Source of the DNA: Chloroflexus aurantiacus J-10-fl
Lineage (GTDB): Bacteria > Chloroflexota > Chloroflexia > Chloroflexales > Chloroflexaceae
DNA: 64,000 bases
Reading direction: 5' to 3'
NCBI RefSeq assembly: GCF_000018865.1
Contig: NC_010175.1
Coordinates: 4,278,001-4,342,000, forward strand
A program made the translations under genes and the position numbers. The notes beneath the pieces were generated by a model that had not been told where the DNA came from, made no database searches, and worked only from the letters and a program-made list of their open reading frames with translations. This document shows, in pieces, positions 1-64,000 of this stretch. Within the stretch, counting starts at the first letter, position 1. Every line of letters starts with the position of its first letter.

Positions 1-1
1 A

Positions 2-370
2 TTGCTGGCTGAGCTGTCGACACCCTTACTCGAAGTTGCCACACGAGTACTGTTGGCACCAATGGTCGGCGCATTCGATAGTGCACGGGTGGCGACGTTA
101 ATCGAGTCACTCTTACAGGCAGTGCAGCGCCGACAGGTACGCATTGTTGTGCTCGATGTAACCGGGGTGCCGGTGATTGATACGCAGGTTGCGCATGCTA
201 TTTTGCAGTGCGCTACGTCGTTGCGCTTGCTCGGTGCTCAGTTGGTGATCACCGGGATCCGTCCTGATGTTGCGCAGACTCTGGTTGCGCTTGGTGTTGA
301 TCTAAGCACGATTGTGACCCGTGCCGATCTACGTGATGGAGTGCAGTATGCGTTGCGGCAGAGCAGGTGA
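2..370 (+). CDS. STAS-domain protein, C-terminal part (RsbR-like)
   Basis: The reading frame is open from the window edge, so the true start lies to the left and only the C-terminal domain is visible. The visible 122 residues form a complete STAS domain of the type that ends RsbR-like co-antagonists of the stressosome. It begins ELSTPLLEV, and the core LDVTGVPVIDTQVA holds the Asp-Thr pair of the phosphorylatable loop (Thr in DTQVA). In known relatives a GAF, PAS or globin-like sensor domain precedes this and a switch kinase phosphorylates the Thr. The sensor part cannot be seen, so the signal is unknown. No switch kinase or phosphatase gene follows; the next gene runs the other way. Confidence 0.8.
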   Translation: MLAELSTPLLEVATRVLLAPMVGAFDSARVATLIESLLQAVQRRQVRIVVLDVTGVPVIDTQVAHAILQCATSLRLLGAQLVITGIRPDVAQTLVALGVDLSTIVTRADLRDGVQYALRQSR

Positions 371-440
371 GGTGTCGCACACCCAGGATGTCTCTATCCG
401 CAGGTGAGAGCGCTGTGTGTGGCAGTGTTTACGTAAACTA

Positions 441-658
441 TAACCCAAGTTGCTACCTTTGCCACCACAGAGTCACGGAGGACACAATTATAACTCGAGT
501 TGCTACCATGAAATGCGAAGTAGTGCGTCGATGGGAACTGGCTACTACCCACATGGTTCATACCGTTACAGCGCACGGTGTTGTGCGCAGTGTCGTGCTG
601 TTCATCCTGGCAGTCAGCCTCCGTAGCCTGCTCACAGCGTAGGTGGCAACTTGGGTTA
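441..658. repeat. MITE-like element, family 1, copy 1
   Basis: This non-coding element has terminal inverted repeats. The core (491-658, 168 bp) starts TAACTCGAGTTGCTACC and ends GGTGGCAACTTGGGTTA, which are near-perfect reverse complements. An extra copy of the end, TAACCCAAGTTGCTACC, lies at 441-457, so the left side is double. A second element with the same 168-bp core length is at 11449-11616 and a third, interrupted copy is at 50868-51452 in reverse. Short ORFs in it are not conserved between copies. The inverted ends and multiple copies indicate a transposase-dependent miniature element; no matching transposase is in the window. The element abuts the stop codon of the minus-strand gene at 661. 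Confidence 0.8.
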
Positions 659-660
659 CC

Positions 661-1530
661 TCAAGCGTTGTCCTTTTCCCCTCTTGCGCGCCTCTCATCT
701 AACAGGATATGCAAGGCGGAATGATCCAGTTCACCCAGGCCGCGCTCTACCAGTGTTTCGTAGCGTGCGATGGTGTCGTTAAGATGTGGTAAAGCAATGC
801 CTGCTGCCGATGCCATTGCTGCGGCCATGCGCAGATCTTTGAGCTGGGTGGTTACCTTGCCGCCAGGGGTGTAGCGTCGCGCTGCCATGCGCTGGCCGTG
901 GATCTGGAGCACTTTTGAGTCGGCAAAACCGCCGGCCAATGCTGTTCGTAACAGTGCCGGGTCGATCCCGTAGGCTTCGGCCAGAACCATCGCCTCGGCG
1001 ACAGCCTGGATTGTCAGGCCGACAATAAGCTGGTTGATGACTTTTACTGTATGTCCGGCACCCGGCGGGCCAACGTGGGTTGGGCGCCCCAATGCACGAA
1101 GGATCGGTTCTGCCCGTTCGACATCGCTGGCCGTGCCGCCAACCATGATGGCCAGTGTTCCGGCAGCCGCACCCTCTGGCCCGCCTGAAACAGGTGCATC
1201 AACCCAGCCGATGCCGCGGTTTGCCAGGGTTGTGGCATGGGTCTGGGAGTGACGTGGATCGGAGCTGCCCATGTCGATGATTAACTGCCCCTCGCGCAAG
1301 AGAGGATCAAGCCGGCTTAAGAGTTCAGCGACTGCCGTTGAGTCGCTGAGCATCAGGATGAGGGTCTCGGCCTGAGCCGCTTCAGCCAGTGTTGCGGCCA
1401 GTGGTATCCCTTCAGTGAGCGCGGGGTCGAGTGGTGAGCGATTCCAGCCGGTAACGTTGAATCCTGCCTTCAACAATGTACGCGCCATTGGCCTTCCCAT
1501 TAAACCCAGGCCGATTAATGCAATCTTCAT
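661..1530 (-). CDS. NAD(P)-dependent beta-hydroxyacid dehydrogenase (HIBADH family)
   Basis: This 289-residue protein has the usual length and layout of the 3-hydroxyisobutyrate/6-phosphogluconate dehydrogenase superfamily. An N-terminal Rossmann motif GLGLMGRPMA (residues 7-16) binds the nucleotide. The substrate loop DAPVSGGPEGA is near residue 111 and the catalytic-Lys region GHTVKVINQ is near 160. Family members oxidise or reduce small beta-hydroxyacids such as tartronate semialdehyde, 3-hydroxyisobutyrate or succinic semialdehyde; the exact substrate cannot be read from the sequence. The start codon overlaps the stop of the upstream gene (ATGA, 1527-1530), so the two are translationally coupled and probably act in one pathway. 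Confidence 0.88.
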   Translation of the reverse strand: MKIALIGLGLMGRPMARTLLKAGFNVTGWNRSPLDPALTEGIPLAATLAEAAQAETLILMLSDSTAVAELLSRLDPLLREGQLIIDMGSSDPRHSQTHATTLANRGIGWVDAPVSGGPEGAAAGTLAIMVGGTASDVERAEPILRALGRPTHVGPPGAGHTVKVINQLIVGLTIQAVAEAMVLAEAYGIDPALLRTALAGGFADSKVLQIHGQRMAARRYTPGGKVTTQLKDLRMAAAMASAAGIALPHLNDTIARYETLVERGLGELDHSALHILLDERRARGEKDNA

Positions 1531-2882
1531 TGGCTTGTCTCCGTCAGCATGGTGCGCTCCATAAGGCGGCGTAGTCGTACTGTTGGATGATTGGTCTCGT
1601 AGGCAACATCGTCCCAGCGCACGACTGCACCGGCAGGAATGGGGCGAAGGGTGCGGATGTTGTGGGCCAGGCCAATCGGGAGTGCGCCCAGCGCAACCGA
1701 GTCGGCTGCCGGCATCAGTTTGCCGTAGACAGTGTAGCCACCTTCGCCATCAAGGGTCTCGCCTTCGATCAGATCGCGTTTGGCAACCGCAACCACGTCG
1801 CCGAGGAATGCCTGTGGGTATCCGGTTGGCTCCTGCCGTAAGCCGACCCGCAATACGGAGATTGGTAATTCCAGTCCAATGAGGTGGGATGGCCGATACA
1901 GGGCACTGTACGTGCCGCTGGCGTCGGTCACCAGACCGTATTCGGCAAAACAGCGCCGCACGTAGTCGTCAGGGGCTGCGAAGACGACGTAAACGCCCCA
2001 GCGCAGGTCACGAAATACCGGCCGTCCATCACGCTCTAACGACGAGACAACCTCGACCGTTCCTGCATGTGAGAGTTGCCCGCCCGCTTCACGTGGACGC
2101 AAGACGTGAGGGAGATCGTCCACGCCACACGGTGGAAATGCCAGGCCGTGCGGTTGTGGACGCAGCAGGCAGGCATTAGCGACAGCCGCCATCTCAATCG
2201 CCGATTTGGTGCCGTCAAGGAATGAGTTGAACATCTGGGGGTTCATCCCACCTGCGGCGGCCTGTTCGGCACTGAGGCCGTAATAGTGCCAGACCGTTTC
2301 CGGCGTGCTCTGATGATAGTGTGGTAGATAACGGGTTCCCTTGCCGGCGCAGATCACCTCGAATCCACACGCCCGTGCCCATTCGACCTGTTCGGCAATT
2401 AATGCCGGCTGATCGCCGTAGGCCAGTGAGTAGACCACGCCTGCCTCGGCAGCGCGGCGGGCAAGGAATGGCCCCAGGAGGGCATCGGCTTCAACATTGA
2501 CCATAACGATGTGGCGGTGGTGCTCAATTGCCATCAGACAATGGGCCACACCGGCCGCCGGCGCGCCGGTTGCTTCAACAATGACCTCAATCCCCTCTGC
2601 CGCAATCAGAGCAGGTGCGTCATCGCCAATAAAGGTCGTGCCGTGTTGCAGAGCGGCGGCTAGCGATGGAGCGGCATACTGCTCCTTTGGCCAACCGGCG
2701 CGCTCTAATGCCAGCCGCGCCCGTTCCGGCGCCAGGTCTGCGACGCCGACGACGTGTAGTCCCTTCACCCGTCGCGCCTGGGCCAGAAACATGGTGCCAA
2801 ATTTGCCGGCGCCAATCAGACCTACCCGTAACGGTCGCCCTTCCGCAACACGACGGGCCAGGAGCGCGTGTAGATCGTTCAT
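1527..2882 (-). CDS. COG4091-type oxidoreductase (homoserine dehydrogenase-like, SAF domain)
   Basis: The 451-residue protein starts with a Rossmann fold (GLIGAGKFGTMF, residues 21-32) and ends with a SAF-like region (from about residue 385, with LRPIPAGAVVRWDDV). This is the COG4091 family, often named predicted homoserine dehydrogenase. Characterised homologues act in sugar-acid or polyol catabolism rather than threonine synthesis, so homoserine should not be assumed as substrate. It heads a two-gene operon with the HIBADH-family dehydrogenase, overlapping it by four bases, which suggests two consecutive redox steps on a small hydroxyacid or branched sugar acid. It is divergent from the operon at 2975, with a 92-bp shared upstream region. 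Confidence 0.8.
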   Translation of the reverse strand: MNDLHALLARRVAEGRPLRVGLIGAGKFGTMFLAQARRVKGLHVVGVADLAPERARLALERAGWPKEQYAAPSLAAALQHGTTFIGDDAPALIAAEGIEVIVEATGAPAAGVAHCLMAIEHHRHIVMVNVEADALLGPFLARRAAEAGVVYSLAYGDQPALIAEQVEWARACGFEVICAGKGTRYLPHYHQSTPETVWHYYGLSAEQAAAGGMNPQMFNSFLDGTKSAIEMAAVANACLLRPQPHGLAFPPCGVDDLPHVLRPREAGGQLSHAGTVEVVSSLERDGRPVFRDLRWGVYVVFAAPDDYVRRCFAEYGLVTDASGTYSALYRPSHLIGLELPISVLRVGLRQEPTGYPQAFLGDVVAVAKRDLIEGETLDGEGGYTVYGKLMPAADSVALGALPIGLAHNIRTLRPIPAGAVVRWDDVAYETNHPTVRLRRLMERTMLTETSQ

Positions 2883-2913
2883 ATTCTCCTCAATCTGCTA
2901 CTCAGCCGGTATC

Positions 2914-2942
2914 TTTTGCCAGACATTCATCGATAAATCATA
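2914..2942 (+). promoter_or_regulatory. possible sigma-70 promoter for the Bat/VWA operon
   Basis: TTGCCA (2914-2919) is followed after 17 bp by CATATT (2937-2942), about 30 bp before the ATG at 2975. Spacing is ideal but the -10 is weak, and no start site is known. Confidence 0.3.
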
Positions 2943-2974
2943 TTTTACTCGATAGATTGTGGTACACTGCCAGT

Positions 2975-4177
2975 ATGCAGGAACAATTAATCAGACAACT
3001 TCGTCGCCTGAGTGCGCAACGCTGGCGGCAGTATACAATTGAACAACTGATACGTTCGCTCAGTATCGGGCTGCTTGTCGCTTGTATTGGCGCAATGCTG
3101 CCGGTGTTTGGCTTTGCCCCATTGCCACGGTCGCTGTTTGGCTGGATCATTGTCGGTAGTACGATGGTTGGCTGTCTACGGGCGCTGAAGTTCCGGCTGA
3201 CACCAACGACGGCCGCCCGTCGCCTGGATCGGCGGTTTGGGCTGCAAGAGCAATTGAGCACGGCTCTGGAACTACAGGGCGCTCAAGTAGGGGTTGCCGG
3301 CAGGTTGCAGGCACAGGCGCAAGAGAGTGTACAGCGCGTGCAAAGGTATCTCAGCCGATCCCGTCAGCCGATCTGGTCAGAAGCACTCATGCCAGTCGCG
3401 TTACTGTTGATGCTCGCCGGCTTGCTGATGATCGTCTCCCCGCCAATCCCAGCCGTTGGTGAAGCGGAACCGTTGCCCGATCTTCTCCAACCCGATCCGG
3501 TTGCCACCCAACCCGATCCGATTCCCACTGAAGCTGCTCTCTCACCGGTATCAGGTAATGATCTGGACGTGATTTCAGCGCTGGCCGATGCCCTGCGCGA
3601 TCAGGCATTGACGCGCCCCGCAGCAGAAGCTCTCGATCAGGGTGATCTTGCCGGGGCGGCTGATGCCCTGCGCGAACTGGCCGATCAGATGGGTGAGATT
3701 TCACCGGCAGCTCGCGAAGCATTGGCCGAGTCGTTGCGCGAGGCAGCCCGTGCAATCGACCAGACCCGTCCTGATCTCGCCGATCAGTTGCGAGCCACTG
3801 CTGATGCACTTCAGTACGGCGATGGTGTTGCCGGTGCGACCGGTATGGATGCGCTGGCCGATGCGCTTGAGCGTCAACCGACGGCACCGGTAGCCGGCGG
3901 TGGCGGTGGGGCCGGGAATACGCCGGGGAGCCAGCGCCGTGAGCAGTCGTTTAACCCATCTGGGGTTGATGGTACGCCGTTAGAGCTAACGACTGATGGT
4001 AGTGGTCAGGTGCCGACAACCGGTACGTCTGCTGAACAATCAACCGGTGCTTCAGCGGGTGAACTGGTGATTCGTCCCGGCAGCGTCAATGCCGGTGGCC
4101 CGGTGCAGACAGCCACCGATCCGCTTCAGATTCCTACGGATGTTCGCGATGTGGTTCGCAACTATTTTTCGCCGTAA
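2975..4177 (+). CDS. membrane protein of the DUF58/VWA operon
   Basis: The 400-residue protein has two hydrophobic helices around residues 28-72, a third near 140-157 (MPVALLLMLAGLLMIV), then a long Asp/Ala/Gln-rich soluble region with repeated ADALRE/ADALER heptad-like units and a low-complexity Gly/Thr/Ser tail. It resembles the coiled-coil membrane proteins (DUF4175-like) that open Bat/VWA gene sets, but I do not recognise a catalytic motif. The ATG at 2975 is preferred: the frame is open further upstream but that part runs antisense over the 1527-2882 gene. The next gene begins inside the last codons of this one, indicating a tight operon. Confidence 0.65.
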   Translation: MQEQLIRQLRRLSAQRWRQYTIEQLIRSLSIGLLVACIGAMLPVFGFAPLPRSLFGWIIVGSTMVGCLRALKFRLTPTTAARRLDRRFGLQEQLSTALELQGAQVGVAGRLQAQAQESVQRVQRYLSRSRQPIWSEALMPVALLLMLAGLLMIVSPPIPAVGEAEPLPDLLQPDPVATQPDPIPTEAALSPVSGNDLDVISALADALRDQALTRPAAEALDQGDLAGAADALRELADQMGEISPAAREALAESLREAARAIDQTRPDLADQLRATADALQYGDGVAGATGMDALADALERQPTAPVAGGGGGAGNTPGSQRREQSFNPSGVDGTPLELTTDGSGQVPTTGTSAEQSTGASAGELVIRPGSVNAGGPVQTATDPLQIPTDVRDVVRNYFSP

Positions 4178-5069
4178 ATCAGATAATCCGCCGCCACCTT
4201 TGTTCGACGAAGCCTTTCTGCGTCGGCTTGAACGACTGAGTCTGCAAGCGCAGCGAACGCTGCGCGGTACGCCAATTGTTGGTCGGTATCCCGGTCGGCA
4301 ACCGATGCCGGCAACCATTTTTAGCGATCATCGTCCCTATACGCCCGGTGATGATCCCAGGTATCTTGACTGGCATGTCTACGCTCGCCAGGAACATCTG
4401 CTGGTGCGTTTGGGTGAAACCGAACAGGATGTGGCGGTTAGTCTGATCCTTGATACCTCGCGTAGTATGGTGACCGGCGATCCGGAACGGTTGCGCCGGG
4501 CAATTCAGTTGACCGGTGCCATGGGCTATCTGGCATTGGCCCACGGTGATCGAGTGACCGTCTTGACCGGTGATCAACCACAGCCACTCTTTGGCCCGGC
4601 ACGTGGCAAAATGCGCGCGGTTGAACTCTTCAAGGCGCTGCGTGACCTGACACCGACCCGTCGCATCGATTTAGAGCAGGCAGCTCGCCAGATAGTGCAA
4701 CATCATCCCAGGGGCGGTCTGGTGTTGTTACTCTCCGACCTGCTCACCCCGATGCCGATTGAGCGGCTGAACCAGATTTTGCCTGCACCGCGCTGGCAGG
4801 TTATGGTGCTGCACCTGCTGAGTAACGCCGATCTGAACCCGAATCTGTACGGGCCGCTGGAGCTGGTTGATAGCGAAACCGGTGATCAGTTGGTTGTTGA
4901 TCTTGATGAGGCGACATTGGCGGCTTATCGTGCTGCGGTACAGCATTGGCGTACATCAATCGCTCAGCACTGCTCTGCCCGTGGTTTGCATTATGCGCCG
5001 GTATTGACCGATTGGGTGCTGGAACGGCAAGTGATCCCGTTTTTGCGCATCCGCCGCTTTCTGACCTGA
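4140..5069 (+). CDS. DUF58 domain protein
   Basis: The protein (about 309 residues) has the DUF58 hallmark YTPGDDPRYLDWHVYAR near residue 70, followed by a VWA-like strand with LILDTSRSM, which keeps the DxSxS MIDAS metal site. DUF58 proteins are encoded with MoxR ATPases and VWA membrane proteins and are thought to help MoxR-type chaperones mature target complexes; their chemistry is unknown. The start is ambiguous between ATG 4140 and ATG 4149; either overlaps the end of the upstream gene by 29-38 bases. No MoxR ATPase gene lies in this cluster, so it is either outside the window or elsewhere in the genome. Confidence 0.85.
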   Translation: MFAMWFATIFRRKSDNPPPPLFDEAFLRRLERLSLQAQRTLRGTPIVGRYPGRQPMPATIFSDHRPYTPGDDPRYLDWHVYARQEHLLVRLGETEQDVAVSLILDTSRSMVTGDPERLRRAIQLTGAMGYLALAHGDRVTVLTGDQPQPLFGPARGKMRAVELFKALRDLTPTRRIDLEQAARQIVQHHPRGGLVLLLSDLLTPMPIERLNQILPAPRWQVMVLHLLSNADLNPNLYGPLELVDSETGDQLVVDLDEATLAAYRAAVQHWRTSIAQHCSARGLHYAPVLTDWVLERQVIPFLRIRRFLT

Positions 5070-5218
5070 CGTCGGTTAGGCGCGTTTGCTGTTGTGCAAA
5101 TCCGGTATTGAGCATCGCCGGTCGTGATTCCGTTCAGGGCAGTTGCTCTCTGCGCGGATGTTCGTGATAACGACGTATCACATGTGCCAGGCTCTGAGTC
5201 TGTCAATGTAGGAGACCC

Positions 5219-7072
5219 ATGACACTACTTGCGCCATTGGGCTTACTCGCACTGCTAGCGCTGCCGGTGATCGTGATATTGCATCTGATCCAATCACGGC
5301 GGCGGCGGGTAGAAGTGCCTTCCCTGCTCCTCTGGCAACAACTGCCACTACAGCCCATAGCTCGTCGTCGGCGCCGGCTACGCCTGACTCTCTTGCTCTT
5401 CTTGCATTTGTTGGCCGCATTTCTGATCGGCATGGCCATTGCCCAACCCCAAATAACCTGGCCGTGGCTCGGTTCGCCACGCAATCTCGCCATCATTATT
5501 GATACGTCGACCAGTATGGCGCTGGTCGAAGATGGCAGGAGTCGGCTGGATCAGGCTCGTCAACAGGCAGCGACGTTGATTGGGCAGATGCGAGGTTCCG
5601 ATCAGGTGATATTGATCAGTGCCGGCCCGCAGGCGCGTCTGATCGACCGGGGGCAGGTGGTTGATAGAGAGCGATTACTCGCTGCCCTTGTTGCATTGCG
5701 TATTGAAGGTGCCGGGAGTGATGTTACCGGCGCGCTGACTATCGCCGAGACGTTTCTGATCGATCAACCGGGTGCCGGGGTTGTTATGCTGACTGATGGG
5801 GCCTTACCACCACCTGATCTCACCGCACGACAACTACCCATTCGGGTCGAGGTGTTGGGTACCGTGCAGGCAAATCGTGCGGTCGTGACTCTGGCTGCAC
5901 AACCGGGGCCGGCGAACGAAGTTCATATCTACGCTCGTTTGTTGAACGCCGGTGATCGCTTCTTCCGTGGCCCGGTTCGGCTCTGGATCGACGATCAGAA
6001 CAGCCTGACCGAAACCGTGACAATGCAGGCAGGTGCTACGCTCGAATTGACCTGGACACTTCCCGGCCCGGCCCGCCAGGTGCGGCTAGAGATTGCCGGT
6101 AACGATGGCTTACCACTCGACGATACTGCCACGGTGGTGATGAATAATCAACAACCGGTTCGAGTCCTCTTGGTTGGCAGTGACGTTGAGGCGCTTACGC
6201 GCGCGCTGCAAGCGATGCCGGATGTAACCCTGACGACAATATCATCAGCAACCTATAATCCCGATCAGGCTCCTCTGGCCGATGTTACCGTTTTGGTGAA
6301 CACGCTGCCGTCGCGCTGGCCGGAGGGTGGGGTGCTGGTCATCAATCCGCCTGATGGGTCGCTGCTGGCGGTTCAGGGGCGGGCGCCGGCTGAGGCAACC
6401 GTGACGCTGACCCCTGCCGGTGAAACGCTGCTACGCGATATTAATCTGAGCGGTGTGAACTGGGGATCAGTAGTGCTCGGTAATCCGCCCGATTGGTTGA
6501 CGCCGCTGGCCTTCAGTGGCAATCATCCGCTTATCTTGCGGGGCCGTTTTGAGCGCAGTGATGTCGCGGTCTGGAACTTTGATCTGACCGATCATCCCAT
6601 CACCAGACGCCTGGCGTTTCCGTTACTGGTGGCCCGTACCATTCGTGACCTGGCGCCGCCGGTATTGCCAACGGCAGTGACGTTTGGCACACCTGTCATC
6701 TACGCGACCGATCTACGGACGACTGACCTGGAAGTGCGCCATCCAGACGGTGTCCGTGACGTGATGACCATCCAACCGGCGTTGCCCGTCGCGTTGGAAC
6801 CGTCACAAGCCGGGCTTTACCAGGTTCGTGAGCTGTCTGGCGGGCAGGTGCTGCGCGAGGCGCAGATTCCGGTGAACGCTGGTTCTCTGCTCGAATCTGA
6901 TGTGACGCCACGGATTGACAATACCACCGTTAACCCGACATTCGCGCCGATGCCGGCTACACGTACTCCCGTGCCACAGCCTGTATGGTCGTGGCTGGTG
7001 ATCGCGGCTATCGGCATCCTGGTCGCAGAATGGCTCTACATTCAGCGCAGACCAATCCAGGAGGGACGATGA
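5219..7072 (+). CDS. BatA-type membrane protein with VWA domain
   Basis: The 617-residue protein starts with the BatA/aerotolerance N-terminal region: a hydrophobic helix (residues 2-25), an RRRR cluster, VEVPSLLLW, then a second helix near 60-80. A VWA domain follows, with IIDTSTSMAL (complete DxSxS) and VVMLTDGALP. The middle is a beta-rich periplasmic region and the C-terminus has one more helix (WSWLVIAAIGILVAEWLYI). A Shine-Dalgarno-like GGAG stands just before the ATG. A 149-bp gap separates it from the DUF58 gene and it shares an ATGA overlap with the next gene. The role is probably assembly or quality control at the membrane; the target is unknown. Confidence 0.85.
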   Translation: MTLLAPLGLLALLALPVIVILHLIQSRRRRVEVPSLLLWQQLPLQPIARRRRRLRLTLLLFLHLLAAFLIGMAIAQPQITWPWLGSPRNLAIIIDTSTSMALVEDGRSRLDQARQQAATLIGQMRGSDQVILISAGPQARLIDRGQVVDRERLLAALVALRIEGAGSDVTGALTIAETFLIDQPGAGVVMLTDGALPPPDLTARQLPIRVEVLGTVQANRAVVTLAAQPGPANEVHIYARLLNAGDRFFRGPVRLWIDDQNSLTETVTMQAGATLELTWTLPGPARQVRLEIAGNDGLPLDDTATVVMNNQQPVRVLLVGSDVEALTRALQAMPDVTLTTISSATYNPDQAPLADVTVLVNTLPSRWPEGGVLVINPPDGSLLAVQGRAPAEATVTLTPAGETLLRDINLSGVNWGSVVLGNPPDWLTPLAFSGNHPLILRGRFERSDVAVWNFDLTDHPITRRLAFPLLVARTIRDLAPPVLPTAVTFGTPVIYATDLRTTDLEVRHPDGVRDVMTIQPALPVALEPSQAGLYQVRELSGGQVLREAQIPVNAGSLLESDVTPRIDNTTVNPTFAPMPATRTPVPQPVWSWLVIAAIGILVAEWLYIQRRPIQEGR

Positions 7073-9606
7073 TCTGGCAAGCACCGCATATGTTCTGGCT
7101 GCTTCTGGTTCTGCCGGCGCTGCTGCTCATCTGGCGTCGTGCCGGCAACCGTCTGCCCTGGAGCGTGGTTGGGATGCGCCTGGCAATCGTCGCGTTGCTG
7201 GTTGGTGCCCTGGCCGATCCTATCCGCCCGTTACCCGGTGCGCCACTCGCCGGCCCGCTGATCGTGCTCTATGATCAATCCGATAGCCTGACACCTGCCG
7301 GGCAGGCGGCTATTCGCGCCGAAGCCGAAGCGATTGCCGCTGCCGCCGGCCCCGAGACCCGGCTGCTCGCGTTCGGGGCTGATGTGGTGGCAGGTGGTGA
7401 TCGGCTCCCCGATGGCGCCGGTAGTGATCTGGCCGCCGCCATCGCCACCGTTCGCCACCTGCTCCCCGGTGGCGGGAGAGTCATTCTGATCAGCGATGGT
7501 CAGACGACGGGGGGTGATGCTCTGATTGCCGCACAACAGGCTGCGCAGGTCGGTATTCGGATTGATGTGCGTCTTGTCTCGCCACCAGCGGTTTCTGAAG
7601 TAGCAGTGACGCGCTTCGATGCGCCTGCGTTTGTGCGTAGTGGGGAAACCTTTGAACTACGCATCGCTACGTTTTACCAGTCACCGGTCAGTAGTGACGC
7701 GCTGGCCGCCCGGTTACGGGTATGGGCAGACGATCAACTGCTCGGTGAAGAACCGATCTTTATTCCTTCCGGTTCCTACGAGTTTGTAGCGACGCACACC
7801 GCCACCGAACCTGGTGTTATCCGTCTGCGCACCGAGCTTGTGCCCGATAGGAATGACACATTTACAGCGAACAATGTAGCGGGTGCGACCACGCTGGTCA
7901 TGCCGCCACCAAATATCCTGTTGATTGAAGATAGTGGTGATGAGGGTGCTGTCCTCGCCGATGCGTTACGTCGGGCCGATATGGTGATCGAACGCAGCAG
8001 CGCCTCTGAACTGCCGGCCAACCTCGATCTGCTTACCCGCTTCGACGGCTTCGTGCTGGTTGATGTTCCGGCCACTCAGCTCTCATTAGAGCAGATGGTT
8101 GCCCTGCGCGAGGTGGTACGTAGCGAAGGCAAAGGCTTGACCGTCATCGGTGGTAATCAGTCGTTCACCCTTGGCGGGTATGCCGAAACCCCTCTCGCCG
8201 ATGCACTGCCGCTGTTGATGACACCACCGCCACGCCCACAGCGAGCGCCAGTGTCGATCCTGTTCATTATTGACCGTTCGGCCAGTATGAGTGCTACCTT
8301 TGGGATCAGCAAATTTGATATGGCCAAAGAGGCTGCCATCCTCTCACTGACGACGCTCCAACCGGGTGACCGGGTTGGTGTGTTGGCCTTCGATACCGAG
8401 ACGATCTGGACGGTGCCGTTCCGCACGGTTGGCGAAGGTGTTTCGCTGGTTGAGTTGCAAGACCAGATTGCGACAATGTCGCTCGGTGGTGGAACGAATA
8501 TCGAACGCGCCCTTTCGGTTGGGCTACCGGCGCTGGCGAACGAACCGTACAGCACACGCCATGCGGTATTACTGACCGATGGTCGGAGTTACAGCAACAA
8601 CTACCCGCGCTACCAGCAACTGGTCGAGACTGCGCGCGCTGCGCAGATAACGCTCTCGACAATCGCCATTGGTAGTGACTCTGACACCGAACTCCTCAAT
8701 CAGTTAGCCAGTTGGGGGAATGGCCGTTACTACTTTGTCGCCGACGCGACCGATCTCCCGCGGATCACGTTTCAAGAGAGCGAGATCGCAACCGCTGAAC
8801 TCACCGTCGAGCAACCGGTACCGGTGATCTTGCATCAGCCTCACCCCCTGGTACGAAACCTCAATCCGCGTGAACTCCCTCCGCTTGACGGATACATCGC
8901 CCTCCAGCCACGTCCTGAAGCCTCAATGGTGCTGAAAAGTCCTGCGGAAGACCCGCTGCTGGCAGTCTGGCAGTATGGGTTGGGGCGCAGCGTCGCCTGG
9001 GCGGCGAGTGCAACCTCGCCGTGGGCAGGTTCATGGCCGGGTTGGCCAGGCTACGAGCAATTCTGGGCGCAGATCGTGCAGTACACGCTACCAACCCCCG
9101 ATAGCGGCCCGTTGCAAGTGCAGGTTGAAACTGCGCATGGCCGTACCCGCCTGGTCGTTGACGCTCGCTCTGCCGGAGGGAAGCCGATAGACCTGGCCCA
9201 GGTCACTGCCCGAATCGCGCTCCCCAACGGAAACGAGCAGAACATCAATCTGATCCAGGTCGCGCCGGGGCGATACGCTCGCGATCTTTCGTTTACAAGC
9301 GTTGGCCCCTATGCGATCACGGTGACCCTCTTCGCCAACGGGCAGACGTTACAACGTAGCATCGGCTACGTCCAACTACCCCCGGCGGAGTATGCGTTTC
9401 CGCCACCACAGCCATTACAGGGTGAGCGTTTACTGGAACAGATTGCCACACTAACCGGTGGGAGTATGGAGGTTGATCTCTCTGCGACCACACCGGCGGC
9501 TCGCACAAGCGGCGAAGTAGTAGCGCTCTGGCCATACCTGGCCGGACTGGCACTCCTGCTCTGGCTGGTCGAGATTGCCCTGCGCAGAAATCGCCTGCTC
9601 GTGTAG
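7069..9606 (+). CDS. VWA / glutamine-amidotransferase-like membrane protein
   Basis: The start at ATG 7069 is fixed by the GGAGGG site before it and by the four-base overlap with the upstream stop. The 845-residue product has N-terminal membrane helices, a degenerate VWA-like region (IVLYDQSDSLTP), a beta-rich segment, a class-I glutamine-amidotransferase-like domain (ILLIEDSGDEGAVLADALRR to LTVIGGNQSFTLGGYAETPL, lacking the nucleophile Cys), then a canonical VWA domain with IIDRSASMSA and LLTDGRSYS. A final helix (LWPYLAGLALLLWLVEIAL) anchors it. This domain order is a known companion of BatA proteins. It is probably a scaffold rather than an enzyme because the amidotransferase triad is not intact. 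Confidence 0.83.
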   Translation: MIWQAPHMFWLLLVLPALLLIWRRAGNRLPWSVVGMRLAIVALLVGALADPIRPLPGAPLAGPLIVLYDQSDSLTPAGQAAIRAEAEAIAAAAGPETRLLAFGADVVAGGDRLPDGAGSDLAAAIATVRHLLPGGGRVILISDGQTTGGDALIAAQQAAQVGIRIDVRLVSPPAVSEVAVTRFDAPAFVRSGETFELRIATFYQSPVSSDALAARLRVWADDQLLGEEPIFIPSGSYEFVATHTATEPGVIRLRTELVPDRNDTFTANNVAGATTLVMPPPNILLIEDSGDEGAVLADALRRADMVIERSSASELPANLDLLTRFDGFVLVDVPATQLSLEQMVALREVVRSEGKGLTVIGGNQSFTLGGYAETPLADALPLLMTPPPRPQRAPVSILFIIDRSASMSATFGISKFDMAKEAAILSLTTLQPGDRVGVLAFDTETIWTVPFRTVGEGVSLVELQDQIATMSLGGGTNIERALSVGLPALANEPYSTRHAVLLTDGRSYSNNYPRYQQLVETARAAQITLSTIAIGSDSDTELLNQLASWGNGRYYFVADATDLPRITFQESEIATAELTVEQPVPVILHQPHPLVRNLNPRELPPLDGYIALQPRPEASMVLKSPAEDPLLAVWQYGLGRSVAWAASATSPWAGSWPGWPGYEQFWAQIVQYTLPTPDSGPLQVQVETAHGRTRLVVDARSAGGKPIDLAQVTARIALPNGNEQNINLIQVAPGRYARDLSFTSVGPYAITVTLFANGQTLQRSIGYVQLPPAEYAFPPPQPLQGERLLEQIATLTGGSMEVDLSATTPAARTSGEVVALWPYLAGLALLLWLVEIALRRNRLLV

Positions 9607-9750
9607 TGCGGCTGAGACCACAGCACGGTAGCCCAACCTGAAGGCTACTGGTATCGGCTTGAGCCGCACCGATTCCTTCACCTCACAACAGGCGTATACT
9701 TTCAGGAAAGCGTCAGCAGATAAGGGAGCAACCTTCGTACCCACAACGAT

Positions 9751-10800
9751 ATGATACCTGAGATTGATCACATCATCACCACCGCGATTCACGAGCGTAT
9801 CTTTCCAGGCGCCATTGTCCTGGTGGCGCAGGACACCCACATCCTGCATGCGGCTGCTTATGGCACCACGATGTACGATGACCCCGGCACCATGCCGGTC
9901 ACGCTCGATACCATCTACGATCTGGCGTCGTTAACCAAAGTCTTCACCGCCACCGCCGCACTCCGCCTGCACGACGCCGGCATGCTACCACTCGACCAAC
10001 CCATCCAGCACTGGCTACCGGCACTGCATGCACCCGACATCACCGTTCGCCATCTCCTGAGTCACTCCAGTGGTCTGACCGTCCAACTGGCGCCCTTAGC
10101 CCGCGCCGGCGCCGCAACGATCAGAACAATGGTCTACACAGCCACTCCCCGCCATCCACCCGGTCGCATCGTTGAGTATGCCAACCTCAACACCCTGTTG
10201 TTGGGTGATGTCGTGACCGCGATCTACGGTGGTTCACTGGCCGACGCCCTGACCGAACTGGTCTGTGTACCGCTCGGCCTGCACAAGACGCGCTTCAACC
10301 CACCGACGGAGTGGCGGGCAACCATTGCCCCCACCGAATGGGACTGGGAATGGCGTGGTGGCCTTGTACACGGCGTGGTGCATGACGAAAGCACGTATGC
10401 GCTGGGCGGCGTTGCCGGTCATGCCGGCCTCTTCGGCCCGGCGGCTGAAGCATTGCGGCTGGTACAGCTCTTCATCCAGGAAGGAGCCTGGCAAGACCGC
10501 CAGCTCCTGCGGGCCGGCACAGCACTGGCTGCACTAACCCCACAACCGGCCTCCGACACCAGCCGATTGGTGAGTGGCCTGGGCTGGATGCTACACCGCC
10601 CATACATGGGGAGCGCCATCCACCACGGCTTCGGCCATAGTGGCTTCACCGGCCCCCTCCTGATCGGCATTCCCCAGCGGAGACTGGCAATCGTCCTGCT
10701 GTGCAACCGCACCTACCCCAAACGAACACCGCCGCCGTACCGTCACCATGCGATTGCTGCTATGGTTGTAGACGCAATCATCCAGGCGATAGATCGTTAG
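9751..10800 (+). CDS. serine hydrolase, class-C beta-lactamase family
   Basis: The 349-residue protein has the three elements of the penicillin-recognising serine fold: SLTK with the nucleophile at residue 60, the YAN motif near residue 145, and HSG in the FGHSGFTG segment near residue 300. No signal peptide is visible, so it is probably cytoplasmic, arguing against a true antibiotic-degrading beta-lactamase; relatives include esterases, D-aminopeptidases and peptidoglycan-related hydrolases. It follows the VWA operon by 144 bp. That gap can fold into a hairpin with GGTAGCC pairing to GGCTACT, so it may be a separate transcription unit. Confidence 0.85.
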   Translation: MIPEIDHIITTAIHERIFPGAIVLVAQDTHILHAAAYGTTMYDDPGTMPVTLDTIYDLASLTKVFTATAALRLHDAGMLPLDQPIQHWLPALHAPDITVRHLLSHSSGLTVQLAPLARAGAATIRTMVYTATPRHPPGRIVEYANLNTLLLGDVVTAIYGGSLADALTELVCVPLGLHKTRFNPPTEWRATIAPTEWDWEWRGGLVHGVVHDESTYALGGVAGHAGLFGPAAEALRLVQLFIQEGAWQDRQLLRAGTALAALTPQPASDTSRLVSGLGWMLHRPYMGSAIHHGFGHSGFTGPLLIGIPQRRLAIVLLCNRTYPKRTPPPYRHHAIAAMVVDAIIQAIDR

Positions 10801-10833
10801 CGCTCTTGCCAGCCAGATTGCCATAAGTACGGG

Positions 10834-10839
10834 TATAAT
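10834..10839 (+). promoter_or_regulatory. perfect -10 box before the small membrane peptide gene
   Basis: TATAAT lies 50 bp before the ATG at 10889. No -35 of the right spacing stands out; TTGCCA occurs at 10806 and 10818 but at 22 and 10 bp. Confidence 0.4.
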
Positions 10840-10888
10840 GATAGAGAGCGATAAAACCGTTTGATTCAACCTCTTCCAGGAGAGTGAT

Positions 10889-10990
10889 ATGAGTCGCAAA
10901 CGCTATCAGCAATGGTTTCGCATTCTGAGTGCCGTCATCATCGGCATTCTGGTTCTGGCATTAGTTGTAACGGCGATTGTGCCGTACTGA
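10889..10990 (+). CDS. 33-residue single-pass membrane peptide
   Basis: The small ORF encodes MSRKRYQQWFRILSAVII and then GILVLALVVTAIVPY. It has a basic, aromatic N-terminus and one transmembrane helix of about 22 residues ending in Pro-Tyr. Support for coding comes from an AGGAG ribosome site five bases before the ATG, a TATAAT box upstream, and close spacing (16 bp) to the DCC gene. The positive-inside rule predicts a cytoplasmic N-terminus. No family is recognised. Such peptides are often missed by annotation and commonly act as small partners of membrane complexes, but no partner can be named here. Confidence 0.6.
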   Translation: MSRKRYQQWFRILSAVIIGILVLALVVTAIVPY

Positions 10991-11006
10991 TCGATAGAAA
11001 ACACCT

Positions 11007-11387
11007 ATGCGCTACACAATGCTTTACGATGGCAACTGCCGGATATGTCGCAGCCAGGCCGCATTGATTGCCGGTTACGATGATCACAACCAGATCGAGC
11101 TACTCGACGCCAACAGCACCAGTGCACGGGAACGTTTTCCCCAAATTAGCCACGAAGAAGCGATGGGGCAATTGCATGTCGTCGGCCCAGACGGTACCAT
11201 CTACCGTGGTGCCGAGGCAGTACGCGAAATTCTCCTACAGCTACCGACACTGCGCGGTTTAGGTGAACTCTTGCGCCTGCCTGGTGCCCTGACACTGGCT
11301 CAGCCGGTGTACGAATTGATTGCCCGCAATCGCTATCTCTTCGGCGGTAGCACGACGTGCGATGATGATGCCTGTCGACGTCGCTAA
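11007..11387 (+). CDS. DCC-family thiol-disulfide oxidoreductase (DUF393)
   Basis: The 126-residue protein starts with the DCC-family signature YDGNCRICR, placing a CxxC at residues 11-14 in a thioredoxin-like first strand. The family (also called YuxK) is predicted to exchange dithiols; physiological substrates are poorly known. Length is typical. A further Cys pair in TTCDDDACRR at the C-terminus is unusual and could be a second redox or metal site. The start ATG 11007 lies 16 bp after the small membrane peptide gene, with which it may form an operon. Confidence 0.8.
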   Translation: MRYTMLYDGNCRICRSQAALIAGYDDHNQIELLDANSTSARERFPQISHEEAMGQLHVVGPDGTIYRGAEAVREILLQLPTLRGLGELLRLPGALTLAQPVYELIARNRYLFGGSTTCDDDACRRR

Positions 11388-11407
11388 TGCCGTATCCGGC
11401 TTGCCAG

Positions 11408-11616
11408 TAACCCAGGTTGCTACCTTTGTCACCACAGAGGATTAGGTATAACCTGAGTTGCTACCGTGAGGCGTGACGTAGCGCATCGATGGGAACTGGA
11501 TACTCCCCACATCGTTCATGCAGGTACGCCACACAGTGTTGCGCACAACGTCGTGCTGTTTATCCTGGCGGTCAAACTCCATGGCATGCCCATAGTACAG
11601 GCGGCAACTTGAGTTA
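11408..11616. repeat. MITE-like element, family 1, copy 2 (fills the 11388-11790 gap)
   Basis: The element has the same layout as the copy at 441-658: an outer end TAACCCAGGTTGCTACC (11408), a core beginning TAACCTGAGTTGCTACC (11449) and ending GGCGGCAACTTGAGTTA (11616). The core is again 168 bp. The rest of the gap, 11617-11790, shows no gene or clear signal. Confidence 0.8.
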
Positions 11617-11790
11617 TCAGTAGTAATCTGATCGATATGCGAGCCTTGGCGTCGAGAAGCTGAACAACGTTTTACATCCTGGCTACACAGGCAGCCAGTT
11701 CAGGACACCACATGAAATAGGGAAACTCCCGAACCGGCTGCGTATGTGACAAGCCCATTCGCCGCACACTATGCTGCACTCCCGATAACA

Positions 11791-12860
11791 CTATCCGTTG
11801 CCGTGCAATCGACGTAATGTTTCCTCAAGCTCGCGGAGACGAGCTTCGACTTCCGCCCGTGCCGCCGCTTCTGCCGCTCGTGCTTCGGCTTCACGGCGGG
11901 CCTGTGCTTCAGCGGCGGCGCGAGCCTCGGCTTCACGGCGGGCCTGTTCTTCAGCAGCGGCGCGTGCTGCCGCTTCTGCGGCACGCGCTTCGGCTTCATG
12001 GCGGGCCTGTTCTTCAGCAGCGGCGCGGGCCTCGGCTTCACGGCGGGCCTGTTCTTCAGCAGCGGCGCGAGCCTCGGCCTCACGGCGGGCTTGTTCTTCA
12101 GCCAGGCGTGCTCGCTCTTCCGCTAGCGCCCGGGCTGCCGCTTCCTGGCGGGCACGCCGCACCACCTCAGTGTAGTCGCCGATCTCCACCCCCTGCTCGT
12201 CGTAGCATACCACGTGGTCGCCCATAATTCCGACCCAGAGCCGGGCTATCGCCAGATACACCCGCCCATTCGCGTCGAGCCGCTGGCGTACATAGCGATC
12301 CCCGACCAATCGATAGTCCAGTAAGCGCAGCTGTCGTGGCTCAGAGCGGGTGGTGTCGACGATCACGTACTGCGCCACCCTTGCCCAGGCATAGTGCTCA
12401 ACCTTGGCCTCCAGATCATTCTGGCGGGTCTCCGGCGAGGTAATCTCAATGATGAGCGCCGGACGCTGGCCTTCATCCCGCACATCGAAAGTGCTCCAGT
12501 TCCGCCGTGCGGGGAGACCGGGAATGACCGTCACATCCGGGCTGTGCGGGCGGAGGTTGGGCACGTCCCAGGCGATACGCACATCGGTGAGCACAATGGC
12601 TATCCCCGACGGCTCCAGGCGCTCCCGCAACACACTGGTGAGATACATCCGGTCGGTTTCGTGACGGTCGCGCTATGCACGATGACGTCTCCCACCTCCG
12701 GATGGAGGACATCCTCGAGAGTGAGTGGCACCTGTTCGAGGTGATGGGGATCGTCGGGGGTGGGGCGGGGCACAAAGCGCCAGCCGTAGCGAAACGGGTC
12801 GTCGGCAGGGGCTGTACGTGGTGCGCGCGCACGAGTCAGGTTGGGCTTGAGGTGGGTCAT
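11791..12860 (-). pseudogene. Uma2-type nuclease-like protein with Ala/Arg/Glu coiled-coil tail, frameshifted
   Basis: The gene begins at ATG 12860 after a GGGAGGT site and encodes a Uma2 (DUF820) N-terminus with FRYGWRFVPRP and [15 protein letters not shown]. Near 12675 the frame is lost; the next frame resumes with [16 protein letters not shown] and runs through the rest of the domain (SPDVTVIPG, then [11 protein letters not shown], the PD-(D/E)XK-like core) to 11791. One missing base explains the shift. The last 130 residues are an Ala/Glu/Arg-rich coiled coil of about 14-residue units ([14 protein letters not shown]), encoded by imperfect 42-bp direct repeats. Uma2 proteins are abundant in cyanobacteria and Chloroflexota and their role is unknown. 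It is either a recent pseudogene or a sequencing error. Confidence 0.75.
11850..12140 (-). repeat. 42-bp imperfect tandem repeats in the Uma2 tail
   Basis: About six units encode [14 protein letters not shown] and variants. The strong repetition makes unit gain or loss by slippage likely and may explain the varied tail lengths of Uma2 homologues. Confidence 0.75.
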
Positions 12861-13986
12861 CGTGATACCTCCCTGATGATGTTGGTATCGGCGTGGAAGC
12901 GGCGTTGGAACAGTATTGTACCACACCGGATCGCCAGCGTGCCGGGTGATGCGTGTGGGAGAGAGACGGTCTGTTGATGGTCGGTGCGCAAAGGCAGCAG
13001 TGGCGGGCAGATGGAAGAGCGTACTGGATCATAATGCGCTCCTGAGCAGAAACGGTGTTCTCTATATAAACCGGTTCAGGAGCGCAAACGTTGCGCGGAA
13101 TATAGTGAGTAAATCATATCTTGAATGACATCATTCGGGTCGTCAGACCCATGCTGGCGCACTGCCGGCGTACTACCAGTGCGCTTATGGTGGTTTGTCA
13201 GCGGTGCACACGAACCGGTTCACGGGTTATCACGCTCAGGTACAGCGCCAGCGTGATGGGTGATGAGTGGGTAACGGTGGTGTTGTATCCACCAGTGACC
13301 TGCGACACGCCCCGATCCTATTTCATCTCTGGGGGTGGGAACTACCGGTGACAGATGGCTCCTGCTGTCGCGTGTTGGCTCAGGGGAGCGATATACCGTA
13401 ACTTCTATGTCCCCTTCCCGCCGTCAGGCCAGTCCTGCCGTCATGCGGGCTGAAGCCCTGCCTGACCGCGTGCAAGCCCCGTTAGGGCAAGTGCGATACC
13501 CCCTCCTCGCGCTACCCCACCAGTCCCGCCTATGCATTACCCACATGTCACACAGAAGCCGGTATGACCCCTCATAACACATCGTGCTGAACACGGCGCA
13601 TCGTTCGTCACGCACACCAGGCGTCAGGTGTTCCGCAGCCTCGATCCCGCGTGCAGCCAAACCCGCCGATCTGGTCGTGCGGGCTGAAGCCCTCCCTCAC
13701 GACGTGGAAGCCCCGTTGGGGTTATCCACACGTGCGTCTGGCACCACTCCTCGCCGTCAGGTCAGCCCCGGCGGGGCTTCTACGAATTGAGGCTGGGTTT
13801 TAACCCGCCGACTCGCCGGCCCTCATCCCCGGCCCCTCGCCCGCATGCGAGCTATGCAGTATTCGAGTTATGGGTAATGCATGGCAGTCCCGCACGGGGG
13901 TGCACGAAGCGAGAACAGGGTTCTACCCTATCGATTCTGATGACAAACGCTTGCAGAAACATTAGAGAAGCTGATCTTGGGGTCGG
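12861..13986. other. 1.1-kb intergenic region with GC-rich repeats
   Basis: No convincing gene was found. Two similar segments (about 13446-13490 and 13679-13724) contain CGGGCTGAAGCCCT followed by a GCAAGCCCCGTTAGG-like tract; the inverted GGGCT/AGCCC pairs could form small hairpins. Similar sequences occur near 20050 and 54165. Short ORFs here lack ribosome sites and family signatures. The region separates two minus-strand genes and is probably repeat debris. Confidence 0.5.
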
Positions 13987-14715
13987 TCAACTCACCCCTT
14001 CACGGCGATCCTCGCGCCAGCGGAAGACAAATTGCTTATCGCCGGATCGATCACGGCGAAACCGCCAGAGGCGGGTTGGTCGCCCACGGCCTTCACGCAT
14101 ATAGGGTGTCTCTTCCAGAATACCGGCCTCTTTGATCTTGCGGTAGAAATTGCCCTTGTCGAGCTTTTCCCCCAAAATCTGCTCGTAAATGTGTTTCAAT
14201 TCGAGGATCGAGAAGAGTTCAGGTAGCAACTGAAACGCCAGCGTCGTATACTCAAGCTTCGAGCGCAATCGCGAGAGGGCATAGGCCAGAATCTGATCGT
14301 GATCGAAGGCCAACGGCGTGGGCAGGTGGTCAACCGGGAACCAGCGCACATCGCTGTTCTCAGCGCTCACCCGGATCGTCTGTGCATCAGCGCGTACCAG
14401 TGCAATGTAGGCCACACTGATCACACGGTGACGCGGATCGCGCTGAACATCGCCGAAGGTGTAGAGCTGCTCAAGGTACACATCTCGTACCCCAGTCTCC
14501 TCTTCGAGTTCACGACGTGCAGCCTCTTCAAGCGATTCGTCAAGCCGGATGAAACCGCCCGGTATCGCCCAGCGTCCTTCAAATGGCCAGCGCTTGCGCT
14601 GTACCAGTAAGACGTGCAGGGTACGATTGATCAGGCTGAAGATGACCACATCGACCGTGACAGCCGGCAGTTGATATTTGCTGATGTCGTAAGGTACCGG
14701 GCGTTCATCCTGCAT
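13987..14715 (-). CDS. Nudix-domain transcriptional regulator (NrtR-like)
   Basis: The 242-residue protein joins an N-terminal Nudix domain to a C-terminal winged helix, the layout of NrtR-type regulators. The Nudix box is complete (GGFIRLDE, then RELEEETGV around residues 53-75), so hydrolase activity may be kept. The C-terminal part (LFSILELKHIYEQILGEKLD, then GNFYRKIKEAGIL and GRPTRLWRF) is the DNA-binding domain. NrtR proteins repress NAD-synthesis genes and respond to ADP-ribose; related Nudix regulators control sugar use. The ATG at 14715 follows GGAGGGAGA. A 23-bp palindrome directly upstream points to autoregulation. The neighbours are glucokinase and pentose-phosphate genes, so a sugar-linked regulon is possible. 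Confidence 0.85.
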   Translation of the reverse strand: MQDERPVPYDISKYQLPAVTVDVVIFSLINRTLHVLLVQRKRWPFEGRWAIPGGFIRLDESLEEAARRELEEETGVRDVYLEQLYTFGDVQRDPRHRVISVAYIALVRADAQTIRVSAENSDVRWFPVDHLPTPLAFDHDQILAYALSRLRSKLEYTTLAFQLLPELFSILELKHIYEQILGEKLDKGNFYRKIKEAGILEETPYMREGRGRPTRLWRFRRDRSGDKQFVFRWREDRREGVS

Positions 14716-14740
14716 GATCGATTATCTCCCTCCGTTGTGA

Positions 14741-14763
14741 TTTAGTGTTATTTATACACTAAA
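14741..14763. promoter_or_regulatory. perfect 23-bp palindrome, probable operator of the Nudix regulator
   Basis: TTTAGTGT and ACACTAAA form perfect 8-bp arms around a 7-bp AT-only spacer. The site lies 26 bp before the regulator start codon and 12 bp from the end of glk. Its position fits repression of the regulator's own promoter. Confidence 0.7.
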
Positions 14764-14775
14764 ATACTAACGGTG

Positions 14776-15756
14776 TCAACTCATTGCTGCTGCTGCCGCG
14801 CCGAGGAGACCGGCTTTCGGTTCGAGAATGACGTGAATCGGCACCTGGCTCAGCAATTCACTGAAACGTCCTTTATCACGGAAGACCTGTAGGAATCGTT
14901 CACGCTTGATCAATGGCAGCATCCGTGGTGGTAAACCACCGCCAATGTATACGCCGCCGGTCGCCAGTACCTTTAACGCCAGATTGCCGGCTTCGGCTGC
15001 CAGAATGTCAACGAACAGTTCAAGGGTGGTACGGCATACCAGGCACATCTGTTCGGTTGCCATCCCGGCCTGGACAATGACCGGTGTGGGATCACTGGCA
15101 GCGGCCAGTTGCTCGGCGACCGCCGGCGTTTCGCGTTGGAGCAGTCGATCACGTACAAAAGCGTACAAATTCGGTATGCCAATGCCCGAGCAGACACGTT
15201 CGTAGCTGACGTGATTGTACCGTTGATGCAGGTAATCGAGCAGATCTTTTTCAACCTGATTGCGGGGCGCGAATGTCGTGTGACCGCCTTCAGAGGGGTG
15301 CGGGCGATAGCGCACCCCGTCCCAGGTGAGAAATGCCTCACCCAGACCGGTACCAGGGGCGATGACCCCAATTGCGCCACCAGCAATGGCTTGCCCCGCA
15401 GTAAGTGTCTCCAGATCAGCAGGTTCGAGAATCGGAACCGATTGGGCAATCGCTTCCAGATCGTTTAACAGGCGTACCGGTGCGCCGTTTAACACTGTAC
15501 TCAATCTGGCAGCGTCAATTGTCCAGCTCAGATTCGTGATACTGGCCCGTCCGCTGACCACCGGCCCGGCGACGCCAAACGCTGCGCCCTCAATGGGAAC
15601 CGGATGTTGTTCGCGAAACTCAGCGATCATCGTCTCTAAATCGGGATAACGCGCACTGGCAAATGTCTGTTCAAAAACCGGATGATGTGGCCCGGTCGCC
15701 TGATCAAAGAGGGCCAGAATTGTCTTTGTGCCGCCGATGTCACCGGCCAGATACAT
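14776..15756 (-). CDS. glk: glucokinase
   Basis: The 326-residue protein matches the bacterial Glk family (non-ROK). The N-terminal GDIGGTKT phosphate loop is at residues 5-12, FGVAGPV near 60, LNDLEAIA near 96 and PGTGLGEAF near 133. It phosphorylates glucose to glucose-6-phosphate with ATP in the cytoplasm. It lacks the ROK zinc motif. Downstream on the same strand lies the Nudix regulator and upstream lie rpe and rpiA, making a small sugar-phosphate neighbourhood. The 80-bp gap to rpe leaves co-transcription open. Confidence 0.92.
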   Translation of the reverse strand: MYLAGDIGGTKTILALFDQATGPHHPVFEQTFASARYPDLETMIAEFREQHPVPIEGAAFGVAGPVVSGRASITNLSWTIDAARLSTVLNGAPVRLLNDLEAIAQSVPILEPADLETLTAGQAIAGGAIGVIAPGTGLGEAFLTWDGVRYRPHPSEGGHTTFAPRNQVEKDLLDYLHQRYNHVSYERVCSGIGIPNLYAFVRDRLLQRETPAVAEQLAAASDPTPVIVQAGMATEQMCLVCRTTLELFVDILAAEAGNLALKVLATGGVYIGGGLPPRMLPLIKRERFLQVFRDKGRFSELLSQVPIHVILEPKAGLLGAAAAAMS

Positions 15757-15836
15757 AGATCACCTGCATTATTTCAACACATGCCCTGTCCACAAGAGTA
15801 AGGTTCTGTTTTGACCCGCTTGCATCCTTTAGCCCA

Positions 15837-16508
15837 TCACTTACCCGGAACGGCCTCACCCAACGCTATGCGCAGCTCGCTAATGGCATCCGGGATTGGT
15901 TGCGGGCCAAATACCGCCGATCCAACCACTGCCACCGTCGCACCGGCAGTTGCACAGGCGGCGATGGTGGTTGGATTTACCCCACCATCAACCATAATCT
16001 CCACCGGACGATCACCCAGCAGGGTGCGCAGCCGCTGTACTTTTGCGAGTACCGACGGAATGAGCGTCTGTCCGCCAAAACCGGGATTGACCGTCATTAA
16101 CAAGATGAGTTCTACCTGATCGATTAGCTCTTCGACCATGCTGAGAGGAGTTGCCGGGTTGATAGCAACCCCGGCTTTTTTGCCCAGATTGTGGATCATT
16201 TGCACGGCCCGATGCACGTGAGGCGTCGCTTCAGCGTGGACGGTTATCAGATCGGCACCGGCAGCGGCAAAGTCGGCCAGGTAGCGTTCCGGCTCAACAA
16301 TCATCAGGTGAGCATCGAGTAATGCTCCGTATTGATCGGCTAGTGGTCGCAATGCGCGAACAACCAGCGGACCGAAACTAATATTCGGCACAAACCGGCC
16401 ATCCATCACATCGAGATGAATCCAGTCAATACCGGCAGCACAGGCTGTGGCAACCTGTTCGCCCAAACGCGCAAAATCAGCCGTGAGAATTGAAGGCGCA
16501 AGCCGCAT
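15837..16508 (-). CDS. rpe: ribulose-phosphate 3-epimerase
   Basis: The 223-residue TIM barrel has all family signatures: [10 protein letters not shown] at the N-terminus, [16 protein letters not shown] with a metal-binding His and catalytic Asp, [12 protein letters not shown], and VDGGVNP. It interconverts ribulose-5-phosphate and xylulose-5-phosphate in the pentose phosphate pathway. It is on the same strand as rpiA, 52 bp downstream of it, and the pair shares one substrate, ribulose-5-phosphate. Confidence 0.95.
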
Positions 16509-16560
16509 AGCATCCCTGTTGTTATGATGGTTTCAATCCACGCCTTCCGCGAATGAAAGC

Positions 16561-17292
16561 CTACCAGGCTATTGTACCGCAATCGCTGGTGGTCACGTGC
16601 TGCACACCGTCCGGGCCGGCTACGAAGAGATCGGTTGCCAGACCAATGAACAGACCGTGTTCGACAATGCCGGCTCGCGCTGATAGCTGAGCTGCCAGCG
16701 CTGCCGGATCATTGAGTGGGCCGCACTTCCAATCGAGAATGAGGTTTCCCTGATCGGTACGGAAGGGTTGACCATCGGCCCGCAGGCGAAGCTGCACCGT
16801 TCCGCCTTGTGCCTCCAGCCAGCGTGCAGTGGCGCGCCAGCCAAAATCGACGACTTCGAGCGGTAAGGCAAAGCGTGTACCGAGGGCTGGTGACAGTTTG
16901 CTGTCATCAACAATAATCGCGACCCGCCGACTGGCCTGCGCGACCATCTTTTCACGCAATAGTGCTCCGCCGCCTCCTTTTATTAACGATAGTTGCGGAT
17001 CAACCTCGTCAGCGCCGTCAATGGTCAAATCCACCGCAGCGACTTCGTCGAGCGTTGTGAGCGGAATACCCAGTTCGCGAGCCAGTTGGGCAGTGCCCTC
17101 GGCACACGGTACACCAACGATGTCGTTCAGATCACCCTGGTGCAGACGTTCGGCAATCATGCGTGTTGCGTAGGCGGCAGTACTGCCAAAGCCCAACCCG
17201 ATCACCATCCCTGGCCGTACCAGGGCTACCGCCGCCGCTGCCGCCATTGCTTTGCGTGTCTCAGTTGACGTTGTATTCATCGTCGCTGTCAC
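16561..17292 (-). CDS. rpiA: ribose-5-phosphate isomerase A
   Basis: The 243-residue protein has the RpiA motifs [19 protein letters not shown] (catalytic Asp) and [12 protein letters not shown] (catalytic Lys and Glu). It isomerises ribose-5-phosphate and ribulose-5-phosphate. Two in-frame ATGs (17292 and 17280) are possible starts. The upstream M61 peptidase ends 18 bp away on the same strand, so these genes may form one long transcript with rpe. Confidence 0.94.
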
Positions 17293-17310
17293 TCTTGTTC
17301 TGTGAAGTGC

Positions 17311-19068
17311 CTAGACCATTCTTTGCAGCCACGCTGAACGGGTGTGCAATTGGGCAGCCGTCGGCGCTGCTACATTGACCAGTGATAGCATATCATATGG
17401 CGCGACAGCCAGTGTCACCGGGACGTCAATCAACGCATCTCCCCGGAAGAGGGTCAACCGCACGACATCACCGGGTTGACGTTCAAGCAGTCGTTGCTGC
17501 AAACGCTCTTCATTGACGCGCCAGCCATCGAGGGCAACCAGCTCATCATCGGCATATACCCCCGCTTCGTAAGCAGGGCCGTCACTGCGCACTGTAGCCA
17601 CAATGGTGCGCTCACCCTGTTTCTTCCAACTCACACCCAGCCATGCCGGTGGCTGACCATCGGGCCGTGGTCGGCGGTATTGCCAGCGCGGTTCCAACCC
17701 GACAACAGCCAGCGCTGCTGCATAATCCAGCTCGTCGACACCGACAACATAGCGTTCGTAGAGCGAACGTAAGCCATTGTCTGTACCGCCAATCGCTTCA
17801 ATTGCCGCCAGTACTGCGCCGTCCTCCGGGATGCCAGGCCCGGTGATTGGGTAACGCTGGTACAAATAGCGCATCACATCGTCGAAGCTGCGTTCGTTAT
17901 TGGTTTGCGCCCGGATCGCCATGTCAAACATCCAGCACACCAACGCACCTTTCAAATAGTACGAGATGCTTGAATTGATACTGTTTTCATCAGGACGGTA
18001 GAACTTAATCCAGGCATCAAAACTACTCTGTTCGAGGCTCTGGAGACGACGACCGGGTTGACTCTGCAATTGGACGATCTTCTCTGCCAGTTTTTGCAAA
18101 TAACGCTCTTCACTCATCAGCCCGGCCCGTACCAGAAGCAAATCGTCGTAATAGCTGGTGGCACCCTCCATCAACCACAGGAGTCGGGTGTAGTTCTCGT
18201 TTTGATAATCGAACGGCCCCAGGGGTGCCGGGCGCAATCGCTTGACGTTCCAGGCGTGAAACAGTTCGTGCGAGGTCAGACTCAAATAGCGCTCGTAGTG
18301 CTCACCGAATGTCCAGCGGTCAACCATATTGGTAGCACTATTGCGATGCTCGAGTCCACCACCCTTGCCATCGGTCAGATGCACGATGAAGGTATAGTCG
18401 CGGTAGGGTAGACTACCGAACATTGCTCGCTGCACCTCAACGATTCGTTTGGTGTCGGCCAGCAATCGCTCTTCGTTTTCGTTGCCGTGGCCCCAAATGG
18501 CAATAGTGTGTGGGACATCATCAACCGTGAAGGTGAGCAAGCGATGCGTTCCGCATTCAACCGGGCAATCGATCAATTCATCGTAATCGGTGGCCTGGAA
18601 TGAAGCGCGCTGCGGACGCGCCGGATCGGGCGGTAACGCGGTCAGGCCGGTCGTCACCTGCCAGCCGGTGGGCGGATCGACGTGCAGGGCCAATGGTTCC
18701 TGCGTGCGACCGTGGACATACATAAACACATTTGCGCCATTGAAATAGCCGTGCGATCCGTCAAGATGACTGGTACGCACGGTAAGATCAAATGCGTATA
18801 CTTTGTAGGTCACTATCACCCGCGACGCAGCACCGGCCTCAACCAGCCAGCAATCTTTGCGAATTTTTCGCCACGGCAACCGCACACCCTGCGTGTCAAC
18901 TGCTTGAAATTCCTGCACATGGCGTGCAAACTCACGAATCATATATGAACCAGGAGTCCATGCCGGTAACGATAGGCGAATCTCACCGGTTTCGTTACGT
19001 TCGATCTCGATCTGCACATGAAAGAGGTGGGAATGCGGCATTGGCATTGCAATCGTATAGGTGATCAT
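17311..19068 (-). CDS. M61-family metallopeptidase with PDZ domain
   Basis: The 585-residue protein is a glycyl-aminopeptidase-like M61 enzyme. A beta-sandwich N-terminal domain is followed by the catalytic domain with HELFHAWN near residue 270 (HExxH zinc ligands and base) and EGATSYY, which provides the third ligand. A PDZ domain fills the last 110 residues (PAWLGVSW, then GPAYEAGVYADDELVALDG). No signal peptide is seen, so it is probably cytoplasmic. M61 enzymes cleave N-terminal Gly or Ala residues from peptides. It is the first gene of the minus-strand run toward rpiA and rpe; its own upstream region is the repeat-rich 1.3-kb gap. Confidence 0.9.
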   Translation of the reverse strand: MITYTIAMPMPHSHLFHVQIEIERNETGEIRLSLPAWTPGSYMIREFARHVQEFQAVDTQGVRLPWRKIRKDCWLVEAGAASRVIVTYKVYAFDLTVRTSHLDGSHGYFNGANVFMYVHGRTQEPLALHVDPPTGWQVTTGLTALPPDPARPQRASFQATDYDELIDCPVECGTHRLLTFTVDDVPHTIAIWGHGNENEERLLADTKRIVEVQRAMFGSLPYRDYTFIVHLTDGKGGGLEHRNSATNMVDRWTFGEHYERYLSLTSHELFHAWNVKRLRPAPLGPFDYQNENYTRLLWLMEGATSYYDDLLLVRAGLMSEERYLQKLAEKIVQLQSQPGRRLQSLEQSSFDAWIKFYRPDENSINSSISYYLKGALVCWMFDMAIRAQTNNERSFDDVMRYLYQRYPITGPGIPEDGAVLAAIEAIGGTDNGLRSLYERYVVGVDELDYAAALAVVGLEPRWQYRRPRPDGQPPAWLGVSWKKQGERTIVATVRSDGPAYEAGVYADDELVALDGWRVNEERLQQRLLERQPGDVVRLTLFRGDALIDVPVTLAVAPYDMLSLVNVAAPTAAQLHTRSAWLQRMV

Positions 19069-20392
19069 GATGAAGCTCCTTGTCCAAAGCTATCGAAAAG
19101 AGCATGAATGTCGGTGCATGACAGGCAATTGTTCGTAACAATAACCTGCAAAACCGGTGAGCGCAACGTTTCTCACGTGTTTGTGAGATATGCAAACACA
19201 CCCAAGTATAGCATGGCAGCGCACGGGGGCTGAAAGCCAAAAGGCCGGGTGGATTCTGGTGGAGGAGAGTTCATGAGCCGTGATCCGACAATTCCCCTGC
19301 CACCACCCCTAAGCGTTGAGATGCCAAACTGGCATTCTCGCTCCGCATGCAGTGAGATCACGTTTCGGCGAAGATACCGTTACCGGGCAGTGATGCCCGT
19401 GTCGCGTGGTACGGAGTGCGGCAGCCATGCTGCCGCACCAGCCGTACTCACAATCCGGCGCGGATTGCAGCGGACTCCCGTGCCGGCACGTGCCTCTGAT
19501 GATAGGGATGGCTGAACGCAGGCCAGCAGCCTGCCCCACAGCGTGCTGGTGTCGGTGGGACGCAGGGGCGGTTCCGTAGGGGCGGGTTCTAAACCCGCCC
19601 CTACAGACGGTGCCTGGGCCGTTCACCTGACCATCCAGGGGAGGTGGTGAATAAGGGACATCACCCGATCACGATGGTCGTGATCACAGACCCGGCGAAC
19701 GGCATTGCCGCTGCACCCGCCGGGGTGGATACGGGTTTCCGGCGGCGTTACCCGTGGCGCGTGGTATGGAGTGCGGCAGCCACGCTGCCGCACCAGCCGT
19801 GCTCACGATCCGGCGAGGCTTGCAGCGGACTCCCGTGCCGGTACGTGCCTCTGATGATGGTGGGACGTAGGGGCGGTTCCGTAGGGGCGGGTTTAGAACC
19901 TGCCCCTACGGATTGTCGCGTGGGTGTTACGTCACGAACGGGAAGCGGATGGTCGCAGTGGTGGCGGAGGTAGATGGTGTATTAGACCGTGGCGCAGGCT
20001 TCTAGCCTGTGCACCAGCGGCCACGACCAGCACATGACGGCGGTAGTGGGGATGCCTGCACGCGGGCTGGAAGCCCTCGCCACGGGGAGCGCTTGCAGCC
20101 CGGCCTAACGCAGCGTGACACGTGGGTAATGCATAGCCTGCACTGCGGTAGGGGGGCCGGGGCTGAGGGCTTTCAGCTCATCATCAAGCCCTACCGCTTG
20201 CCCGCGCTCACAGGTTCTGTTCATCCTTGAGCCGTTGGGATCAGGGGACATCAGTTCAAGATGTGTCTCTGATGTTGTGCAGTGAGCAACGTCGCGTGGA
20301 GTCGCACTGGTTGATAACGACAAGCAAATTGCATAGGCGCAAGCCTGTGCATTCGCGGCTGAAGAGTGCCGAAGACCGGGTCTGGTGTAAAG
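19069..20392. repeat. 1.3-kb intergenic palindrome-rich region
   Basis: No gene is supported. The region holds two imperfect copies of a segment of about 120 bp (19395-19515 and 19748-19865), each with the palindrome GTGCGGCAGC, 3 bp, GCTGCCGCAC (19417-19439 and 19771-19793, the second with one changed base). Each is followed by a hairpin with arms GTAGGGGCGGGTT and AACCCGCCCCTAC (19576-19604 perfect; 19881-19909 one mismatch). Another palindrome with GCGCAGGCT and AGCCTGTGC lies near 19990-20013. The same GCGGCAGC core occurs inside the MITE-like elements at 51024-51389 and 53818-54098, so part of the region derives from that family. Confidence 0.75.
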
Positions 20393-21331
20393 CTAGGTGC
20401 TGATCAAGCGTTGACTACGCTCCAACCGCTCGATCCACGGGGCGAGAAATGGTTGCCAGACCGCCTGCCCATCAATCAGCATAGACAACCTTTGTGCTTC
20501 GGCTGACATCATTTCTTGCAAGGCAACGATTAATCCGTCTGCTTGCTCAAACTCACCGGCAGTCTCGAAGAGGGTGCGCATCATCGTGAAGCGATCCCCA
20601 ATTGGGATTGAAAATCCGAGCCGGCGGGCCAACTGTGAGCAATCGGCGCGGCTGAAGAAGATGCCGGCGCGTACCGGTGTAATGAGATGACGTATCAGCG
20701 TGTTGAGGTCATCTGTTTCTGGCGAGGCAGCGCTCGTGGCGAGCGGAATGTATGAGCGAGATGAGGACGGTACCGGTTGAAGACGCTCCAGCTCGCTCTC
20801 GATAAATTCTACCGCGAGGGTGGCCAGGGTTTGATAGAGTGGATGACCGGGAATGCGCTGCACAGCATGCGCCCAAACCGGCACCCAGACGGCGAGATGG
20901 TTGCCGAGAAAGGACGCTGCGTGTTGGTGTGCCCACTGCTGCAATCTACTGTCGCCATCGGCCAGAGCTGCTGCTTCAGTGGCGATCAGGCGGGCAAGAA
21001 AGAGGAATTCGATCCCCAAATGGTCGGGAGCACCAACAGTCTGCGGTGGCGTAAAGCCACAGGTAGCGTAGAAAGCCGCCACCTGATCGGCGGCTGCGGT
21101 GTTGAGCATGAGTTCTTCGTCGCGGTAAAGCGACTCGTAAGGGTAGACATTGCGTCCGAAGGTCTGCTCATACGCAACCGCCAGGCTCTCCGGTTGATCT
21201 GTCATCACCGTTGCCAGTTCAGGCAGTGCCACCGCCTCCGCCCAAAGCTGAGCGGAAGGCGGTGCGATAAGGAGACGGCCAATGACATCGGCCAGGGTCT
21301 GGCGGGCTACAAGGTCAGCGGTATCGTTCAC
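20393..21331 (-). CDS. TorD/DmsD-family molybdoenzyme chaperone
   Basis: The 312-residue helical protein carries the TorD-family marks YEQTFGRNVYPYESLYRDEE and DHLGIEFLFLARL. Such chaperones bind the apo-form of one DMSO-reductase-family catalytic subunit and assist molybdopterin insertion. It is the last gene of the operon; its start overlaps the stop of the catalytic subunit by four bases (21328-21331), which marks it as the dedicated chaperone. The extra 90 C-terminal residues beyond a usual TorD are of unknown role. Because the partner lacks a Tat signal, it probably serves cofactor loading rather than export proofreading. Confidence 0.83.
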   Translation of the reverse strand: MNDTADLVARQTLADVIGRLLIAPPSAQLWAEAVALPELATVMTDQPESLAVAYEQTFGRNVYPYESLYRDEELMLNTAAADQVAAFYATCGFTPPQTVGAPDHLGIEFLFLARLIATEAAALADGDSRLQQWAHQHAASFLGNHLAVWVPVWAHAVQRIPGHPLYQTLATLAVEFIESELERLQPVPSSSRSYIPLATSAASPETDDLNTLIRHLITPVRAGIFFSRADCSQLARRLGFSIPIGDRFTMMRTLFETAGEFEQADGLIVALQEMMSAEAQRLSMLIDGQAVWQPFLAPWIERLERSQRLIST

Positions 21332-24291
21332 GATTTTTTCTCCGGCAGGAAATACGCCTCACGGGCCGGGCGGAACGGTCGCAACAGCCAGTGTGGCCGA
21401 CGCATGCCGTTTGGTGACACCTTGCTTGCCGGTCGCGTCATCGCCAGCCATTCACGGTAGACTTCGTGTGCCCGTTTGGTATCGACATAAATGTCGCCAT
21501 AGCGGTCGTTCGGGCCGGCTGGTTCGAGGCGTACTTTCTGATGCCAGCAGTGCATGCCGCTGATTGGATCAGGGTGTACGGCAAAGGTCAGGTTCTGATG
21601 CACACCGGCATCTTCCCACCAGATGCGCGAGGTGTCGGGATCGTCGCTCTCGTAGGGGCGGATGCCGTGAAGCTGACGCATACGCCATTCACCCTGACCC
21701 TCTTGTTTGAGTTCGACCAGAGCAGTCGAGAGTCGACCGCCGCCATCTTCCTGGAGTCGCCATCGCCCCAGATGGTGCGAACAGGCGATGACACCAGGGC
21801 GAATGCCTTCAGTCACCCAAACCCGATCAACGAAGTAGCCGATCTCGGTCACGACTTTGATCAGGTCACCGGTACGCAAGCCGAGCCGTTCGGCATCGCT
21901 GGTGTGAATCCAGACCGGGTTCTTGTGGCTGATCTCGTATAGCCACTTGGCATTCCCGCTGCGGGTGTGAATCAGTGTAGGTAGTCGGAAGGTAGAGAGC
22001 AGTACCGCCTCATTCTTGCTCCGGTCAATCTTGCTGGGATGCACGTGGCTGTGAATGTACGTAGGAATAGCGTACTCCGGCCACCCCCAATCGCGTAAGG
22101 TAGTTGAGTAGAACTCAAGCCGGCGCGACGGGGTGGGGAAGCCGGTCACAATCGAACCGTCTTCCAGTTTGATACCAATTGGTCGGCCACGTTCGGGATC
22201 AGGCTCGAAGTAGGGCAATGGCGTAATATTCGACGATGGTGGTGCCGGTGTTTTGGTGTAGACGATACCGGTATTCGGATCAATCGTCGCGTCGCTCAGG
22301 TCAGCCGCACTGAGTGGTTTATCGAAGGTGGGTTGTACGCCCTTCCGCAGCTCGAATGCACCGTAGCGACGCATGTATTCCAGCGGGGTTAATCCCTCTT
22401 TCGCCGCGGCTTCGGGCAGACCCGGCACGTGGTTCTCGAACATCCAGCCGTAGAACTCATCAACAGTAATCTTCTGACCAGGTCGGTACGGGCTTTCAAA
22501 GGTCTTGCGAATACCCAGGCTACCATCGGGATCAATCCGCCACGACAACTCGATCCAGAACTCAACCTCTTCCCAGACTTCGCCGGGATTAGCGTCACGG
22601 GTATCGTTCACCGGCTTGCCCAGGCGGCGCATTGCTTCGCGCAGAACCGGCTGACGGAAGGCAATCCAGCAACCGGCGTGCGTCTCCTGGCTCATCACAT
22701 CGTGGCGCTCGGCGCCGACACCCATCGGCAAAATATAGTCGGCAAACCAGCCGGTCTCGCTCCACGTCGGCGAGAGATGGACGTGGAGACCGATCTTGCT
22801 CTCGTCGGTCAAGACCTCCAGCCAGCTCATGCCATCGGGGTTTGTCCAGAGCGGATTGTAGACACGGGTGAAATAGGTGTCAACCTTACCCCGTCCTTCT
22901 TTCAGGAAGTGCGGGAGCAAAATGCTCATTTCATAGAAATTGAGCGGATACTCCTGTGGCCAGGTCAGCTCATTCCAGACCTTCACGTGGGGTGCCATGT
23001 TCGGGTGACGCGGAATCCATTTGTCCCACACATTGGCCGATGTTCCACCTTCGACCCCAATCGATCCGGTCAGGACATTGAGGAACCAGAGACAACGAGC
23101 GACCATCCAGCCGCCGAGGTTGGCACTGGTTGCGCTGCGCCAGCTATGGGTGGCGAGTTTGCCTTCGCAACGGGCGATGATTTTGGCTACACGCTCGATC
23201 TGCTCAGCACTGACTCCACTCTCCTGGGCCGCAAACTCAAAGGTATACTGAGCGTAAAGCTCTTGCAACTTCATCTCGAAATGCTCAAAGCTAACCGGTA
23301 GATCGGGATGTTCGGCCCGCAGATAATCTGCCCAATTGACCCAGCGGCGCACAAAATCGCGATTGTACTGCCCGGTACGAATGAGATAGTTAGCAATCGC
23401 AAGCAGAATTGCCGTCTCGCTGCCCGGCCACGGCGAGAGCCACTCATCGGCCAGTGAGGCGGTGTTCGAGAGGCGGGTATCGAGCACGATGAGCTTTGCG
23501 CCGGCCATCTTACCTTCCATAATCCGCTGGGCGTGCGGGTTGAAATAGTGGCCGGTCTCAAGATGCGAGCTGATGAGGAGAATGACACGCGCATTCGCGT
23601 GATCGGGTGAAGGCCGGTCGAGTCCCATCCACATCGCCTGCCCACAGCGTGCACCTGACGAGCAGACGTTGGTGTGCGAGTTGTGACCATCGACGCCCCA
23701 TGCCGGCAATACCCACTCCATAAAGCCATCGTGACCGGGACGACCAACGTGGTAGATGATCTCGGTCTGGCGCTTCTCGATAATTGCTTTGCGGATACGA
23801 CCGGCAATATCGTCGAGCGCTTCATCCCACGAGACGCGCACCCATTTGCCTTCACCACGCTTGCCAGCACGCTTCAAAGGATAGAGAATCCGGTCGGGGT
23901 CATAGACCTGATTGAGCGTTGCCGGCCCTTTCGCACAGTTGCGACCGCGACTACCGGGGTGGAGCGGGTTGCCCTCGAACTTTTTGATCTTGAGGGTTTC
24001 GACATCAACGTAGGCCAGCAGTCCACAGGCACTCTCGCAATTGAAGCAGACCGTCGGTACCAGCGTGTAGCGGCGGGCAACCTTTTGCGGCCAGGCTTTG
24101 GGATCGTACTCCGTCCAGTCTTGCCAGCGTTCGACCGGTGGGTAGTCACGCAGTTCCTGGCTACTGGTTAGCGTTGCCGTGGGTGTAGTACTGGTGACAT
24201 ACGCCTGTACTGGTGGTGTGAGCGGCTCAACCCGCGAAGATGATCGTTGACCAAGTGTTCCAAGCAGGCGATGAAGGAGTGATGTCGCCAT
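21328..24291 (-). CDS. Mo-bisMGD oxidoreductase catalytic subunit (SoeA/PsrA-like)
   Basis: The start is ATG 24291, preceded by GAGAGG and 13 bp after the upstream stop; the longer open frame overlaps the upstream gene and lacks a site. The 987-residue product belongs to the DMSO-reductase superfamily. An N-terminal CFNCESAC and a later GRNCAKG hold a [4Fe-4S] cluster; the Mo-cofactor domains follow (NVCSSGARCG, RPSPDHANA, TWSETGWFADYILPM). No twin-arginine signal is present, so it is expected on the cytoplasmic side. That, with a ferredoxin and NrfD-type anchor, resembles cytoplasmic sulfite dehydrogenase (SoeABC), though polysulfide, thiosulfate or arsenic substrates cannot be excluded. Confidence 0.85.
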   Translation of the reverse strand: MATSLLHRLLGTLGQRSSSRVEPLTPPVQAYVTSTTPTATLTSSQELRDYPPVERWQDWTEYDPKAWPQKVARRYTLVPTVCFNCESACGLLAYVDVETLKIKKFEGNPLHPGSRGRNCAKGPATLNQVYDPDRILYPLKRAGKRGEGKWVRVSWDEALDDIAGRIRKAIIEKRQTEIIYHVGRPGHDGFMEWVLPAWGVDGHNSHTNVCSSGARCGQAMWMGLDRPSPDHANARVILLISSHLETGHYFNPHAQRIMEGKMAGAKLIVLDTRLSNTASLADEWLSPWPGSETAILLAIANYLIRTGQYNRDFVRRWVNWADYLRAEHPDLPVSFEHFEMKLQELYAQYTFEFAAQESGVSAEQIERVAKIIARCEGKLATHSWRSATSANLGGWMVARCLWFLNVLTGSIGVEGGTSANVWDKWIPRHPNMAPHVKVWNELTWPQEYPLNFYEMSILLPHFLKEGRGKVDTYFTRVYNPLWTNPDGMSWLEVLTDESKIGLHVHLSPTWSETGWFADYILPMGVGAERHDVMSQETHAGCWIAFRQPVLREAMRRLGKPVNDTRDANPGEVWEEVEFWIELSWRIDPDGSLGIRKTFESPYRPGQKITVDEFYGWMFENHVPGLPEAAAKEGLTPLEYMRRYGAFELRKGVQPTFDKPLSAADLSDATIDPNTGIVYTKTPAPPSSNITPLPYFEPDPERGRPIGIKLEDGSIVTGFPTPSRRLEFYSTTLRDWGWPEYAIPTYIHSHVHPSKIDRSKNEAVLLSTFRLPTLIHTRSGNAKWLYEISHKNPVWIHTSDAERLGLRTGDLIKVVTEIGYFVDRVWVTEGIRPGVIACSHHLGRWRLQEDGGGRLSTALVELKQEGQGEWRMRQLHGIRPYESDDPDTSRIWWEDAGVHQNLTFAVHPDPISGMHCWHQKVRLEPAGPNDRYGDIYVDTKRAHEVYREWLAMTRPASKVSPNGMRRPHWLLRPFRPAREAYFLPEKKS

Positions 24292-24304
24292 AATGATACC
24301 TCTC

Positions 24305-25984
24305 TTAACTGTTCGGCACGTGTTGCGGCGCCATGACGAAAGCGTATTCAAAGGCGTACAACCCGGCAATTGCGGCCAGTCCGGCTACTGCCAGGAGTGG
24401 CATCGCCAGGGTCGGAGCAATGAACGCCAGGATGATGCACAGCACCGGGAGAACGTGACCGAGAGCAATCGCTCCTTGCCAGAAGTGGTTGCGGTAGCGG
24501 CCGTGGCTAATATCGTGCGCGGCGCGGGCAGCAACTTCACTGGCATGAGGGATACCGAACTCACCAACCAGGAGCATAAAGAGATCGATCAGCAAACTAC
24601 CGGCAAAGAGCCAGCCGAGCAGGGTGAGAAATGCTGCCGGCATAGCCACAAACGGTGCGAGCAGCAAGAGCGTACCGGCACCAACCATCACAGCCTGCAC
24701 CAGGAGATGGGCCGGCAAGAGGGGACTTTGCCACAGGTCACGCCCCTCGGCCTGCGCGAAGAGGAACGCGGTGTAAATGGCTGCCAGCACGGCCAGCGGC
24801 ATCCCGATCCAGGCCAGGATTGGCCGCAAGCCTGAGACAGCGGCTTCTGGCCAGATATTCAAGGCAGCGCCGGCCTCAGCCAGGAACCACAGCCCGCCAA
24901 CCAGCGTAAAGGCAATCAGGATAAACGCCCCGCGTGTCAGCCAGCTCCGCCATTGTGGGCGGGTGAGAATGGTAAAGAACAGATGCGGCTTTTCCAGATC
25001 AAACACCAGCAGAGCGGTTGTAATACCAATGAAGAGCAGACTTACAAAGAGCGCAATTGCCAGCAGTGGTGCAGTCAGCGGCGCCAGTCCAAGACCAACA
25101 GCGGCGGCCACTGCGAGAAAGACACCACTCCCAATCCCTTTTGTCACCAGATATGCCGGTACCGGCCAGTGCCACGGAATCTTGTGTTGAGCGTTGTAGC
25201 CGGTTTGCACCATGTGACCGGCCACCCGGCCACCCAGCATCAGCGCGCTCTGACCACTTCCCAGCCCCTGTTCACGCGGCGGGCGAATCTTTGCTCCCGA
25301 AGCCGCAGTAAGCGGAATGACCTCACGGGCATGTTGTTTTCGTCCGTTCGTATGGTGGTGACCAACCAGTTGCTCGCTCACCACATCAGCCCACATAAAG
25401 GTAGAACTGGTCGTCGAGGCGGTTGGCGTCAATGTGGTTTGGTCAGCATCAATGTAAAACAGCTTGGGTGCGGTGCCCTGTTCAGGCTTGCGCACCGAAA
25501 CCGGCTCACGGGCAATTAATTGGCTGATCAGACTATTGGGATCATCGAGATCGCCAGAGATGATCGCCTGTTCGGGACAGACAATTTCACAAGCCGGTTT
25601 CAACCCCTGATCGATACGGTGCGCACAGAAGTGGCACTTCGCCGCATTGTGGCTCTCTGGATCAATGTAAATGGCGTCGTAAGGACAGGCCTGCAAACAG
25701 GCTTTGCAGCCGATGCACACCTTCGGATCAAACTCTACAATCCCGTCGGTGCGCTGATACATTGCTGTGACCGGACAAATGCGAACACAAGGTGGATTGG
25801 CGCAGTGGTTACAACGTGTCACCTGAAAATGGCGCCGGGTGGAGGGGAAGGTGCCGGTCTCTACATACTTCACCCACGTGCGGTAAACCCCAAGTGGAAC
25901 TTCATTCTCCGACTTGCAGGCAGTACTGCATGCGTGGCAACCGATGCACTTCCGCTGATCGATGAGGAAGCCGTAGTTTGTCAT
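24305..25984 (-). CDS. fused four-cluster ferredoxin and NrfD/PsrC membrane anchor
   Basis: The 559-residue protein joins two subunits that are normally separate. Residues 1-185 form a DmsB/PsrB-type ferredoxin with four Cys groups: CIGCHACSTAC, CNHCANPPCVRIC, CIGCKACLQAC and CHFCAHRI with later Cys, enough for four [4Fe-4S] clusters. A linker of about 95 residues leads to an NrfD/PsrC domain with about eight membrane helices starting at LVTKGIGSGVFLAV. It would carry electrons between the molybdenum subunit and the quinone pool. No stop or frameshift separates the parts. It is the first gene of the three-gene operon. A 29-bp palindrome lies 78 bp upstream. Confidence 0.9.
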   Translation of the reverse strand: MTNYGFLIDQRKCIGCHACSTACKSENEVPLGVYRTWVKYVETGTFPSTRRHFQVTRCNHCANPPCVRICPVTAMYQRTDGIVEFDPKVCIGCKACLQACPYDAIYIDPESHNAAKCHFCAHRIDQGLKPACEIVCPEQAIISGDLDDPNSLISQLIAREPVSVRKPEQGTAPKLFYIDADQTTLTPTASTTSSTFMWADVVSEQLVGHHHTNGRKQHAREVIPLTAASGAKIRPPREQGLGSGQSALMLGGRVAGHMVQTGYNAQHKIPWHWPVPAYLVTKGIGSGVFLAVAAAVGLGLAPLTAPLLAIALFVSLLFIGITTALLVFDLEKPHLFFTILTRPQWRSWLTRGAFILIAFTLVGGLWFLAEAGAALNIWPEAAVSGLRPILAWIGMPLAVLAAIYTAFLFAQAEGRDLWQSPLLPAHLLVQAVMVGAGTLLLLAPFVAMPAAFLTLLGWLFAGSLLIDLFMLLVGEFGIPHASEVAARAAHDISHGRYRNHFWQGAIALGHVLPVLCIILAFIAPTLAMPLLAVAGLAAIAGLYAFEYAFVMAPQHVPNS

Positions 25985-26061
25985 GGCCAGCTCTTTCTGG
26001 CTATAGCATAAGAACCTCGACTAGGCAAATAATAGCAGAGATGCATCTATCGAACAAGTAG

Positions 26062-26090
26062 ATATTTTCGATAACTAATATCGAAAATAT
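26062..26090. promoter_or_regulatory. perfect 29-bp palindrome upstream of the molybdoenzyme operon
   Basis: Arms ATATTTTCGATA and TATCGAAAATAT are perfect 12-bp inverted repeats around ACTAA. Half-site-like copies of TATCGAA occur at 26049-26055 and around 26099-26105. The site lies 78 bp upstream of the operon start, in an AT-rich patch unlike its surroundings. It is probably an operator for a dimeric regulator; the regulator is unknown, with the LysR protein at 27238 one candidate. Confidence 0.7.
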
Positions 26091-26105
26091 GCATACATTA
26101 TCGAA

Positions 26106-27237
26106 GATAGCTCTTTAATATGCCTTCCATCCTGCAAACGGATTGCGTTGTAATACCAGGAAAGAGACCTGCCTGGATTCGTGGCCACTTTGGGATTACT
26201 GCACGCTGCGAGCATGTGGTCAAGGGTACTGATATACGTTCGCATCTGGCGGCTGTTCAGGAATGTTGGGTTATCTGGTTGACAGATGGTGCGCGGAGAG
26301 GCATTGCTGTCACCCTGCCGGTCACAGGCACAACGCATAGTCTCGTTATCATCAGGCTTGTTGGTATCGGCGGGCGACACATGCGTCGTCCCTACCTGGG
26401 CTGGACTGGCTATTCTTCACGTCCGGTAATGCGCGTGTCGCGTGGTGTGCGGAATCCTCTTTTCCACTGAGTTTGATGCCGGGCGGATGTCGCAGCGGTC
26501 ACCGTTTAGATGTACTTCTCGTGTTCAAGCATTACCGGGTATGCCAGCGGCGAGGGGCTGGTGGGTTGTTGTCGGCGTCGTAGGTGCCACGCATGCGTCG
26601 CCCTACTGTCGCGCTGGTATCCAGCCGTGCATCGTTCAAGGGCAGCATCAGGGTGATAGCTGGCTGGCGTGTCATTGTTCTGCCGGATTTGACATAAACC
26701 GGTCGTCACCTGGATTCTCATCAGCTTCAATCATTCCAGGACAACAACATCCATGCTGTTCACAACCAATTGACCTTCTTGTCTGCAAGATTGATACGTT
26801 CGGTGCATACAATCTCAGCTCATTATGCATAAAATAGAATGCATAAAATAGAGTATCTTTACATGGCGTATTTTCACGAAGCGACACCCCCCATGTTCAA
26901 CGGGTTAACCGAATTCTTACCTTTTTCGCAACGCCTGCCTGCACCGGCTGGCGCGCTCTCGAAAACTGAAAGCCGTGTTACGTTGACCTGCCGCTGATAC
27001 CTGATTGAAGAAGGAAGCGGCTACGGTTGCGTTAGTGATCAGAAGAGACATATCTGGCATACATGTTGGCATGCCTGCCACAACAGTGAATGTCTGTAAA
27101 GAGGGAGCAGAGGCAATAATGACCGTTCCTGGTGTGTTGCCTCATTGCATAGAGTATGTCAGTGGGAAGTGACGTATTCGCAGAAAGGGCCAGCTATGGT
27201 ATATATTGCATCAGAAATAAAATTGTTGGGAGGCAAA
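26106..27237. other. intergenic region between molybdoenzyme operon and LysR gene
   Basis: No gene is supported in this 1.1 kb. It contains two copies of a palindromic GACGCATG-type repeat (about 26373-26397 and 26583-26608), a remnant of the GCGTGTCGCG repeat near 26430, and a perfect tandem 14-bp duplication (ATGCATAAAATAGA twice, 26825-26852) in an AT-rich stretch that could be a promoter or regulatory element. Confidence 0.5.
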
Positions 27238-28119
27238 GTGACACTTAATCTGCATTTACTACGCATTTACGTTGCCGTGCTTGAACAGGGCAGTTTCACG
27301 AAAGCAGCCGAAGTCCTCACAATGAGTCAATCGGCGGTATCGCGGGCAGTGCAAGAGCTTGAACGTCAACTTGGCACGACTCTGCTCGAACGGCGTGCGC
27401 GCGGTGTGGCCCCAACGATGGCCGGTACTATCCTGGGTGAGCATGCCCGACGCATCTTTACGCATGAGCGGCTGGCTATCGAGGCGTTGAACGAACTACG
27501 CGGTCTGCAACGAGGTCGGCTGGCAATTGGTGCAAGTAGTACGATTGGTATTTACCTGCTACCCCCACTCCTCGGTAACTATCATCGTCGGTATCCGGGC
27601 ATCGAGTTGTTCCTGGATATTGGCAATACCCAACAGATTATTGAACGCCTGTTATCCTATCAGATTGATGTCGCTTACGTGGAAGGGCCGGTAGCAGCGA
27701 ACGAAGACTTGCAGGTAGTGCCGTGGCGAAGTGACGAGATGGTTGTGATTGCCTCTCCCGATCATCCGCTTACCCGTCGGGTCACCCTGGATTGTTCTGA
27801 TCTCCAGGATGCCCCTTTCATTATGCGTGAACCTGGCTCAGGCACACGTAAGGTGATGGAACAGGCACTGGCAGCACATAACGTGACGGTACGTCCGGTG
27901 ATGGAATTGGGGAGTACCGAAGCCGTGAAGCAGGCAGTGAGTGCCGGATTAGGGTTGAGCATGGTTTCGCGCTTTACGATCCAATCTGAGCTGATTGCCG
28001 GTAAGCTGCGGGTACTCAATATTCCTGGTCTCAATATACAACGTCAGTTGAGCCGCGTCCGTCTGCACGACCGTCCTCAGAGTCTGGCCCTGGAAGCATG
28101 GTTTAAGAATCGTGGCTGA
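27238..28119 (+). CDS. LysR-family transcriptional regulator
   Basis: GTG 27238 is chosen as start because GGGAGG stands five bases before it and the LysR domain begins at once (LNLHLLRIYVAVLEQGSFTKAAEVL); ATG 27196 is an alternative. The 293-residue protein has an N-terminal winged helix with SQSAVSRAVQELERQLG and a C-terminal effector domain of the CysB/CbbR type (RGRLAIGASSTIGIYLLP, then EPGSGTRKVME). Such regulators respond to small metabolites of sulfur, nitrogen or carbon pathways. It is divergent from the molybdoenzyme operon but more than 1.2 kb away. Control of that operon is possible but unproven. Confidence 0.88.
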   Translation: MTLNLHLLRIYVAVLEQGSFTKAAEVLTMSQSAVSRAVQELERQLGTTLLERRARGVAPTMAGTILGEHARRIFTHERLAIEALNELRGLQRGRLAIGASSTIGIYLLPPLLGNYHRRYPGIELFLDIGNTQQIIERLLSYQIDVAYVEGPVAANEDLQVVPWRSDEMVVIASPDHPLTRRVTLDCSDLQDAPFIMREPGSGTRKVMEQALAAHNVTVRPVMELGSTEAVKQAVSAGLGLSMVSRFTIQSELIAGKLRVLNIPGLNIQRQLSRVRLHDRPQSLALEAWFKNRG

Positions 28120-28157
28120 GGTATTGGCGTCCGCGCTCGATATCACACGTCGGTTGT

Positions 28158-28188
28158 ACACCTGCCTCGGTAGCAAGGTGTGGTTTTT
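28158..28188 (+). terminator. possible intrinsic terminator after the LysR gene
   Basis: ACACCT pairs with AGGTGT across a 12-base loop and is followed by GGTTTTTG. The stem is short, so support is moderate. Confidence 0.4.
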
Positions 28189-28353
28189 GTATCAGAGAGC
28201 TGACTGGCGGGTACGGGATGCGATCATTCCCGGTAAATTGATCCAGTAAGCAGTTATTTCTGGTCTGCGAACACCAGTGCATACCAGTTCGGTGTGCCTG
28301 AACGTTTCAGATCAAAGGTTCGTTCACCTTCCAGACCAGCTACCCTCTGTTTG

Positions 28354-28638
28354 TTACACCTCAATCCGCACTCCACGCCAGAAGGCAATATAGCCAGCTA
28401 TCTGCCGGGCTGCCTCTTTCGGTGTCGGGTAGTACCAGGCTGCATCACGATTCACCTGACCGTTCACCACTACGTCGTAGTAACTAGCCGTTCCTTTCCA
28501 CGGGCACACCGTATGGGTCTGGCTGTCACGCAAATATTCGCGACGCACCGATTCCGGCGGGAAATAGTGATTACCCTCAACGACGATGGTTGTCGGGCTT
28601 TCGGCGATCACAGTACCGTTCCAGACTGCACGGGGCAT
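28354..28638 (-). CDS. DUF427 domain protein
   Basis: The 94-residue protein is a full-length DUF427 member: AVWNGTVIAESPTTIVVEGNHYFP at the start, then CPWKGTASYYDV (the family's best-conserved segment) and AWYYPTPKEAA near the end. The function is unknown; structures of relatives show a small beta barrel. It is a lone gene between convergent and divergent neighbours. Confidence 0.88.
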   Translation of the reverse strand: MPRAVWNGTVIAESPTTIVVEGNHYFPPESVRREYLRDSQTHTVCPWKGTASYYDVVVNGQVNRDAAWYYPTPKEAARQIAGYIAFWRGVRIEV

Positions 28639-28695
28639 ACGTTTCCTCCATCACGTATCGCAATTTTTTTCATGATGCCACAAGTCGCGCACCTT

Positions 28696-28724
28696 TTGCG
28701 GGTCAAAACCGGTTCTATTAATAG
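28696..28724 (+). promoter_or_regulatory. possible promoter of dprA
   Basis: TTGCGG (28696-28701), a 17-bp spacer and TAATAG (28719-28724) lie 25 bp before the dprA start. Match quality is modest. Confidence 0.3.
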
Positions 28725-28749
28725 GAAATCTGTCCAGAGGATTTGATGT

Positions 28750-29835
28750 ATGGATGATATTGTCCGCTACTACCTCGGTTTCAATCTGGTACCCGGTATT
28801 GGCCCGTTGCGGCTGGCCCGCCTGATCGAACGTTGTGGCTCGATTGCTGAGGCGTGGTACGCCGATGAAGCGGCGATGGTTGCTGCCGGCCTTGATGCGC
28901 GTAGTATGGCCGGTTTGCGTGCAGTTCGCGAGAGCATCGATCTCGATGCTGAGCTGGCACGGGTTCGGACTGCCGGCATTACGCCGGTGGCAGTCGTTGA
29001 TCCACTCTATCCACCTTTGCTGCGCATGACTCCGGCACCTCCGCCACTGCTCTATCTGCGCGGCACGCTTACGCCTGCCGATCAGCGGGCGGTCGCGATT
29101 GTTGGTACGCGCCATCCCAGTCATTATGGACGTGAAGTAGCACGACGCTTGGCCCGTGATCTGGCGACTGCGGGAGTGACGATTGTCAGTGGTCTGGCTT
29201 TAGGCATTGACACAATTGCCCACACTGCCGCACTGGAGGCTGGTGGCCGCACAATTGCCGTGCTGGCCAGTGGGGTTGATCGGATCTATCCTGAACGCAA
29301 CCATGCTCTGGCCGGGCAGATCATTGCATCGGGAGCATTGTTAAGCGATTATCCACCGGGCACCCCGCCGGCACCCCTCAATTTTCCGCCGCGCAACCGT
29401 ATTATCTCCGGGCTGAGTCTGGCAACGATAGTAGTTGAAGCAGGTGCGAACAGCGGTGCCCTTATCACTGTCCAGTTTGCTCTCGATCAAGGACGCGAGG
29501 TGATGGCCGTCCCCGGATCAATTTTTAGTCCGTTGAGTGTTGGCCCGCATCGCCTGATCCGTGATGGGGCAGTCATTGTTACCAGCGCCGATGATGTGCT
29601 GGCAGCACTCAATCTCGATCAATGTGGAGAGGCGTTTGAACCGTCGTTAGAACTTGCGCTGACTGCGGAAGAAGAAGCGATCTATGCCGTGGTTGAAGCA
29701 GAACCGCAGCATATCGATGTTATCGGTCGTGCTGCCGGTCAATCCGCAGCGGCGACAGCAGCAGCACTGGCTTTGTTAGAGTTGAAAGGATTGGTGCGGC
29801 AGGTAGCCCCGCTCTACTACGCACGGGGCAGATAA
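28750..29835 (+). CDS. dprA: DNA-processing protein DprA
   Basis: The 361-residue protein has the complete DprA layout. An N-terminal helix-hairpin-helix (GLNLVPGIGP-like, LARLIERCG) is followed by the Rossmann core with AIVGTRHPSHYG, VSGLALGIDTIAH, GSGVDRIYP-like LASGVDRIYPERN, FPPRNRIISGLS, and EAGANSGALITVQFALDQGREV, and a C-terminal winged helix. DprA loads RecA onto incoming single-stranded DNA during transformation, so natural uptake is plausible, but no com genes are visible here. Confidence 0.95.
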   Translation: MDDIVRYYLGFNLVPGIGPLRLARLIERCGSIAEAWYADEAAMVAAGLDARSMAGLRAVRESIDLDAELARVRTAGITPVAVVDPLYPPLLRMTPAPPPLLYLRGTLTPADQRAVAIVGTRHPSHYGREVARRLARDLATAGVTIVSGLALGIDTIAHTAALEAGGRTIAVLASGVDRIYPERNHALAGQIIASGALLSDYPPGTPPAPLNFPPRNRIISGLSLATIVVEAGANSGALITVQFALDQGREVMAVPGSIFSPLSVGPHRLIRDGAVIVTSADDVLAALNLDQCGEAFEPSLELALTAEEEAIYAVVEAEPQHIDVIGRAAGQSAAATAAALALLELKGLVRQVAPLYYARGR

Positions 29836-29853
29836 CCCGCCTGACAGTATGTT

Positions 29854-30327
29854 CTAAAAGTCAAAAGCCGCCTCTGGCCGGTTTGCGAACGCATCGGCCA
29901 GCATTCGGCGGGTGCGGGTGAGCAGTGGTGGCAGATGATTGGGATCAAAGAAACCCACATTCACATTTTCGTGCCCGGCCTGTTGGAGTTCACCGCCGAC
30001 AATACGGGCGGCAAAAAAGATCGCCAGGATTTGTGACTGATCACCGTTGGGGTAGCTCCAGGCAAAATCGGGGCCACTGTAGATGCCAATCAGCTTTTCG
30101 GGTCGCAACAGCAGACCGGTCTCCTCGCGCACCTCCCGTACCAGGCCCTGGGCCGGCGACTCATCGAGGTTAATCGTACCACCCGGCACATCCCAGAGCA
30201 TCACATCCGCCCGCCGACAGAGCAGAATCTGGCCGGCTTCATTGCGCACAAAACCACTTGCCCGTACCTGTAAAATTCGCTGATGACCGACGTAACTACG
30301 CAGCCAGCGCGTATATTTGACCGTCAT
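29854..30327 (-). CDS. Nudix hydrolase
   Basis: The 157-residue protein has a complete Nudix box: GGTINLDE, seven residues, then REVREETGL, near residues 50-72, preceded by LLCRRADVMLWDVP. It belongs to the general MutT-like group that hydrolyses nucleoside diphosphates linked to another moiety; substrate unknown. Its -10-like TATAAT on the minus strand (30357-30362) lies 30 bp upstream of the start. It marks the left border of the Rhs island. Confidence 0.88.
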   Translation of the reverse strand: MTVKYTRWLRSYVGHQRILQVRASGFVRNEAGQILLCRRADVMLWDVPGGTINLDESPAQGLVREVREETGLLLRPEKLIGIYSGPDFAWSYPNGDQSQILAIFFAARIVGGELQQAGHENVNVGFFDPNHLPPLLTRTRRMLADAFANRPEAAFDF

Positions 30328-30484
30328 AGCCCGCTCCTTTGCTCGAATTGCCGGCTATTATAGCAGAACTGCGTAGCAGCAGGTGCGGAATGGGATGACA
30401 AGGTTGCGCCGCACGTTAACTGACCAGGAAAGTAGGCGCTGAAAATGAAAGTGTACCTCAAGACGTCGCTATCGCACTCACTGA

Positions 30485-30778
30485 CTTCCAGACTCTAGCG
30501 CCAGGATGATGCTTTACCTTGCCAGGTACTGGTCCAAGGTGTAAATGTTGAGGTCACTGAAGACCTACTGGTGGATGACCCACGCCGTCCAGCCGTGGTA
30601 GTACCCTTCGGGAGGATCGCCCTGATACCACGCACGTCGGACAATGCCCTGTCGGGTCGGTGTATGTCAACGGATTGTTCAGCGCGTACGCAGAACGGTT
30701 CAGGTCCTGCGGATTGACCGGGCCGCTGCTTTCCGGCTTCCATGCTGCCACTGCAGTTGGTGTTAGAGCACAACCTCT
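30485..30778 (-). pseudogene. decayed Rhs 3'-end remnant (module E)
   Basis: A fragment with GPVNPQDLNRSAYALNNPL and TYTDPTGH, the conserved Rhs post-core linker, is followed by degenerate sequence in mixed frames with internal stops; GWTAWV recalls the GWTAWD of the intact linker. No toxin domain or start remains. Bases 30328-30484 show nothing. This is the most distal and most decayed of the orphan Rhs ends. Confidence 0.7.
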
Positions 30779-31234
30779 CTACTTGAGCACCCTGACCGGT
30801 TGCTTTTCAGCAGGCCAGAGCACCACTTTATAATAATCGTCACCAGAAGTGGCATTCGTGTCTGCAACGGCGTTGGTATTTCCGTAGCATACCCTTACTC
30901 CATAGATGCCGGGCCGCACACTGATGCGCGGCGCCGTGCTGAATTCGTTTTCCGGCGACCATACCACCAGGCGTCCCGATGGTACCTCGATGCTTGTTTC
31001 GACGACGTGATCAAACTCGTCAACTGCGTCTATCGGTCTTCTATCGAGCACCTGGACAATGACCCGTGTCTCGCCGCCATAACGAACAGTTCCGATACTT
31101 ATCAGGCAGCTATTGACCGCAAGCAGGCCACCCCCCTGGCTCGTATCCCAGATTGTACTGGTATCAGCACTACATTCCTCGTCTTCCACATAAAACTGAT
31201 AGTGGTCAGTGATGATAGTGTACTCGTACTGCAT
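30779..31234 (-). CDS. putative immunity protein for Rhs module D (ComJ-like)
   Basis: ATG 31234 is chosen, with GAGG just upstream; the frame continues further but with unrelated Arg-rich sequence. The 151-residue protein begins MQYEYTIITDHYQFYVEDEE and ends with RPGIYGVRVCYGN and DDYYKVVLWPAEKQP. This pattern resembles small proteins encoded beside polymorphic toxins and is faintly like the nuclease inhibitor ComJ; this is a recollection of family style, not a search. It lies 230 bp downstream of the module D nuclease tip, the normal immunity position. Confidence 0.6.
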   Translation of the reverse strand: MQYEYTIITDHYQFYVEDEECSADTSTIWDTSQGGGLLAVNSCLISIGTVRYGGETRVIVQVLDRRPIDAVDEFDHVVETSIEVPSGRLVVWSPENEFSTAPRISVRPGIYGVRVCYGNTNAVADTNATSGDDYYKVVLWPAEKQPVRVLK

Positions 31235-31464
31235 AGACGCCTCACAGCATACTGGTATACCACGACGAGCAGGTGATTGGCTATTGGGATCCATGATGCT
31301 ACCGGTCCGACGTCGACGCCGCGCCTGTGTTGTTCGCTCCACACGTGGATATGCGGTGCAACGCACTATCGCATCTACCATCCACCGGCGTCGCATAGGC
31401 CCCTGCGCGAAGGAGCGCACTGTCAGTCCAACAACTATAGTGCCCCGTCTATAGATAACCCTGA

Positions 31465-32228
31465 TTACTGCGGCTGTATTGCCCCAGTGCCTCGGCGCTG
31501 AATATTCCGAATCTCTCCACCTTGTCGTCGACTACACGCAAGGCAGTGAGGATATAACCACTGGGGCGCGCCAGGTGGACTCAGCGCATTGGGTGGTTGA
31601 TGGTCAGGGATGAAGTTTCCATCGATCGTCCCTGGGTCTGTCGCCCCACACGTATGACAGCCAGTCATCCGCCCTATTTCATTTATGGCATCGCGCTCCT
31701 CGCGCGTAAAATCTCGTCCTGGTCCTCTCGCTGGTATCGAGTCTCCAGCATATGGCCCTGGAGTGAGGGTGGAGGGCCGTGTGCGACTACTTCCCGCCCC
31801 CTTGCTCCCCCCGATGATCCCAACCCGAAGCAAGTCATCGAGGGGCAAGCCGACCGGCAGCAGGTCATCAGGTTCGGCCGCTTCCAGCGCAGCGGTCAGG
31901 GCCAGGTTGACGGTCGCCGCGCGCTTCTCCTCAGCAGGAGCCTCCGGGTCGGCCAGCGTGCGGGTGGCTTGCACGGCATCCCACGCCGTCCAGCCATCGT
32001 CAATCGCCTTCAGCAGCGCCAGCCCGCCAATGAGCAGCACCGGCAGCAGCGGCAGATGCCCCGTCGGGTCGGTGGCGGGCAGCGGATTGTTCAGCGCATC
32101 GGCGGAGCGGTTCAGGTCCTGCGGATTGACCGGGCTGCTGCCGGCACTGCGCCACATCCCCTGCGCGGTCGCATCGCTCGGCCAGACGGTGAGCGGCGGG
32201 CTGCCGGGGATGATGGTGTCGGCAGGAT
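31465..32228 (-). pseudogene. orphan Rhs C-terminal end with Zn/HNH-like nuclease tip (module D)
   Basis: The reading frame carries the Rhs post-core linker (TVWPSDATAQGMWRSAGSS to GIIGGSKGAGSS), nearly identical to the main Rhs gene, then a distinct toxin tip. The tip has GCHTCG, FIPDHQPP and YPHCLACSRRQGGE: two CxxC zinc pairs around a DHQ core, typical of Rhs-associated HNH-like nucleases. Homology to the main gene stops abruptly at about 32228, with no start codon, signal or core, so the module is promoterless. The tip itself is uninterrupted and could be activated by recombination into the main gene. Confidence 0.75.
31797..32228 (-). repeat. Rhs linker block, near-identical to about 39669-40093
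   Basis: About 430 bp match the main Rhs gene at high identity and in the same orientation. Such a block can serve as a substrate for homologous recombination that swaps toxin tips. Confidence 0.8.
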
Positions 32229-32377
32229 ATGAGCTTCTCAGACCTCAATCAAAGACATGATCACTGCACTTTCAACGAAAATGATCACCATCAATTTGCA
32301 GCGCTCCACCAATTGGAAAGACCCTCAGGAACCACTGCCTACGTCATCTCACACGCACAGCACAGGCAGTGCTTGCC

Positions 32378-32686
32378 CTACGGTAGCCCTAAAATACCAT
32401 ACAACTTATTCAGCACGCGATGGAGGGCTTCCTCGAACGTATGCAGGTCTTCACCCTGTTCAACCAATCGTTCCCGTTGCCACGTCATAAAGAGGGGGAT
32501 AAACCATAGCAGCGCGACCATTCGCCGACTCAGCGGTGCATCATGTGCCTGCTCGATTGCCGAAAGAAGGGTGAGGAGCCGTTCGAGCCCAGCTTCATCA
32601 AACTCACCCGCTCTCAAACGGGCGAAGAAGCCTGTCGGTTGTTCCCATTCCTGTTCAAGAGCGTGAATAATGGGTTCGCTATCCAT
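32378..32686 (-). CDS. putative immunity protein for Rhs module C
   Basis: The 102-residue acidic helical protein (MDSEPIIHALEQEWEQP; ERLLTLLSAIEQAHD; RRMVALLWFIPLFMTWQRE) has no family I recognise. It lies 91 bp downstream of the ADP-ribosyltransferase-like tip, the normal immunity position, and its frame is intact. Bases 32229-32377 hold no gene. Confidence 0.55.
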   Translation of the reverse strand: MDSEPIIHALEQEWEQPTGFFARLRAGEFDEAGLERLLTLLSAIEQAHDAPLSRRMVALLWFIPLFMTWQRERLVEQGEDLHTFEEALHRVLNKLYGILGLP

Positions 32687-32777
32687 TCCCTCACCTCTGC
32701 TATGCGATCATACGTTCATTTCCCAAGAAATCTCTTTCCTTCCTCGTCGTGATTCTATGCCTCAGTTCCAGGATGAT

Positions 32778-33800
32778 CTATTGAATGCGTATGATTGCTT
32801 CAGGCGGGATAAAATCACGGATTAGGACTTCCTTGTCATGCTTAGCCCACTGGGATAGCCTTCCTTTGACACCTGGAATTCCGTTCGAGATATCGACGAT
32901 CTCAGAACGAACTTTCGTCAGGTCGATTTGCACAACGCCGTATCGGCCATATTTTTCGATGGCAATGCGTTTATCCTTTGTGGTAGAAATCCAGGGACTG
33001 GCTCGCAGTCCTGCGACGTGGCTTTTCGGATCTACATTGCGTAAACCCGGTGCTCTGGCAACGATACCTTTTGTTGGATCCTCGCCTTGAGCAAGTCCGC
33101 GATAGACTATGGATGCCTCGCGCGCAGACTCCGAAATCTGCCCCGCCCCCGCCTCCCCACCCCTTATCGCCGCCTGCGCCGCCCCCGCCGCCTCATCGGC
33201 GCGGGCCATAGCGTGCAGGGCACCCGCCGCGTCGTCGGCGTGGGCTGCGGCGCGGATCAGCATCCCGCCGCCCGCCACCATCGGCAGCGCCAGGCTGGCT
33301 ACATCTGCTGCCAGCGCCAGCCCGCTGGTCCACGTCAGGCCATTCTGCGAGATGTCGTAGAGGTCATAGGCGATGAAGGCGATATCAATCGCGCTCTCGA
33401 TCCAATGCCCCGTCGGGTCGGTATTCTTGACCGGATTGTTCAATCCGTAGCTATACCGGTTCAGGTCCTGCGGGTTGGCCGGCCCGCCGCCCTCCGCTGC
33501 CCACGCCGCCCGCGCGGTGGCATCGCCCGGCTAGGCCGTCAGCGCCCCCGCCCCGGCACCACGCTGTCGGCGCTGATGAACCGCCCCAGCCCCGGATCAT
33601 AGTAGCGGGCATGATACTCCAGCAGTCCCGTCCCGTCCAGCCGCTGGCCGGTATACTTCAGCGTGGTCTTCCCCACGCTGCCCGCGCGCACCTTCCCCCA
33701 TGGGTCGAATGCCTGCTGGCTGGCGAGCGCGCCGGCGCTGGTGGTCGTCAGGCTCACGCTGCCGAGGCCGGCCCTGAGCAGAGCGATGGGTGGTCGCTGT
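32778..33800 (-). pseudogene. orphan Rhs end with ADP-ribosyltransferase-like tip (module C)
   Basis: The upstream part (about 33800-33540) encodes Rhs core signature: FDPWGKVRAGS, YTGQRLDGTGLLEYHARYY and GRFISADSVVPGRG. Near 33540 the frame is lost by one missing base and a TGG codon appears as TAG at 33531-33533. The next frame encodes NNPVKNTDPTGHWIE, an Ala-rich linker (AAAHADDAAGALHAMARADE), then a tip with YRGLAQGEDP, SPWISTTKDKRIAIEKYG and KHDKEVLIRDFIPPEAI. Arg, S-T-T and a late Glu in this order suggest the R-S-E ADP-ribosyltransferase fold. The core is broken but the tip (32778-33443) is intact. Confidence 0.65.
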
Positions 33801-34102
33801 GGATGCGCCGCGACACGCCAGCTGCGCCCGCGGACGCCGTTCGTGCTCAGACTGCCTGCCCTGCGCGGGTGGCGTCCGGAGCAGTCCCGTCCGCCCCGGA
33901 GCCCCACGGATGGGGCGTCACCCCAGCCCCCGGAGTGCATGACTCTACCGTGCTGCGGGCCCTACGGCCATGCCCGGCGGATACCAGGACAGCTGGGCAA
34001 CACTGAGGCCGGGAGCCCGCGCCAGCGGGTGCCATTGCATAGCCGAGCGCTTCTGCACGAGCGTTTACCTACGAAGATCGCTCAATCTTTATTCGAGTAT
34101 TG
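33801..34102. other. degenerate region between module C and the IS4 element
   Basis: No convincing gene. Weak minus-strand traces may be decayed Rhs core; no full signature is present. Confidence 0.35.
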
Positions 34103-35347
34103 ACTACCGTACAGAAAATGTGTTCGAAACAGTGATACGTGCCACTTCTGGTATGCTTCTCCGTACGAACGACTTGTAGTAGTCAGGAGGAGCGCCATGA
34201 GCGACACGCATCGCCGCTATCGTGCCATAAAACAGGCCATCATGCAATTCTATCACCCGCGCCCGCAAGGCCATCGCGAACGCCATTTCAATACCTTGGT
34301 CGCCCTGATCTGCGGCTTGGCCGGTGGTCAGCACGCCCACCTCTCCACGATTGCTGACCATGCTCCTTCCAACCGTGCCACCCAGGCAAGTCTGATCAAA
34401 CGCTTTCGGCGCTGGCTTGAGCACGACGACCAAACGCTCCAAAGCTGGTTTTTGCCCGTCGCGCAAGAACTCCTGAGCACCCTGGCTGCTCAGCCGCTCC
34501 ACTTGGTGATGGATGGCAGTGTAGTCGGGCGTGGCTGTCTGGCCTTGATGCTGAGTGTGGTCTACCACGGACGCGCCTTGCCGCTGTGCTGGGTGGTTGT
34601 TGCGGGCAGCAAAGGTCTTTTCCCCTGAGGCCACTCACTGTGCATTGCTCTCTCAGGTCCAGCCGCTCATCCCGCCCGGCACTAGCGTCACCTTCTTGGG
34701 CGATGGTGAGTTTGACGGCATCGATCTGCAAGAGCAGCTGCGCCAGGCGCACTGGCACTACGTCTGCCGCACGGCCTCCAACATCTTGCTCTCGGCTGGC
34801 GGCGATGCCTTTCATGTTGCCGATCTGGGGCCAGCGCGCGGCGAGGTGCTGGCGCTCACTCCGGCCTGGATGACCAAGAAGCAGTATGGGCCGATCAGCA
34901 TCCCGGCCGTCTGGGAGCAGCAGTATGAGCAGCCGATCTATCTGGTCACCAACATGCTCGACCTGGATACTGCGCTCAAGTCATATCGCAAACGTGGGCA
35001 CATTGAAACGTTCTTCTCCGACCAGAAAAGCCGCGGCTTCCACATCCACAAAAGCCATCTCAGCGACCCAGCTCGCTTGAGCCGTTTGTTGATTGCCGCA
35101 TGCCTGGCGTATGTGTGGCTGGTGTACCTGGGCGTGTGCGCGCTGCGGGATGGCTGGATGCAACAGCTCCATCGAGTGCATCGGTGTGACCTGAGCCTGT
35201 TTCGGCTGGGAATGCGCTTGCTGGCGCGCTGTCTCAAAGAGTATATCCCAATCCCTGAGGGCTTGATAGTTCCAGCAATCTTGCCGGCTGCACGCATCCA
35301 GACACCGAACAAGAAGGCAGCCTAGCCCACATGTTCTGTACGGTAGT
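34103..35347 (+). mobile_element. IS4-family insertion sequence
   Basis: The 1245-bp element is bounded by inverted repeats: ACTACCGTACAGAAAATGTG on the left and the reverse complement of ACTACCGTACAGAACATGTG on the right. It contains one transposase gene in two frames. No clear target duplication flanks it. It is the only plus-strand unit in the Rhs island and splits module C from module B. Confidence 0.85.
34197..35325 (+). pseudogene. IS4-family transposase, two frames
   Basis: ATG 34197 follows AGGAGGAGCGCC. The first frame runs to TGA near 34628 and contains the first catalytic Asp (LVMDGSVVGRG). The second frame continues directly with PEATHCALLSQ, the second Asp (FLGDGEFDG) and the IS4 Y-R-E-K signature (YRKRGHIETFFSDQK), ending at 35325. 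Removing one base, or a +1 shift at the CCC-TGA codon pair, would join the two frames into about 375 residues with all DDE residues. It is either inactivated by a one-base insertion or expressed by frameshifting. Confidence 0.8.
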
Positions 35348-35349
35348 GA

Positions 35350-35625
35350 ACTTCGTGCATCCAGTTGTGTACTTTGTCCTGTCGTAGCGCAACGACTTTG
35401 GAGATCGTCTGACAGTTGCGGACACTCCCATGGTAAAGCGGGGTAACGGAACGCGCAATATGGTTTTGTTGCTATCCTGTCGTTCTATCAACCCGCTACC
35501 GGGTATTGGACGAACTCAATAGCCTGTCCAGGTCCAGGTTCTGCCCGAACGGTTGTCTGCACCCTAGAACTGATGGTCACCGTCACCATATTGCGATGCT
35601 ATCTGGCAGGACATGTCACTTTCCC
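35350..35625 (-). repeat. 275-bp duplicated segment, copy 1 (in the 35348-35786 gap)
   Basis: This stretch matches 38010-38285 in the same orientation at roughly 80-90 percent by eye, with shared blocks such as GGAGATCGTCTGACA, CCATGGTAAAGCGGGG and CTATCTGGCAGGACATG. It lies between immunity-type genes and toxin tails and is probably a remnant of a shared toxin or immunity sequence. No intact ORF is shared. Bases 35626-35786 show nothing. Confidence 0.65.
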
Positions 35626-35786
35626 AGAGACTCTATTAACAGCAATACACGCAAACGGATTGCGTATAGAGCACACCTTGTTGTGCATCACTGTTCGTTC
35701 TTCCATTAACAGCAATACCGCCACTTAATTCATTATCTATGCTTACTTCGTATTTGTCGAAAATTTCTTGGGAGAAGTGATGCACC

Positions 35787-36362
35787 TCAGATGCAAGAAG
35801 GTCTTTCTATGTCGAAAACATCAACTCCTCGTTCTTCAAGTAACTCCTCAAACTGGTCGGTACCCTTTTCTTTACGATACAGATACTCGGATTGTGAGAT
35901 CAAACACGCCAGGTAGACCCGTCCAGGTCTCGAGTCGCAAACTAGCTCTCCAAAGCCTTCGGGAAATCCAAATGGTTGGGCAAAGTAGATTGCTTGTTTA
36001 CCAAATCGTTGCGCGAATTCGGGAGCAATATTGCTAATGCCACCTATTACTGTTCCCCTGCGCAATATTAACCGATTCTTAATTATATAGAACAGCGTAT
36101 TAGCCAACACAAAAGGAATAGATTCCCAACCGCCACTTATCGGCAAGATTACCTCTGCCAAATTGGCAATGGCCTCTTCATACAGGGATAATCCGAGAGA
36201 GCAAAATGCACGGCAACCCGAAAAGATGTTGTCGAAGGTTAAGATTTGTATGCAGCTTGCCTTCTCATCTTCCGGACAAAATACATGGTGATCGATGGGA
36301 TTTGCACCCAGGTGAAGAACGAAATGGTCAAAATAGCATAAGCCCAATGACTTCTCATTCAT
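35787..36362 (-). CDS. SUFU-like immunity protein for Rhs module B
   Basis: ATG 36362 is chosen because AAGGAG lies eight bases upstream; an in-frame ATG at 36380 is less likely. The 191-residue product resembles the suppressor-of-fused (SUFU) domain, a common immunity fold in polymorphic toxin systems: FDHFVLHLGANPIDHHVF, FSGCRAFCSLGLSLYEEA, AEVILPISGGWESIPFVLANT. It directly follows, and slightly overlaps, the module B toxin end. The cognate relation to that nuclease tip is inferred from position. Base use is more AT-rich than the surroundings, a sign of transfer. Confidence 0.7.
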   Translation of the reverse strand: MNEKSLGLCYFDHFVLHLGANPIDHHVFCPEDEKASCIQILTFDNIFSGCRAFCSLGLSLYEEAIANLAEVILPISGGWESIPFVLANTLFYIIKNRLILRRGTVIGGISNIAPEFAQRFGKQAIYFAQPFGFPEGFGELVCDSRPGRVYLACLISQSEYLYRKEKGTDQFEELLEERGVDVFDIERPSCI

Positions 36363-36690
36363 ACGATGCTCCTTGTTCAAACTTCCTACTGCGATTGCAG
36401 GATGGACATTGAGCCCTCAATTTTGTGACGTCATTGTATTCATCTAGCACCTGCTTACGTGTCCAACCGAACATTCTTGCAACTCTATCTCTCCAAGGTG
36501 GGGTGTGGTCCAGATCTGGTTTCGTCATTGTTCGTCCGCAAGTCGGACAGATCATTTCACCTTCCTCATTTCGCGTAGCTTTGGATTCAACTGCTTCACG
36601 TACTCCCTTTCTGAAGCCACTTGGCCGCTTTGTGACATCGTTGGCATTCTTGTGCAGTTGCCCGGCTTGCGGTACAGCCCGCTGCAACTA

Positions 36691-36697
36691 CCCCCCC
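36691..36697. repeat. homopolymer run of seven at the linker-tip junction of module B
   Basis: Seven C on the plus strand (G on the coding strand) sit exactly where the linker and toxin frames part. It is a candidate slippage site, or a scar of decay. Confidence 0.5.
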
Positions 36698-36699
36698 AC

Positions 36700-36960
36700 C
36701 CCGCGCCGCCGCCTGCGCCGCCCCCGCCGCCTCATCGGCGTGGGCTGCGGCGCGGATCAGTGCCCCTCCGCCGCCAGGAACGACGGGCAGCACGGTGGAT
36801 GCGGTGTCGGCAGCGAGCGCGGCCCAATTCCAGGGGTCGCTGGGATGTTGCCAGACGGCAGCGGCGCTCAGGACCAGATTGGCAAGGTCCCACGCCGTCT
36901 CAACCCAATGCCCCGTCGGGTCGGTGTATGTCAGTGGATGGTTCAGCGCATCGGCGGAGC
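36700..36960 (-). repeat. Rhs linker block shared with about 38397-38640
   Basis: About 250 bp encoding WNWAALAADTASTVLPVV and the Ala-rich AAAHADEAAGAAQAAAR are nearly identical in modules A and B, in the same orientation. They differ from the main gene's linker, showing at least two linker lineages in the archive. Confidence 0.75.
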
Positions 36961-37504
36961 GGTTCAGGTCCTGCGGGTTGACCGGGCCGCTGCCGGCGCT
37001 GCGCCCCATCCCCTGCGCCGTTGCATCGCTCGGCCAGACGGTGAGCGGCCCCGCGCCGACGACGCTGCTGTCCGGCGTAATGAACTGCCCGCTAGCCGGA
37101 TCATCGTACCGGGCATGATACTCCAGCAACCCCCTGGCATCCAGGTGCTGTCCGGTGTCGGTGAACGCAGGTGAACGCAGTCTGACCGATACCCCCGCTG
37201 CGCACCGCGCCTCAGGAGGATGGTCTGGGACGTGCCTCCGTCGTTTCCGTTGGCGCCGTGGGTGTCTGCTCCCACCCCAGTTTTGCTCATCAGATTGCCC
37301 GGCGCGTCGTAGGGAGATATCTCCGCCCTGGGTGGCGTTTCGTCGTTGAGCGTGAACGTAGCTCGCGTGGGTAAGCATTGCCTGTATCGCCAGGGCACTG
37401 CTCCCACTCTCGCCTCGGACGTGGGTGCAGCGGCGACCGCCCTAGGCGTGGCGCACGTGCGCCCAGGCGCACGCTCCACGTCCCGGCGGCTCGTGCGCTA
37501 CCCG

Positions 37505-37810
37505 CTAGTCTTCTGACTGTGGCGGCGGCGCCTGGCGAGCGGCGAGCTGCTCCAGGCGGGCCAACGCGTCACGGGCTTCGCGGCGCAACTGCTCCTCGGA
37601 GATCTCGAACGGAGTTTCCTCGCCTGGAGCACAGCCAGGCCAGTAGCAGTCGACTGCCGCGAAGAGGGCATCCAGGATCAAGAACAGTTCTTTGTCCATA
37701 CCTCCCGGTTCGGCTAGGAAAGCCGCCATGTACCGTTCCTCGAACTCTGCTGCAGAGATCTCGTGCGTGAGAAAGGCTTCGATCAGGCGCTTATATTCCG
37801 TCAGGGTCAT
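37505..37810 (-). CDS. colicin-D-type immunity protein
   Basis: ATG 37810 follows GGAGGAT closely; the frame is open further but unsupported. The 101-residue acidic helical protein begins MTLTEYKRLIEAFLTHEIS and contains FEERYMAAFLAE, DALFAAVDCYWP and ISEEQLRREARDALARL, the pattern of the colicin immunity family that blocks tRNA-cleaving colicin D. It lies two bases downstream of a colicin-D-like toxin tail, which strongly supports the pairing. Confidence 0.8.
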   Translation of the reverse strand: MTLTEYKRLIEAFLTHEISAAEFEERYMAAFLAEPGGMDKELFLILDALFAAVDCYWPGCAPGEETPFEISEEQLRREARDALARLEQLAARQAPPPQSED

Positions 37811-37812
37811 CG

Positions 37813-38001
37813 CTATCCTCCGCCAAGTGAGCCAGTGGTCGTCAGATGCTGGATCTGTTCCGGGCTGAGCTTCCACCCGCTAAGAAACGTGCCGTTGAGA
37901 TCGGTCATGACATTCAATCCTGTGGCAGAGTCGTAGTAATGGATCACGTCTTGACCACGATAGGTGCCGCGAATGACCTGGGTTGTTGGAGCCGTCGGCA
38001 C
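37813..38001 (-). pseudogene. colicin-D-like tRNase tail (orphan toxin fragment)
   Basis: Only the last 60 or so residues remain: QVIRGTYRGQDVIHYYDSAT, GLNVMTDLNGTFLSGWKLS, PEQIQHLTTTGSL. The HYYD, FLSGWKLSPEQ and final G-SL pattern matches C-terminal colicin-D-like nuclease domains of contact-dependent and Rhs toxins, which cut the anticodon loop of tRNA-Arg in the known case. The segment is not fused to an Rhs core: the sequence above it is the 38010-38285 repeat. The start shown is nominal. It is immediately followed by its immunity gene. Confidence 0.65.
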
Positions 38002-38009
38002 AGCAGGTC

Positions 38010-38285
38010 CTTACTTCGTGTATCAAGTTGCGTGCTTTGTCCTGTTGTAGGGCACCGACTTTGGAGATCGTCTGACATATGCAGACACTCCCATGGTAAA
38101 GCGGGGTAACGGAACGTGCAATATGGTTTTGCTGACATCCTGTCGTTCTATCACTCTGCTACCGGGTGTTGGACGAACTCAGTTGTCCGCTCCAGGCATT
38201 CTCTCGAACGATTCCCAACATCCTCGAACAGGATCATTACCGCAATTGCAATACTATCTGGCAGGACATGCCGCTCTCGCCGGGA
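38010..38285 (-). repeat. 275-bp duplicated segment, copy 2
   Basis: It matches 35350-35625. It begins next to the colicin-D-like tail and overlaps the end of the module A tip, so it joins two unrelated toxin pieces. Confidence 0.65.
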
Positions 38286-38660
38286 GGGAGGTCTTTGGGG
38301 AATCCCTGAAATTGTCCATCCTTGGGAGGACGCGAATACATATAAAGGATGTCGTCATCAGGAAGATCATCGATAAACTCATTCCCACTCCGTGCCGCCG
38401 CCTGCGCCGCGCCCGCCGCCTCATCGGCGTGGGCTGCGGCGCGGATCAGTGCCCCTCCGCCGCCAGGAACGACGGGCAGCACGGTGGATGCGGTGTCGGC
38501 AGCGAGCGCGGCCCAATTCCAGGGGTCGCTGGGATGTTGCCAGACGGCAGCGGCGCTCAGGGCCAGATTGGCAAGGTCCCACGCGCTCTCAACCCAATGC
38601 CCCGTCAGGTCGGTGGATGTCAGCGGGGTGTTCAGCGCATCAGCGCGCTGTGCTCGCCAT
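38237..38660 (-). pseudogene. orphan Rhs end with short unknown tip (module A)
   Basis: Rhs linker sequence (TSTDLTGHWVESAWDLAN, then the Ala-rich AAAHADEAAGAAQAAARSG) leads into NEFIDDLPDDDILYMYSRPP and DGQFQGFPKDLPPGESG and stops soon after. The tip is only about 50 residues and probably truncated; the family is not recognised. The upstream boundary is near 38660, where similarity to the other linkers ends. Bases 38661-38865 show no gene. Confidence 0.6.
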
Positions 38661-38865
38661 CACCCGGAACGTACTGTTCGAGACGGGGTGATGGGGGAGC
38701 GGGAAGCGATGACCATGTTGGGCGATGTACCGGCCTCAGACTGCGACCACAGTGATAGGATACCTGCTTTCCTCCCGCGCTGGGGGACCGGTGACATCGT
38801 GTTAGCGCGACTTCCTGCCCCGCCGTGCTGCCCAGGTTGCCTGTGCGCCCCTTCTGGGGCAGGCT

Positions 38866-39318
38866 TCACCGTTCTGCCTCGGGGTCCTCGGGATAGAGCG
38901 GTGGATACCCGTTCTCGAATGTGAGTCCGGCGAGGGCCTTGGCCGGGTCGGCCACCGGCGTTGCGGCGCCTAGTGCGATCCACGGTATCTCCACTCGCGC
39001 CAGAAGGCCGGTCTTGGTGATACCAACAAAGGCGTCACGCCCAAAGCCGGCGTGCGACGGTCGCGGTTCTCGTCGCAGGGTGATATACAGTAACCCATCG
39101 TCGTTGACTTCGACATTCTCAAAGCCGTGCAATTGATGCTGGAGCGTGGCAAGGGCGATCTCCGGCTCTTCATATATCAACAATTCGATGCCAAAGAGAC
39201 GGCCATCGGCATCGGTGTCACATAGGGCGGTGACGTTATACCATCGTCGAGGTTCGGCGGGGGCGAATACCAGGATCAGATTACTGCCACCATTATAGAT
39301 AGGGATATCAAACCACAT
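38866..39318 (-). CDS. probable immunity protein of the main Rhs toxin
   Basis: ATG 39318 is selected because AAAGGAG lies eight bases upstream; it is 40 bp after the main Rhs stop. The 150-residue acidic protein begins MWFDIPIYNGGSNLILVF and contains RRWYNVTALCDTDADGRLFG and NVEVNDDGLLYITLRREPRP. I do not recognise the family, but size, acidity and position fit the immunity gene of the active tip. It would be transcribed with the Rhs gene, protecting the cell whenever the toxin is made. Confidence 0.65.
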   Translation of the reverse strand: MWFDIPIYNGGSNLILVFAPAEPRRWYNVTALCDTDADGRLFGIELLIYEEPEIALATLQHQLHGFENVEVNDDGLLYITLRREPRPSHAGFGRDAFVGITKTGLLARVEIPWIALGAATPVADPAKALAGLTFENGYPPLYPEDPEAER

Positions 39319-39358
39319 CAGGACGCTCCTTTCGCCGCTATAACAGCCACTCCAGTAC

Positions 39359-42300
39359 TTACTGAATAATCCCAAGCTCCTTAGCGATTTCGATAAGTTT
39401 AGGCTTAAACTCACTCCGGGGGTAGGCAGTGACTACCCGCCCTGCCCGGTCGATGACATACGCACCTTCGCTGGTGATACAGAGGAAGCGCTGACCATTG
39501 TGTTGGGCGAGCACCGCTTTGGGAAGCTGCTGCCAGGCCTCGACCATCTCCCGCGTTACCTGGTGCTGTTTGGTAGCATGATACGTAAGGAGTGTGATCG
39601 ATATCCCTGGGTCCTCAACGAGCGTGCCATACTGACCGAAAGACCGGCCGAGCGGAAGCAGGGACCCCGCCCCCTTGCTCCCCCCGATGATTCCAAGCCG
39701 CAGCAAGTCATCGAGGGGCAAGCCAACCGGCAGCAGGTCATCAGGTTCGGCCGCTTCCAGCGTGGCGGTCAGCGCCAGATTGGCAGCCGCCGCGCGTCGT
39801 TCCTCCACCGACGCCTGCGGATCGGCCAGCGTGCGGGTGGCTTGGAAGGCATCCCACGCCGTCCAGCCGTAGTCAATCGCCTTCAGCAGCGCAATCCCGC
39901 CAACGAGCAGCACCGGCAGCAGCGGCAAATGCCCCGTCGGGTCAGTGTATTTCAGTGGATTGTTCAGCGCATAGGCGTAGCGGTTCAGGTCCTGCGGATT
40001 GACCGGGCCGCTGCCGGCGCTGCGCCACATCCCCTGCGCGGTCGCGTCGCTCGGCCAGACGGTGAGCGGCGGGCTGCCGGGGATGATGGTGTCGGCGGAG
40101 AGAAACCGCCCGATGTCGGGATCGTAGTATCGTGCATTATAATACAACAATCCACTGGCGTCACGCGCTTGCCCGGTATACGCTCGATTCGTCGCCGTGA
40201 TCGGGACGTGGCCGGCCTGGACGGCCGGTACCCGTAGGGCACCCCACGGGTCATACTCCTGCCGGATGACGCTCCCCTGGGCCGTGGTGGCAACGCTGAT
40301 ACTGCCCAGGTGATCCAGGTGGAGGAAGGTGCACGTGCCACTGGTGACGTCACGCACGCCGACCAGTCGCTGCCCAAGGGTATAGACATGGCGAATGCTG
40401 CTGCCGTGCTGTTCCCAGAGGCCTCCGACGACGCGCTGGCGGACCCCGTTGCTGATGACCGTGACCCGCGCGCCGGTCGCATCATAGCCATATTGCTCAC
40501 TGACCCCGGCTGTGCTCACGCTGGCCGGTAACCCGTGGGCGTTCCAGACAATCTGCCGCCCATTCACCGCCGTGAGATTGCCTGCCGCGTCGGCCCGCAC
40601 CTCCTGCCCACCGATGGTCGTCGGTCGGTGCGGGCCATTCCCGGCGGTGCCATAGGTGATCGGCAGGTCTGCTTTCCGGGTCAGATTGCCCACGCTGTCA
40701 TAGGTATACTGCTCGGTGAGCCGGAGTGCGCCATTCCAGTAGAGCGCGCCGGTGCTGGCGTACACGTCGCGCCCATCAAGTGCCCCCCGGTCATAGCTGA
40801 CTCCCCGCTGGCCGGCATGAATGACCTGGGAGCCGATCTGAATGGTGTCGATGAAGAGATTGCGGTCGTCGTTCCCCACCACACCATCGTTCTCGAAGAG
40901 CAGGTCAATGGTCTGATCGGCGTCGAGGGGGGTTGGGTGGGTATAGGTATAGGTCTGAAAGGTCGTGCTGGTGACCGTCCAGCGCTGGACGATGGCGCCG
41001 TTGATCCGTAGCGCCATGCTCGGCCAGACCCCGCCGGCTGCGGTGCCCCGTGCCCGGATGGTCAGGGTCGGACTGCGGGTGGTGGCATCAAGCACACTGG
41101 CGCGGATCAGGCGATCCCGATCGTCGTAGGCAAAGGTCTGAATGGCGCTTCCTTCGGCAATTCGCGTCAGATTGTGATGACCGTCATAAGCATAGCTCCG
41201 ATCAACGATACTCCCCGGCGCACTGGCCGTTCCCAGCAGCCAGCGGGTGGGCCGGGCTGCTGCGTCGTAGTCCCAGCGTTCACGTAGCCCGTTCGGGTAG
41301 TGGAGATCGGTCAACAGGTTATGCGCATTGTATCGGCCATGACTGACAATAACCCCATCGAGCGAGCTGGTAAGCTGAGTCGGTTGCCAGCCGGCGTTGT
41401 AGCTCGTGGTGACGATCTCACTTGTGCCATTCGTGTCCGGATATGTCACGCTCTGCACAAGGTCGTTGGCGTAATAGCTCCAACTGATGGTGAGCATTGG
41501 CTGCGCCGGCAGGCTCTGACTCATACTAAGGCGCCGATTCCGCGCATCATAGTTCCAGCGTACCGTGACACCATCCCTGACGGCATGCTCGATCAGGCGT
41601 CCAGCATTGTCGTAGCGGTAAACGTATTGATCGTGTACCGGATCGGCTGGACAGCCATCATCAAGTCGCTCGTGGACACCGATGAGGCGATCGACAACAT
41701 CGTAGCGGTAGCAAAGTCGCTGACCGCGGGGATCAATCTGCCGGATGAGATTACCATTGATGTCGTAGACGTACAACCAGGTGCCGACATCGGGATCATT
41801 GAGCTGGGTTTTTCGCCCAAGACCATCATATGTAATGGTTGTTATGCTCCCATCGCTCCGCACAACTTCCCGTAGCAGGTCCAGGGCTGAGTAACGATAC
41901 CGGGTGACCCTTGCTGTACCGCTAAAGGGGTATTCCAGAACTTCCACTAATCGATCTTGGGCGTCAAGTCGGTAATCAGTCCGCACACCGCGTGGTGTCA
42001 AGACAGTCTTTATGGTATACCGGTCGCTCCCTGTTCCTCCTACCCCGTAGGTTATGGTCGTGGTATGTCCCAGAGGATCAATGACCTGACGTTCGCGATC
42101 TAGCGCATCATACGTTGTGATCGTCCAACGTACCTGAGCATCAGGTGGCTGGTAGGTTGCCCCCATGCCATTGACAAGCCATGGCTGACTCTGCTGAATG
42201 ACCCGCCCTAGAGCGTCGTAGCGCTTCTCTCGAATAATCCGTTGGATGGCTGTCCCATCGCTCGTTTCCTGGGCAGTCTGGATCAAGCGGCCAAATCCAT

Positions 42301-45300
42301 CGTAAAAGTGATGGGTTGTCCGGTAGGGATCGCTGCTGCTCAATCCGTCGCGTTCCTGGAGGGTATAGCGAACTGGCAGTTCAGCATCGGCATACCATAT
42401 CCGCAGCGACGGCTCCACCCGCCGATCTCCCGGCCTGGTGATTGACGTCGTGCGCCCGAAAACGTCATATGTTGCACACACCACATCGTCTGTCAGTGTG
42501 GGAATGATTGTCTCTGGCGCACTGGTCGTACAACTGTAGCTGTTGTCACCATTTAGCGGCCCATCAACCTCAATCAGTGTGCCCAGGCGGAGATCGTACA
42601 CTGCCCGACTGGTAGCGCCACTTGGATCGGTATACTGCACCGGCAACCAGCGATAGACCTGATGATAGACGGTCGTTGCAGTTCGTGCAGGACTGCCACC
42701 TCCCGGTGCGCTCACTACCCACGTACCGTTCTGGTAGGTGGCGGTAGCTGCTCCACTGTAGGTACTACTGGTGACCTGCTGTCCGCTCGCATCATAGGTA
42801 AAGGTGTGATCCCGTCCACTGATCGTCATCCCGTTGGGGATAGTTGTTGTGCCCGGTGGCACATTGAACGTGATCTCACGGGTCAGCAAGCCGCGTGTCC
42901 CAATGCCGGCCTGGGTCGTGGCACCATCGTAAAAACGCAGGCTGAAACCGATGCGTTGCCCCTGTCCATCGGTGACCACTGTTACCCACACTCGATTGGT
43001 TAGATACACTGTCCCCTGGTCAACGATGGTATGATGCTGTCGTGTCGTGCGTATCAGTACCCCATTGGCGATAAGATCGCGACGCGTGACATTGCCGTAA
43101 GGTTGTTGATTGCTGTTAGTGTTGTGACCAGGGGAAAGGTCGTAAAACGTAACCGTGCAACGCTCAACACTTGACCCATTGGCCGGTAGATTGACGCACT
43201 GTTGCTGCTCACCGCTAAAAGCACGCCACAACCCGGCTCGCCGATAATTGTTACTGAGCGTTGCTGAATTTGGCACCTGTGGATCTGCGCCAAAGAAGGG
43301 GAGTGGAACGTGGAGATAGCTAAAGGTCGTCTGCTGGAGGAGTGTCCCTTGTTCATCAGTGATCTCAACCCGATATGGTCGCCCTTTCCAGGCTTCATAC
43401 ACGACCATCCGCTGAAAACAGGGATCACTCTCGTTGACTGCCAGGCGATTGTTCGGGAGGGTAACCAGCGCTGGATTGCAGGTCTGAAATGCGTCAAGAT
43501 TGGGACCACCGTTCCCCTGGTAGAAATATTCAACCACACGTTTGAGTAACGGTGTGGACGTAGTATTCCCTGCATAGACGTGAGTAATGACCCGACCATG
43601 ACCACGAAATTCCCGCGCTTCGGGGCGGGCCATAAATTGGCGGCTATCCCCGTTGCCACTCGGTGGATACATAGCAAACACGACGGTTGCCGCATGGGTT
43701 CGTGTATTGAGCGCCGGGGCGCTATAGCTGTACGTGGTAAGGGTCTGGGTTGACCTGCCGGGAATTGCCGTCTCGCTGCGCAGCACGCTGGCAACCCGAT
43801 GATAGTTTATTTCCAGCCAGCTACTGTTCGCTGGGAATGTCTTTTCATAGGTGATGGTGAGGCTACCACCCTGACCGTTTGTGATCGTCGCCAAACGATT
43901 CGCGCCGGGATTGGGTGCATTGACGGAGGTGTCTCGTGGATGGTAGGTAAAGGTTGTTGCCGGTAATGCCTGTATTCCATCGCTCCCAACGAGTTGGACT
44001 GCCTTGAGCGTTAACACGCGCTGGCCGTTGCGGGCATCGCTGAAAACACTCTCGTTCAGCGAGGCATACGATAAAACGAGACGCCGTACCAGTTCGTAGT
44101 TTGCTCCCGGCCTACTCCAGACGCTAATGCTATCAACCCGGTATTTTTGGTGAGGTGTGATCTGCCGCCAGTATGCATTCCCTGGGTAGGGGTGTTCATA
44201 GTTTGCATCTACTCCCGCACTGATCCCGGTTGCGCGATCGGCCGTCTCGAAGGTAATCCGATAGCGTGGGGTGCCGGTGCCAGGTGTTGCTCCGTCAAAC
44301 CCCCACCGAATCTCGGCCAGATACCAGGTTGGGGTAAAAACTGTTCCCGGGACGACATCAATGTGGTACAGGTATTCGATCCGGTTCCCGTGTACATCAA
44401 CGACCTGGGTCAGCAGCCATCCGTATATCTCCGGTGTATTGACATCCGTATCGGGACGATTCCAGAGAGGTTGCGTAAAATCATATCGGGTACCATCGGT
44501 TGTCCAGGCACGCCAGATATATGTTCCGTTCGACTGCTCAGCCCGAACCCGCACAAAATGCTCATCGACCGCATGCCAGCTCCAACACTCAAGTGCGGCT
44601 CCATTTTGATAGTCAGTACATGGGCTGAGCAGTTGTCCGCGCACGATGTCGAATGAACGACCCTCAAATACCAGTGAGAAGTGATCCCAGTTACTACCGG
44701 CCAGGCTCTTGTTGCGCATGACCGATCCGCCTGCATTAAGCGACCATCCTTTGCCGACCGGACCGGCCTGCCAGAGTTCACGCAATCCACCAGGTCCATC
44801 TGAGGCTGCACTGGAATACGAGAGGCTGACAACCGGTTTCAATCCGCCTGGCCCTGCCGGAACCTCGATCTGGATGCCGTAGCTCATTGCACCGCTAAAG
44901 GTGCCGACCTGAAAGCCTTGCAATGAAGGAACATACGTGGTTGATATCGTCGATCCATCGCCGAGTGTGAAGGGAGTAAAGTGATCGACGGTTGCCCAGG
45001 CTATCCCTGTTGCCGGCTCCACGGTTGTCGGCAGCGGTATCCAACGGCTCTGTTCTTCATCGAAGTAGAAGAGTGTCAGGTCTGACTCGGCAATCCCGCG
45101 TGCAGCAAGTTGTTCGGGTGTATACCGCACCCGAATGGTCAGCGGTGCATCGAAGGTTCTGACCGATTTGCCTTGCTCGTCGAAGGCCTCCAGGTAAAAA
45201 GTACCCAGATGTGGTCGTCCATGGATCTCTGGTGGAGGTACAACGCTTCTCCTGTCAGATTGCGTGGTATACCGTACAGTGAGACGACGACGACTCAGCG

Positions 45301-45971
45301 TTGCCGGCATCTCAACGGTTACAGGTGCATCAGGTAGGTTGAGCGTTGCTGTACGTCCTGGATCAAAGGTTGTTTCGGTCGTGAGTGGTTTGGTATCGAT
45401 CAGTGCGCCACCACGCACGAACCATGGTTCTGCAACACCGGCGGCTTGAATCTGGCCCTGGAGGACAATCGCCTGCCCCGCTAACGGCTGATCAACCTGT
45501 ATGGTTCCGGTAAGCACGGCCGTTCCATACGGTGCCAGTTCAGCGATTGACCATTGCCAGGTATGGTCAGCAGGTGAGACGACGGCTACTGCCTTTGTGG
45601 CAGTGTCAGCAGACTCGGCGGGAAGTCCGGCCAATATCCCTTTTGGCCCTGCAAGCGTAACAGTAACATCACGGGCGACGTAAGGTGAACGATTCCAGAT
45701 GGTAACGTTGATGAGAGCAGGGGTTCCAGGTGAAAGGGGATCGGGTGAAACGGTAACAGCTCCGGCCAGGGTTGGTATACCCGGATCAGGAGGCTGTGGA
45801 GCAAGCTGTAAGGAAGCTACCGCTGCGGGGGGGGGGGGGGGCGGGCGGTGGTTCGGTGACTGGCGGCTGTTGTGGATCAGCCTGTATCCCTGTTGGTGGC
45901 AGGAGGGTTATGAAGAATATCCACGCGACAAACCATGACCACCATCGCTGTGCTCGCCGCTGCCAGAGCAT
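39359..45971 (-). CDS. giant secreted Rhs/YD-repeat toxin, frame split by a poly-C tract
   Basis: The gene starts at ATG 45971 behind GGGAGG and a consensus promoter. It encodes a signal peptide (MLWQRRAQRW, hydrophobic WSWFVAWIFFITLL, cleavage near GIQA-DP) and a Pro-rich neck. A run of 15 C then shifts the frame; the body (open 45804-39359) continues with a CARDB-like domain, an SpvB-like region (GGLKPVVSLSYSS), many YD repeats, a CBM60-like insert (about 41075-40800), the Rhs core (YDPWGALR; GLLYYNARYYDPDIGRFLSA), the linker (DPTGHLPLLP to GGSKGAGS) and an unknown tip of about 80 residues (LTYHATKQHQVTREMVEAW; GAYVIDRAGRVVTAYPRSEF). One C fewer gives about 2203 residues. No Tc/T6SS partner gene is nearby, so Sec export and surface display are likely. 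Confidence 0.85.
39669..40093 (-). repeat. Rhs linker block in the main gene
   Basis: Near-identical to 31797-32228. The match covers the post-core linker and ends just before the toxin tips diverge. Confidence 0.8.
40800..41075 (-). other. CBM60-like carbohydrate-binding domain within the Rhs repeats
   Basis: The encoded segment has LTIRARGTAAGGVWPSMALR, a middle VTSTTFQTYTYTHP, and ENDGVVGNDDRNLFIDTIQI. The RARGT, G-WP and N-D-DRNL pattern resembles the calcium-dependent xylan-binding CBM60 fold. It interrupts the YD-repeat series. Confidence 0.55.
45827..45841. repeat. 15-base G/C homopolymer in the Rhs neck (candidate phase switch)
   Basis: Fifteen G on the plus strand (C on the coding strand, Pro codons). 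Upstream codons fall in one frame and the Rhs body in another; a 14- or 17-base tract joins them, 15 does not. Most bacterial genes do not tolerate such a tract by chance. Confidence 0.85.
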
Positions 45972-46089
45972 ACCTGCATCCTCCCTGTCATAATCGTGCC
46001 GGCGAACACCTGCGTAGATGGTAGTACTATCACATAGTGCCGCCGAAGAAGGTAAACCCAGGAATATGAGAACGCTACTGACGCATAAG

Positions 46090-46118
46090 AGTATAGAGAA
46101 TTCGATATCGCCTGTCAA
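46090..46118 (-). promoter_or_regulatory. strong sigma-70 promoter of the Rhs gene
   Basis: On the minus strand TTGACA, a 17-bp spacer and TATACT form a near-consensus promoter, 119 bp upstream of ATG 45971. It rules out the longer frame starting at 46118. Confidence 0.8.
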
Positions 46119-46231
46119 GCGAATTCAGGATCAGGTGTCAGCGGAAAGAGGAGTGGTGGAGGGTATGCTCCCGCCTCACGCCTATGCACTACCACATGTC
46201 GCAGGTAGCCAGTGATCAAAAGGCCAGCAAC

Positions 46232-46264
46232 CAACAGGGCGGAGGCATTGCCCCCGCCCTGTTG
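46232..46264 (-). terminator. hairpin after the thiolase gene
   Basis: CAACAGGGCGG pairs perfectly with CCGCCCTGTTG around 11 bases. The T-tract is weak, so it may be an intrinsic terminator or a repeat. The rest of 45972-46296 holds the Rhs promoter and leader. Confidence 0.5.
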
Positions 46265-46296
46265 TTGTTCACACCGGTTGCAACAGGCGTTGTTCC

Positions 46297-47475
46297 TTAG
46301 CTAATCCGCTCGAAAATGCCTGCGGCACCCATACCTCCCCCGATGCACATCGTCACCATGCCGTAACGACCGCCGCGCCGCTCGAGTTCATCGAGGATCT
46401 GGACGGTCAATTTGGCACCGGTGCATCCCAGCGGATGTCCCAACGCAATTGCACCGCCGTTGACATTCACCCGCTCTTCGTCAAGATCGAGCTGACGAAT
46501 GACGGCAATCGATTGGGCGGCGAAGGCTTCATTGAGTTCGATCAGATCAATGTCGGCAAGGGTCAGGCCGGCCAGCTTCAGCGCTTTGGGTATGGCAACG
46601 ACCGGGCCAATCCCCATAACTTCTGGCTCCACGCCGCCGACTGCGAAGCTCACGAAGCGTGCCCGTGGTTTCAAGCCTAGCGCTGCCGCACGTTCAGCAC
46701 TCATCACGACAACAGCAGCCGCACCATCGCTCATCTGGGATGAGTTGCCGGCGGTGACGGTGCCTTCGGCGGCAAAGACTGGCTTCAGTTTCGCCAGGGC
46801 CTCGGCTGAGGTGTCGGCACGTGGTCCCTCATCGCGGTCGAAGACCATGACACGGCGCTGTGGGCGACCGTCTGCTCCCGGCTCGACTAGCTCCACTTCT
46901 ACCGGCACAATGCTCCGGTCGAACAGTCCGGCAGCCTGTGCTGCCAGTGCGCGCTGGTGGGACCGCAAGGCGAAAGCATCCTGCTCTTCACGATCAATTT
47001 CAAAGCGCCGCGCTACCTGCTCGGCAGTTAAGCCCATGCTCATGTACACTGCCGGATCGTGCTGGGCCAGATAGGGGTTCGGCGAGAACTTGTTGCCACT
47101 CATCGGTACCATGCTCATGCTTTCGGTACCGCCGGCCACCACGACATCACTTTGCCCTGACATAACCTGGTAGGCCGCCATCGCAATCGTCTGCAATCCC
47201 GAAGCGCAGAACCGGTTGACGGTAACGCCACACACGCTGTCGGGGAGGCCGGCGCGTTGGGCGGCGATCCGGGCAACGTTCAGGCCCTGTTCGCCTTCGG
47301 GCATTGCACAGCCCATAATCACGTCTTCCACCAATGCCGGATCAATGCCGGCCCGTTCGATAGCCGCTTTCACGACGATTGCTGCCAGATCGTCAGGGCG
47401 AACGGTACGCAGTGCACCTCGACCGGCTTTGCCGACTGCCGTGCGTACTCCAGAAACAATCACTGCCTCACGCAT
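46297..47475 (-). CDS. acetyl-CoA acetyltransferase (thiolase)
   Basis: The 392-residue protein is a full thiolase: nucleophile Cys in [12 protein letters not shown] near residue 88, active-site His in [14 protein letters not shown] near 350, and second Cys in [14 protein letters not shown] near 380. It cleaves 3-ketoacyl-CoA with CoA in beta-oxidation, or makes acetoacetyl-CoA. It follows the FadN-like gene on the same strand by about 257 bp, and the pair supplies dehydration, oxidation and thiolysis, lacking only an acyl-CoA dehydrogenase. Confidence 0.93.
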
Positions 47476-47572
47476 TGTGATACTCCTTTGTTCATCGTGA
47501 GTGCCATTAGAACCGGGGATGTGTCTTACTTCTGTTTCAGTTACGAAGGAACAGGCCCATATCTCGTTGCCT

Positions 47573-47603
47573 CGGTAGCACAGGCTACCAGCCTGCGCTA
47601 CCG
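47573..47603. repeat. 31-bp palindromic repeat between thiolase and FadN-like gene
   Basis: CGGTAGCACAGGCT pairs with AGCCTGCGCTACCG with one mismatch. A related palindrome is near 19990-20013. The rest of 47476-47732 shows no gene. Confidence 0.6.
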
Positions 47604-47732
47604 CCGTTTGGTGAGAGAACTGTCAGGTTTTCCGGCTGATGATCTGTAACCCGATGTCTCTCGGTATAATTGCCGCCTGTGAACAGTCATCGCAACGGCA
47701 ACGTCTCTCACCCACAACAAGATACACCCAGC

Positions 47733-50153
47733 TTAATTCCGCAATGGCTTACCGTGTTCGAGCATATGCCGGGCGCGGGCCTGCGTGCGCGGGTCTTTAA
47801 GCAATTCGAGAACCATCGCCCGTTCGAGCGCGTGCATATACACATCGTCAACCCACTGCGGGCTGCTCAGTTCGCCACCACACAGCACGTAGGCCAGCTT
47901 GTCGGCAATCACTGCATCGTATGGCGTGGCAAAACCGCCTTCGCGCATCTGATAGATGGCAATCCGTGCCGCTGCCAGACCATCCCGCCCTAGCGCATAG
48001 CAGGGTTTTGCTGTGACTGCCGGTGTATATCCCTCCGCGACCAGGCGTAACACTTCGCGTTTCGCTTCACCGATCAGGTAGTCCGGGTTGAAGACAATCC
48101 GGTCGGTTGGCCGTAGCAGGCCAAGTTCTTTGGCTTCGTGAGCACTGGTGGCGACCTTCGCCAGCGCAATCGTCTCGAAGACCTGCTGGAAGGCTTTCAG
48201 TGGATCACTGCCGTTGCGCACGGCGGCGGCAATAATTCGCCGGTTCATCTCGGTGCAGCCGCCCCAGGCTGGAATCACCCCCACACCGAATTCGACAAAG
48301 CCCATGTAGGTTTCGGCAGCCGCAACCGAGGCCGCACTGTGCATCGAAAGTTCAACCCCGCCGCCTAATGTCTGGCCGAACGGAGCGCTCACAATAGGTT
48401 TGGCGCTATCGCGCATGCGCCGGAACGTCTGTTGAACCAGGGCTGCGTACTCGTCAATATCGTCCCAGGCCCCGGTCATTACCGCTGCACCGACATCGTT
48501 GAGATCGAGACCTGCCGAGAAGCGTGGCCCCTGATTGCCGACCACCATGCCAACCCACGGTCCCTGATCCAGTTCGTCGAGAGCCTTAATCAGCATCTCG
48601 ATTACCTGTCCGCCAATGGTGTTCGCTTTCGAGTGCAGCTCGAAGCACAACACCCCATCACCAAGATCGATGACACTGGCGCTCTCATTCCCATGCAGTT
48701 CGCGTCCAGCCGCTTTGAGCGCAGCCAGATCGATTGCGCGTGGGTCACGCTGAATCGGTTCCAGTCGGCCTGTCGCAACGTTATAGGCCGCTGGCGTGCC
48801 GTCGATCTCACCGTAAAAACGACCATCGGTGGCAATTAGTTGATCCACCCATGCCGGGAGACTCTCACCAAAAGCGCGCATCCGACTCGCCGTTTCCGCG
48901 ATCCCCATCGCCTGCCAGAGCTGGAATGGTCCCTGCTCGTGGGCAAAACCCCAGCGCATGGCGTTGTCAACGTCGGCAACACTGTCGGCAATCTCAGGTA
49001 AGCGGCGGGCAGCGTAGGCCATCATGGGGTAGACGGCAGCGGCGACCAGTTGGGCACCCCGATCACCTTCCTCGGCCCGACCGAGAATGAAGCGCAGGCG
49101 TTCGGGGAGCGATTTGATCTTACGTGCTGCACCGATCAGTTCATCAACTGCCGCGGTTCCCTGGGGTGGTACGTATTCGAGCGTCTGCAAGTCGAGCGCC
49201 CAGAATTCACGTTTCCCATTCTGCCGCACCTCTTTGTAAAAGCCCTGGCCGACCTTCTTCCCCAGCTTGCCGGCGGCCACCAGCTTTTGCGTCAGGTCAT
49301 TCTGCCGGTAGACATCACGACTCTCGTCATCGGGAATCGCATCGTACAGATTTGCGGCGACGTAAGCCATCACATCGATCCCAACCTGGTCGAGCAGGCG
49401 GAAGCTCGCCGTATTCGGGCGTCCAATCAGCGGGCCGGTGAGGGCATCCACCTCTTCAACCCGGTAGCCGTGTTGCAGGGCATAATTGATCAGAACCTGT
49501 CCGGCGTACACAAAGATTCGGTTGCCGATAAAGTTGGGGCGATCTTTACAGATAACTACCCCTTTGCCCAGCCGCTCTTCGGCAAACTGACGGAACGCCG
49601 CTACTACAGCCGGATCGGCATCGTCGCCGGGAATAATTTCGAGCAGTCGCAGGTACCGTGGTGGGTTGAAGAAGTGGCTGCCGAAGAAGTGCCGGCGGAA
49701 GGCTTCACTCCGCCCTTCCGCGATGATTCGGATCGGAATACCTGACGTGTTGGTGGTGACGATTGCGTGCGGTTTGCGCACCTCTTCCAGGCGCGCCATC
49801 AAGGACTGCTTGGGGCCAATTTGCTCGACAATCGCTTCGACGATCCAGTCGCATTCGGCCAGCCGGTGAAAATCGTCTTCAGTGTTGCCCAGCGTAATCA
49901 GTTCGGCAGTCCGCTCACTGTAGAGGTTTGATGGCCGGGCCTTGCGCATCCGCTCAAAACCCTGCTGTACAATCCGGTTGCGGACTTGCGGGTGGTTGAG
50001 GGTGAGACCTTTTGCTTCTTCCTCAGCGGTAAGTGAAGAGGGTGGGACATCGAGCAAGATGACCGGAATACCGGTTCCGGCCACCAGAGCAGCAATTGCG
50101 GCACCCATTGTGCCGGCGCCGATCACGCCAACGCGCTTGATCTGATAGGTCAT
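47733..50153 (-). CDS. FadN-like 3-hydroxyacyl-CoA dehydrogenase / enoyl-CoA hydratase
   Basis: ATG 50153 is the start, after AAGGAGGA; the open frame further upstream lacks a site. The 806-residue protein has a Rossmann dehydrogenase first (VGVIGAGTMGAAIAAL, then HFFGSHFFNPPRYLRLLEII) and a crotonase-type hydratase later (GNQGPRFSAGLDLNDVG and FGQTLGGGVELSMH). This order matches FadN of Bacillus, the reverse of E. coli FadB. It carries out hydration and oxidation of fatty-acid beta-oxidation. It is divergent from the Rrf2 regulator. Confidence 0.9.
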   Translation of the reverse strand: MTYQIKRVGVIGAGTMGAAIAALVAGTGIPVILLDVPPSSLTAEEEAKGLTLNHPQVRNRIVQQGFERMRKARPSNLYSERTAELITLGNTEDDFHRLAECDWIVEAIVEQIGPKQSLMARLEEVRKPHAIVTTNTSGIPIRIIAEGRSEAFRRHFFGSHFFNPPRYLRLLEIIPGDDADPAVVAAFRQFAEERLGKGVVICKDRPNFIGNRIFVYAGQVLINYALQHGYRVEEVDALTGPLIGRPNTASFRLLDQVGIDVMAYVAANLYDAIPDDESRDVYRQNDLTQKLVAAGKLGKKVGQGFYKEVRQNGKREFWALDLQTLEYVPPQGTAAVDELIGAARKIKSLPERLRFILGRAEEGDRGAQLVAAAVYPMMAYAARRLPEIADSVADVDNAMRWGFAHEQGPFQLWQAMGIAETASRMRAFGESLPAWVDQLIATDGRFYGEIDGTPAAYNVATGRLEPIQRDPRAIDLAALKAAGRELHGNESASVIDLGDGVLCFELHSKANTIGGQVIEMLIKALDELDQGPWVGMVVGNQGPRFSAGLDLNDVGAAVMTGAWDDIDEYAALVQQTFRRMRDSAKPIVSAPFGQTLGGGVELSMHSAASVAAAETYMGFVEFGVGVIPAWGGCTEMNRRIIAAAVRNGSDPLKAFQQVFETIALAKVATSAHEAKELGLLRPTDRIVFNPDYLIGEAKREVLRLVAEGYTPAVTAKPCYALGRDGLAAARIAIYQMREGGFATPYDAVIADKLAYVLCGGELSSPQWVDDVYMHALERAMVLELLKDPRTQARARHMLEHGKPLRN

Positions 50154-50322
50154 CGGGTCCTCCTTGACCATTGCAGCCGCGCTTTCCACAAGCGAAAGCG
50201 CTCTCCACATCGTGACGCACAAGTCGGGTTGTATGGTTGGTCGCGACCTAACCCTTAGACGCACTGCGTCATGGAATGCCCATATCATACCACAAGTTGG
50301 CGTTTGTTGGGAAGAGGGAATG

Positions 50323-50351
50323 TTGACGCACGCCGGGCTTATTGCTACAAT
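50323..50351 (+). promoter_or_regulatory. promoter of the Rrf2 regulator gene
   Basis: TTGACG, an exact 17-bp spacer and TACAAT, 36 bp before the ATG at 50387. Confidence 0.65.
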
Positions 50352-50353
50352 TG

Positions 50354-50370
50354 TTAAGTGATCTACTTGA
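50354..50370. promoter_or_regulatory. possible Rrf2 operator over the transcription start
   Basis: TTAAGT, 5 bp, ACTTGA form an imperfect inverted repeat (5 of 6) just downstream of the -10 box, the usual place for autorepression. Confidence 0.45.
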
Positions 50371-50386
50371 CTATATGGAGGGGTGC

Positions 50387-50827
50387 ATGCGTATCTCAAG
50401 TAAAGGCGATTATGGCCTGCGTGCTCTGTTCGATCTGGCGCAACGGTACGGCGAGGGGCCGATCCAGAGCGAAGCTATTGCCATCCGCCAGGGCATTCCG
50501 GTCAATTATCTCAACCAGTTGCTCATCACCTTGCGACGGGCCGGCTTAGTCGAGAGTCTCCGGGGGCCGCAGGGTGGTCATCTCCTTGCTCGTTCCCCCG
50601 AATCGATTACGCTCCTGGAAGTGCTAACCGTCCTCGAAGGTCCTATTTTGCCCGCTGAAGGTGGTCGCGATGATCTTCAGCCTACCGAGCCGTCAGATCG
50701 CGCCGTGATCGATGAAATCTGGAGCGAGTTGCGCACCACCATCGAACGCCGCCTGGCTGCCATCACGCTTGATGATCTCTGCCAGCGTAAGCGCAGCCAG
50801 GATGGCACGGTGATGTATTACATCTGA
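50387..50827 (+). CDS. Rrf2-family transcriptional regulator (not IscR-type)
   Basis: ATG 50387 follows GGAGGGG; the longer frame is rejected because it would cover the promoter and operator. The 146-residue protein begins MRISSKGDYGLRALFDLA and has the winged helix with IPVNYLNQLLITLRRAGLV and RGPQGGHLLA. Only one Cys (DDLCQRK) is present near the C-terminus, so it lacks the three-Cys [2Fe-2S] site of IscR or NsrR and resembles CymR-like members. It is divergent from the FadN-like gene. Confidence 0.9.
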   Translation: MRISSKGDYGLRALFDLAQRYGEGPIQSEAIAIRQGIPVNYLNQLLITLRRAGLVESLRGPQGGHLLARSPESITLLEVLTVLEGPILPAEGGRDDLQPTEPSDRAVIDEIWSELRTTIERRLAAITLDDLCQRKRSQDGTVMYYI

Positions 50828-50867
50828 AAAGCGAACGGTCTTCTTTACAGGTCTCGTCTTCACATAA

Positions 50868-51452
50868 TAACCCATGTTGTCACCTATGCTGCGAGCAGGC
50901 TACGCGCAGCTAACTGCCAGGATGAACAACATGACGCTGCGCACAACATCGTGCAACGTAACTGTATGAGCCGTTTGGGAAGCAGCCAGTTCCTATAAAC
51001 GCACTCCTTCTTGCCTCAAGACTCTAGAACTTATTTCACAAAAGCTGTGCGGTCGTGCTCCCAGACGGTCGTACAAGCGCATGAACGCTTGCCAATCGCC
51101 GACGACAGCATATCACGCTCCCAGATTGCTGGTATGGCATTGGGAAGGGCTGACGAGCATCGCCAGTGCCATCACGCACGATCGGTTGCCTTGCCCGCTC
51201 ATTATGCGCGTGTCGCGAAGTTTGGAGTGCGGCAGCCATGCTGCCGCAATAGGCGTGCTTCGTATCAGGTGCATGTCACGTTGCTGACCCTGCTGGTCAC
51301 GGAGATGCTATGTGTGCTCGCCACGATTATAGAGTCTGTCAGGAATGAATGAGATACCTTCCAGTAGATGTTTTTGAAACAGGTTCTAGTTATACCCATC
51401 CTCTGTGCCCTCTGTGCCTCTGTGGTGACAAAAGTAGCAACCTGGGTTCTTC
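50868..51452 (-). repeat. MITE-like family 1, copy 3, interrupted by a family 2 element
   Basis: In reverse orientation, 50868-51020 matches the family 1 core (end TAACCCATGTTGTCACCT, and the GCGCACAACATCGTGC region) and 51390-51452 matches its outer segment (reverse complement of AACCCAGGTTGCTACTT and CACCACAGAGG). They are separated by the family 2 element, inserted at the junction of outer segment and core, so the order of insertion is clear. Confidence 0.75.
51024..51389. repeat. MITE-like element, family 2, copy 1 (nested)
   Basis: Ends are CTAGAACTTATTTCACAAAA and the reverse complement of CTAGAACCTGTTTCAAAAA. The centre has the palindrome GCGGCAGCCATGCTGCCGC (about 51229-51247). The whole element is similar to 53818-54098 in reverse. 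CTAG at both ends suggests an IS5-type target. Confidence 0.75.
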
Positions 51453-52302
51453 ATATAACAAGACCCATACTCTCCATCCAGAAGCGCAGCCATGACATTG
51501 TGCCGGCAATCAGCAGGGTTGGGATAAGGGCAATCGTTGCCGGTCGCGCCAGTTGGCGAATACTGGTCACTTTTCCTTCATACCCCATAAACAGACTGGT
51601 TACCAGGAGACACACCAGGTAGAGCACACCGAGGATGCCGAAGAAAGCGAGAAAGGCCAACGGCCAGAAGGTGATGCCCAGGTTGCCGTAAATTGCCGCC
51701 AGCGCCAGCAGGTCGATGGCGATGATACCGAGGAGTTCTGTCCAGCGGGTGAAGACCGGCTGCTGCGGATCGACGTTTTGGCGCAGCGTGTTGTTGAGCA
51801 CGATGTGGAGCATTGTCGCAATCGTGATCCCCATTCCCATCCCGGTGAGCGTGCGCAAGAAGTTGTCAGGCGGGTACCAGTTGGGTAAGCCAAGATCGAG
51901 AAATAGCGAGTTGAAGCCATCAACCGCCATAATTGCCACAAATGCCACCAGGGTGAGCGAGATGTGCCCCGGCGGGAGTTTACCGGCCCGCCCCCGTCCA
52001 ATCGCGTAGAGGTAGATGAAGGTGAGCATGAAACTCAGGTAGATGCCACTGTTACGTGCGCAAAGCGGAAATTGCAATCCACCGACAAAGATGTTGTGCT
52101 GCTGTGCACAGATGCCATGCACAACTGCATACATCTTCCATTCCAGCGGCATCCCCGGACTAAAGAGCAGCGCTACCAGCAGCGCACTAAAACTACCGGC
52201 GAAGATTGCTCCCCACGGCAGCGGACGTCGGGTTTCGGCCTGGCGCGCTGCAATGCGCTCTTGGGCCATCCGCAAAATCTCATCGGGTGTATACTCGCTC
52301 AT
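51451..52302 (-). CDS. DUF2085 membrane protein
   Basis: The 283-residue protein has about seven membrane helices and the DUF2085 signature VVHGICAQQHNIFVGGLQFP followed by LCARNSGIY; the two Cys and the His could bind metal or form a redox site. The function is unknown. Its start overlaps the TlpA-like gene stop by four bases (52299-52302), so the pair is translationally coupled and may work in thiol or metal chemistry at the membrane. Bases 50828-51450 upstream of its stop contain only MITE sequence. Confidence 0.85.
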   Translation of the reverse strand: MSEYTPDEILRMAQERIAARQAETRRPLPWGAIFAGSFSALLVALLFSPGMPLEWKMYAVVHGICAQQHNIFVGGLQFPLCARNSGIYLSFMLTFIYLYAIGRGRAGKLPPGHISLTLVAFVAIMAVDGFNSLFLDLGLPNWYPPDNFLRTLTGMGMGITIATMLHIVLNNTLRQNVDPQQPVFTRWTELLGIIAIDLLALAAIYGNLGITFWPLAFLAFFGILGVLYLVCLLVTSLFMGYEGKVTSIRQLARPATIALIPTLLIAGTMSWLRFWMESMGLVI

Positions 52303-52844
52303 CGTACCTCCGCTAATCGTTCGGCCAGTCGTTCGGCTGTGAGCGCACCTACGTGGCGAACGGCAATCGTTCCGTCGCTGTTGATGAAGAACGTCGTCGG
52401 CAAATTAATCACCCCATACCGTTCACCAATCACGCCATCACGGTCAGTGATGAGCGGGAAGCTGACTCCGACCTTCGGCGCAAAGGCACTGATCGCCTCA
52501 GTTGATTCATTGCGGTTCACCGCCAGAATGACCAGGTCGGGATTGGTACGCCGCGCCGCGTCGAGCGTCGGCATCTCTTCGACACACGGCAGGCACCATG
52601 TTGCCCAGAAGTTGACAATCACGGGCTTGCCCCGCAGATCGCTCAACTTGTATGTGCCATCGGCCAGGGTATAGCTAAAGTCGGGGGCCATCTCGCCGGG
52701 AATAGCCGCCCAGTCCGGTCGGGTGTCGATCAGACGACTTTCCGCCGCTATTGGTGTATCACCAACCAACAGCGCTTGACTGGGCGGTGTTGTGGTGCCA
52801 CAGGCAACCAGGATCAGGCTGAGGAGAATGATCAATCGTTTCAT
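52299..52844 (-). CDS. TlpA-type thioredoxin lipoprotein
   Basis: ATG 52844 starts a classical lipoprotein signal (MKRLIILLSLILVACGT, Cys at 15). The longer frame adds Lys-rich sequence without a site. The mature part has a thioredoxin fold with NFWATWCLPCVEEMPTL, its CxxC redox pair, and the cis-Pro in GVINLPTTFFI. It is predicted to reduce or oxidise disulfides, for example in cytochrome or copper-site maturation, on the outer side of the membrane. It is coupled with the DUF2085 gene. Confidence 0.9.
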   Translation of the reverse strand: MKRLIILLSLILVACGTTTPPSQALLVGDTPIAAESRLIDTRPDWAAIPGEMAPDFSYTLADGTYKLSDLRGKPVIVNFWATWCLPCVEEMPTLDAARRTNPDLVILAVNRNESTEAISAFAPKVGVSFPLITDRDGVIGERYGVINLPTTFFINSDGTIAVRHVGALTAERLAERLAEVR

Positions 52845-52964
52845 CGTGCGCTTCGTCAGGTCTATGGTTCGTATACTCTTGGGTTTCATTGTACCACGCT
52901 TGCCGTGGCAGGTCGGCTTCATGGCGGAGTGGGTTATGTGTTTGGGACTGATCACCGGCAATCT

Positions 52965-53327
52965 TCACAGCTCGCGACCGGCAATAATGCTCGCATGCCA
53001 GCCAGGGTGTACTTCCTGCAACCGCGCGAATTCTTCGCGAGTGTAAACGAACAGATCAATGCCGACCGGAAATCCAACCGGCAAAAAGTCAGCGACTCGC
53101 TCGCGCGGCGGCTTGTCTGTGGCAGAGACGATCAGGCAGAGATCAACATCACTACCCGGTGACGGCAAACCGTTCACCCATGAACCAAACCAGATCACAC
53201 GCTCAATTTGCGGGTGTTCTGAACGCAGTCTGGCGATATACTGCTCAACCGCCTGCTCGATACGAGCGCGATCAACTGATTTGATGACGACAGAATGTGA
53301 GGATGGCTTCGGCGTATTGGATGGCAT
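52965..53327 (-). CDS. MNT-type nucleotidyltransferase (antitoxin of HEPN-MNT pair)
   Basis: The start is ATG 53327, with GAGG upstream. The 120-residue protein has the minimal nucleotidyltransferase motif FGSWVNGLPSPGSDVDLCLI, with GS and DxD for metal and NTP binding. In characterised pairs the MNT protein AMPylates the HEPN RNase and silences it. It overlaps the HEPN gene by 56 bp, a typical coupled arrangement with HEPN first. Confidence 0.85.
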   Translation of the reverse strand: MPSNTPKPSSHSVVIKSVDRARIEQAVEQYIARLRSEHPQIERVIWFGSWVNGLPSPGSDVDLCLIVSATDKPPRERVADFLPVGFPVGIDLFVYTREEFARLQEVHPGWHASIIAGREL

Positions 53328-53661
53328 GGTGTGCCTCTGTTGCAGTGTAGAAATCGGTAGGTGCTCCCGAATCGAAACCGTTTGGGTAGCGGGTAGGAAT
53401 ATAATGCTTGTCAAGTATACGTGCGTAATCGATCAGTTCTGGTGGAGTCTGGATAGACTCGGGCAAATTACCGATCAATACCGTAAGCGTATGCCCCCAG
53501 GCGTCCATTCCCAGTTTGTGGAATACAGCTTTGATCGCTTTTTCGGCAGCCTGTTGGGCAGCGAAACAGCTCCACTCATAATCTCCATCGTCGAGCGCAT
53601 TGCGAGCGTGACGTAAATCTGCCTCTGCCTGTCGCCACCAGTCTTCGTAACGATTGCCCAT
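53272..53661 (-). CDS. HEPN-domain protein (toxin of HEPN-MNT pair)
   Basis: ATG 53661 follows GGAGAGA. The 129-residue helical protein has the HEPN pattern WWRQAEADLRHARNAL, SCFAAQQAAEKAIKAVF and DKHYIPTRYPNGF, which contains the conserved YIPTRYP region of this subgroup. HEPN proteins are RNases or RNA-binding; the R-x4-6-H catalytic motif is not obvious, so activity is uncertain. It is intact and paired with the MNT gene. Confidence 0.85.
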   Translation of the reverse strand: MGNRYEDWWRQAEADLRHARNALDDGDYEWSCFAAQQAAEKAIKAVFHKLGMDAWGHTLTVLIGNLPESIQTPPELIDYARILDKHYIPTRYPNGFDSGAPTDFYTATEAHHAIQYAEAILTFCRHQIS

Positions 53662-53817
53662 CGCTATTCTCTCCGTAATGGCTAGAACCATTTTGTAAGC
53701 AGAATGTCTTATTGGACGAAATCTTGATAATCGTTAGCGCGGCCAGATTACTCTTCAATAGTCATCTCTGAAATCATACACCATGTCACAGGCTATTGCA
53801 CAGAGTCAGATGTTGTA

Positions 53818-54098
53818 GAACCTGTTTCAAAAAACAGCTACTATGAGGGTATCTCATTTGTTGCCGACCGGTTCCATGATCGTAGATCGTAACGAGCACA
53901 CCCTGCATTCGCGTGACCAGCCGGATCAACGACCTGACACGTGCCAGTTCGTGAGCAAGGCTGGCGCGGCAGCATGGCTGCCGCACTCCAAACGTCGCGA
54001 CACGCGGATGATGAGCGAATAAGGCAACCAATCCAGCGCGTGATAGCACCACAGATGGTTGTTAGAGCGCGACAGCACAGCGTTTTATGAAATAATAG
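53818..54098. repeat. MITE-like element, family 2, copy 2
   Basis: The left end TAGAACCTGTTTCAAAAAAC and right end TTTTATGAAATAATAG correspond to those of the 51024-51389 element read in reverse, and the interior matches over most of its length, including the GCGGCAGC palindrome (53964-53986). It is about 85 bp shorter than copy 1. Confidence 0.75.
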
Positions 54099-54560
54099 CG
54101 GGGCAGGCGAGAAGCATCCTCCCGCTCTCTTTCAATCACGTGATGCTGTGTAAGGTGTTGCACGAGCGCGGGCTGAAAGCCCAACGCACAGGGAGTAGAT
54201 TCGGTGCCTCGTCTGTAACTCAGCAGGATGCCGTGAAGGGTTGACCAATGACGATTGCTTGCCAGGAGTGTCTGTTCTGCCGGTACCCGTAGGGACGTAC
54301 CGCCTTGCACCCTGACGTTGCGTTCGCGGCACGGCTTACTCGTACCGGCGCTACCTTGTCAGTACTCTACACTTGCCCTGCGCTGCTGGCATGCGATCAC
54401 ACGTTCTGTTTACTCTCAGGGTAGCCCATAGGCAAGCTGTGTGCCCATCTTCTGCACTACCAACCCGCCCCATCACTCAGCATGTCGGACGCACCGCCCT
54501 ACCTGGTTTATAATACCCCAATTGATAACCGATACGTGTCTCGTCTGCAACTGGTCACTC
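54099..54560. other. intergenic region before the HD/scpA operon
   Basis: No gene. Contains GGGCTGAAAGCCC (about 54169-54181), a small perfect hairpin related to the 13.4- and 20-kb repeats, and TATAAT at 54509-54514, 47 bp before the HD gene, without a good -35. Confidence 0.5.
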
Positions 54561-55049
54561 ATGTCACTATCGTATCGCATTCGACAGTTTCGTAGCGCTG
54601 TACGTGCCCGGATCACACCCGCCGAATACGATCTGGTGCGTCATCTGTTGACGCCGGCAGAGCAGCGCCTGTTTCATCAGATGCCACGCTACGATCAGCG
54701 GCACTGCCTGGACGTGTATTACACGCTGGTCGCGGCAGGTGAACAAGATGTGTTTCTCCTGCGCGCCGCACTCTACCACGATTGTGGTAAAGTTGACGAC
54801 CACGGACGGCCAATGGCGCTTGGCTGGTACGTGCTGGCAACTATTCTCAAACGCTGGCCGGCCCTGTACCTGATTGCTGCCCGTTTGATCGCGCCTATCG
54901 CTCTCTATGCTGGCCATGCCGCCCGTGGAGCACAGATGGCCGCTGCCGCCGGTTGTCCACCGGAAATTGTTGAAACCATACGTCATTACCATGATCCCAA
55001 CCCCCGTGGTCGTGCTGCCCGCCTGCAGTGGGCCGATGAACAAAACTGA
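54561..55049 (+). CDS. HD-domain phosphohydrolase-like protein
   Basis: ATG 54561 (MSLSYRIRQFRSAVRARITP) is preferred; the longer frame contains the promoter region. The 162-residue protein has the HD motif HCLDVYYTL and ALYHDCGKVDDHGRP, consistent with a metal-dependent phosphohydrolase. Substrate unknown. It sits four bases before scpA and is probably co-transcribed with it; this neighbour order recurs in related Chloroflexota by my recollection, which I cannot verify here. Confidence 0.8.
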   Translation: MSLSYRIRQFRSAVRARITPAEYDLVRHLLTPAEQRLFHQMPRYDQRHCLDVYYTLVAAGEQDVFLLRAALYHDCGKVDDHGRPMALGWYVLATILKRWPALYLIAARLIAPIALYAGHAARGAQMAAAAGCPPEIVETIRHYHDPNPRGRAARLQWADEQN

Positions 55050-55052
55050 TCT

Positions 55053-55799
55053 ATGCCTTACGCCGTCACCTTACCAGAGTTCACCGGCCCTCTCGATCTG
55101 CTGTTGCGTCTGATCGAACGGGCCGAACTGGATATCACGACCATCGCCCTGGCCAGTGTCGCCGACCAGTACCTGGCCCACGTCCGTACATTAGAAGAGG
55201 TTGAACCGCGTGAACTGGCTGAGTTTGTGAGTATGGCAGCGCGGTTGATTCTGATCAAGTCACGAGCGCTGTTGCCCCGTTCACCAACTACACCTGCTGA
55301 GGCAGGTGACGAGGACGCAGGACAGCTTGTGGCCCAGTTGGAGTTGTACCGCCGTTTCAAACAGGCTGCCGAAGTCCTGCGCCGCTGGCAGGATCAGGGC
55401 CGGAGCACGTTTGTCCGTCTGGCCCCACCGCCGCTCCTCCCTGCTCCTGCCCCCATCAGCTATCGTATTACCGATCTGCTCCACGCGCTTGAACGTCGGC
55501 GTCAGCTCCAGTTGCCACTGGCTCAGCCTGAACCGATTGTACTCGCGCCACGATTGACGGTCGCCGAAGTGGCGGAGCGGATTCGTGCGCGGTTGGAACG
55601 AACGGCCTGGTTTGATTTTACCGATCTGCTGAGTAATGACCCAACGACCGAAGAGGTGATCGTCTCGTTTTGGGCGATGCTCGAACTGCTCAAGCGACGG
55701 GCGATTGTTGTCGAACAGACAATGCTATTCGGACCTATTCTCATCGGGCGAGGAACGGCACCCATTGTCACCGAACCGGCTGACGAAGATGAGTTGTAA
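55053..55799 (+). CDS. scpA: segregation and condensation protein A
   Basis: The 248-residue protein opens with EFTGPLDLLLRLIERAELDI, the ScpA hallmark, and has VSMAARLILIKSRALLP and the C-terminal winged helix (VIVSFWAMLELLKRRAIVVEQ). ScpA is the kleisin that bridges the SMC dimer in chromosome condensation and segregation. No scpB follows; the next gene is a histidine kinase. Confidence 0.95.
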   Translation: MPYAVTLPEFTGPLDLLLRLIERAELDITTIALASVADQYLAHVRTLEEVEPRELAEFVSMAARLILIKSRALLPRSPTTPAEAGDEDAGQLVAQLELYRRFKQAAEVLRRWQDQGRSTFVRLAPPPLLPAPAPISYRITDLLHALERRRQLQLPLAQPEPIVLAPRLTVAEVAERIRARLERTAWFDFTDLLSNDPTTEEVIVSFWAMLELLKRRAIVVEQTMLFGPILIGRGTAPIVTEPADEDEL

Positions 55800-55846
55800 T
55801 TGCCGGCGGCATATGCGACAATGTGAATGATCATAACGAGGTAATC

Positions 55847-58033
55847 ATGACTGACTCTGCGCATATGGCGGCTGATTCTACTCATCGCACGCTTCCGTTA
55901 GGCGATCTGCTGGCATTTGGCGATGCGTTACGTGCCGACGATACGCCCGAAAGCCTGCTGGCTGAGGTTGTCGAGACCTTACGCCGGATCGTCGGTAGTC
56001 CGGCAGTCTATGCCCGCTTACGCGACCTCGACAGTGATACGCTCTACGCAGTAGCCTTTGCCGGTGTTGATGCACCACTGGTCGAACGTTTACGGGCCAC
56101 ACCGATTGGGCCGGCAATCTACCAGCCACTCCTGCGCCCGGAATACCGACAGAGTAGTTCATACCTGATCCCGGCAGCAGTGCTCCCCCCCGATGTGCCG
56201 GATACCGAAGCGATTATTCCGGCCTCGGCACTGTTAACGCCGTTGCGCGGGCGGGGAGACCGCTTGATCGGCGTCATTGTGCTGGCATGGCCCGATCAAC
56301 CCGACCTGGTCACTGTGCGTATGGTCGAAGCGATTGCCCGTCAGGCGGCGCTGGCAGTCGAAAATGTTCGCCTGGCCGAACGGAGCGCCCGCTTGCTGGC
56401 GAAAGAGCAACTGCTGGCTGAACTGGGGCGTGCGGTTGGGGCAACGCTTGATTTGGATACTATTTTGCATCAGACGATTGATCGGCTGGCTGCTGCATTC
56501 GGTAGTGGCCTGGTCGCACTGCTCGATAATCAAGAGACATTAATGGTCGTGGCAGCGGCACCGCCGCTCGACACATTGATCGGCAGGCAATTGCCGTTAC
56601 TCTCTGGATCGCTGGCCTGGGTAGTGCAGAGCGGTCAGCCTTTTGTGGTAGACGATTGTCGGTTGCATGCCCCGGATATGGCTCTGTTCGGCCCCGACAT
56701 CGCGTCGTGTATCATCGCCCCGTTGCGGAGTGGTGGTCGGGTGATCGGGATGCTGAGTGTAGTTAGCCGGCAGGCCGGCGTGTTCAGCGACGAAGATGTT
56801 GATCTGCTGGAGGCAATTGCCGCACAGGTGAGTGGGCCGGTCGTCAGCGCACGCCTCTACGCCGAGTCGCAACGACTGGCAGCGCAGGTGCAGAGGCGTG
56901 CCGATCAGCTCGCTGTGCTCAACTCGATTGCCCGCATCGTCACCGCAACGCTCGATCTGCGCGAGTCGCTGCCACTGGCAACAGAGCAGATACAGCGCGG
57001 TTTTGGTTATCCGCAGGTTGACCTCTTCCTGCTCGAAGAAGAGGCCAATGAGCTGATCCTGGTCGCATCCGCCGGTCGTTATGCACCAGAGCGAGTTGGC
57101 TATCGCCAACACATCAATCTGGGACTGGTCGGACGTGCAGCGCGGAGTGGTCGGATTGTGCGCGCCGAGGATGTCGCGGCAGAAGCAGATTATCTCGGTC
57201 TCAGCGAGCGGCTCGATATTCGTTCAGAGCTGTGTGTACCGCTGATCTCCAATGGCAAGACGCTGGGAGTGCTCAATATTGAATCGCCCGAACGAGCCGG
57301 CCTGACCGAAGAGGATGCAGCGGTACTGGAGACCGTCGCCGATATGCTGGCCGGTGCCGTAGAGAATGGGCGCCTCTACCAGCGGGCGCAGCAGGCTGCT
57401 GCCCTGGAAGAACGCAATCGCCTCGCCCGTGAATTACACGACAGCGTTAGTCAGCAGCTCTTCAGTATGACCCTGACCGCACAGGCCGCCCGATCACAGT
57501 TCGAGCGGAACCCGGCTCGCGTCCCGGCCCTGCTCGACCGGCTACACGAGACGGCAACTGCGGCGCTGGCCGAAATGCGTGCCCTAATCTTTCAGTTACG
57601 TCCGCCGGCACTGCGCGACCAGGGACTCGTCGCTGCTATTCAGCAACACGCCCAACATCTGGCCCATCGTGAAGGATTGCGGATAGAATTAAATGTAATC
57701 GGTGATGAGCGCCACGCGCGCGGCATCGAGCAACCCCTCTTTCGGATTGTTCAGGAGGCGCTCAATAACATTGTGAAGCATGCAGCCGCCCGCAATGTGC
57801 ACGAATTCAATGCCGATCAGGTTGCGATTCGGGTCATTGACGATGGCAAAGGTTTCGATCCGGCGGCTCGCCCCTCTGGCGAAGGCCGACACCTCGGCTT
57901 ACTCAGCATGCGCGAACGCGCAGCAGAATTGGGCGGTTCGTTCAACGTCCATTCTCGTCCTGGGGCCGGTGCCGAGGTTGAGGTTGTCGTGCCACTACGT
58001 GGTCGTCATGGCAATCTTGAACGACCTGAGTAA
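55847..58033 (+). CDS. GAF-domain sensor histidine kinase, NarL/HisKA_3 type
   Basis: ATG 55847 is preferred with GAGGT just upstream. The 728-residue protein has no membrane segment and three GAF domains in series (roughly residues 15-165, 185-345 and 360-520), then HisKA_3 with RNRLARELHDSVSQQLFSM (phospho-acceptor His) and a HATPase with IDDGKGFDP and GLLSMRERA. It is a soluble sensor; the ligand is unknown. It precedes the response regulator on the same strand by 80 bp. Confidence 0.92.
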   Translation: MTDSAHMAADSTHRTLPLGDLLAFGDALRADDTPESLLAEVVETLRRIVGSPAVYARLRDLDSDTLYAVAFAGVDAPLVERLRATPIGPAIYQPLLRPEYRQSSSYLIPAAVLPPDVPDTEAIIPASALLTPLRGRGDRLIGVIVLAWPDQPDLVTVRMVEAIARQAALAVENVRLAERSARLLAKEQLLAELGRAVGATLDLDTILHQTIDRLAAAFGSGLVALLDNQETLMVVAAAPPLDTLIGRQLPLLSGSLAWVVQSGQPFVVDDCRLHAPDMALFGPDIASCIIAPLRSGGRVIGMLSVVSRQAGVFSDEDVDLLEAIAAQVSGPVVSARLYAESQRLAAQVQRRADQLAVLNSIARIVTATLDLRESLPLATEQIQRGFGYPQVDLFLLEEEANELILVASAGRYAPERVGYRQHINLGLVGRAARSGRIVRAEDVAAEADYLGLSERLDIRSELCVPLISNGKTLGVLNIESPERAGLTEEDAAVLETVADMLAGAVENGRLYQRAQQAAALEERNRLARELHDSVSQQLFSMTLTAQAARSQFERNPARVPALLDRLHETATAALAEMRALIFQLRPPALRDQGLVAAIQQHAQHLAHREGLRIELNVIGDERHARGIEQPLFRIVQEALNNIVKHAAARNVHEFNADQVAIRVIDDGKGFDPAARPSGEGRHLGLLSMRERAAELGGSFNVHSRPGAGAEVEVVVPLRGRHGNLERPE

Positions 58034-58112
58034 CATGAGATGCGAGACAGGTAATACCAGTTGCTTGACATAATCAGCGACGTGGGAAGGGTAGCAAGAA
58101 GGGGGTAGGTGG

Positions 58113-58769
58113 ATGGAACAGATTACGGTGCTGCTCATTGATGACCATCGCGTCGTGCGCCAGGGGTTGCGCGATTTTCTCGAATTACAACCCGATATCG
58201 AGGTAGTCGGAGAAGCGGGTAGTGGTGCCGAAGGTGTGGAACTGGCCCGTGAATTGCTGCCCGATGTGGTCTTGATGGATCTCGTCATGCCCGGTATTGA
58301 TGGGGTCGAAACCACACGCCGCTTGAAAGCGGTTAGCCCCTCGTCACAGGTAATTGTCCTGACCAGTTTTGCCGACGACGACAAGGTCTTTCCTGCTATC
58401 AAAGCCGGCGCAATCTCATACCTGCTCAAAGACATCTCGCCCGAAGATCTGGCCCACGCGATCCGGGCGGCGTGTCGCGGTGAAGCCGTTCTTCATCCCG
58501 ATGTGGCGGCCAAATTGATGCAGGAGTTCAATACGCCGCGCCCAAACGAAGCACCGGTCGAGCAGCTCACCCCGCGTGAGATGGATGTGCTGCGGCTGGT
58601 CGCGAAGGGTATGTCGAACAAGGAGATCGCCGAGACATTGATCGTCTCGGAAAAGACGGTCAAAACCCATATCAGCAATATTCTTTCAAAGCTACACCTG
58701 GCCGACCGTACCCAGGTAGCGATCTACGCCCTCCGCAAGCGGCTTGTCCCAATCGATGAGGAAGAATAA
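58113..58769 (+). CDS. NarL/FixJ-type response regulator
   Basis: The 218-residue protein has a receiver domain (acidic DD at 10-11, phospho-acceptor Asp56 in VLMDLVMPG, Lys in LLKDIS near 108) and a LuxR-type helix-turn-helix (LTPREMDVLRLVAKGMSNKEIAETL, split here only for length) near residues 150-210. It is the partner of the GAF kinase upstream. The stop overlaps the ATG of the next gene by one base. Confidence 0.94.
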   Translation: MEQITVLLIDDHRVVRQGLRDFLELQPDIEVVGEAGSGAEGVELARELLPDVVLMDLVMPGIDGVETTRRLKAVSPSSQVIVLTSFADDDKVFPAIKAGAISYLLKDISPEDLAHAIRAACRGEAVLHPDVAAKLMQEFNTPRPNEAPVEQLTPREMDVLRLVAKGMSNKEIAETLIVSEKTVKTHISNILSKLHLADRTQVAIYALRKRLVPIDEEE

Positions 58770-59536
58770 TGACAGCACGGGTTGTATTACTGGGTACCGG
58801 AACAGGTTTGCCCGATCCTGATCGAGCGTATACGCATCTGGTCTGGGATGGGCCGGGTGGGCCATTCCTGGTTGATGTCGGTGGTGAGAGCTACCGTCGC
58901 ATGCTGGCGGCCGGTATCGATCCACAGAGGCTCACCGGCGTTCTCCTGACCCACAGCCACTGTGATCACATTAACGGCTTACCGGCGCTCCTCTTCAGCC
59001 TCCGTCTGGGTGGGCGTACCGAACCGTTACCGATCTACAGCTTACCGGCAACCATCGAACTGACCGCCGCGTTCCTGGCCGCAGCGGGTCTGGAAGATTG
59101 TGCCACACCGGTCATCTGGCAACCAGTTACCCCCGGCGAACCCCTACAGCTTCGTGATGGCCTGGTCATCACGACGGCAATAACCGCGCACAGCCGACCC
59201 TGTCTTGCTCTGCGCTTTGCAGCTCCGAACGTGCCGGCAGTGTGCTATTCCTCTGATACTGAACCGTGTCCGGCAGTCGTCGATCTGGCTACCGGCGCAC
59301 AGATATTGATCCACGAAGCGACCACTGCTGAACCATTTGCCGGCCATACCACCCCGCGTCAGGCCGGTGCCGTGGCCGCTGCTGCCGGTGTGCGTCGGCT
59401 TATCCTGGTACATTTCAGTCCACGCTGGACAATGCCGGTTGATCAGGCGTTGGCCGAAATTGCCGTCGGCGGTTTTCATGGTGACGCAGCAGTAGGGGTT
59501 GATCTACAAGAGCTAACCCTGCTTCCAGAGAGGTAG
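58769..59536 (+). CDS. metallo-beta-lactamase-fold hydrolase (RNase Z-like)
   Basis: The 255-residue protein starts with VLLGTGTGLPDP and has the HxHxDH zinc motif LLTHSHCDHINGLPALL, later YSSDTEPC and a final His in VHFSPRW. This layout is that of RNase-Z/arylsulfatase-like MBL enzymes; the flexible arm of true RNase Z is not seen, so tRNA processing is not assumed. It overlaps the response regulator by one base and is translated from the same mRNA. Confidence 0.88.
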   Translation: MTARVVLLGTGTGLPDPDRAYTHLVWDGPGGPFLVDVGGESYRRMLAAGIDPQRLTGVLLTHSHCDHINGLPALLFSLRLGGRTEPLPIYSLPATIELTAAFLAAAGLEDCATPVIWQPVTPGEPLQLRDGLVITTAITAHSRPCLALRFAAPNVPAVCYSSDTEPCPAVVDLATGAQILIHEATTAEPFAGHTTPRQAGAVAAAAGVRRLILVHFSPRWTMPVDQALAEIAVGGFHGDAAVGVDLQELTLLPER

Positions 59537-59842
59537 ACTGTCGAACTACATCCACATCCCGCGAACGGTTAACTGCGCCTGGTGTCATCCGGCGTACAAA
59601 CGCCATCAGGTTGGAGTGTTTGGTAACTCTGCGGCAATTGCCATTGCCATGTTACCTTGAAGCGCGGAAGGTATGCTCCCGCGCTTCCTGTACTCCGTTC
59701 CGCCCGAATGTGACACTCATAGCAAATCTGATCGCGTAGAAGTGATGACACAGGGCCAGCGCTGCTCTACCCCCTGGGAACGCGCGCCTCCGGCTCGCCC
59801 GATACCTGGCACACCGCGTGTTCTTTACCCACACTGAATTGT
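59537..59842. other. intergenic with a GC-rich hairpin
   Basis: GAAGCGCGG and CCGCGCTTC (59659-59687) form a perfect 9-bp stem around 11 bases, without a T-run. No gene is supported. Confidence 0.5.
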
Positions 59843-60055
59843 TCACACCCGATCCCAGGTCATTTTTGATATGAAGCATCGGTCTTGCCTCACCACAGGT
59901 CCGAGCAGCGCGAGCACAGATTTCACGGCATGTTCGACAGCTAGCTGGCTGTTATCCAGCGCAGAGCGCCAGCGTTGCAACACAACGTCCTGACGGGCTT
60001 CTTCCAGAAAACCCTCGGCCAGCCGCAAACGGTAGATCGCTTCTCGATCCTTCAC
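59843..60055 (-). pseudogene. truncated HEPN-domain protein
   Basis: The GTG start at 60055 overlaps the MNT stop (GTGA) and follows GGGAGG. The 70-residue product has the HEPN start (EAIYRLRLAEGFLEEARQD; NSQLAVEHAVKSVLALLGPV) but ends early in unrelated residues, about half the usual length. The toxin half is therefore probably inactive. Confidence 0.7.
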
Positions 60056-60531
60056 GCAAATCCCTCCCACGTCGATGGCCAGGTGGAAAATGGTGCATCC
60101 CAAACCAGGTCGTGACCTTTCAGACAGCGTTGGAGATGATAGTGCTCAATTTGCCGACGAATCCACTCCAGGCGAGGAGTAATGTATCCTTGCGGATCGA
60201 ATAGCACCACACCATCCAAAGCAATATCCAGGTAGAGCGATGGCAGGCGAGATTCGAACTCCTGTGGGGTTTTTGCCAGCAAACTGGTCTGCCCTCGCCA
60301 GGCATCCGGGAGCATCTTCTTGAGGAAGAAATGACGAGCCAGCGCCCGTTCAGGCAGATCATGGGCAATCACCAGCAGGTCCCAATCGCTTTCCGGACTC
60401 GACTCACCACGGGCGCGAGAGCCGAAGAGAACGACAGACAACAGTCCAGGACCTAACCCCTGATGCAGGGATTCCACCACCGGCGATAACGTCAATTTGA
60501 GCTGATCATTTCGGCCTTGAGATATGTTCAT
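60052..60531 (-). CDS. MNT-type nucleotidyltransferase, second locus
   Basis: The 159-residue protein has the motif VVLFGSRARGESSPESDWDL with the GSxxxG and DxD residues (DWDL). It is intact and is followed by the truncated HEPN gene with a GTGA overlap. Gene order is MNT then HEPN, opposite to the 53-kb pair. Confidence 0.83.
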   Translation of the reverse strand: MNISQGRNDQLKLTLSPVVESLHQGLGPGLLSVVLFGSRARGESSPESDWDLLVIAHDLPERALARHFFLKKMLPDAWRGQTSLLAKTPQEFESRLPSLYLDIALDGVVLFDPQGYITPRLEWIRRQIEHYHLQRCLKGHDLVWDAPFSTWPSTWEGFA

Positions 60532-60634
60532 CTGTACACGTGCTCATCTAAGGCAATGATACTGCTACTTTTGGTGGCACTTTGCGGTTGGTTGCCGGTA
60601 ATCTGTAAAATTCAGCGCCGTTCCTATCTGCTAA

Positions 60635-60847
<213 letters not shown>

Positions 60848-60904
60848 TCATGTTCAAACTCAGTGCAATGTAGTATACTCTCATATCGTATCACAAGTGA
60901 GCCT

Positions 60905-61800
60905 ATGGAATGTCCGATTGATGACCTGTTCGATGAGGAATGGAGTGACCAGTGGGTGATGGCGTATTTCCATCCCACCGGCTTGTCATGTCCAGGCTGT
61001 CGGCGCGGCATCGATGCGGCACGTTGCTTTCGGCGCACCCATCGGAGTAGGGCGACGGTCTCTCGCTTTCGTCAGTGTCACGGTGTGTACAACGTCTCCA
61101 CGGGAATCATCGTTCAGGGGAAACAGCTTCGTCCGGCGCAGGTGATTCTGCTCGTGCGAGGGGTATGCAACGGAGAGCCGTCGACGGTGCCGGCAACGGA
61201 CGTGGGGATCAGCCGCACGACGGTCCACACCCTCCGGCGGGCGGTGCAGCACACCGCCTGGCAACGGCAACCGGATACCCCGCTGGACGATCAGGACACT
61301 GAAACCGATGAGCTGTTCCAGCATGCGGGGGAAACAAGGAACGAAGCCCCCCGATCCAACCGATCCCCCGCGACGGCGGGTCAACCGGCGGCGGGGGCAC
61401 GGCACAGACGAACACGACCGTCCGCCGATGGTGGGCACGGTGGGCAGGACGAGCGGGCAGGTACGGCTCCGGGTGGTGCAGCGCACCAGCCGCGCTATCC
61501 TGGTAGCGCACGTCACTCGTTGTACCGGTGCGCAGGCGGTGGTCTGTACCGATGACTGGCGAGGCGATGCGCAGCTTGCGGGGTGCATCACGCCGTTGAC
61601 CACGGCTACCGGATGTGGGCACGCGATGCAGATGGTGATGGAACACGCGAGGTGTACGTAACCACCTGCGAGTGACGGTGGGCAATGGTGCGCACGTTCC
61701 TCCGCCCGTTTCGAGGTGTACATAAAAAGCACGTAGCCACGCATGTGGCAATATGCGAGGTTCGTAGCAACGAGCAACGAAGGTTCATCGCTCAGTTGGT
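60905..61800 (+). pseudogene. IS1595-family (ISXO2-like) transposase, broken
   Basis: The first frame (60905) encodes a zinc-ribbon N-terminus (LSCPGCRRGID), a helix-turn-helix (VGISRTTVHTLRRAVQ) and the start of the DDE domain (ETDELFQHAGE). The frame then shifts near 61335 to PPDPTDPPRRRVNRRRGHGT and SGQVRLRVV, and again near 61650 to RTFLRPFRGVHKKHVATHVA and ICEVRSNEQRRFIAQLV, where the IS5-like element cuts it. At least two frameshifts and one insertion make it non-functional. Confidence 0.75.
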
Positions 61801-61802
61801 TA

Positions 61803-62534
61803 GAGCCTGTTATGGACTTTTCGGTTCTGCTCGTATATCATGGCGCTATGACACGAACAGCCTATCTCAGTGATGGTTCTGATGAAGAGTGGGCGTTCGT
61901 CGCGCCCTCGGTGACGCTGATGGACGAAGCAGCGCCGCAGCGGAACTACCCCCTGCGCGATGTCGCCAACGGGCTGCGCTCCATGCTGCGCACGGGTGCA
62001 CCGTGGCGGATGCTGCCCACCGACGTGCCGCCGGGCCCGTGGTGGATCACCAGACCCAGCGCTGGCTGAAAGCGGGCGTGGTTGCGCAGATGGTGCATGA
62101 CGTGCGGATGCTGGTGCGTGACATCGGGGCACCTGTTGGCAGTAGTGGTCACCCCGGCCAACGACCACGATCGGGCACAGGTGGCGGCGCTGGCGCAGCG
62201 CATGTACATGTAGGAGATACCTGGTGACACGGTGACACGGTAGCGGTGGCCGTCGGTGACCAGGGGTACACCGGTGCGCAACCGGCAGCCGAGGCCGCCG
62301 CCCACGGCAGTCGCGTGGCGGTGGTCACGCTGCTGACCGCCACACGAGGCGTTGTCGTGCTGCCGTGGCGCTGGGTGGTCGAGCGCAGGTTCGCCTGGAT
62401 GACGCGCTTCCGTCGCCTGGTGCGTGACGACGACCGTGTGGCGGCGACGCTGGCCGGCTTGCATGTCGTTGCCGTTGCCATCGTGGTGGCCCATCGGTTT
62501 GTCTCGCTCATGGTTCAACATTCATAACAGGCTC
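61803..62534 (+). mobile_element. IS5-family element, internally deleted
   Basis: Ends GAGCCTGTTATG and CATAACAGGCTC are perfect inverted repeats flanked by TA on both sides (61801-61802, 62535-62536). The 732 bp are shorter than a usual IS5 element. Confidence 0.8.
61848..62527 (+). pseudogene. IS5-family transposase, deleted
   Basis: The N-terminal frame (LSDGSDEEWAFVAPSV; RSMLRTGAPWRMLP) and C-terminal frame (GDQGYTGAQPAAEAA; RWVVERRFAWMTRFRRL, which carries the last acidic residue) flank a middle part in mixed frames (QRWLKAGVVAQMVHDVRML; VTPANDHDRAQVAALAQ in another frame). The segment with the first catalytic Asp is missing, so it is defective. Confidence 0.8.
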
Positions 62535-62652
62535 TAGGCTGCACTACTTTTGAACATGAGCCTCAAAGTTATTACCGTTAGTCAATGAGCGTTCAATTGT
62601 TGAAAGATCAAGGAAAAAACTGTAGCTCCAGCCCATCTTTCACCGCAGCCAT

Positions 62653-62681
62653 TTGCGCGATCTACGAGAACATGGTATCAT
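62653..62681 (+). promoter_or_regulatory. possible promoter for the ABC binding protein gene
   Basis: TTGCGC, 17 bp, TATCAT; it would give a leader of about 140 bases. No other feature is seen in 62563-62827. Confidence 0.4.
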
Positions 62682-62827
62682 TCTCGCAATCCGAGCGACA
62701 TGAAGTCAATGCTGTGCGATGGGGCCGCAGGCAGTGGATCGCCTTATTTCAATGGGACCGCACGGTTTGCAGCACCGGAAGGTCCGGTGTATTCGCGTAA
62801 CCGTATTCAGATGATACAGGAGAGGAC

Positions 62828-63997
62828 ATGCGCAAACACATTACTCTGGTTCTGGCAGGTTTACTCAGCCTGGTGCTGGCCGCCTGTGGTGGTCAGGCCC
62901 AACAGGCACCTACAACAGCGCCGGCTCAGCCGGCAACCTCGGCACCAGAACAGCCGACCGCAGCGCCGGCTCAGCCGGCCCCGACTGCTGCACCGGCTGC
63001 AACTTCAGCTCCGGCAGGTGGCACCACCAATCAGCCGGCTGCCGGTGGTCAGATTGAACGAATTCTCAGCCGTGGCACGCTGATCTGTGGTGTCAACAAT
63101 AACCCACTGCCCGGTTTCGCATCGGTCGACTCGGCTGGTGTCTACCGCGGCTTTGACATCGATTTCTGCCGTGCTGTCGCTGCTGCCCTCTTCGACGATC
63201 CGACGAAGGTTGAGTTCCGTCCATTGAGTGCGCAGGAGCGCTTCACTGCATTGCAGAGCGGTGAGATTGATGTTCTCATCCGCAATAGCACCTGGACCCT
63301 GGGCCGTGATGGAACGCTCGGTCTGGACTGGGCACCGACCACCTTCTACGACGGTCAGGGGATGATGGTACGCAAGGACAGTGGTATCGAGACGCTTGAA
63401 GACATGGATGGCGCAACCATCTGTGTGCAGACCGGTAGCACCACTGAGTTGAACCTGGCCGACCAGTTCCGTGCCCGTGGTCTGACCTTCACGCCGGTGG
63501 TCTTCCCCGATGGCGACGCGACACGCGCTGCGTATGATGCCGGCCAGTGTGACGGCTTTACGACTGACAAGTCGGGTCTCATCTCCAGCCTGACCCTGCT
63601 GACGAATCCGGCCGATCACAAGATTCTTGACGTGACGATGTCGAAGGAGCCGCTTGGCCCGGCAGTGCGCCAGGGTGATCCGCAGTGGTTCGATGCGGTG
63701 CGCTGGATCGTCTTCGCCACCTTCCAGGCTGAAGAGTACGGCATTACGTCGCAGAATCTCGATCAATTCCTTGGCAGCGATGTGCCGGAGATTCGCCGCT
63801 TCCTCGGTATCGAAGGTGAGCTGGGTGCCGGTATCGGTCTGCCCAACGATTTTGCCGCTCGTGTGGTACGCCACGTCGGGAACTATGCTGAGATTTACAA
63901 CCGTAATCTCGGCCCCGACACGCCATTCAATCTGCCCCGTGGCCTGAATGCGTTGTACACCGAGGGTGGTCTGCTCTACTCTCCGCCCTTCCGCTAA
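62828..63997 (+). CDS. amino-acid ABC transporter substrate-binding lipoprotein (AapJ-like)
   Basis: ATG 62828 follows AGGAGAGG. The 389-residue protein has a lipoprotein signal (LLSLVLAACGG, Cys at about residue 20), a Pro/Ala/Thr-rich linker of about 50 residues, then a periplasmic-binding domain with GTLICGVNNNPLPGF, YRGFDIDFCRAVAAALF and GPAVRQGDPQWFDAVRW, characteristic of AapJ-type general L-amino-acid binding proteins. Permease and ATPase genes would be expected to the right, beyond the window edge. Confidence 0.93.
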   Translation: MRKHITLVLAGLLSLVLAACGGQAQQAPTTAPAQPATSAPEQPTAAPAQPAPTAAPAATSAPAGGTTNQPAAGGQIERILSRGTLICGVNNNPLPGFASVDSAGVYRGFDIDFCRAVAAALFDDPTKVEFRPLSAQERFTALQSGEIDVLIRNSTWTLGRDGTLGLDWAPTTFYDGQGMMVRKDSGIETLEDMDGATICVQTGSTTELNLADQFRARGLTFTPVVFPDGDATRAAYDAGQCDGFTTDKSGLISSLTLLTNPADHKILDVTMSKEPLGPAVRQGDPQWFDAVRWIVFATFQAEEYGITSQNLDQFLGSDVPEIRRFLGIEGELGAGIGLPNDFAARVVRHVGNYAEIYNRNLGPDTPFNLPRGLNALYTEGGLLYSPPFR

Positions 63998-64000
63998 GCA

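Follow-up and report, generated by a model that had tools for sequence, protein, structure and literature searches.

Signal-peptide-free molybdenum subunit and fused ferredoxin-NrfD anchor in Chloroflexus aurantiacus: a probable sulfite:quinone oxidoreductase facing the cytoplasm

Results

The window analyzed here is a stretch of 64,000 nucleotides from Chloroflexus aurantiacus J-10-fl (contig NC_010175.1, positions 4,278,001 to 4,342,000). It contains three contiguous minus-strand genes in the order BC, A, and D (Table 1), which constitute the entire operon. The ATG of A at 24291 lies 13 bases past the BC stop, and the stop of A overlaps with the start codon of D, so the three genes look like one transcription unit. 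No sulfur gene was found beside the operon in the window itself. LysR genes resembling the divergent regulator of the window adjoin the operon in several relatives, and this regulator may act on BC, A, and D. Its closest solved structures are CbbR, a LysR protein, and then YeiE, which binds sulfite according to the available part of one article (PMC12880088). As the regulator scores 242 against the YeiE model, under the cut-off of 480, a function as sulfite sensor is a lead only.

Table 1. Features of the BC-A-D operon and its surroundings, in positions of the window
Feature	Position	Strand	Description
BC	24305-25984	minus	559 aa; four-[4Fe-4S] ferredoxin joined to NrfD-type membrane anchor
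Ferredoxin domain of BC	25439..25984	minus	residues 1-182; PsrB-like; signal peptide not seen
NrfD domain of BC	24323..25189	minus	residues 266-554; eight helices predicted; charge bias N-in
A	21328-24291	minus	molybdopterin catalytic subunit, 987 aa; Tat signal absent
[4Fe-4S] ligands C82, C85, C89, C119 of A	23935..24048	minus	
Cys210 of A, presumed Mo ligand	23662..23664	minus	invariant, 29-row family alignment
D	20393-21331	minus	NarJ/TorD-type maturation chaperone, 312 aa; PF02613, E=6e-19
LysR-type regulator, divergent	27145..28119	plus	1.16 kb upstream of BC

The catalytic subunit A contains molybdopterin, Fe4S4, and dinucleotide-binding domains. Its coordinating residues, singled out for checking in a preliminary description of this locus, are in place: C82, C85, C89, C119, and Cys210 are invariant in 29 family rows, and Cys210 aligns with a PsrA cysteine that we take to be a Mo ligand. 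The closest solved relatives of A by sequence are PsrA and ArrA, and a fold search with the model of A (mean pLDDT 82) matches both, with ArrA ranked first. Against the curated PhsA model NF012032, A scores 203 bits, under the cut-off of 694. NrfD-type anchors also pair with cofactor-less partners, as described in the accessible portion of one paper (PMC6303296), and A might therefore be a catalytically dead scaffold of the ActB or QrcB kind that serves electron transfer only. We regard this as extremely improbable, given the invariance of the four FeS cysteines and Cys210, the presence of the dinucleotide-binding domain, and the chaperone gene co-encoded in part of the family.

No signal peptide was seen on A, which bears out the earlier claim that the Mo subunit lacks a Tat signal. 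A longer frame from an alternative upstream TTG start overlaps BC and has no hydrophobic segment after 'SWRRN', thus no missed Tat signal was seen there either. In several rows of a 400-genome Chloroflexota search, one stop falls within the A match; ORFs in such genomes (e.g. L064, L065, L073) span nearly all of A.

The fused protein BC carries 16 cysteines that form four [4Fe-4S] motifs, an NrfD domain (PF03916, E=3e-24), and eight helices predicted by simple hydropathy, so that the combination of a four-cluster ferredoxin and an eight-helix NrfD domain in one chain, as first read from the sequence, is confirmed. Among 82 aligned fusion proteins, 79 of them distinct, each of the 16 ligand cysteines is conserved in 80-82 rows. 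In an AlphaFold2 model with a mean pLDDT of 75, the ferredoxin half matches PsrB (49% identity) and the NrfD half ActC/PsrC; no signal peptide was seen on BC. Across 87 distinct family loci, BC is a single intact ORF in 78, while three of the remaining nine have only a C piece, six are without B or C in the stretch covered, and separate B and C ORFs occur in none. These counts follow removal of three duplicate records (L170, L187, and L195, identical to L065, L062, and L058), before which BC was a single ORF in 81 of 90 loci. Separate B and C genes are found in L087 and in relatives with A at 32-35% identity (L074, L075, L076). No occurrence of BC on a viral contig was confirmed.

The charge distribution of the anchor bears on its orientation in the membrane. 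The NrfD domain of the window BC has nine K/R on its N-terminal side and one on the other, and an N-in bias recurs in 79/79 distinct family proteins (82/82 rows; mean K/R 12.4 vs 1.0). The family counts were made with helix positions mapped from the window BC, as simple hydropathy predicted spurious helices within the ferredoxin part of several sequences. In contrast, 29 of the 30 separate anchors of the nearest relatives are N-out, with a mean K/R of 2.9 on the N-terminal side vs 9.5 on the other. The exception is the anchor of L076, whose A is without a recognized Tat signal; no anchor was found in the relatives L145 and L146. By the positive-inside rule, the N-in bias suggests a cytoplasmic location for the ferredoxin half of BC and hence for A. 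The cytoplasmic placement proposed earlier is thus supported by this charge-derived topology together with the absence of a Tat signal. SoeC was N-in in 3/3 cases examined, and the same inverted orientation is expected for SoeC in the available text of a review (PMC8076601).

Homologs of A are present in 8/8 Chloroflexus genomes searched, with 92-96% identity in the seven others, and full-length matches in Chloroflexota mostly exceed 60% identity; this conservation indicates that the observation is not due to chance. The family was found at an identity of 55% or more in at least 64 of 400 Chloroflexota genomes, a lower bound with two candidates scored per genome (the raw tally of 66 included G067 and G293, which match at 35% only and were excluded). 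Among named records, for which the scan kept 80 loci, at least 56 loci belong to the family at 50-70% identity to A. As lower bounds throughout, these comprise Bacteroidota (11), Acidobacteriota (8), Chloroflexota (8), Planctomycetota (6), Actinomycetota (5), Chlorobiota (4), Gemmatimonadota (3), Thermomicrobiota (2), Myxococcota (2), Nitrospinota (1), Calditrichota (1), one unplaced bacterium, and four plasmid records (T. roseum and three haloarchaea). The family therefore spans at least 11 bacterial phyla and haloarchaea, and the expectation that such an enzyme would be notable in this lineage is not supported. The named genomes with the family are mostly metagenome-assembled. No description of the fused complex in Chloroflexus was found in the available parts of the literature searched.

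The preliminary description had also pointed to a SoeABC-like enzyme, a kinship that the phylogeny of the Mo subunit contradicts; placement outside the SoeA clade had been named there as a refutation. In a quick tree of 52 rows, the 18 family rows are a single clade (SH-aLRT 100) nested in a supported group that also contains the Azoarcus-type and Psr-like rows; the TtrA and ArrA rows score under curated cut-offs and their labels are approximate. A careful tree of 27 rows joins the family to five Tat-bearing relatives at 100/100 and to the Azoarcus type at 97/96. A crude Tat rule gave false positives for L083 and L154 (inside the start of the FeS domain) and failed to flag L087, in which the Tat motif is obvious on inspection; this row was judged by eye. 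SoeA lies apart from the family in both trees, its rows being named by features (no Tat signal, DmsC-type anchor, neighbors) and not via a characterized sequence; the neighbors used look like Sat and AprB (L226), AprB (L233), and DsrE (L228). Forcing the family and these feature-named SoeA rows into one clade costs 38 log units (AU p = 9.3e-5). The stems are long, with 1.15-1.45 for the family and a long stem for SoeA as well.

It could be argued that the operon is nevertheless a genuine SoeABC in which B and C have merged. Like the family, SoeABC of Allochromatium vinosum and Aquifex aeolicus has no Tat signal, an N-in anchor, sulfur neighbors, and the same proposed reaction, the size of A is similar (987 vs 958-1000 aa ORFs), and DsrE2 and TusA adjoin both kinds of loci. 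Moreover, SoeABC genes are called universal in purple and green sulfur bacteria in the available part of a review (PMC8232776), so family genes may carry the SoeABC name in print. However, A is only 24-28% identical to SoeA over part of the latter, the two fall in separate clades, B and C are separate in SoeABC, and the SoeC examined was found as DmsC (PF04976) whereas the family anchor matches NrfD (PF03916). Taken with the AU result, this makes membership in the SoeA clade very unlikely. SoeABC was also sought in Chloroflexota via DmsC, for which 14/400 genomes match PF04976. Among 11 such regions, L113, L114, L115, and L117 carry operons of the DmsA type with a Tat signal, the Mo subunits of L121 and L122 lack Tat but fall in another clade, and no clear Soe-type operon was seen in the other five.

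Genes for sulfur oxidation and transfer (PDO, TusA, DsrE2, TauE, and sHdr-type were queried) occur in the fetched stretch at 34/87 distinct family loci vs 0/28 Azoarcus-type loci (Fisher p = 2e-5), where the queries were picked from family loci and the control represents other phyla. Without the eight loci that supplied queries, the comparison is 26/79 vs 0/28 (Fisher p = 2e-4). The 34 loci divide into 16/34 in a Chloroflexota subset and 18/53 in the remaining loci; at 53/87, none of the queried genes was found in the stretch covered. In a DmsC-type control, matches occur in 5/25 loci (L225, L227, L228, L230, L231), all of the SoeABC kind and with DsrE2 and TusA; four have a SoeA ORF and L231 has a SoeB-like ORF at its contig end.

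A few neighborhoods are especially informative. Locus L070 reads ArsR-rhodanese, PDO-type MBL-rhodanese, TusA, DsrE2, BC, A, and D, while L193 combines a PDO-type protein, BC, and A with SulP, which passes its cut-off at 546 bits, and with a protein resembling type III SQR that reaches 231 bits against a cut-off of 525. In Chlorobium sp. N1, BC and A are followed by TauE, with a CobB/DsrN-like gene and DsrC 3-5 kb further, and haloarchaeal plasmids carry a PDO-type protein, TauE, BC, A, MobA, and a permease that is weakly CysP-like (75 bits, cut-off 400). Lipoate genes of the sHdr kind adjoin the operon in several Chloroflexota at scores below curated cut-offs, as holds for the neighbor labels LipS2-like, LbpA/GcvH-like, lipoate ligase, SQR-like, CysP-like, and PDO/Blh. 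The family is present in 7/15 LipS2-positive Chloroflexota genomes vs 64/400 overall (p = 0.004) and in 7/9 of a lower-scoring LipS2 subset defined post hoc; in three genomes, LipS2 and the family share one contig.

What these neighborhoods share is sulfite formation in the cytoplasm, or the export of sulfite or of sulfate, next to a molybdoenzyme that would face inward and be linked to quinone. A sulfite:quinone oxidoreductase would explain this pattern best, and the role suggested earlier thereby gains support from the gene neighborhoods. Taken by themselves, the sulfur neighbors would not settle the direction of the reaction. A quinol-dependent reductase in the cytoplasm that acts on sulfite, polysulfide, thiosulfate, or tetrathionate, like an inward Psr, Phs, or Ttr, would also be at home among sulfur genes, and the closest relatives of A are PsrABC/PhsA-like. 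We consider such a reductase unlikely, since the clearest neighbors make sulfite, oxidize sulfide, or export (PDO-type, SQR-like, SulP, TauE, sHdr-type) and quinol oxidation facing inside would presumably conserve less energy; PDO moreover requires O2, as stated in the accessible sections of PMC12345210. Another oxyanion (arsenite/arsenate, selenite, or nitrite) might instead be the substrate of a cytoplasmic oxidoreductase, as the leading ArrA match of the fold search and the arsenic genes adjoining the Azoarcus KH32C relative could indicate. The recurrence of sulfur genes near the family weighs against this, and no arsenic gene is named in three annotated family regions (in unannotated regions, the search covered sulfur genes); we find this alternative less plausible still than the reductase.

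Discussion

The most probable overall reading of these data is that of a membrane-bound sulfite:quinone oxidoreductase built from A and BC, located at the cytoplasmic face and derived from an outward-facing PsrABC-like complex. Intracellular sulfite would come from persulfide dioxygenase, sHdr, or reverse Dsr, depending on the organism, and be oxidized to sulfate at the Mo center of A. Electrons may then pass from the [4Fe-4S] cluster of A through the four clusters of the BC ferredoxin to a quinone within the NrfD domain, where the quinone site is predicted near the inner face. It is possible that the fusion of ferredoxin and anchor tethers a ferredoxin free of signal peptide to the inner face, and D may assist cofactor loading.

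The closest Mo-subunit homology in the trees is to PsrABC/PhsABC-like complexes, including the Azoarcus KH32C type (L087), although these relatives have a Tat-bearing A in the rows examined, separate B and C, and the N-out anchor described above. The ancestor may thus have been a Tat-exported, outward-facing complex of this kind with separate B and C, from which the Tat signal was lost, B and C were fused, and the anchor was inverted, possibly in this order. It is quite possible, although we would stop short of calling it probable, that this represents a second, independent origin of inward sulfite:quinone oxidoreductases, in which a PsrABC-like complex was turned around by Tat loss, fusion, and flipping of all eight helices, spread to at least 11 bacterial phyla and haloarchaea, and came to catalyze the otherwise unassigned last step from sulfide to sulfate without SoeABC or Apr wherever PDO, sHdr, or Dsr makes sulfite.

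Two known systems invite comparison. PSRLC3 occurs in green sulfur bacteria without AprA. It has been called an alternative sulfite-oxidizing system of these bacteria (PMC5473276 and, in its available part, PMC6338057) and is encoded by two genes (PMC5473276). These two structural genes of Chlorobiaceae would correspond to A and the fused BC of the family. The A of Chlorobium sp. N1, with BC adjacent, is 61% identical to the window A. As this strain has the family near DsrC and AprA is over cut-off in 0/4 Chlorobiota genomes with the family (two have weak matches, E about 1e-6), PSRLC3 and the family are very probably the same, a view based on the number of genes, the host group, and the genomic context. 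PSRLC3 hosts are green sulfur bacteria, whereas the family reaches far beyond Chlorobiota. Because SoeABC has been called universal, PSRLC3-type genes and SoeABC may be lumped in print.

Alternative complex III of Chloroflexus (ActB/ActC) likewise combines an NrfD-type anchor with a ferredoxin, but there the Mo-like part is joined to the ferredoxin and NrfD is separate, as PDB matches indicate. In the window operon, it is the ferredoxin and NrfD that share one chain, and the cofactor ligands of A are retained. Alternative complex III also has haem c partners, whereas the operon encodes only BC, A, and D.

Surveys of sulfite oxidation use SoeABC, SorA, SUOX, and Apr as markers, and the family falls outside these. 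In a survey of Bohai Sea sediments, SoeABC was not found and the step was assigned to Sat-AprAB, while Chloroflexota raised PDO expression, as far as the available part of the article reports (PMC12345210); the family could account for gaps of this kind. It would provide Chloroflexus, Bacteroidota, Acidobacteriota, and haloarchaea with a route to sulfate. The occurrence of NrfD anchors in opposite orientations also offers a comparison useful for understanding how NrfD subunits conserve energy.

In C. aurantiacus itself, a PDO-like gene lies at 5210163-5211548, with 54% identity to its counterpart at L049; PDO-like genes are also present in Chloroflexaceae genomes without A (e.g. G016, G018, G021, G022, G024, G026). 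The organism carries an SQR, Caur_3894, according to the accessible portion of PMC3150298. It has three PF00174 genes as well, and one of them may encode a further sulfite oxidase.

Regulatory genes beside the operon

The BC-A-D operon is flanked by a divergently transcribed LysR regulator gene, and genes similar to it adjoin the operon in several relatives. The closest solved structures to this regulator include CbbR and YeiE, the latter described as a sulfite-binding regulator (PMC12880088).

In Thermomicrobium roseum (locus L083), a CsoR-family gene (PF02583) lies directly upstream of BC; its product may be a persulfide sensor of the CstR type.

Coordinates of the features discussed
Feature	Locus	Position	Strand
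LysR regulator	window	27145-28119	+
CsoR-family regulator	L083	8084-8362	
B-C-A-D complex	L087	8272-13432	
B-C-A set	L076	3989-7684	
Mo subunit and ferredoxin gene	L121	2572-6968	
Mo subunit and ferredoxin gene	L122	2617-6718	
Short ORF	window	31465-32157	-
Short ORF	window	32778-33443	-
DDE transposase (PF01609)	window	34555-35325	+
Short ORF	window	36596-37378	-
RHS-repeat protein	window	39359-45634	-

Related complexes in other genomes

The long C-terminal extension of A also occurs in the Tat-bearing B-C-A-D complex of the Azoarcus sp. KH32C plasmid (L087) and its relatives (L124-L150). The L087 genes have as neighbours arsenic resistance determinants and a set made up of a binding protein, a kinase and a sigma-54 regulator.

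The separate B, C and A genes of L076 (Chloroflexota), with an N-in anchor and no recognised Tat signal, possibly encode a further inward-facing complex. The L121 and L122 Mo subunits also lack Tat, are accompanied by a separate ferredoxin gene, share a clade with those of L235 and L238 in the tree, and perhaps belong to another cytoplasmic complex.

RHS region

Near the 2091-aa RHS-repeat protein, which carries a CBM60 domain, the 'DPTGH' piece of the RHS core end recurs in three shorter ORFs with differing tails. None of the three has a Pfam match. They resemble orphan RHS tips, and a transposase gene lies among them.
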